Origin: a virus
Length of the DNA: 24,196 bases
Strand: one strand, 5' to 3'
Virus record (IMG/VR): IMGVR_UViG_3300042549_008168
Coordinates: 1-24,196 of that record
Shown: positions 1 to 24,196 of the stretch, one piece after another
Layout: the number at the start of each line of letters is the position of its first letter
How positions within the stretch are numbered: the stretch's first letter is position 1
Notes under the pieces: generated by a model
Told to the model about the DNA's origin: nothing
The model's database searches: none
The model's input: the letters and a program-made list of their open reading frames with translations, nothing else
Made by a program: the position numbers and the translations under genes

Positions 1-1
1 A

Positions 2-517
2 AAGGGTAAATACAAAATCATCATTCCTAAAGAAGAACCTAAACTGCAATGTAAAGACTGTAATGACAATTTAACAGATTGTACTTGTATTGAAAATACT
101 GTTGATATGAATAAAATAAAAATATACTTAGACGATGTAAGAACACCAGTTGATCCAACTTGGAAAGTAGTTAGAAACTATGAACAATTTGTAGATCAAG
201 TTACTTACTATGGATTAGAAAACATTGATATAATTTCATTAGATCATGATTTAGGACCTTCAGCAATGGCTGAATGGCACTCAAACGTGTATCACAATTA
301 CGAATTGAATTATGATAACATTGAAGAGAAAACTGGAATGGATTGCACTAAATGGTTGGTGGAGCAATGGCTTGATGGAGCTCCTGTTGTTGATGTTGTA
401 ATACATTCTGCAAATGCAGTTGGTAGTGCAAATATGATGGGGTACATAAACAACTACAGACACATTCATAGATTACCTCAGAATTGTGTAAGAGTACAAA
501 TTGAACATACAGTATAG
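2..517 (+). CDS. cREC-type receiver-like domain protein, possibly 5'-partial
   Basis: The part from Met at 107 (136 aa) resembles the cyclic-phosphate processing receiver (cREC) family. It has an N-terminal strand followed by LDDVRTP (acidic pair D9-D10), the family hallmark SLDHDLG (44-50), and a later hydrophobic strand VVIHSAN. The exact role of this family is not established; a link to nucleotide second-messenger or RNA-repair systems has been proposed. The same frame stays open from 107 back to the left edge, adding about 35 residues with a Cys cluster (CKDC, then CTC) that looks like a small metal-binding motif. The real start may therefore lie outside the window, or 107 may be the true start; no ribosome-binding site decides it. 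The gene ends 5 nt before the next start. Confident in the receiver-like fold, unsure of the N-terminus. Confidence 0.6.
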   Translation, partial: KGKYKIIIPKEEPKLQCKDCNDNLTDCTCIENTVDMNKIKIYLDDVRTPVDPTWKVVRNYEQFVDQVTYYGLENIDIISLDHDLGPSAMAEWHSNVYHNYELNYDNIEEKTGMDCTKWLVEQWLDGAPVVDVVIHSANAVGSANMMGYINNYRHIHRLPQNCVRVQIEHTV

Positions 518-522
518 AAATT

Positions 523-1140
523 ATGGAAGACTTTTTTGAAGAATTAGCAAACAGACCAAGACCAAACTTCTTTAGAAGAATATGGCTGTGGTGGGAACAT
601 GAAGCTAGATATTATCATAAAGACATTAAATGGGGTATTCAAAACCTTATTTATTGGATACCAATTATTTGGAAAGATAGAAATTGGGATAGTGGTTATA
701 TCTTTAATATTCTAAAACATAAACTAAAATCCCAAGCCAATTACATTGGACGTAGAGACTGGCACACTCGAGCACAACTTGATGCTAAGAGAATGAGACT
801 ATGTGTTAAGTTGATTGAAAAAGTACAAGACGATTTCTATCAAATGGAGTATATGGATTACCATAAAGACAGAGTATGGTTCACACCTTGTAATGATGGT
901 ACTGGAAATTCCTTATACAACTCAGAAGAAGTATGGGAAAATTATGATGAGTATTTCAAAAAATATCCTTTAGTTTATAAAAGAGCATTAAAAGGAGAAG
1001 GAGTATTTACTTTAAATGGTAGAGATGAATCTGATATGAAAAGAATATTAGCAATGAATGTTGCACATTTGAATCATGACAGAGCAAGAAAATTACTATT
1101 TAAAATAATGGAAGAAAATATTGAAGGATGGTGGGATTAA
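523..1140 (+). CDS. Conserved phage protein of unknown function (205 aa)
   Basis: I do not know a function for this protein, but its look is familiar from large tailed phages. The N-terminal half is very rich in Trp and Tyr. The segment around residues 40-70 (LIYWIPIIWKDRNWD, then FNILKHKLKSQ) resembles a conserved hypothetical phage family. The C-terminus ends in an acidic, Trp-rich tail. No membrane helix is convincing despite the aromatic residues, because charged residues interrupt each hydrophobic run. It lies 5 nt after the cREC gene, and its last codons overlap the next small gene, so the three probably share a transcript. Confidence 0.65.
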   Translation: MEDFFEELANRPRPNFFRRIWLWWEHEARYYHKDIKWGIQNLIYWIPIIWKDRNWDSGYIFNILKHKLKSQANYIGRRDWHTRAQLDAKRMRLCVKLIEKVQDDFYQMEYMDYHKDRVWFTPCNDGTGNSLYNSEEVWENYDEYFKKYPLVYKRALKGEGVFTLNGRDESDMKRILAMNVAHLNHDRARKLLFKIMEENIEGWWD

Positions 1141-1280
1141 TAATAATATCAGTAGCAGCAGTAGCTTTTATAATAATAGTAGGGCTGTGGGTAGAAGGAA
1201 TAGACCAAATGAATAAAAATCATCCTGATTATAAGGGAGAAGATTTATTTGGAGAAGAAGAACCAAAAAAGATTAAATGA
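1128..1280 (+). CDS. Small single-pass membrane protein (50 aa)
   Basis: ATG at 1128 opens a 50-codon frame that overlaps the 3' end of the preceding gene by 13 nt. Its stop (TGA 1278-1280) overlaps the next start in an ATGA junction, a tidy coupling that supports it being real. Residues 3-22 form one hydrophobic helix (isoleucine, valine, alanine), followed by a polar, charged tail with NKNHPDYKGEDLF and a Lys-rich end. The likely topology is N-terminal anchor with the tail in the cytoplasm. Function is unknown. Confidence 0.6.
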   Translation: MVGLIIISVAAVAFIIIVGLWVEGIDQMNKNHPDYKGEDLFGEEEPKKIK

Positions 1281-1753
1281 TAAAATATATATTTTTACTA
1301 TTTACATTATTTAGTTTTAGTCAAGAACATATTCTAATAGGTGACTCACAAACATACTATCTAGCCAAATATTCAACTAAAATAAAGCTAATACCTAAGC
1401 TATCTCAATCAGGTATAGGTGTAGTACAACTAGTATATAAAGTGAGTTCATATCCGGTTTCTCCAAATGTTAAAAGTGTTTCTATTTGTATTGGAGTAAA
1501 TGACAGATACAAAGATAGAGGAGTACAACAGTTATTTATTAGACTTATAAATACTTTTCCAAATGCTCACTTTTATATCATACAAGGCTCATGGGGTTGG
1601 GGAGGAGTAAGTAAAATGAATCAAAACCATTTAGATAAATACTATAAACATTTTCTAGGTACTATAATACACCCAGCAATTGGAAATGGAGACCCACACA
1701 CAGATAAAAAAGTTTATAAAACTATAATGAAGAGTTTGGAGAACCAAATATAG
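1277..1753 (+). CDS. Putative secreted SGNH/GDSL-type hydrolase
   Basis: A short signal peptide is visible at residues 1-16 (MIKYIFLLFTLFSFSQ), of the style common in flavobacterial secreted proteins. Then comes an SGNH-like set: GDSQ (Ser24, block I), a Gly at 46-48, GVND (Asn75, block III) and DPH (Asp139, His141, block V). SGNH enzymes are esterases, lipases or acetylhydrolases. At 158 aa this is short but within range for a minimal domain. A secreted hydrolase in a phage could act on surface polysaccharide or envelope lipid, but the substrate cannot be read from sequence. The start forms an ATGA overlap with the upstream membrane protein. The 3' end contains a promoter-like signal for the next gene. 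Confidence 0.6.
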   Translation: MIKYIFLLFTLFSFSQEHILIGDSQTYYLAKYSTKIKLIPKLSQSGIGVVQLVYKVSSYPVSPNVKSVSICIGVNDRYKDRGVQQLFIRLINTFPNAHFYIIQGSWGWGGVSKMNQNHLDKYYKHFLGTIIHPAIGNGDPHTDKKVYKTIMKSLENQI

Positions 1754-1764
1754 TTTCATATATT
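1735..1764 (+). promoter_or_regulatory. Bacteroidetes-type promoter candidate, TTTG-N20-TATATT
   Basis: TTTG at 1735-1738 and TATATT at 1759-1764 are separated by exactly 20 nt, with the next ATG 33 nt after the start of TATATT. A small hairpin TTTGG-AGAA-CCAAA (1735-1748) starts on the TTTG. The layout repeats before several other gaps and resembles the -33 TTTG / -7 TAnnTTTG promoter of the Bacteroidetes. Confidence 0.5.
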
Positions 1765-1791
1765 AAATCATATAAAATAAAAATAAAAGTC

Positions 1792-2220
1792 ATGAATGTA
1801 TCTCAAGCATTAAAGAAAAAAAACAAATTAGCTATTGAATTAAAAAAACAATACGCTATCGCTCAAAAGTTTAACTCACAAGAAGCTGGTAACCCAAGAC
1901 GTTACTCAGTACAAGATGCTTTAGATAAAGCAGCTGAAATCACTGCTGAGTTGATTGAATTGAAAACTAGAATTCACTTGGCAAATGCGCCTGTGTATTC
2001 TAAAATATTCCGTATGGCGGAATTAAAAGGAAGAATCAAGGAATTGAAAAAAATATCTACCGATGAAGGTAAACATGAAGGTAGATATGGTTCACCTGCT
2101 TCAGAAAAAGAAGTAGAAATTAATATTGCCCAATTGGATGGGTTTGTAGCCACACTTGAGGCTTCAATTGAAGAAATTCAAGCAGAATTAGACGTACATA
2201 ACGCTACGACTACAATATAA
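1792..2220 (+). CDS. Coiled-coil protein, possibly DIP1984/DUF6847-like
   Basis: This 142-aa soluble protein is largely helical. Residues 1-25 and 45-80 are heptad-like charged helices, and 105-137 is a third helix with an acidic, Leu/Ile-rich face. Between them is a short basic, Gly-containing linker (KHEGRYGSP). The helix-turn-helix arrangement with an N-terminal alternation of Leu and Lys recalls the DIP1984 family of uncharacterised proteins; this is a resemblance only. It is preceded by a promoter-like signal and an A-rich leader without Shine-Dalgarno sequence, and followed by the longest non-coding gap of the window, so it may be a single-gene transcript. Codon use has more C/G-ending codons than neighbours. 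Confidence 0.6.
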   Translation: MNVSQALKKKNKLAIELKKQYAIAQKFNSQEAGNPRRYSVQDALDKAAEITAELIELKTRIHLANAPVYSKIFRMAELKGRIKELKKISTDEGKHEGRYGSPASEKEVEINIAQLDGFVATLEASIEEIQAELDVHNATTTI

Positions 2221-2443
2221 TTTAAGGGTAAGGGAGTGATGATAAGATAGTATTCGATGGTTCTTACAACTTTACTGAGAGCCAAACAGGGTGATAAGTG
2301 ATAATGAATACGAAAATCAATCCTCAACATCTCAACACATCAACAATCGCGCACGTTCAATAAATTCAACATTCTTTGAAACCGGGATCTAGAATATTGT
2401 TTTTGATTTACTCCCCCTTATTTTAACTTTAAAAATAAAAATT
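2221..2443 (+). other. Non-coding gap with possible closed RNA structure
   Basis: No open frame of useful length is present in these 223 nt, the longest gap here. The base mix is less AT-rich than the surroundings (CCGGGATC, GCGCACG). The ends can pair: TAAGGG-AGT at 2229-2237 complements ACT-CC-CCCTTA at 2410-2420, giving 3+6 base pairs with a 2-nt bulge enclosing about 170 nt. The interior has a repeated ATCTCAACACATCAACA-like CA-rich run at 2328-2345. It could be a small RNA or a structured 5' leader of the next gene. No tRNA fold was found. Confidence 0.35.
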
Positions 2444-2662
2444 ATGATTTGGATTTTATTATTGTACGTTTTACCATTTATAATATGTTGTGTATTAGGT
2501 TATTACATGAGTAAAACTAATGGAGAAACAATGAAAGATTATTTAAACGGTGTTTTATTGTGTTTAATACCTTTAATGAATATTTTATTTATATTATTTA
2601 CGATAGGGAAGTATATTAATGATAATAAATCATTCCAAGATTTTTTAAATAAAAAATTATGA
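2444..2662 (+). CDS. Small two-helix membrane protein (72 aa)
   Basis: Two hydrophobic helices are clear, at residues 2-21 and 35-56, joined by a short polar loop (SKTNGETMKDYLNG), with a Lys/Asn-rich tail. There are two adjacent Cys in helix 1. Size and layout would suit a holin-like or other inner-membrane phage protein, but there is no lysis gene next to it and no specific family is recognised. The start at 2444 follows an AAAATAAAAATT leader. Its last 4 nt (ATGA) overlap the start of the metallophosphoesterase, so the two are probably co-translated. Confidence 0.6.
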   Translation: MIWILLLYVLPFIICCVLGYYMSKTNGETMKDYLNGVLLCLIPLMNILFILFTIGKYINDNKSFQDFLNKKL

Positions 2663-3375
2663 GAATTACAGTATTATCAGACACACATACAAAACATGGA
2701 TTAATTCCCATGGAAGATTTACCAGGTGGTGATTTGATACTTCATGCTGGAGATATAATGAACTCAGGTTACAATAAAAATGATATTCATGATTTCTGTA
2801 CTTGGTTTCATTCACTTGATCAATATCAAGATAAAGTATTCATTGCAGGTAATCATGATAGAATGTTTGAAAATCATCCATTAGAAGCTAATACCATTGT
2901 TAACAATTATGGTAGTGTGATTTATCTACAAGATGATGATTTAGTTTTATATGGAGATGGTCCAAATGGAGATGCACCTGAAGATAATATTAGAATTTAT
3001 GGTTCACCTTGGCAACCTGAATTCTATTCATGGGCATTTAATTTAAAAAGAAATGGAATTGAGATATCAGGTAAGTGGGAAGCAATTCCTGACAACACAG
3101 ATATTTTAATTACACATGGCCCATCATTTGGAACTTTAGATACAGTAACAGGAAGACCTTGGGATAATTTAGGATGTGAGTTATTGGCAGAAAGAATTGA
3201 AAGATTTAGACCAAAAATTCATGTATGTGGGCATATTCATTCAGGATATGGTTACGAGTTTAAAGATGGTACTCACTTCTTTAACGCGGCAGTGTTAAAT
3301 GAGAGTTATGAGTACACTCAAAAACCAATGACATTTGATTGGGATAAAGAAACAAATAAAATTAAATTTGTTTAA
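2659..3375 (+). CDS. Calcineurin-like metallophosphoesterase
   Basis: All signature motifs of the metallophosphoesterase fold are in order: DTH (Asp8, His10), GD (Asp32), GNHD (Asn65-Asp67), THG (His153) and GHIH (His192, His194). These coordinate two metal ions and hydrolyse phosphomonoesters or phosphodiesters. At 238 aa, with the SPWQPEF-type segment at 116-122, it resembles the compact MPPED-like class. The phage substrate is unknown; nucleotide, cyclic nucleotide or RNA/protein phosphate are all possible. No signal peptide, so cytoplasmic. Translation is coupled to the upstream membrane protein through a 4-nt overlap. Confidence 0.88.
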   Translation: MRITVLSDTHTKHGLIPMEDLPGGDLILHAGDIMNSGYNKNDIHDFCTWFHSLDQYQDKVFIAGNHDRMFENHPLEANTIVNNYGSVIYLQDDDLVLYGDGPNGDAPEDNIRIYGSPWQPEFYSWAFNLKRNGIEISGKWEAIPDNTDILITHGPSFGTLDTVTGRPWDNLGCELLAERIERFRPKIHVCGHIHSGYGYEFKDGTHFFNAAVLNESYEYTQKPMTFDWDKETNKIKFV

Positions 3376-3396
3376 TATTTATTGCAAAATAAAATA

Positions 3397-4071
3397 GTGA
3401 TAAAATTAATTGATTTACTAAAAGAAGCTAAATTTGGAGATGTAGCTGTGATTCCTGCTAAAGGGACACAACGTGGTGCTTCAGAAGCCGGCGCTAGATC
3501 ATTTGATATCAATATAGGCAACCCTGAAGTTATTAAAAAAATGATGCAAACACCTATGGGTGAGCCTGGTAGTATGAAATCTTTTAAATATGAAGGTCCT
3601 GAAGGAAGTGATTTTAAAGATTATGAATGGGATGAAAAAACATCTCAATGGGAAGTTTGGAAAAACATGAATTACCTTATACTAACTCCTGATCATCATA
3701 CTCACTGGTACCATGGTAAAATGCCAGGTGGTTCTTATAAGGGATTTGCAGGTTCAACAGGAAAAGTATTACCTGATTTAACAATAGAAGGATTTGGATT
3801 AAAAGTATATAAAGCATTACTTGGAGAACCTAGTGTTGGGTTTATTAAAAGTGATAAAACATCCTCATCCGAAATTAAAGGAGCTGTTTATAATAAATTG
3901 ATGCAAGATCCTGATTTTGTTTGGATTGCTACTAATGGAAATACTACTTCAACTTATGATGATATTATTGTAATTAATCCCAATCAAGTTGATGTGCAAA
4001 AAGTAAAGCAACAATTTGAAGAGGAACATAAAGGAAATAAATTTTTCTACTCTAAAAATTTTCCAAAATAA
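3397..4071 (+). CDS. Unknown phage protein, about 224 aa, non-ATG start
   Basis: I do not recognise a function. The frame has no in-frame ATG near its beginning; GTG at 3397 (reading MIKLIDLLKEAKFGD) or TTG at 3382 must serve as start. I prefer GTG. The N-terminus (IKLIDLLKE) is a short amphipathic helix. Then comes a Gly/Pro-rich middle, a His-rich patch HHTHWYHGK (around residues 106-114), and a C-terminal region with DDIIVINPNQVDVQKV followed by a charged helix. The beta-rich C-terminus with NPNQ and the HxHxxxH-type patch might suggest a metal site, but this is a guess. It is followed by a good terminator. Confidence 0.6.
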   Translation: MIKLIDLLKEAKFGDVAVIPAKGTQRGASEAGARSFDINIGNPEVIKKMMQTPMGEPGSMKSFKYEGPEGSDFKDYEWDEKTSQWEVWKNMNYLILTPDHHTHWYHGKMPGGSYKGFAGSTGKVLPDLTIEGFGLKVYKALLGEPSVGFIKSDKTSSSEIKGAVYNKLMQDPDFVWIATNGNTTSTYDDIIVINPNQVDVQKVKQQFEEEHKGNKFFYSKNFPK

Positions 4072-4079
4072 TTAACAAA

Positions 4080-4105
4080 AGGCTTGGTATTCCAAGTCTT
4101 TTTTT
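4080..4105 (+). terminator. Rho-independent terminator
   Basis: GGCTTGG (4081-4087), loop TATT, CCAAGTC (4092-4098) form a 7-8 bp stem including one G-T pair, followed directly by seven T residues (4099-4105). It sits 9 nt after the stop at 4071. Its left arm also carries the CTTG of the next promoter-like signal. Confidence 0.85.
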
Positions 4106-4112
4106 ATATATT
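4083..4112 (+). promoter_or_regulatory. Promoter candidate CTTG-N20-TATATT overlapping a terminator
   Basis: CTTG at 4083-4086 and TATATT at 4107-4112 keep the 20-nt spacing seen elsewhere, and TATATT begins 31 nt before the ATG at 4138. The spacer is almost entirely the terminator hairpin and its T-run, so the end of one transcript and the start of the next are fused. Confidence 0.45.
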
Positions 4113-4137
4113 AAGGTATTAATTTAAAACAAAGGTT

Positions 4138-4482
4138 ATGTTCAAAAGATTTTTCAAGTACACACCAACACAACAAGAGCAACAATTTATAGATATTGTT
4201 GACAAATTATTAGCACATCCAAAAACATCTTTAAGGATGACACCTCTAACTGATAAGTATTTTCTTATCAATGAACAAAAACATTACTATGTTCTTTTAA
4301 AACAGAATGGTATTCAAATTACTAATTCTAAATTCTCTTTTGCTAAGTCTTTACATGAGAAAGCTTATGACACAATTATAAAAAACATTCATACTCATAT
4401 GGAAGAGAATAGACAAACTTTAGAGGACAAATTATTCAAAAATGAAACAGATACACTGGATGCAGTGTTAAACAATTTATAA
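4138..4482 (+). CDS. Unknown phage protein (114 aa)
   Basis: A basic, soluble protein without a recognised family. The first 35 residues look helical (FKRFFKYTPTQQEQQFIDIV), the middle contains a short beta hairpin (KYFLINEQKHYYVLLKQNGIQI, residues 40-61), and the last 45 residues form a charged helix with a His cluster (NIHTHMEENR) and an acidic tail. It begins a new transcript after the terminator, with leader AAACAAAGGTT before ATG, and is followed after 1 nt by the next small gene, so it is probably first in an operon running to 5238. Confidence 0.6.
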   Translation: MFKRFFKYTPTQQEQQFIDIVDKLLAHPKTSLRMTPLTDKYFLINEQKHYYVLLKQNGIQITNSKFSFAKSLHEKAYDTIIKNIHTHMEENRQTLEDKLFKNETDTLDAVLNNL

Positions 4483-4483
4483 A

Positions 4484-4702
4484 ATGAAAAAAACCTTATT
4501 GACAGTGAAGGTGAATGGAAATGAAATTGCATTTGTAAAGGATAGAGAAAATTATTTTATCCATTGGGGAGATCAAGGAAAGCCTAGAGCAATAAAGAAA
4601 ATAACAACTCCATCTGGGAGAAAACCCTCACAAAATTCAGCACATAAACAATTCCTAGAAGCAGTAGAAGCAACTAAAACCTTAAAATTCAGTAGATTAT
4701 AA
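4484..4702 (+). CDS. Unknown small basic protein (72 aa)
   Basis: The N-terminal 40 residues look like a small beta sheet (LLTVKVNGNEIAFVKDRENYF), followed by a basic, Ser/Pro-containing stretch (TTPSGRKPSQNSAHKQ) and a short helix. Net charge is clearly positive, so nucleic-acid binding is conceivable, but no motif proves it. It follows the previous stop after 1 nt and its stop overlaps the next ATG (TAATG), indicating translational coupling. Confidence 0.55.
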   Translation: MKKTLLTVKVNGNEIAFVKDRENYFIHWGDQGKPRAIKKITTPSGRKPSQNSAHKQFLEAVEATKTLKFSRL

Positions 4703-4893
4703 TGGCCGCAATATCAGACAACAAATACGATGTGTATAATTGGATAGAAAAAGTAATTGATTCTTGTACCACTTATTTTCATTATAATAGTGCACACAGA
4801 CTTATAACAAACTTTCACGATGTGTATGGAGATATAAAACTATCAAGTAGCTTAAGATGGTATTTATCTAACCGAGAAATTTTAAAAAAATAA
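4702..4893 (+). CDS. Unknown small protein (63 aa)
   Basis: A short soluble protein rich in aromatic residues, predicted largely helical (NKYDVYNWIEKVIDSC, then SSSLRWYLSNREILKK). No family is recognised. It shares one base with the preceding stop codon and lies 6 nt before the next start, which supports it as part of the same operon. Confidence 0.5.
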   Translation: MAAISDNKYDVYNWIEKVIDSCTTYFHYNSAHRLITNFHDVYGDIKLSSSLRWYLSNREILKK

Positions 4894-4899
4894 ATCATA

Positions 4900-5238
4900 A
4901 TGAATTTTATAATAGGTTTTAGCTTCGGAGTACTAGCACAAGTACTTACATTTGTCCAATTGCAAGGACAATTTAGATGGGAATGGTTTAAACAACACCC
5001 AATAATTATCTCATTGATGGGGGTACCAATCTCTTTTCTTTATATCATGTCTGTAAAATATATGGTATCACATTTTGGAGGAGAGTTATGGCCTTCAAGA
5101 CTGATGGGATTCTCAATAGGTGCTATAGTATTTAGTTACATGGCACATTTATGGTTTCAAGAACCATTCACTCTTAAAACACTTATATGTCTTGGATTAG
5201 CTTTCGCTATAATGATGGTTCAATTATTTTGGAAATAA
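4900..5238 (+). CDS. Four-helix membrane protein, SMR/DMT-like
   Basis: Four hydrophobic helices fit the 112 aa: about residues 2-21, 34-56, 66-84 and 91-110. Size and helix number match small multidrug resistance/DMT-type transporters. The order amphipathic helix 3 (PSRLMGFSIGAIVF), a short loop with a Glu (FQEPFTLKT) and a last helix is reminiscent of half an EamA unit. The conserved Glu of EmrE helix 1 is not visible, so transport of the same substrates is not supported. Localisation is the inner membrane. Last gene before a promoter-like gap. Confidence 0.6.
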   Translation: MNFIIGFSFGVLAQVLTFVQLQGQFRWEWFKQHPIIISLMGVPISFLYIMSVKYMVSHFGGELWPSRLMGFSIGAIVFSYMAHLWFQEPFTLKTLICLGLAFAIMMVQLFWK

Positions 5239-5239
5239 G

Positions 5240-5269
5240 TTTGGGGTCCCAAGATGCATTTGTTATATT
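5240..5269 (+). promoter_or_regulatory. Promoter candidate TTTG-N20-TATATT
   Basis: TTTG at 5240-5243 and TATATT at 5264-5269 with exactly 20 nt between them; TATATT begins 31 nt before ATG 5295. A palindrome TTGGGGTCCCAA (5241-5252) starts on the TTTG, and TGTTAT (5261-5266) is repeated inverted as ATAACA (5274-5279), which could be an operator. Confidence 0.5.
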
Positions 5270-5294
5270 TATGATAACAGAAAAATAAAAAGTT

Positions 5295-5444
5295 ATGAGA
5301 CATATAAACAACCACATGAAAGAAGTTATGGGAATCAAGCCTAAGAAGAGATTTAAGAAAGACTACACAAAAGCATTTGTATGGATCCTATTAGGAGCTA
5401 TCACAGTTGCTATATGGACAACAATTTACAACTTAATATTTTAA
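5295..5444 (+). CDS. Small basic membrane-anchored protein (49 aa)
   Basis: ATG at 5295 follows a clear A-rich leader (AAAAATAAAAAGTT) and the frame ends with TAA at 5442-5444, one base before the next gene. Residues 1-25 are basic and polar (IKPKKRFKKDYTK), and residues 27-48 form a single hydrophobic helix, so this is a C-terminally anchored protein with a positive cytoplasmic head. Function is unknown. It is probably the first gene of the deazaguanine transcript. Confidence 0.6.
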   Translation: MRHINNHMKEVMGIKPKKRFKKDYTKAFVWILLGAITVAIWTTIYNLIF

Positions 5445-5445
5445 T

Positions 5446-5907
5446 ATGAAATTTCAATCAACAAAAGTATTTGATGGGTACTCAACAGTATTTCGTCAAT
5501 GGAGAGCAGAAGGAACTCATTGTAGTTTTATTCATGGTTATGGCATTTCTTTCAAAATTATATTTGAAGGGGAATTAGACGAAAGAAACTGGGTGTGGGA
5601 TTTTGGAGGAATGAAGAGAGCTAAAAACACTATTGATGGTGTATCACCTAAAGTATGGATGGATTATATGTTTGACCATACTTACATTATAGCTGAAGAT
5701 GATCCATTCTTACCAGAAGCTATAAAAATGGATAAAGCAGGTATAGTTCAATTAAGAATAATTCCAGCTACAGGAGCAGAACAATTTGCTAAATTTATCT
5801 ATGACAAAACATCTGAATTTATTAAAATAGAAACAGAAGGTAGAGTAAGAGTAGTAAGTGTAGAATTTAGAGAACATGCTAAAAACTCAGCAATATACAA
5901 AGAATAA
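5446..5907 (+). CDS. queD: QueD-like 6-carboxytetrahydropterin synthase homologue
   Basis: The fold markers of the QueD/PTPS family are in order: Cys26-x3-His30-Gly (catalytic Cys and one zinc His), FEGELDE then WDFGGMK (50-57), FDHT (Asp77-His78), an AEQFAKFIYD helix (111-120) and Glu143 near the end, eight residues before Tyr151 as in QueD. In this pathway the enzyme converts 7,8-dihydroneopterin triphosphate to 6-carboxy-tetrahydropterin. Two of the three usual zinc histidines appear to be missing: the FxAAH motif is replaced around FRQW, and HGH reads HGY (Tyr32). QueE and FolE follow in the same operon, which supports the assignment. Activity as a normal QueD is not certain. It is 153 aa, longer than the bacterial enzyme of about 120. 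Confidence 0.8.
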   Translation: MKFQSTKVFDGYSTVFRQWRAEGTHCSFIHGYGISFKIIFEGELDERNWVWDFGGMKRAKNTIDGVSPKVWMDYMFDHTYIIAEDDPFLPEAIKMDKAGIVQLRIIPATGAEQFAKFIYDKTSEFIKIETEGRVRVVSVEFREHAKNSAIYKE

Positions 5908-5908
5908 G

Positions 5909-6043
5909 ATGGCTGTAGCAGGACATAACTTAACAATGGATGAATTTCACCAGTACCTACAGAATGTAATAGACTCTGACTTAAATCTAAGACAAAAAGT
6001 AATAGCAGTAGAAAGGTATATAAAAAATATAACAGGTAGATGA
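5909..6043 (+). CDS. Unknown 44-aa protein between queD and queE
   Basis: ATG at 5909 follows the queD stop by 1 nt and the TGA stop overlaps the queE start in an ATGA junction, filling the gap exactly. The product is a short soluble helical peptide (FHQYLQNVIDSDLNLRQK) with a basic end. No family is recognised. The perfect packing is the main support. Confidence 0.5.
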   Translation: MAVAGHNLTMDEFHQYLQNVIDSDLNLRQKVIAVERYIKNITGR

Positions 6044-6813
6044 AAAGAATAGAAGACTATAACAAAACACTTCCAATTGTAGAGCTTTACACAGCAGTAC
6101 AATCAGAAGGAAGCAGAGCAGGTTATCCAACAGTAGTAATTAGAACAACAGGTTGTACTCACAGATGTTGGTTTGGTGAAGGTGGATGGTGTGATTCTTG
6201 GTACACAAGTATTCATCCTGAGAAAGGACATATTAGTTTCCAAGACATTATTAACATGTATGATGCAAATCCTCACATCACAGAGATGATGTTAACAGGA
6301 GGATCACCTACAATGCATCCAGCATTAGTAAACGAATTAACACATTTTGCACATGAAAGAAATATTTTCATTACAATTGAGACCGAAGGAAGTCATTTTC
6401 TTGAGACAGATTACCCAATTAATCTATTATCAATCTCCCCTAAGTTCAGTAATTCTGTCCCTAAGGTTGGCATTGCAACACCTCAAGGAGACATTACAGA
6501 TGAGAAAATGATTAAACAGCATAATAAGTTAAGACTTAATTATGATGCTATTTCAAAATCAATCTCATACCATTCTGACTATCACTTAAAACCAGTATGG
6601 GATGGTGAAGATCAAGAAGCATTAGCTGAAATTATGGGTTGCATTAAAATGTTAGATATACCTCAAGACAAAGTATGGTTTATGCCAGCTGGAGATACAA
6701 GAGAAGCTTTATTCAAATCATATCCAAAAATGTTTGATTGGGTTAGAGATAATGGTTATATATTAACTTGGAGACCTCACATTATTGCATTTGAAGATAA
6801 AAGAGAAGTATAA
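6040..6813 (+). CDS. queE: 7-carboxy-7-deazaguanine synthase, radical SAM (QueE)
   Basis: QueE rearranges 6-carboxy-tetrahydropterin to 7-carboxy-7-deazaguanine using S-adenosylmethionine and a 4Fe-4S cluster. The N-terminus has the family pattern VQSEGSRAGYPTVVIRTTGC, with cluster cysteines Cys39, Cys43 and Cys51. This is a CX3CX7C spacing instead of the usual CX3CX2C, with an insert FGEGGW before the CDSWYT segment. The SAM-binding stretch reads LTGGSPTMHP in place of TGGEP. ISPKFS lies near residue 145. At 257 aa it is in the upper range of the family. Lies between two small genes in the deazaguanine operon, four bases overlapping the upstream one. High confidence in the assignment. Confidence 0.93.
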   Translation: MKRIEDYNKTLPIVELYTAVQSEGSRAGYPTVVIRTTGCTHRCWFGEGGWCDSWYTSIHPEKGHISFQDIINMYDANPHITEMMLTGGSPTMHPALVNELTHFAHERNIFITIETEGSHFLETDYPINLLSISPKFSNSVPKVGIATPQGDITDEKMIKQHNKLRLNYDAISKSISYHSDYHLKPVWDGEDQEALAEIMGCIKMLDIPQDKVWFMPAGDTREALFKSYPKMFDWVRDNGYILTWRPHIIAFEDKREV

Positions 6814-7016
6814 TGGATTTAAAACATACTAACATATCTGAATTAGAAGTATTAAATACTTTATGGTGGATATGGTGCAATGAACATTTAAGTAAAGGAG
6901 TTATAAATCATATATTAGAAGATTTGGATCTCCAAATAGAGTTTATTACATTAGACGGATATAAAATTACAAATAAAGATAAAACAATTATTTATTCTTA
7001 TGACAGAAAACAATAG
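6813..7016 (+). CDS. Unknown small protein (67 aa) between queE and folE
   Basis: A small acidic protein with an N-terminal helix (ISELEVLNTLWWIW) and a short C-terminal beta hairpin (FITLDGYKITNKDKTIIYSY). No family is recognised. Its ATG overlaps the queE stop by one base and its 3' end overlaps folE by 17 nt, so it is locked into the operon. It might be an accessory peptide for one of its enzyme neighbours, but nothing in the sequence shows that. Confidence 0.5.
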   Translation: MDLKHTNISELEVLNTLWWIWCNEHLSKGVINHILEDLDLQIEFITLDGYKITNKDKTIIYSYDRKQ

Positions 7017-7698
7017 AAAAAAAATCCACAATGATTTAGAAGTGGTACAAGTTGGTTTTGCAAATGGGGTTGCACCTGGTTTCCCTTTAAATGATATTCA
7101 AAAACAACATATGATTGAAGACGCTGCAGAAGCGTATGGTCAATTCTTAACAGCATTAGGTTGTGATTGGAAAAATGATCCAAATAGTTCTGATACACCA
7201 AGACGTGTAGCTAAAGCCTATGTTAACGATTTATGGAAAGGTAGATATACACCAATGTCTGAAATTACTTCATTTCCATCAGACGGTTACGATGGTATTG
7301 TGATTGAAAGAAACATTCCATTAACTTCAATGTGTTCACATCATCACCAAACAATTGGAGGAGTAGTTCATATTGGTTATGTAGTAGGTGAAAATGGTAG
7401 AGTAATTGGTTTATCTAAACTAAATAGAATTGTAGAGCATTTTGGTCGTAGAGGTGCTATTCAAGAACAATTAACATCAGCTATTCATCAAGCAGTAGAT
7501 AAAATCTGTGAGAATAATAGAGGTGTAATTGTATCAGTAGTAGGTACTCACAATTGTGTTTCTTGTAGAGGAGTCAAACATCAAGGTGCATCAATGGTTA
7601 CAACTAAAGCATCAGGAGTGTTTATGGAAAATGATAATCAAGCTCGTAAAGAGTTCTTTGACTCAATTAAAATTAATAACGGTAATCATCCAGTATAA
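7000..7698 (+). CDS. folE: GTP cyclohydrolase I (FolE type)
   Basis: FolE converts GTP to 7,8-dihydroneopterin triphosphate, the first step of both folate and 7-deazaguanine synthesis. Motifs visible: DTPRRVAKAY (65-74), MCSHHHQTIGG (111-121) with zinc Cys112 and catalytic His114/His115, VIGLSKLNRIVE (135-146), and THNCVSCRGVKHQGAS (183-198) with zinc Cys186. The usual Glu of CEHH is Ser113 here. The 232 aa match the usual length. In context it feeds queD and queE upstream; a folate role is less likely because no other folate gene is near. The start overlaps the preceding gene; the stop overlaps the next start. Confidence 0.95.
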   Translation: MTENNRKKIHNDLEVVQVGFANGVAPGFPLNDIQKQHMIEDAAEAYGQFLTALGCDWKNDPNSSDTPRRVAKAYVNDLWKGRYTPMSEITSFPSDGYDGIVIERNIPLTSMCSHHHQTIGGVVHIGYVVGENGRVIGLSKLNRIVEHFGRRGAIQEQLTSAIHQAVDKICENNRGVIVSVVGTHNCVSCRGVKHQGASMVTTKASGVFMENDNQARKEFFDSIKINNGNHPV

Positions 7699-8099
7699 TG
7701 GCTTTAAAAATTGCGAATAAAATTTACTTAAGTTGGGATGATGTGTCCCAACTAGTAGATAAACTATGTGAAAAAATAATTACTGAACAACCTAATATTG
7801 ATTCAGTATTTGGTTTAAAACGTGGTGGACTTATACCTGCTGTAATGGTGTCACATAAGTTAGGTTTGCCGTGGTCTGACGTGATGTTACCTAATACTTT
7901 AGTGGTGGATGACATTTGTGATACAGGAGTAACATTAAAAAATACAATTGGGGTTTACACAGCAGTATTACATCATAAACCACACACTTCATGTTACACA
8001 CCTAATATTTATGCTACACTACATGAAGGGGATGAATGGATTATTTATCCATGGGAAAGAAAAGATTCAGAACAAATACAAGACTATTTAAAAAAATAA
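7698..8099 (+). CDS. Purine-type phosphoribosyltransferase
   Basis: The 133 aa show the type I phosphoribosyltransferase fold: LSWDDVSQLVDKL at the start, GLKRGGLIPAVMVS (39-52) and the PRPP-binding loop LVVDDICDTGVTL (68-80) with the Asp71-Asp72 pair. The N-terminal pattern is closest to the xanthine/guanine/hypoxanthine group. Such enzymes join a free base to PRPP to make a nucleotide. It is shorter than the typical 150-180 aa, with most trimming before and after the PRPP loop. Start overlaps the folE stop by one base. Next to folE it may salvage guanine or, as inference, ribosylate a deazaguanine base; sequence does not decide the base. Confidence 0.85.
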   Translation: MALKIANKIYLSWDDVSQLVDKLCEKIITEQPNIDSVFGLKRGGLIPAVMVSHKLGLPWSDVMLPNTLVVDDICDTGVTLKNTIGVYTAVLHHKPHTSCYTPNIYATLHEGDEWIIYPWERKDSEQIQDYLKK

Positions 8100-8101
8100 T
8101 T

Positions 8102-8608
8102 ATGATCACAGAACCAAGAGTACCTTTTATTGACGAAGTAGAAGAATTTAACGCCGTAATGGGCAAACCAAACAATTATGAACCAGTTATCCCCGAAAGA
8201 AAAGAATGGGAATTTGTATACAATTTCATCCTTGAAGAACTTGAAGAATATAGAGAAGCTTGCGAAAGAGGAGACATCGTTGAGGTTCTGGACGCTCTTT
8301 GCGATATTACTTATGTTGCCACTGGGAACGGTACTATGTTACATGGCCTTAAGGATAAGATATGGCCAGCCTATCAAGAGGTTCAAGCGTCAAATTTATC
8401 TAAAGCTTGCAAAACAGAAGAAGAAGCTAAAGCAACTGTCATTAAAAGATCGAGTGAACAAGGTGAGGAGTGTCATTACGAAAAAGTTGGAGAGTATTTT
8501 ATCGTTTATAGAACAAGAGACAGAAAAGTAATGAAAAATGTAAATTACTTTAGACCTAATTTAAGACAATTCTTCACTGAAGAAGATATTTACCAAAATA
8601 AAATTTAA
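8102..8608 (+). CDS. MazG-like NTP pyrophosphohydrolase (168 aa)
   Basis: The all-alpha NTP-pyrophosphatase signature is present: EELEE (45-49), then E61, D64 and D68 in the helix EVLDALCD, followed by YVATGNGTM (71-79). These acidic residues bind magnesium and a nucleoside triphosphate, which is cut to the monophosphate and pyrophosphate. The C-terminal 70 residues are charged and include YEKVGEYFIVYRTRDRK, a small beta unit seen after this domain in some phage members. I chose ATG 8102, 2 nt after the upstream stop, over an in-frame ATG at 8036 that would lie inside the phosphoribosyltransferase gene. Codon use in the first two thirds has many more C- and G-ending codons than neighbours, hinting at separate acquisition. 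Confidence 0.85.
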   Translation: MITEPRVPFIDEVEEFNAVMGKPNNYEPVIPERKEWEFVYNFILEELEEYREACERGDIVEVLDALCDITYVATGNGTMLHGLKDKIWPAYQEVQASNLSKACKTEEEAKATVIKRSSEQGEECHYEKVGEYFIVYRTRDRKVMKNVNYFRPNLRQFFTEEDIYQNKI

Positions 8609-8635
8609 ATAAATTATTAACCAAAACAAATTATT

Positions 8636-8935
8636 ATGAGTGGATTTGATATTATCATCCTGATTATTGCTATAGCAATTATAGCAGCGGTTGTAGGAGC
8701 CTTTGTTACAAGTGGACAAAAATCCTTAAAAGAAATGACTGAAGACTTTCACAACAATGAGGAAGCACAAGAAATTGTAGAATTAACACAAGAACTTTAC
8801 AATAAAGACTTACGTCCAATTGTAGCTAAAAAAGCACCTAAAACTAAGGAAACAAAATCTGAATTTCCTATTGAACAACCAGCTAAGAAAAAAAGAAAAT
8901 ATTATCCAAGAAAGAAAAAACAAGGGGATAATTAA
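8636..8935 (+). CDS. Membrane-anchored protein with Lys-rich tail (99 aa)
   Basis: Residues 5-25 form one strongly hydrophobic helix (Ile/Ala/Val), which should anchor the protein in the inner membrane. The rest is hydrophilic: an acidic helical segment (about 31-57) and then a highly basic tail (82-96, AKKKRKYYPRKKK) that could touch nucleic acid or acidic lipid. No family is recognised. It follows a 27-nt gap with leader ATTATT before ATG and lies 16 nt before the larger membrane gene, with which it may work. Confidence 0.6.
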   Translation: MSGFDIIILIIAIAIIAAVVGAFVTSGQKSLKEMTEDFHNNEEAQEIVELTQELYNKDLRPIVAKKAPKTKETKSEFPIEQPAKKKRKYYPRKKKQGDN

Positions 8936-8951
8936 TCTAAAACAGTGAATA

Positions 8952-10145
8952 ATGGAAAATACTAAAAACAAAATTTTCCCTTATATTATAGCACTAACTG
9001 CTTTGTCGGTTAGTGCTTCTGCTGCGTTTTACTCTGTCACTGGATTGAGTAAATTATTCGCGGGGGCATCTACACAAGTGATGATAATGGCGGGAAGTTT
9101 AGAAGTAGCTAAATTAGTGATAGCTTCTTTATTATATCAATATTGGGATACACTTAATAAGACTTTACGTGCTTATTTAATGGGTGCTACTATAGTATTA
9201 ATATTAATAACATCTATGGGTATTTACGGGTATCTATCAGCTGCCTACCAAACAACAGCTTCTCAAGCTGGTAATGCTGAAGCCCAAGTAACCCTACTTG
9301 AAACTAAAAAGCAAAACTTTGTACAACAAAGAGATTTATACAACACTGAAAAAACAAATTTAGTACAAGGTATTACTCAGTTACAGTCAGGTTTAGCTAA
9401 TAATAAAACCTCATATGTTGATAAAAGAGGTAATCTAATACAATCAACAAGTAACTCTAATAGAAAATCATTTGAAAAACAATTAGATAACTCCACATTG
9501 AGACAATCGGAAATTTCAGCTAAATTAGACGTTATTAACGACTCGATATTCAAATTGGACACTCAGATTGTAGAAGCAAGAACCACCAATAACTCCGCTG
9601 GTGAATTAGGTCCACTAAAATACCTAAGTAATTTAACAGGAGTTGCAATGGATAGAATTATAAATTGGCTATTACTAGTTATAATATTTGTATTTGATCC
9701 ATTAGCAATTGCTTTAGTGATCGCGGCTAACTTTGCTTTTGCTAGATTAAGAAAACCTGATGTGCTAGAGACATTTAAAGAAAATGTTGAAAGAATTGAA
9801 AATGATTTAGATTGGGAATTGCTAGTTAATGAAGGATTAGACAATGAACCATGGTATGATGAGGAAGCAGAACATAGAATGGATATTATAGGTCAAAATG
9901 GAAATGAAGGAGAACATTATGAAAATGAATTGGCTTCCCAACAAGAATTTGATATATTAGATCTAAATAAAGATGGAGTTGTTGATGATGAAGAAAGATT
10001 AATAGCTGAAAATAAAATCGCAATTATTGAAAACGAATTGCAAAACACTTCTATGTCAGGGTGGAGAGCTAATAAAATGAGACAAGAAGCTGAAGAGTTA
10101 AGACAAAAAATAACTAAAGACGATAATATTATAGATTACAACTAA
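8952..10145 (+). CDS. Multi-pass membrane protein with coiled coil and EF-hand
   Basis: Domain order is clear although the function is not. Three hydrophobic helices lie at about 10-36, 42-62 and 72-97. A long coiled-coil region follows (about 105-215, Gln/Leu/Lys-rich). A fourth hydrophobic segment at 235-265 contains an Asp-Pro. The acidic C-terminal region contains an EF-hand calcium loop, D337-x-N339-x-D341-G-x-x-D345-x-x-E348, and ends in a charged helix. If helices 1-3 and 4 cross the membrane, the coiled coil and the C-terminus lie on opposite sides. Similar large membrane/coiled-coil proteins occur in other large phages without assigned role. The gene lies just upstream of the polymerase. 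Confidence 0.65.
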   Translation: MENTKNKIFPYIIALTALSVSASAAFYSVTGLSKLFAGASTQVMIMAGSLEVAKLVIASLLYQYWDTLNKTLRAYLMGATIVLILITSMGIYGYLSAAYQTTASQAGNAEAQVTLLETKKQNFVQQRDLYNTEKTNLVQGITQLQSGLANNKTSYVDKRGNLIQSTSNSNRKSFEKQLDNSTLRQSEISAKLDVINDSIFKLDTQIVEARTTNNSAGELGPLKYLSNLTGVAMDRIINWLLLVIIFVFDPLAIALVIAANFAFARLRKPDVLETFKENVERIENDLDWELLVNEGLDNEPWYDEEAEHRMDIIGQNGNEGEHYENELASQQEFDILDLNKDGVVDDEERLIAENKIAIIENELQNTSMSGWRANKMRQEAEELRQKITKDDNIIDYN

Positions 10146-10158
10146 TAAAAGGTTATAA

Positions 10159-11892
10159 ATGAGTTATAAAAACATTGTTACCCAAACATTGGGTAAAAAT
10201 AGACATGCTGTTACTTTATGGACTGATGATGGAGTAGAACAGTATGAATTTCAGAATTACGCTTATGAAAAATGCTATGAAAAAGATGCTACTCATTTAG
10301 GTCTAAAAGGAGAACCACTACGTAAAGTAACGTATTGGGAAGCAACAAATCCATTTATCCATTATCATGATATGCCGGTTCATCAAAAATTCCTAATTGA
10401 CAAATATGGAATTAATGATGAACCTTCAACTACTCACCAAGAAATATTTTTTGATATTGAGATTGAAATGGGTGGTGCTTTAACTCCTGATTACATTAGA
10501 AGAGCACCTAAGCCTGTTACATCAATTGCTTGGTGGCACCGTCAACATGACAAATGGTATATTTTAATTTTAGATAAACAAGGTAAAATAGAAAAAACTA
10601 CTAATGGTAATAAACAAATTATACCTTGTTCTAATGAAAGAGATTTATTAACTAAATGGTTAAATTATTTAGGTAAAGTTCAACCTGACATACTAATTGG
10701 TTATAACAGTGATTACTTCGATATACCTTATCTATACTATAGAATTTTAAATCAGTTAGGTGAGCGTAGAGCAAATGATTTATCTCCTATAGGTAAAGTT
10801 AAAATACAAAAATTTACTAATAGAGAAACAGGTGTAGACATCTATAATGAAGATCAACCAGTTAGAATTGAAGGAATGTATTCACTTGATTATATCAGGT
10901 TACATAAAAAATATTCAATGTCTGATGAACCATCTTATAAATTAGATGCTTTAGGTGAAAAATATTGTAAGTTAGGTAAAATTGAATATAATGGTAGTTT
11001 AGATAGATTGTTTATTGATGATATAGATAAATTTATTGAGTATAACTTTCGAGATGTTGAAATCTTAAAAGCATTAGATAATAAATTCAATTATATTGGA
11101 TTAACAAAAAACTTAGCACATAAAGGTAAAATTCACTATGATGATGTTTACCAATCTTCAAAAATACATGATGGCGCTATTTCAGCTTATCTATTATCTG
11201 AAAATATAGTACCTCCATCAAGAGATAGAAATCCAATTAAGAAAGCTAATTACGCAGGTGGTTATTTATTCTGTCCTAAAGCAGGTCTATATAGATACAT
11301 GTTTGATGAGGATTTAACATCACTATATCCTTCAATTATTATGTCTCTTAATATTGGTAAAGAAACATTAATAGGTAGAATTATAGATCCTAATGACAGA
11401 AACAATAGATTGGGATTAAATGATTTATTAAATGATGTTGATGATAAACCACGAGTTACAGAATGGTTTGTTAACCAACAAAAATTCAATAGAATAGAAT
11501 GGACTAGTTCAAAATTAGCTAAACTACTTCAACAATATAATTTGGCTATCTCAGCAAATGGTGTTATATTCCGCAATGATGAGCCTTCAGTATTATCAAC
11601 GATTTTATCTAAATGGTTTGATGAAAGGGTATTGTATAAAAATAAAATGAAAGACGCTTATAAGGCAGGTGATAAAGTAGCAGGTGAAAAATATCATTTG
11701 ATGCAGTACACAATGAAAATTCTATTAAACAGTTTATATGGCGCCACAGCATTACCTTCATTTAGATACGGGAATGTTATATTATCAGAAGCCATCACTT
11801 TATCAGGACAAAGAATTATTCAAGAATCAGCACTTTGTGCTAATAGACATATGAATAAAGTTATTAGAAACGAAATTAAATTAGAGATATAA
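10159..11892 (+). CDS. 43A: DNA polymerase gp43, N-terminal part (exonuclease, palm A, fingers)
   Basis: First part of a T4-like family B replicative polymerase. The 3'-5' exonuclease motifs are FFDIE (Asp99, Glu101), GYNSDYFDIPY (Asp188) and YNFRDVEIL (Asp299). The polymerase motif A is DEDLTSLYPSII (Asp385), and the fingers motif B is KILLNSLYGA (Lys520, Asn524). The frame then stops after IKLEI, before motif C. The missing motif C and thumb are encoded by the gene at 12157. Together the parts are 888 aa, close to the 898 aa of T4 gp43, so nothing essential is lost. No intein sequence is seen at the break. The stop overlaps the start of an unknown 87-aa gene. The gene lies 13 nt after the membrane gene. 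Confidence 0.95.
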   Translation: MSYKNIVTQTLGKNRHAVTLWTDDGVEQYEFQNYAYEKCYEKDATHLGLKGEPLRKVTYWEATNPFIHYHDMPVHQKFLIDKYGINDEPSTTHQEIFFDIEIEMGGALTPDYIRRAPKPVTSIAWWHRQHDKWYILILDKQGKIEKTTNGNKQIIPCSNERDLLTKWLNYLGKVQPDILIGYNSDYFDIPYLYYRILNQLGERRANDLSPIGKVKIQKFTNRETGVDIYNEDQPVRIEGMYSLDYIRLHKKYSMSDEPSYKLDALGEKYCKLGKIEYNGSLDRLFIDDIDKFIEYNFRDVEILKALDNKFNYIGLTKNLAHKGKIHYDDVYQSSKIHDGAISAYLLSENIVPPSRDRNPIKKANYAGGYLFCPKAGLYRYMFDEDLTSLYPSIIMSLNIGKETLIGRIIDPNDRNNRLGLNDLLNDVDDKPRVTEWFVNQQKFNRIEWTSSKLAKLLQQYNLAISANGVIFRNDEPSVLSTILSKWFDERVLYKNKMKDAYKAGDKVAGEKYHLMQYTMKILLNSLYGATALPSFRYGNVILSEAITLSGQRIIQESALCANRHMNKVIRNEIKLEI

Positions 11893-12155
11893 TGGCATTA
11901 AAAGGACAATCAATTAGAAACGGAGTTACTATTACAGTAAACGGAGTTAAAGCTGAAAAGCAATTAGTTATTAAATTATCTGAAAGTTGGGATGAATCAC
12001 AAGAGAAATTCTTTAAAAAGATGCTTAAACAAGGAGGTAAATGTAAAGTGAATGGAAATTCATTTGAAATATTACTTAAAGAAAGAAATGATATAGATTC
12101 AAAAGGAAATAGACCAGTTAATTTACCTCCAGTACCAGGAGAAAGAACATTTTAA
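11892..12155 (+). CDS. Unknown 87-aa protein between the two polymerase parts
   Basis: This basic protein occupies the position where split T4-like polymerases elsewhere carry a homing endonuclease. It has no GIY-YIG, HNH or LAGLIDADG motif. The visible features are a small beta-rich start (NGVTITVNGVKAEKQLVIKL), a helix (DESQEKFFKKMLKQGG), another strand pair, and a Pro-rich C-terminus (VNLPPVPGERTF). Its ATG overlaps the stop of the upstream polymerase part (TAATG), and its stop lies 1 nt before the downstream part, so all three are co-translated. Function is not recognised; a helper of polymerase assembly is only a guess. Confidence 0.6.
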   Translation: MALKGQSIRNGVTITVNGVKAEKQLVIKLSESWDESQEKFFKKMLKQGGKCKVNGNSFEILLKERNDIDSKGNRPVNLPPVPGERTF

Positions 12156-12156
12156 T

Positions 12157-13092
12157 ATGAAGCATTTAGAAGATACTCCATGGTGGATTTGTGATGAAGG
12201 TGACTTCAACTTCTGCGCCTATGTGGATACTGACTCTAATTACTTTAATGCTGAACCTCTATTAAAATTTTTATATCCCAACTTTGAAGAGTTTAATGAC
12301 CAAGAAAAAGATGATATCTTAGAAAAAGTAGCTTTAAAATATGAAGGTATTATTACTAAACATTATGATGAATTAGCAAGAGAATGTTTTAATGTACCTA
12401 CACATAGATTAGAAATGAAAACTGAATGTGTTATTCGTTCAGCTTATTTTAGAGCTACTAGACGATATGCTCAGTGGATCACGAAACAAGAAGGTAGAGC
12501 AAATGAGATACTAGATATTAAAGGTTTAGAATTTAAGAAAGCTAATTTTCCTAAATACTTTGGTAAATTTTATCAAGAGATATTAGAGTTAATTATTAAA
12601 GGTACTCCACAAGCTATAATTGATAAGAAAATACAAGACTTTAGAAACGAATCAACAGGTAAAGATGTAGACTTTACATTAATTGGTAATCCAACATCAG
12701 TTAAGGTATTAAATGATTATGTTGAAGCAGTTCCTAGACCCGGTAAAATATTATCTACACTTAAAAAAGGTGCTGGTGCAAATGTTAAAGCTGCCACTTG
12801 TTATAATGACTTATTAAGATTCTGGCAGTTAGATAAAGATTATAGTCAAATTGTGCAAGGTGATAAAATTAAATGGGTTTATTTAAAATCAAATCCATAT
12901 CAAATGGAAGCTATAGCTTTCCTAGAATTTGATATGCCTGATAAAATTAAAGATTTTATTAATGAGTATATTGATAGAGAAAAAAGTTTTGAAACTATAT
13001 TACAAAATAAATTACAAGGGTTCTATGATGATTTAGAGTGGGTATTACCACCATCAAATCCTTTAATAAATAAATTCTTCACATTCAATTAA
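12157..13092 (+). CDS. 43B: DNA polymerase gp43, C-terminal part (palm C, thumb)
   Basis: Second part of the T4-like polymerase. Motif C, AYVDTDSNYF (Asp24 and Asp26), supplies the remaining metal-binding aspartates that must join Asp385 of the first part. Next is the HRLEMKTECVIRSAYF stretch and KKANFPKYF, matching the palm-thumb region of T4 gp43. The C-terminus, NKFFTFN, resembles the clamp-binding tail (LDFLFG in T4). The two products must associate to give one enzyme. The gene lies 1 nt after the 87-aa gene and 1 nt before the clamp gene. About 20 residues precede motif C, so the break is between the fingers and the catalytic palm hairpin. Confidence 0.93.
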   Translation: MKHLEDTPWWICDEGDFNFCAYVDTDSNYFNAEPLLKFLYPNFEEFNDQEKDDILEKVALKYEGIITKHYDELARECFNVPTHRLEMKTECVIRSAYFRATRRYAQWITKQEGRANEILDIKGLEFKKANFPKYFGKFYQEILELIIKGTPQAIIDKKIQDFRNESTGKDVDFTLIGNPTSVKVLNDYVEAVPRPGKILSTLKKGAGANVKAATCYNDLLRFWQLDKDYSQIVQGDKIKWVYLKSNPYQMEAIAFLEFDMPDKIKDFINEYIDREKSFETILQNKLQGFYDDLEWVLPPSNPLINKFFTFN

Positions 13093-13093
13093 A

Positions 13094-13816
13094 ATGGAAA
13101 AAAAGTTATTAATACAATTAATCGAAAGTTTTTACCTTAATGGTTTAGCTACTCAAGTTAAATTTAAAGTTAAAGATAATGAAGCTCACATTAAATTTGC
13201 AACTGACAATAAAGACTGTATTGGTGAAATAAAAGCACCTGTGCAATTAGAAGATTGTGAGATTGGTATTTTTAATACAGCTCAATTACTAAAATTACTT
13301 AATATTACAAATGAGTATATTGAGTTAAAATTAGAAAAACAAGGTAATCATTTTCTAAAACTTCACATTAGTGATAATCAATTTGATTTATCATACAATT
13401 TAAGTGATTTAGGGTTAATTCAGGATCCAGGTGTAGTACCAAATTTACCTCCATATGATTTAGAATTTGATATTAATTTTGATTTTACTCAAAAATATAT
13501 TAAAGCACATAACGCTTTAGATAAACCACCTCGTTTTGAAATAGGTGTAACTAAAGATTTTCAAGGTGAGGAGGTAGTTAACTTTATGGTAGGTGAAAAA
13601 TCAACATATTCTAATAAAGTAACATTTACTGAAGCTGGAACTGTTATAAACCAAGTAAAACCTGTATCATTTAGTGCCGCTAATTTTAGAGAAATAGTTT
13701 CTGTAGCTAAAAGTGCTAATGGTAAGGCTTATCTATTTAAAGATGGTTTATTGAAAATCAATTTAGAAGAAGAAGGAGTAATATCTGAATATTTTTTAGT
13801 GGCTTTACATGAGTAG
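13094..13816 (+). CDS. 45: DNA polymerase sliding clamp (gp45-like)
   Basis: A 240-aa protein of the T4 gp45 type, which forms a trimeric ring around DNA and tethers the polymerase. The features match: an N-terminal LLIQLIESFYLNG helix, the central IGIFNTAQLLKLLNI (57-71, a helix lining the ring), an acidic strand DLSYNLSDLGLI, and a C-terminal strand pair KAYLFKDGLLKINL with YFLVALHE. T4 gp45 is 228 aa. Its place directly after the polymerase supports the call. Unlike in T4, the clamp-loader genes do not follow directly; a chaperone cluster lies between. In T4 the clamp also activates late transcription; whether this one does is unknown. Confidence 0.9.
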   Translation: MEKKLLIQLIESFYLNGLATQVKFKVKDNEAHIKFATDNKDCIGEIKAPVQLEDCEIGIFNTAQLLKLLNITNEYIELKLEKQGNHFLKLHISDNQFDLSYNLSDLGLIQDPGVVPNLPPYDLEFDINFDFTQKYIKAHNALDKPPRFEIGVTKDFQGEEVVNFMVGEKSTYSNKVTFTEAGTVINQVKPVSFSAANFREIVSVAKSANGKAYLFKDGLLKINLEEEGVISEYFLVALHE

Positions 13817-13909
13817 TAATATTTATGACAAATCGACTCTAGGGCGAGATCAATCAGTTGTATAAAAAATTATTAACGCGATCTTAGGACGCACAAAATG
13901 TAAATCATT
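13817..13909 (+). other. Leader region of hsp20
   Basis: This 93-nt gap is less AT-rich than most. It contains AATATTTATGACAAA (13818-13832), resembling ATATTTATGATAA at 5266, but without TTTG at the usual distance. AGATC (13846-13850) and GATCT (13881-13885) can pair across an A-rich loop. It could be a structured leader for the heat-shock gene; the evidence is weak. Confidence 0.25.
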
Positions 13910-14323
13910 ATGAGTACACAATTCAATGAATGGGACATCCTATTCCACAATTTCTTCTTTCCGTCAAGCGGATTCGGCTCAGCCGCCACAACAAAACAAC
14001 CACACCCACTTAACATTTATTATGACGAAACAGGCCTTCACTTTGAAGTAGCATGTACTGGTCTTACTAAAAATGATGTTAAATTAGATATCGAAGATGA
14101 TATCTTAAAAATTAGTTATGACAAACCAGATGAAGCTATTGATAAACAAATTCCTCCTGGAACAATCCATAGAGGGTTATCTAAAAAATCCTTCAATTTA
14201 GGTTACAAAATTTCCAGTAAATATGATTTAAGTAAAACTGATGGTAAACTAGAAAATGGTTTGCTTGAAATCTTTATTCCTATTACTGAAAAAGCTAAAC
14301 CGAAAACACTTAAAATTAAATAA
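13910..14323 (+). CDS. hsp20: Small heat-shock protein (Hsp20/alpha-crystallin)
   Basis: ATP-independent holdase that binds unfolding proteins. The alpha-crystallin domain spans about residues 37-125: YYDETGLHFEVACTGL, NDVKLDIEDDILKISYDK, then the RGLSKKSFNLGYKI hairpin and GKLENGLLEIFIPI, which matches the LxNGxLxIxIP signature. The tail PKTLKIK is the family's C-terminal I/L-x-I/L oligomer-contact motif. The 36-residue N-terminus is rich in Phe and Ser (FHNFFFPSSGFGSA), as usual. The first 100 bases use more C-ending codons than neighbouring genes. The gene starts a chaperone cluster with groES and groEL and is followed by a hairpin. Phage copies of hsp20 are known from marine T4-like phages. 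Confidence 0.93.
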   Translation: MSTQFNEWDILFHNFFFPSSGFGSAATTKQPHPLNIYYDETGLHFEVACTGLTKNDVKLDIEDDILKISYDKPDEAIDKQIPPGTIHRGLSKKSFNLGYKISSKYDLSKTDGKLENGLLEIFIPITEKAKPKTLKIK

Positions 14324-14361
14324 AAACTCTCGCCCAAGAGTTTGGTTATCGGTTTATTTTT
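14324..14361 (+). terminator. Hairpin terminator after hsp20
   Basis: AAACTCT (14324-14330), a 6-nt loop, then AGAGTTT (14337-14343) follow the hsp20 stop directly. An alternative outer stem AAACCGA (14297-14303) with TCGGTTT (14349-14355) ends in ATTTTT. Either could stop transcription, though the T-run is short. The right arm overlaps the TTTG of the next promoter-like signal. Confidence 0.6.
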
Positions 14362-14370
14362 ACGTATATT
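14341..14370 (+). promoter_or_regulatory. Promoter candidate TTTG-N20-TATATT
   Basis: TTTG at 14341-14344 and TATATT at 14365-14370 with a 20-nt spacer; TATATT starts 26 nt before ATG 14391. The last bases before the start, AATAAGTTAT, are the same as before gene 44 at 16674, where TATATT is also at 26 nt. Confidence 0.55.
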
Positions 14371-14390
14371 ATATAAAACAAATAAGTTAT

Positions 14391-14693
14391 ATGGCAAATC
14401 CAAATTTTAAAGGTAGACAAAAAGGGTCTATCAAAAAGACATCAACTATTTCTGATCCACTTTTAGGTGATTATAAAATAGTGTTTGATGACAGTAGTTA
14501 TAATTTAATTTTCACTGAACCTGACACTCAGAAAGAAAAGGTAATAGGGTATTACTCTCAATTACCTAGTGCGTTAAGACGTATAGCTAAAGAGCAGGTT
14601 TTAGAGAAACAAACAACTTATACTCTAAGAGAGTATCTTACAGAATTAGAATCAACAATAACACAATTAAAAACTTTAATGAACTATGAGTAA
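14391..14693 (+). CDS. Conserved phage protein of unknown function (100 aa)
   Basis: I do not know a function. ATG 14391 is chosen because it follows the promoter-like signal and AATAAGTTAT leader; in-frame upstream codons to 14256 lie inside hsp20 and the terminator. The N-terminus is basic (FKGRQKGSIKKT), like a disordered nucleic-acid-binding tail. It is followed by a beta unit (DYKIVFDDSSYNLIF), a SQLPSALRRIAKEQ helix and a C-terminal Leu-rich helix (LREYLTELESTITQLKTL). The 3' end overlaps groES by 8 nt, so it leads the groES-groEL transcript and may be a partner or simply a passenger. Confidence 0.6.
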   Translation: MANPNFKGRQKGSIKKTSTISDPLLGDYKIVFDDSSYNLIFTEPDTQKEKVIGYYSQLPSALRRIAKEQVLEKQTTYTLREYLTELESTITQLKTLMNYE

Positions 14694-14979
14694 ATTAGTA
14701 CCAAGAGAAGGTAGTATTATTTTAAAGCAAATTGAGACTAGTGAAACTACAGTAGGTAATATTATTATTCCTGATATGGGTGATGATAGATCACTTATAG
14801 CTGAAGTTGTAGCAGTATCTGACGTTTACAATTACCACAAAGGTGAATTCATCCCAACAGACTTAAAAGTAGGTATGAAAGTTACAATCCCACCAATGGG
14901 AGCACAAAAAATCAAAATTGATAATGTAGATTACCTTATCATGGCACAAAACAACATTCCAGCAATTATAGAAGATTAA
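14686..14979 (+). CDS. groES: Co-chaperonin GroES (Cpn10)
   Basis: GroES caps the GroEL folding chamber. The 97-aa product matches the family from end to end: LVPREGSIILKQIE at the start (usual P-x-x-DRV-x-V), a mobile-loop segment with TTVGNIIIPD (21-30), then AEVVAVSDVY, LKVGMKVTIPPMGAQKIKIDN and the final DYLIMAQNNIPAII. The mobile-loop hydrophobic triad reads Ile-Ile-Ile, as needed to bind GroEL. T4 uses a different, larger co-chaperone (gp31) to fold its capsid protein; here a bacterial-type GroES is present instead. It overlaps the upstream gene by 8 nt and lies 2 nt before groEL. Confidence 0.93.
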   Translation: MSKLVPREGSIILKQIETSETTVGNIIIPDMGDDRSLIAEVVAVSDVYNYHKGEFIPTDLKVGMKVTIPPMGAQKIKIDNVDYLIMAQNNIPAIIED

Positions 14980-14981
14980 TC

Positions 14982-16619
14982 ATGACAGAAACAGTATTCG
15001 GAACAGAATTAAAAGGTAAGTTATTAAAGGGTGTTGAGAAGCTAAACAATAGTGTGGCATCAACATTAGGTCCAGCTGGTAGAACAGTTTTAATTAAGGA
15101 CAATCAAGGTCAATTAACCATTACTAAAGATGGTGTATCAGTTGCTAAAGCATTTGGTGACTTAGAAGATCAAGTAGAATCAATTGGGGCACAAGCAGTG
15201 AAACAAGTATCTATCAAAACTGGTAATTTAGTGGGTGATGGTACAACTACTTCAACAGTTTTAGCTCATGCTATTCTAGAAGAAGGATTAAAACATGTAT
15301 CTGCAGGTCAAAATCCAGTTGAAATTAAAAAAGGGATTGATGCCGCTGTAGAGGAAATTAAATCTGCATTAGATAATTTAACAGAAGATATCTCGGATAA
15401 TCAACAAATAAAAGAAGTTGCTACTATATCTGGTAACAATGATGAGGAAGTGGGTAATTTAATTGCTACTGCTTTAGAAAAAGTGGGTAGAGATGGAATT
15501 GTAGCCATTGAACAATCAAAAACTGGAGAAACATCTTTAGAGATTGTTGAGGGTATGCAATTTGATAGAGGTTACAAATCACCTTATTTTGTAACTGATA
15601 ATAACACTATGAATGCGTTATTAGACAATCCATACATTTTAATTTACAATGGTAGAATTGGTAATGTAAATGAATTAGTAAATGTATTAACATTAGCTAA
15701 CTCAGAAACAAGAGCATTATTAATTGTAGCTGAGGATATTGACGGTGAAGCTTTAGCTTTAACAATTGTTAACAAAGCAAGAGGGGTTGTAAAAGTAGCA
15801 GCGGTAAAAGCTCCGGAATTTGGAGATAGAAGAACAATGGCTTTAGAAGACTTAGCTGTTATTACAGGTGGTCAAGTATTATCTAAAGACAAAGGTCATA
15901 AATTGGATAAAATTGATGTTGCTACCTTAAAACAAGTATTAGGTTCAGCTCGTTCAGCTATTGTAGGTAAAGATAAAACAACAATTGTTGATGGTAGAGG
16001 TGAAGAAGAAGCTATTAAGTTAAGAGCTGAAGAAATCAAAATTCAAATTGATAATGCTGGTTCACCATTTGAAAAAGAGAAATTACAAGAACGTTTAGGT
16101 AAACTAATCGGAGGAGTAGCTATTATTAATGTTGGTGGTAACAGTGAGTTAGAAATTAAAGAGAAAAAAGATAGAGTAGAAGATGCTTTATTTGCTACAA
16201 AAGCCGCTCTTGAAGAAGGAATTGTAATTGGTGGTGGTACAGCTTTAATGTACGCTAGAAAAGCAATTACATTTGAAGGTTCAAATGACTATGTAAACGG
16301 TAAAAAAATTGTTTATAGAGCAGCTGGAGCTCCATTCTCTAAGATTTTAACTAATGCTGGACATGATCTAGTAGAAGTTCAATATTTAGGTTCTCAATTA
16401 ACTGATTCAGAAAAAGGAAGCAATTGGGCAGGTCTTAATTATAAAGACTTATCAGTAATGGACTTTAAAGGAGCAGGTATTATTGATCCTAAAAAAGTAA
16501 CTAGAGTAGCATTAGAAAATGCAGCTTCAGTTGCAGGTACATTATTGACAACTGAGTCAGTAATTTATGAAAAAATTGAAGACAAAGAAGAATCAAATCC
16601 TATGCAAGGTATGATGTAA
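14982..16619 (+). CDS. groEL: Chaperonin GroEL (Cpn60)
   Basis: ATP-driven folding chamber of 14 subunits. At 545 aa it is full length (E. coli 548). Key parts are intact: [10 protein letters not shown], the ATP site [13 protein letters not shown] (Asp86), the apical domain with [34 protein letters not shown], the [18 protein letters not shown] segment with the catalytic Asp, and a C-terminus ending in NPMQGMM, a shortened version of the usual Gly-Met tail. Compared with bacterial GroEL, the C-terminal equatorial region ([19 protein letters not shown]) is less typical. A complete phage groEL-groES pair is uncommon. Likely use is folding of phage proteins such as capsid protein. The gene has phage-like codon use, so it is not a recent host copy. 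Confidence 0.96.
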
Positions 16620-16623
16620 TAAA

Positions 16624-16653
16624 TTTGGAGCCTCGAAAGAGGCTCCATATATT
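16624..16653 (+). promoter_or_regulatory. Promoter candidate TTTG-N20-TATATT with hairpin spacer
   Basis: TTTG at 16624-16627 and TATATT at 16648-16653, 20-nt spacer, TATATT 26 nt before the gene 44 ATG. The spacer is entirely occupied by the perfect hairpin described at 16627-16646. Confidence 0.55.
16627..16646 (+). terminator. GAAA-capped hairpin after groEL
   Basis: GGAGCCTC-GAAA-GAGGCTCC is a perfect 8-bp GC-rich stem with a stable GNRA tetraloop, 7 nt after the groEL stop (a T-A pair can extend it). There is no T-run; AT-rich sequence follows. It may terminate transcription or protect a 3' end, and it also fills the promoter-like spacer. Confidence 0.6.
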
Positions 16654-16673
16654 ATAATAAATTAATAAGTTAT

Positions 16674-17585
16674 ATGTTTAATAAAAAACACACTTTATTT
16701 ACTGAAAAATACAGACCTGATACATTAGAAGGTTACATTGGTAATGATGATTTTAAATCATCTCTACAACAATGGATTGACACTAATGATGTTCCTCACT
16801 TATTATTATGTGGAGGCGCTGGTACAGGTAAAACTACAGCCGCTAAATTAATTGTTAACAACATTAATTGTGACTACGTTTACATTAACTGTTCAGATGA
16901 AAATGGTATTGATACAATCAGAGATAAAGTAAAATCATTCGCTTCAGCAGCTAGTTTCAAACCTCAGAAAGTAGTGATAATGGATGAAGCTGATTTCTTA
17001 ACAATTAACGCTCAAGCAGCTCTACGTAATGTAATTGAGACATTCAGTTTAACAACTCGTTTTATCTTTACTTGCAACTATGTTGAACGTATTATTGATC
17101 CAATCCAATCTAGAACTGTTGTATTTGAGTTAACACCTCCATCAATGCATGATGTTGCTTTCAAATGTGTTGAGATTTTAGATTTAGAGGGTGTTACTTA
17201 TACTAAAGCTGATATAGTAAGAATTGTTAAACAAACTTATCCTGATATTAGAAAGACTTTAAATCTATTACAATCATCTATTAAAGATAATGATTTACAG
17301 CAAAGTAGAGAAGTAACTAATTTCAATCAAACATCAGATCAAATAATAACTTTACTTAAAGGTCAAAACATTAAAAACTTTACTACTATAAGACAACTAG
17401 TAATGGATTCAAATGTTAGAGATTATAATGAGTTATATAGAGTATTATTTGAACGAGCAGATGAATTTACTAATTCAGCTATAGCAACTCTTATTATAGC
17501 AGATTATCAATACAAATCAATCATGGCACCTGATAAAGAAATTACATTTTGCGGGTGTATAGCAAAATTATTAACAACTAAATAA
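16674..17585 (+). CDS. 44: Clamp-loader AAA+ ATPase (gp44-like)
   Basis: Large subunit of the clamp loader, which opens the gp45 ring using ATP. The 303 aa (T4 gp44 is 319) contain FTEKYRPDTLEGYIG at the start, Walker A GGAGTGKTT (47-55), Walker B VVIMDEAD (100-107), sensor-1 TCN (133-135) and the arginine-finger motif, SRT (146-148) where many family members have SRC. The sensor-2 region PDIRKTLNLLQ is also present. The C-terminal domain should form the collar. The gene starts a new transcript after groEL. The next genes are an unknown 80-aa protein and gp62, its usual partner. Confidence 0.95.
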   Translation: MFNKKHTLFTEKYRPDTLEGYIGNDDFKSSLQQWIDTNDVPHLLLCGGAGTGKTTAAKLIVNNINCDYVYINCSDENGIDTIRDKVKSFASAASFKPQKVVIMDEADFLTINAQAALRNVIETFSLTTRFIFTCNYVERIIDPIQSRTVVFELTPPSMHDVAFKCVEILDLEGVTYTKADIVRIVKQTYPDIRKTLNLLQSSIKDNDLQQSREVTNFNQTSDQIITLLKGQNIKNFTTIRQLVMDSNVRDYNELYRVLFERADEFTNSAIATLIIADYQYKSIMAPDKEITFCGCIAKLLTTK

Positions 17586-17593
17586 AAATCGCA

Positions 17594-17836
17594 ATGGACG
17601 AAATGCAACCACAAATGAATCTTGATTTAACTAAAACAACTCCAATTTTAACTGCTGCTGGTGGTAAAATTTGGCATCAAGGTTATATCTTGAGAAAAGT
17701 ATCTAAATTTGTAACTGGAACACCAGATGATAATGTTTTACCAATTCAGGTATTTTATGACCCAGAAACAGGTGAAATCTTAAAAGAAGGATTGCCAGCT
17801 GAATTATCATTTATTATTGAAGGTGACGAAGCTTAA
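17594..17836 (+). CDS. Unknown 80-aa protein between genes 44 and 62
   Basis: A small acidic protein, mainly beta: a hydrophilic start, GGKIWHQGYILRKVSKFV (24-41), a central IQVFYDPETGEILKEG hairpin (47-62) and an acidic end. The DPETGEIL hairpin is common in small phage proteins but diagnoses nothing. No family is recognised. It lies 8 nt after gene 44, and its last 20 bases overlap the start chosen for the gp62-like gene, so it is translationally coupled to the clamp loader. Confidence 0.55.
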   Translation: MDEMQPQMNLDLTKTTPILTAAGGKIWHQGYILRKVSKFVTGTPDDNVLPIQVFYDPETGEILKEGLPAELSFIIEGDEA

Positions 17837-18242
17837 AAGTATTTTTGATTGGGTGAAGCAAATATCATATGATAAAGAACCTTGGTCCTCATTTACTATT
17901 GAGGAACAAGATATGTTCAATAATTTTATGATAAATAAAATCATATCAATGAATCCAAACTACATTGAATTAGTAGCTGAGATTCAGGAGCACCAAATGC
18001 CTAAAGACAAATTATATCAATTCTATTGTCAAGCTTTACCTAAACAAAAGTTTTTTAACAAGTATCAAAAACCTTCAAAACAACAGTATAGTAAGGAAGT
18101 ATTAGGTTTATTAGCTGAATACTTCCAAGCTAGTACTAGAGAAGTTTTAGACTACTGTGATATTTTATCTAAACAAGATGTTATAGATATAATATTACAA
18201 TTAGGAAAGGATGACAAAGAAATTAAAAAATTATTAAAATGA
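17817..18242 (+). CDS. 62: Clamp-loader small subunit (gp62-like)
   Basis: Divergent homologue of T4 gp62, the single subunit that completes the gp44/62 clamp loader. Matching features: KSIFDWVKQIS near the start, a SSFTIEEQDMFNNFMINKIISMNP segment (24-47), YCQALPKQKFFNKYQKP (69-85) and a helical C-terminus with LAEYFQASTREVLDYC. T4 gp62 is 187 aa, this is 141 aa, about the size of the short versions in marine T4-like phages. The start is non-ATG: TTG 17817 or GTG 17823, both inside the preceding gene. Position after gene 44 strongly supports the call. The stop overlaps the next start by 4 nt. Confidence 0.8.
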   Translation: MKVTKLKSIFDWVKQISYDKEPWSSFTIEEQDMFNNFMINKIISMNPNYIELVAEIQEHQMPKDKLYQFYCQALPKQKFFNKYQKPSKQQYSKEVLGLLAEYFQASTREVLDYCDILSKQDVIDIILQLGKDDKEIKKLLK

Positions 18243-18460
18243 ACACACCACTAAATCCACATTTGTATAGAATGCTAAAAACATCAGCTGAAGCAGATAA
18301 AGCAAAAGCTATGTTAACATTAAATTTATTATCAGAAAACCCAGCTGGTATTGGAGATCACTCAACAGAAGATTTCTATAGCAATGCTGAAGAAGCTTTA
18401 AAAATGTTAATTGACGCTGATGATAGATTAGATGCATTAAAAATGTATTTTGAACAATAA
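18239..18460 (+). CDS. Small conserved phage protein (73 aa)
   Basis: A soluble helical protein of a type I associate with T4-like marine phages: PLNPHLYRMLKTS, then KAMLTLNLLSENPAGIGDHS (23-42) and a last helix EEALKMLIDADDRLDALKMYF. Function is unknown. The ATGA overlap with gp62 places it in the replication transcript. It is acidic and could be a small regulator or structural helper, without evidence for either. Confidence 0.65.
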   Translation: MNTPLNPHLYRMLKTSAEADKAKAMLTLNLLSENPAGIGDHSTEDFYSNAEEALKMLIDADDRLDALKMYFEQ

Positions 18461-18462
18461 TT

Positions 18463-18900
18463 ATGAGCGACTCAGTAACAAAATATGAAGAAATGACTAA
18501 AAACTCAGATGTAAAGCCAAACTTTAAAATATCAGATAAATTTCCTGAATACCCAAGAATGTCAGACACTGTTAGACAATTGGAAAAAGAATATCCAGTT
18601 ATAGCAGATGAATTCAAGGAAATACTAGTAGCACAGTATGAGTTATTTGCTCAAAAGATGTTATCATATGGTATGGGAAACATTTCAATGGGTTCTAATT
18701 TAGAAACTAAAGAGGAAACTAGGTTTTCACTTACAGCTATTTGGATTAGAATGAATGATAAAATGAATCGTTTGAAAAATCTAGTTTTATTAGGTAATAA
18801 AAATCCTTTAGATAATGAGCCAACAATTGACGCATGGATTGACATGGTTAATTATGCTGTTATAGCTCAGATTGTTAGTAAAGGTAAATGGAAAAAATAA
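18463..18900 (+). CDS. DUF1599 (Nmad1) domain protein
   Basis: The C-terminal 85 residues fit the DUF1599 family, also called nucleotide modification associated domain 1: LFAQKMLSYGMGNISMG (60-76), then LTAIWIRMNDKMNRLKNLVL (90-109), NEPTIDAWIDMVNYAVIAQIV (117-137) and a Lys-rich end. It is an all-alpha domain with conserved acidic/Asn residues; a link to modified nucleotides has been proposed from gene context, not shown. The N-terminal 45 residues are specific and partly disordered. It lies 2 nt after the previous gene. Together with the deazaguanine genes it may hint at nucleotide chemistry, although it sits 10 kb away. Confidence 0.7.
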   Translation: MSDSVTKYEEMTKNSDVKPNFKISDKFPEYPRMSDTVRQLEKEYPVIADEFKEILVAQYELFAQKMLSYGMGNISMGSNLETKEETRFSLTAIWIRMNDKMNRLKNLVLLGNKNPLDNEPTIDAWIDMVNYAVIAQIVSKGKWKK

Positions 18901-18906
18901 AATATT

Positions 18907-19878
18907 TTGGCTAAAAAAATTCCTCAAGTATTAAGAGAAATAAAAAAAGTAAGTGTACCTGAAATAAATTATGCTTTCAATAAAAATATTTCTTACTCAC
19001 AGTTAAGTATCTACTCTAGTTGTCCCCATAGATGGGGATTAAGATATAGAGATGGGTATAAGGTATTTGAACCTAGCATACATGCTGTGTTTGGAACTGC
19101 CTTACATGTTACCCTTCAAGAATACTTAACTGTACTATATGAGGAAAGTAAAGCAGCTGCTGACAGATTAGATTCAGAAACTACCTTAAAGAACTCAATA
19201 CGGGATGAATATCAAAATTTCTATGATAAGAATAAAAAAATTCATTTTAGTAACGCGGCTGAATTAGCTGAGTTTTATGAAGATGGAATGAATATTATCA
19301 ACTATGTTAGAAAGAAAAGTGGTACTTATTTTTCAAAGCGTGGATGGTATTTAGTAGGCTGTGAAATGCCTTTAGTATTAAAACCTACTAAAAATATATC
19401 CAATGTACTATTTGGAGGATTTTTAGATGTAGTATTTTATCATGAACCTACAAATACTATAAAGATTCTTGATATTAAAACCTCAACTAGAGGTTGGGGT
19501 GATAAAGATAAAAAAGATGATGTTAAAACATCTCAATTAGTCTTATATAAAAAATTCTTTGCTGAACAATATAATTTCCCTATTGATAATATTGAAGTAG
19601 AATATTTTATTACTAGAAGAAAAGTATATGAAGAAGGAGATTTTCCTCAAAAACGTATACAAGAATTTAAACCAGCAGCTGGTAAAGTTAAAATAAATAA
19701 ATCAACTCAACTATTAGAGACATTTATAAATGATACATTCAATTCTGATGGAACATTTAAAATGCATGAGTTAGAAAAAAAGCCCTCACCGTCAAATTGT
19801 AGGTTCTGTCAATACAAAGACAACCCAGATTTGTGTAATAAGAATGAAGAAGTCAAAAAGCAATTTACGTTTTATTAA
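18907..19878 (+). CDS. PD-(D/E)XK nuclease, RecB/Cas4-like with Fe-S cysteines
   Basis: The nuclease core is complete: SYSQLSIYSSCPHRWGLRYR (30-48), GTALH with His67, GGFLDVVF with Asp174, ILDIKTS with Asp189 and Lys191, and QLVLY with Gln210. Cys39 at the N-terminal side plus Cys298, Cys301 (CRFC) and Cys310 near the C-terminus form the four-Cys pattern that holds an iron-sulfur cluster in AddB/Cas4-type nucleases. Such enzymes resect or trim DNA ends in recombination and replication. The start appears to be TTG 18907, 6 nt after the previous stop. The 323 aa have no helicase domain. It is the last gene before a promoter-like gap. Confidence 0.88.
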   Translation: MAKKIPQVLREIKKVSVPEINYAFNKNISYSQLSIYSSCPHRWGLRYRDGYKVFEPSIHAVFGTALHVTLQEYLTVLYEESKAAADRLDSETTLKNSIRDEYQNFYDKNKKIHFSNAAELAEFYEDGMNIINYVRKKSGTYFSKRGWYLVGCEMPLVLKPTKNISNVLFGGFLDVVFYHEPTNTIKILDIKTSTRGWGDKDKKDDVKTSQLVLYKKFFAEQYNFPIDNIEVEYFITRRKVYEEGDFPQKRIQEFKPAAGKVKINKSTQLLETFINDTFNSDGTFKMHELEKKPSPSNCRFCQYKDNPDLCNKNEEVKKQFTFY

Positions 19879-19883
19879 GACTC

Positions 19884-19899
19884 CATATATTTATATATA
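19884..19899 (+). promoter_or_regulatory. Weak promoter-like AT element
   Basis: CATATATTTATATATA contains TATATT at 19886-19891, 31 nt before ATG 19917, the same distance as before 4138 and 5295. CTCCATATATT (19881-19891) is identical to 16643-16653. There is no TTTG 20 nt upstream, so the call is weaker than the others. Confidence 0.35.
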
Positions 19900-19916
19900 A
19901 CATTAAAACATAAATT

Positions 19917-20105
19917 ATGGCAAACAATCAACAATTAACAAGTGTAAAGGTAGATAAAGAAATATTTGAAGCCTTCAAAATTGAATGTGTTAAAACTAAG
20001 TTTTCACTTCAAAAATTAGCAGATCGTGGTATGCATTTATACTTAACTGATCCTGAATTCCAAAAAATAGTTCACAACCATATGAACTTAGAATTAAAAA
20101 AATAA
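19917..20105 (+). CDS. Possible ribbon-helix-helix DNA-binding protein (62 aa)
   Basis: The product reads as a strand followed by two helices: LTSVKVDKEIFEAFKIECV (7-25), then TKFSLQKLADRGMHLYLTD (27-45), the order of ribbon-helix-helix repressors. A polar C-terminal helix follows with a His pair. Similar small proteins (FSLQKLADRxMHLY) recur in T4-like marine phages. It would bind DNA as a dimer through the strand, but the targets are unknown. It is the only candidate transcription regulator in the window. Leader AAACATAAATT precedes the ATG. Confidence 0.6.
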   Translation: MANNQQLTSVKVDKEIFEAFKIECVKTKFSLQKLADRGMHLYLTDPEFQKIVHNHMNLELKK

Positions 20106-20124
20106 TAAAAACAAAATCAGTTTT

Positions 20125-21552
20125 ATGCAAATAGAAGGTTATTTACCTCCTGACCAACGTAAGAAAATCTTATTCATTTGTGATGACATAAGAATGCATT
20201 CAGGAGTAGCTACAATGTCCCGAGAAATAGTTTTAGGTACAGCACAACATTATAATTGGGTATCAATAGCGGCAGCTATAGATCATCCTGAAGCTGGAAA
20301 GAGATTAGATTTATCTCAAGCCACTAATCAAGAAACAGGTTTAACTGACTCATCAGTTGTATTATATCCTAACAATGGTTATGGTAACGCTGATTTAATT
20401 AGAGCTTTAATCAAAGCTGAAAAACCTGATGCCTTATTCTTCTTTACAGACCCAAGATATTATGATTGGTTGTTTGCAATTGAGAATGAGATTAGAAAAC
20501 AAATTCCAATGATTTACATTAATATTTGGGATGACTTACCAGCTCCGTTATACAATAGAGCATTTTACGAATCATGTGATACCTTATTAGCAATTAGTAA
20601 ACAAACTAGAAACATCAATAAAATGGTTTTAGGTGCTAAAGCTAAAGACAAAATCATTACTTATGTACCCCATGGTATTAATGAAAAAGTATTTTATCCT
20701 ATAGCTGATAAAAATGAATTAGTAGATACTAAAAAAAGAATATTTGGTGATAAAGAGTTTGACTTTACATTACTTTTCAATTCTAGAAATATTAGAAGAA
20801 AATGTATTAGTGATTTATTAGCCGCTCATAAATTATTTTTAGATTCATTACCTAAAGAAAAAGCAGATAAAGTTGCCTTAGTATTACATACACAACCTGT
20901 AGATAATAATGGTACAGATTTATTTGCTGTTAGAGAATTATTATTTGGTAAAAATTCAAATGTATTCTTTTCAGATCAAAGATTAGATCCTAAAGATATG
21001 AATTTACTTTATAATATAGCAGATACAGTTGTATTACCTACTTCAAATGAAGGATGGGGATTAGCACTTACAGAAGCTATGATGGCGGGTAAAATGATTA
21101 TCGCTAATGTGACAGGAGGTATGCAAGATCAAATGAGATTTACTGATGAAAAGGGTAAATGGATTGATTTTACTCCTGAATTCCCTTCAAACCATTTTGG
21201 TAAATATAAGGATCATGGTAAATGGGCGGTACCAGTATTTCCAAACAACATGTCTTTAGTAGGTTCACCTACAACACCTTATATTTGGGATGATAAATTA
21301 GATTTTAGAGAATTAGCTTTAGCTATTCAAAAGATATATGAAATGTCTCCTGAAACTAGAAAGGAAAATGGTTTAGCAGCTAGAGAATGGGTTACATCTG
21401 ATGAATCTGGTATGTCAGCTAGAGTGATGTGTAAGAATGTTATTAAAGATATTGATTTAACTTTAAATACATTTAAACCAAGAAAATCATTTGAGTTTAT
21501 CAAGGCTGAAGAAATACCAGCATTAGAATTAGTTCACCCACTAACATATTAA
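20125..21552 (+). CDS. GT-B fold glycosyltransferase (GT4-like)
   Basis: A 475-aa glycosyltransferase of the two-Rossmann-domain type. The N-terminal domain has KKILFICDDIRMHSGVATMS (13-32) with the Gly-rich acceptor loop. The linker contains VPHGINEKVFYP (179-190), typical of GT4. The C-terminal donor domain has LLFNSRNIRRKC and the EX7E nucleotide-sugar motif at Glu309-Glu317 (NEGWGLALTEAMMAGK). These enzymes transfer a sugar from a nucleotide sugar with retention. Unlike T4 alpha- and beta-glucosyltransferases for hydroxymethylcytosine, it looks like a bacterial polysaccharide or protein enzyme. It is followed by a second GT-B gene 6 nt on. Acceptor is unknown: phage DNA or virion protein are possible. 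Confidence 0.88.
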   Translation: MQIEGYLPPDQRKKILFICDDIRMHSGVATMSREIVLGTAQHYNWVSIAAAIDHPEAGKRLDLSQATNQETGLTDSSVVLYPNNGYGNADLIRALIKAEKPDALFFFTDPRYYDWLFAIENEIRKQIPMIYINIWDDLPAPLYNRAFYESCDTLLAISKQTRNINKMVLGAKAKDKIITYVPHGINEKVFYPIADKNELVDTKKRIFGDKEFDFTLLFNSRNIRRKCISDLLAAHKLFLDSLPKEKADKVALVLHTQPVDNNGTDLFAVRELLFGKNSNVFFSDQRLDPKDMNLLYNIADTVVLPTSNEGWGLALTEAMMAGKMIIANVTGGMQDQMRFTDEKGKWIDFTPEFPSNHFGKYKDHGKWAVPVFPNNMSLVGSPTTPYIWDDKLDFRELALAIQKIYEMSPETRKENGLAAREWVTSDESGMSARVMCKNVIKDIDLTLNTFKPRKSFEFIKAEEIPALELVHPLTY

Positions 21553-21558
21553 TACGTT

Positions 21559-22866
21559 ATGAAAAATACATTTGTAATAAGTTGCCCTATTGACACTTAC
21601 AGCGGATACGGTTCTCGTTCAAGAGACTTAGTTAAAGCCTTAATTAACCTAGATAAGTACGATGTTAAGATTATGCCACAGCGTTGGGGTAATACACCTT
21701 GGAACTTTATTGATGACCATAATGAAGAATGGGGATTCTTAAGATCTCACATATTAACTGGTCAAATGACTTCACAACCTGATATTTGGGCTCAAATCAC
21801 AGTACCTAATGAATTTCAGCCAGTTGGTAAATTCAATATTGGTATAACAGCTGGTATTGAAACTACAGTATGTGCTCCACAATGGATTGAAGGAATGAAT
21901 AGAATGAACTTAAATTTAGTATCATCTGAACATTCTAAAAAAGTATTTTTAGAATCTAAATTTCAAAAACAAGATGAAAATACTAAACAAGTAATAGGCG
22001 TAGTTGAATTAACAACACCAATTGAGGTATTATTTGAGGGAGTAGATATTGCTAAATACTTCCCAGTGACATTAACTCCAGCATCTGAAATAGGTCAAGC
22101 TTTAGATACTATAGAAGAAAATTTTGCCTTCTTATTTGCAGGTCATTGGTTACAAGGTGATTTAGGTCAGGATAGAAAAGATGTAAGTGGTTTAATTAAA
22201 ATATTTTTTGAAACATTTAAAAATAAAAAATCTAAACCTGCTCTTATATTAAAAACAATGTCAGGTCCAGCCTCTATTACTGATAGAGATATTATATTAA
22301 AGAAAATTGATATGATTAGAGGTACAGTTAATTCTAAAAACTTACCTAACATTTATCTATTCCATGGTGAAATATCAGATGAGGAAGTAAATCACTTGTA
22401 TAACCATTCAAAAATTAAAGCAATGGTTAGTTTAACTAAAGGAGAAGGATTTGGTAGACCATTATTAGAGTTTACTCAAACTAAGAAACCAGTTATTGCT
22501 TCAAATTGGGGTGGTCAAGTAGATTTCTTAAATCCAGAATTCACTTCATTAATACCAGGTAATTTAACTCCTATACATCCATCAGCTCAAGTTAAAGATA
22601 TGTTAATTGATGGTTCACAATGGTTTACAGCTGATTATGGATTTGTAAGTGGATTATTAAAAGATTATTTTGAAAATTATAAAAAATATCAAGATAAAGG
22701 TAAACGTTTAGCTCACTATTGTAAAACTAATTTCTCATTTGAGAAAATGCAAGAAAAATTAGATATAATATTAACTTCTAATATACCTGAATTACCTAAA
22801 CAAGTTCAGATAAATTTACCTCAAATGAAAAAAATAGAACTACCTAAACTTAAAAAAGTAGAATAA
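21559..22866 (+). CDS. Second GT-B glycosyltransferase (GT4-like)
   Basis: The 435 aa begin with FVISCPIDTYSGYGSRSRDL (5-24), the acceptor-side Gly loop. The middle has VLFEGVDIAKYFP (158-170) and FLFAGHWLQGDLG, the start of the donor domain. The EX7E motif is Glu296-Glu304 (GEGFGRPLLEF), followed by KKPVIASNWGGQVDFL. The C-terminal 30 residues are a repetitive tail, alternating KxxLPxxKK-like units. It is a distinct paralogue of the gene before it, sharing only the fold. Translation is coupled onward: its stop overlaps the next ATG by one base. The donor sugar and acceptor cannot be read from sequence. Confidence 0.87.
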   Translation: MKNTFVISCPIDTYSGYGSRSRDLVKALINLDKYDVKIMPQRWGNTPWNFIDDHNEEWGFLRSHILTGQMTSQPDIWAQITVPNEFQPVGKFNIGITAGIETTVCAPQWIEGMNRMNLNLVSSEHSKKVFLESKFQKQDENTKQVIGVVELTTPIEVLFEGVDIAKYFPVTLTPASEIGQALDTIEENFAFLFAGHWLQGDLGQDRKDVSGLIKIFFETFKNKKSKPALILKTMSGPASITDRDIILKKIDMIRGTVNSKNLPNIYLFHGEISDEEVNHLYNHSKIKAMVSLTKGEGFGRPLLEFTQTKKPVIASNWGGQVDFLNPEFTSLIPGNLTPIHPSAQVKDMLIDGSQWFTADYGFVSGLLKDYFENYKKYQDKGKRLAHYCKTNFSFEKMQEKLDIILTSNIPELPKQVQINLPQMKKIELPKLKKVE

Positions 22867-23321
22867 TGAAAGATAAAGTAATAGAAAGTCCATTAAATGG
22901 AGGGTTATGTTATGTGACACCTATTAATGAAACTAAAAATAGTTATTTTTGTTTCTCAACTGGGTTCCAAACTAATGACTTGATGGTTGAAGGAGAATTT
23001 GACTTTGACACATATGAAGAAACACTTCCTGAACTATACAAAGACATAAAACAAGTTGATGATAACAAACGAGTATGGTATCCAGCCACTATGAATATTC
23101 AGGACAAAGGAACGGTATTTGCCAATGGTACTGGTAAAGACAATTGGGTATGGGCTGGAGTATTAGCAGTTGAAGTAAGCGAAGAAGAAAAAGGTAAATT
23201 TAAAATACCAGGTACTGAAGAGTTTTACACTCATAAAACTGATATCAAAACTTTAAAAAACTTCTCACAAGAAGATTTTATTGAAGCATTAGATTATATA
23301 GGATTCTTTAAAGAAAACTAA
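22866..23321 (+). CDS. Conserved phage protein of unknown function (151 aa)
   Basis: This acidic, soluble protein resembles a hypothetical family I associate with large T4-like phages. Recognisable segments are ESPLNGGLCYVTP (7-19), FCFSTGFQTNDLMVEGEFDF (28-47), RVWYPATMNIQDKGTVFANG (69-88) and KFKIPGTEEFYTHKTD. It looks mainly beta-stranded, with a final helix. No function is known to me. It sits between glycosyltransferase genes, with a one-base overlap upstream and 3 nt to the next gene, but the family probably occurs without them too, so a role in glycosylation should not be assumed. Confidence 0.65.
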   Translation: MKDKVIESPLNGGLCYVTPINETKNSYFCFSTGFQTNDLMVEGEFDFDTYEETLPELYKDIKQVDDNKRVWYPATMNIQDKGTVFANGTGKDNWVWAGVLAVEVSEEEKGKFKIPGTEEFYTHKTDIKTLKNFSQEDFIEALDYIGFFKEN

Positions 23322-23324
23322 AAT

Positions 23325-23948
23325 ATGAAAATAAGTTATGCCATAACAGTTTGTAATGAATTGGAGGAGGTTGAAAAATTAATCAAGTTCCTCCATTCAA
23401 ATAAACGTACAGAAGATGAAATTTGTGTTTTATTAGATAAACCAAAAGCATCAGACTACCTAGTAAACCAACTTTATAGATATTCATCAGCTAATTGGAT
23501 ACATCTTAAAGAATCAGCATTCCAAGGGCATTTTGCTGATTGGAAAAATGAATTGACTAAATTATGTTCTGGAGATTATATATTCCAAATTGATGCTGAT
23601 GAACTTCCAACAGAGGAACTTATTACTAATCTTCCTTACATTTTAGAAATTAATCAAGAGGTAGATATATTTTTAGTACCCAGAATTAACACAGTAGAAG
23701 GACTTACTCAAGAGCATATCCGTCAATGGAGATGGAATGTAAATGAAAAAGGATGGGTTAATTTTCCTGACTACCAATGGAGAATTTATAGAAACTCTCC
23801 TACTATTGAGTGGAGAAATAAAGTACATGAAGTAATAGGAGGACATAAATCTTCTACTTTACTACCAGCTGAGGAGATGTATTGTTTATATCATCCAAAA
23901 ACAATTGACCGACAAGAAAGACAGAATAATTACTACGATACATTATAA
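23325..23948 (+). CDS. GT-A fold glycosyltransferase (GT2-like)
   Basis: The 207-aa product starts with ISYAITVCNELEEVEKLIKF (3-22), the usual nucleotide-binding strand and helix of GT2. Strand 4 ends with FQIDADELP (87-95), containing the DxD-type metal motif Asp90-Ala-Asp92-Glu93. Towards the end are QWRIYRN, WRNKVHEVIGG and a YHPKTIDRQERQNNYY tail, seen in short GT2 enzymes that modify surface sugars. It is shorter than typical GT2 enzymes (about 230-300 aa) but the catalytic half is complete. The third glycosyltransferase in a row. Its stop overlaps the next start by one base. Confidence 0.85.
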   Translation: MKISYAITVCNELEEVEKLIKFLHSNKRTEDEICVLLDKPKASDYLVNQLYRYSSANWIHLKESAFQGHFADWKNELTKLCSGDYIFQIDADELPTEELITNLPYILEINQEVDIFLVPRINTVEGLTQEHIRQWRWNVNEKGWVNFPDYQWRIYRNSPTIEWRNKVHEVIGGHKSSTLLPAEEMYCLYHPKTIDRQERQNNYYDTL

Positions 23949-24196
23949 TGAAAACTTTATTAATACAAGCCAATGGTAATAATATTCGTTTAAGTAAATA
24001 TTTTAAACAACCTAAATATGAGTTGTATTATAATAATAAACGTATTATTGACACTATTATAGAAAATGGTAAAAATGTAGTAGATAAAATCTATGTAGCT
24101 GTTAGAAAAGGAGCTCCAATTAATTTTGATACAACTAATATTACTTTAATAGAATGTGACCATACAATAAGTCGTTTAGATACTCTAAAACAATGT
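23948..24196 (+). CDS. Nucleotidyltransferase-like protein, 3'-partial
   Basis: Only the first 83 codons are inside the window. The beginning, LLIQANGNNIRLSKYFKQPKY, resembles the GxGxRL...KPK signature of sugar-phosphate nucleotidyltransferases. It is followed by ELYYNNKRIIDTII and later strands (DKIYVAVRKG, ITLIEC), as expected for that Rossmann-like fold. If right, it would make a nucleotide sugar for the adjacent glycosyltransferases. The Gly-rich loop is degenerate (NGNN), so another activity is possible. The start overlaps the previous stop by one base (TAATG). Confidence 0.6.
   Translation, partial: MKTLLIQANGNNIRLSKYFKQPKYELYYNNKRIIDTIIENGKNVVDKIYVAVRKGAPINFDTTNITLIECDHTISRLDTLKQC

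Follow-up and report, generated by a model that had tools for sequence, protein, structure and literature searches.

We consider it very likely that the virus sequence analysed here (24,196 nucleotides, hereafter the window) encodes an old two-subunit replicative family B polymerase, the halves of which (A and B) would assemble non-covalently, and that the small gene lodged between them (S) is resident cargo. To our knowledge, a replicase with its active site divided between two proteins is rare, and the two-piece arrangement was known before in few microbes only. Among the viruses described below, the two-piece replicase is a standing, old and stable state of a large clade, and unsplit, insert-free and insert-bearing relatives exist side by side, which puts gene fission in an essential enzyme within direct reach of experiment. 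The arrangement raises the questions of how the halves meet, which of fission and endonuclease invasion came first, and whether accessory genes come to dock at a newly formed intergenic point. Annotators should also be warned that polymerases that look 'truncated' in these phages are to be read as complete enzymes.

Anatomy of the divided polymerase

The two halves lie where a preliminary description of the window had placed them, and their lengths do add up to 888 aa (577 + 311). Its division of the motifs is likewise borne out: Exo I (DIE99), Exo II (NSDYFD183), Exo III (YNFRDVE295), motif A (DLTSLYPS385) and motif B (NSLYG524) are all located in A, and motif C (DTDS24-27) and the thumb in B, with the catalytic aspartates all present across A and B. 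A matches the Pfam families DNA_pol_B_exo1 and DNA_pol_B and covers positions 14-569 of the 856 in the phrog_262 DNA polymerase profile (6e-111), and B carries on along this profile at 565-844 (5e-45); given these complementary spans, the halves add up to a complete T4-type polymerase in which nothing is duplicated or missing. In a sequence search, A matches the structures of the RB69 and T4 polymerases, and a phmmer search of the PDB with P0003 alone found no chain. The same replication cluster holds clamp loader genes, gp44-like (16674-17585; phrog_168, 6e-83) and gp62-like (17817-18242; phrog_225, 5e-19), and with Exo I-III, motifs A, B and C and these neighbours the pair is recognisable as a T4 gp43-type family B polymerase; A shares no more than about 35% identity with phage polymerases that are annotated. 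The 240-aa gene that follows B is without a family match and, going by its position, may be a sliding clamp (gp45-like). Coupling by TAATG had been proposed for all three genes; this holds for A and S, and not for S and B, which are separated by one nucleotide (TAA-T-ATG).

Elsewhere in the window (6040-7698 and 13910-16619), QueE-like, GTP cyclohydrolase I (FolE), Hsp20 and GroES/GroEL-like genes were recognised by sequence on this phage. Identity to a close relative (L001) drops suddenly at 13860-14400, right after the 240-aa gene, which suggests a recombination boundary or an indel before the Hsp20/GroES/GroEL block.

Table 1 Positions of features in the window and of interrupted motif C junctions in related loci
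Feature	Position	Strand	Remarks
A, polymerase N-part ('gp43A-like'), 577 aa	10159..11892	+	exonuclease domain, palm with motif A, fingers with motif B
Motif A, DLTSLYPS	11311..11334	+	from sequence
Motif B core, NSLYG	11728..11742	+	close to 3' end of A; from sequence
A/S stop/start overlap, TAATG	11890..11894	+	
S, 87-aa small protein	11892..12155	+	within the gap
TAATATG	12153..12159	+	S stop, 1-nt gap, B start; no overlap
B, polymerase C-part ('gp43B-like'), 311 aa	12157..13092	+	motif C, thumb, C-terminal tail
Motif C, DTDS	12226..12237	+	metal-binding aspartates, intact in one frame
240-aa gene, next in cluster	13094..13816	+	syntenic place beside polymerase
L160 motif C interruption	L160:7690-7762		ACG-TGACA-GAT
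L161 motif C interruption	L161:6860-6918		GAT-(hairpin with stop)-GAT-ACA-GAT
L164 motif C interruption	L164:7690-7753		ACC-TGAAGACC-GAC
L267 motif C interruption	L267:5930-6009		ACG-TAAATG-GAT
L320 motif C interruption	L320:750-832		ACG-TAACC-GAT
L330 motif C interruption	L330:5930-6009		GAT-TTCTAA-(hairpin)-ACA-GAT

Conservation and phylogeny of the split

Relatives were gathered by IMG/VR scans with A, S and B as queries, followed by tblastn on the fetched loci. We find the split in 90 distinct arrangements, about 50-99% identical to the window: 67 have S in the gap (too high a count, since S itself served as the query in one scan), 7 have other inserts, and 16 have none, the TGA stop of A lying within the ATGA that starts B. 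The expectation that relatives would share both break and insert thus holds for the break, the insert being optional and absent from the last 16. The B scan returned at least 532 confirmed relatives, possibly with fused ones among them, and the split group is probably much larger than the 90 arrangements. The clade consists mostly of marine and freshwater viruses; contigs of the split group are also present in Flavobacteriales and Flavobacteriaceae MAGs, which makes a flavobacterium the probable host.

L148, L150 and L176 are fused genes with a mis-set start and were counted as fused, and an apparent split (L174) is really a frameshift inside one gene and was set aside. Stand-alone N-parts, with no C-part in their contigs (up to 72 kb, incomplete), occur in L034, L035, L036 and L041, where the polymerase halves may lie far apart; in L035 and L041, a gene for a 926-aa protein and others were seen to come after A.

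A quick maximum likelihood tree was built from 73 representatives, and the 51 rows with a split polymerase fall on one side of one branch (support 80), with the fused L037 as sister to them and the L035 group, which has A alone, next. Support for this order is 47, and given such weak branching around L037, re-fusion is possible there: the tree could reflect a single split with re-fusion in L037, or more than one split. The difference between insert and no insert needs at least 7 changes on the tree. Purifying selection is strong on both halves (dN/dS of 0.05-0.18 for A and 0.06-0.14 for B), and their distances correlate at 0.84, compared with 0.97 in fused relatives, a shortfall that may be due to occasional reassortment or to alignment noise. 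With a break common to a varied clade whose members can be as little as about 50% identical, and with an unsplit sister, the earlier view of a fixed, old split polymerase is upheld.

Fused relatives and the site of the break

The polymerase is encoded in one continuous frame in Microcystis phage Mel-JY01, in L037, in the unsplit contigs behind L072, L077 and L090, and in most more distant loci. Mel-JY01, the closest annotated relative (34.6% identical to A and 36.7% to B), shares the gene order of the window, from the polymerase through the next gene to the gp44-like and gp62-like genes, yet its polymerase (848 aa), like that of L037 (851 aa), is one continuous gene. L037 is the closest fused relative (56% identical to A and 48% to B) and reads ...EMTIQMKNLEDVPEYIC..CDTDS in its single frame, with which the C-terminus of A (...NKVIRNEIKLEI) and the N-terminus of B (MKHLEDTPWWIC) are both colinear. 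Where L037 reads ...NREIGNKEMTIQMKNLEDVPEYICNGDEGNYVAYCDTDS, the split B proteins begin exactly at that Met (MKHLEDTPWWICD); that is, the B start codon is an internal Met in L037, between IQ and MKNLED, from which the B proteins align, and the beginning of B in the window corresponds to this internal MKNLED.

L037 and the split clade have in common a loop of about 20 additional residues, lying between motif C and the helix that follows motif B, which more distant fused polymerases lack. An AlphaFold model of the fused L037 protein, poor overall (pTM 0.39) and used for local secondary structure only, places a loop (521-547) between a helix (491-520) and a strand (548-551), with the break at residue 529 and a pLDDT under 50 at that point. 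Since the break falls in this predicted loop at an existing Met, the fission would appear to have hit a tolerant loop that offered a ready-made start codon.

The gap and the origin of the break

Gap length ranges from -4 to 2769 nt across the split arrangements, and insert content and length vary among relatives, both ends being constant. Apart from S, the inserts include Smr, DUF6165, mannose-6-phosphate isomerase, SET and FkbM methyltransferase/glycosyltransferase genes, homing endonucleases (HNH in L010 and L014, GIY-YIG in L092 and L226/L227), and a KdsA/DAHP-like synthase with a transaldolase and a HAD-like protein. These last three were observed as a block between the halves in L101 (2847-4599), L104, L110 and L112-L114. 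Insertions are also found at the junction between the polymerase and the next gene (L020, L070, L250 and L252), so that the A/B junction behaves as an ordinary intergenic point. S is an optional insert, and no part of the split itself.

A frameshift would be the simplest origin of the break, with endonuclease insertion as its main rival. An ancestral single gene would have been cut in the loop that follows the long helix behind motif B and leads into the strand of motif C. The cut would lie at an in-frame ATG-AAR already present there, one frameshift immediately ahead of it placing the stop of A (TGA) and the start of B (ATG) in one ATGA, a state that the 16 insert-free arrangements still show. 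The two cistrons would then have provided a new intergenic point permissive for insertions, open to newcomers such as S, Smr, DUF6165, KdsA/transaldolase, glycosyltransferases and, in some relatives, homing endonucleases, with S as the resident in the window.

Alternatively, a homing endonuclease may have invaded and split the fused gene, and later have been lost or replaced, an origin that would be compatible with two subunits and that we regard as unlikely on balance, though far from negligible. Endonucleases do lie exactly in the gap in the few relatives named above, L160-type relatives (discussed below) carry them at a near-identical break, and precedents exist in T4 gene 60 and Aeromonas phage 25 (PMC2988022, PMC5009743). 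However, gap endonucleases are rare, belong to different families and are nested in the tree within already split lineages, a pattern in keeping with their having invaded a gap that was already there. Family searches of the window matched neither an intein nor a homing endonuclease in the gap, in agreement with the preliminary description; endonucleases at this break are confined to those few relatives.

The S protein

The S proteins form a conserved small family (QSIR ... KMLKQGGKFKI), and the predicted model of S is of modest quality (pLDDT 72). S has no match in Pfam, PHROG, NCBIfam or PADLOC and no fold match in PDB or BFVD; the candidacies of an endonuclease, a defence gene or a known fold were dropped for want of such matches, and a weak Pfam match to Tox-HNH-HHH (E 0.16) was disregarded.

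That S is a dedicated third subunit, a splint holding the halves together, seems to us improbable. Its place in the gap of 67 of the 90 arrangements is kept over large divergence, and clade-wide its distances follow those of A about as well as do those of equal-length pieces of B (correlation of 0.55, against a mean of 0.62 and a 5% quantile of 0.51), which would make S a long-term resident, though probably not one tied to the halves. Yet the 16 insert-free and 7 S-less splits exist, and S is also found apart from the polymerase (L020, L072, L073, L077, L085, L086 and L090): L020 has a split without insert and S elsewhere in its genome, and L072, L077 and L090 carry S although their polymerases are fused. 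Moreover, the window and L001 are 96-98% identical in the flanks of S and 79% in S itself, the differences lying within 11921-12103 and most of them within 11936-12103; judged from these sequences, the S allele has been swapped by recombination between near-identical phages. The dN/dS of S (0.13-0.44) is also higher than that of the halves. Our own reading is that S is cargo, probably with a function of its own as an early host- or defence-related factor and not as a polymerase subunit.

Positions 8952-10145 of the window encode a 397-aa protein that is membrane-like and matches EF-hand weakly. In loci with S off the polymerase, relatives of this protein (L073:5268-6248; L077:6989-7996) were seen beside S or close to it.

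Probable assembly of the two halves

Translated from one cluster, A (exonuclease, palm motif A and fingers) and B (motif C, thumb and C-terminus) would fold with each other, without a covalent link, to give a single active enzyme that has the full set of catalytic residues, most likely by analogy with gp43A/B of Aeromonas phage 25, which co-purify and are active as a polymerase (PMC2988022). The Aeromonas genes resemble those of the window in that a T4-type family B replicase is encoded by two adjacent cistrons covering one polymerase, whereas they have a different insert and belong to an independent lineage. The preliminary description had cited a split gp43 with an endonuclease at the break in Aeromonas phages, which is correct for phage 25 and not for 44RR, where there is none (PMC2988022), and the Aeromonas break lies before motif B, in contrast to that of the window between motifs B and C. 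In 44RR, motifs B and C are both in 43B, whose start lies about 48 residues ahead of the NSLYG. A family B polymerase made from two polypeptides, as in the window, is also found in Methanothermobacter thermautotrophicus, there as an archaeal cellular enzyme. Its PolB genes are unlinked, and the break is near motif C. This split PolB was isolated as a working enzyme, according to Kelman et al. (1999, JBC) as relayed in PMC3984812 and PMC7776575.

It appears very improbable that the halves are instead joined into one chain by RNA splicing, protein trans-splicing or ribosomal recoding, although phages with introns in gene 43 or with split inteins have been described (PMC2993671) and recoding-like motif C inserts occur in the related L160-type group. 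Split-intein fractured genes are similar to the window in that a phage replication gene comes as two separate parts, between which an endonuclease may lie, but the end of A and the start of B in the window clade carry no intein fragment. No Rfam intron was detected in the window or in 11 related loci, which answers the earlier caution about a spliced RNA intron, and there is no RNA structure at the window junction (z 0.83). In addition, A has its own stop inside the start ATGA of B in the insert-free state, and a variable insert between fixed ends argues against joining. Finally, an assembly error, also raised earlier, or a decaying pseudogene can be set aside almost entirely, the same break being present in 90 distinct arrangements from many samples, with low dN/dS and intact motifs.

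A related group with an interrupted motif C

L160, L161, L164, L267, L297 and L330 likewise have a polymerase divided ahead of motif C; in these, A ends in a tail of ~42 aa that is Hint-like by eye and the second cistron begins with an MKIKKI-like sequence. The tail was seen to resemble the second half of an N-intein, without the catalytic Cys, and tail and start may be a docking module derived from an intein. In L160 the gap contains a GIY-YIG type endonuclease, and L164 and L297 have ORFs resembling Vsr/EDxHD endonucleases, for which no Pfam family was matched.

In L160, L161, L164, L267, L320 (for which no A part was seen) and L330, the codons of motif C (Y-x-D-T-D-S) are broken by short stop-bearing inserts (Table 1), mostly out of frame and beside strong hairpins, the flanking codons being matched or near-matched in several. 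When folding is compared with shuffles, five of the six interrupted junctions give z scores of -3.4 to -7.3 and L330 one of -2.0, against -1.6 to 0.3 in intact relatives, and the L267 and L330 junctions were found again in separate assemblies. No ATG, GTG or TTG start lies between the stop and motif C in L164, L320 and L161; a GTG or ATG does in L160, L267 and L330, where plain re-initiation is consequently an alternative. In T4 gene 60, a stop lies just 3' of the take-off codon, a stem-loop is present on the 5' side and an endonuclease is encoded next door (PMC5009743), and the interrupted junctions are similar in their stop-bearing inserts with hairpins. As a lead from sequence comparison, these junctions are candidate ribosomal bypass sites of the kind seen in T4 gene 60, and they could lengthen a very short list of such sites.

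Tentatively, the motif B-C loop might be a point of repeated replicase fission with several solutions: two plain subunits in the window clade and, in L160, L161, L164, L267, L320 and L330, a near-identical split with a Hint-like A tail, plus a T4 gene 60-like bypass that would restore motif C, amounting to a new family of programmed bypass sites in the polymerase active site, tied to homing endonucleases. We offer this broader picture as a conjecture that may well prove wrong.

A split before motif C was also observed in L118 (LR756508.1 255000-272000), from a 484-kb phage, with four genes between the parts and an intein in each of them, located in motif B for the N-part and in motif C for the C-part.
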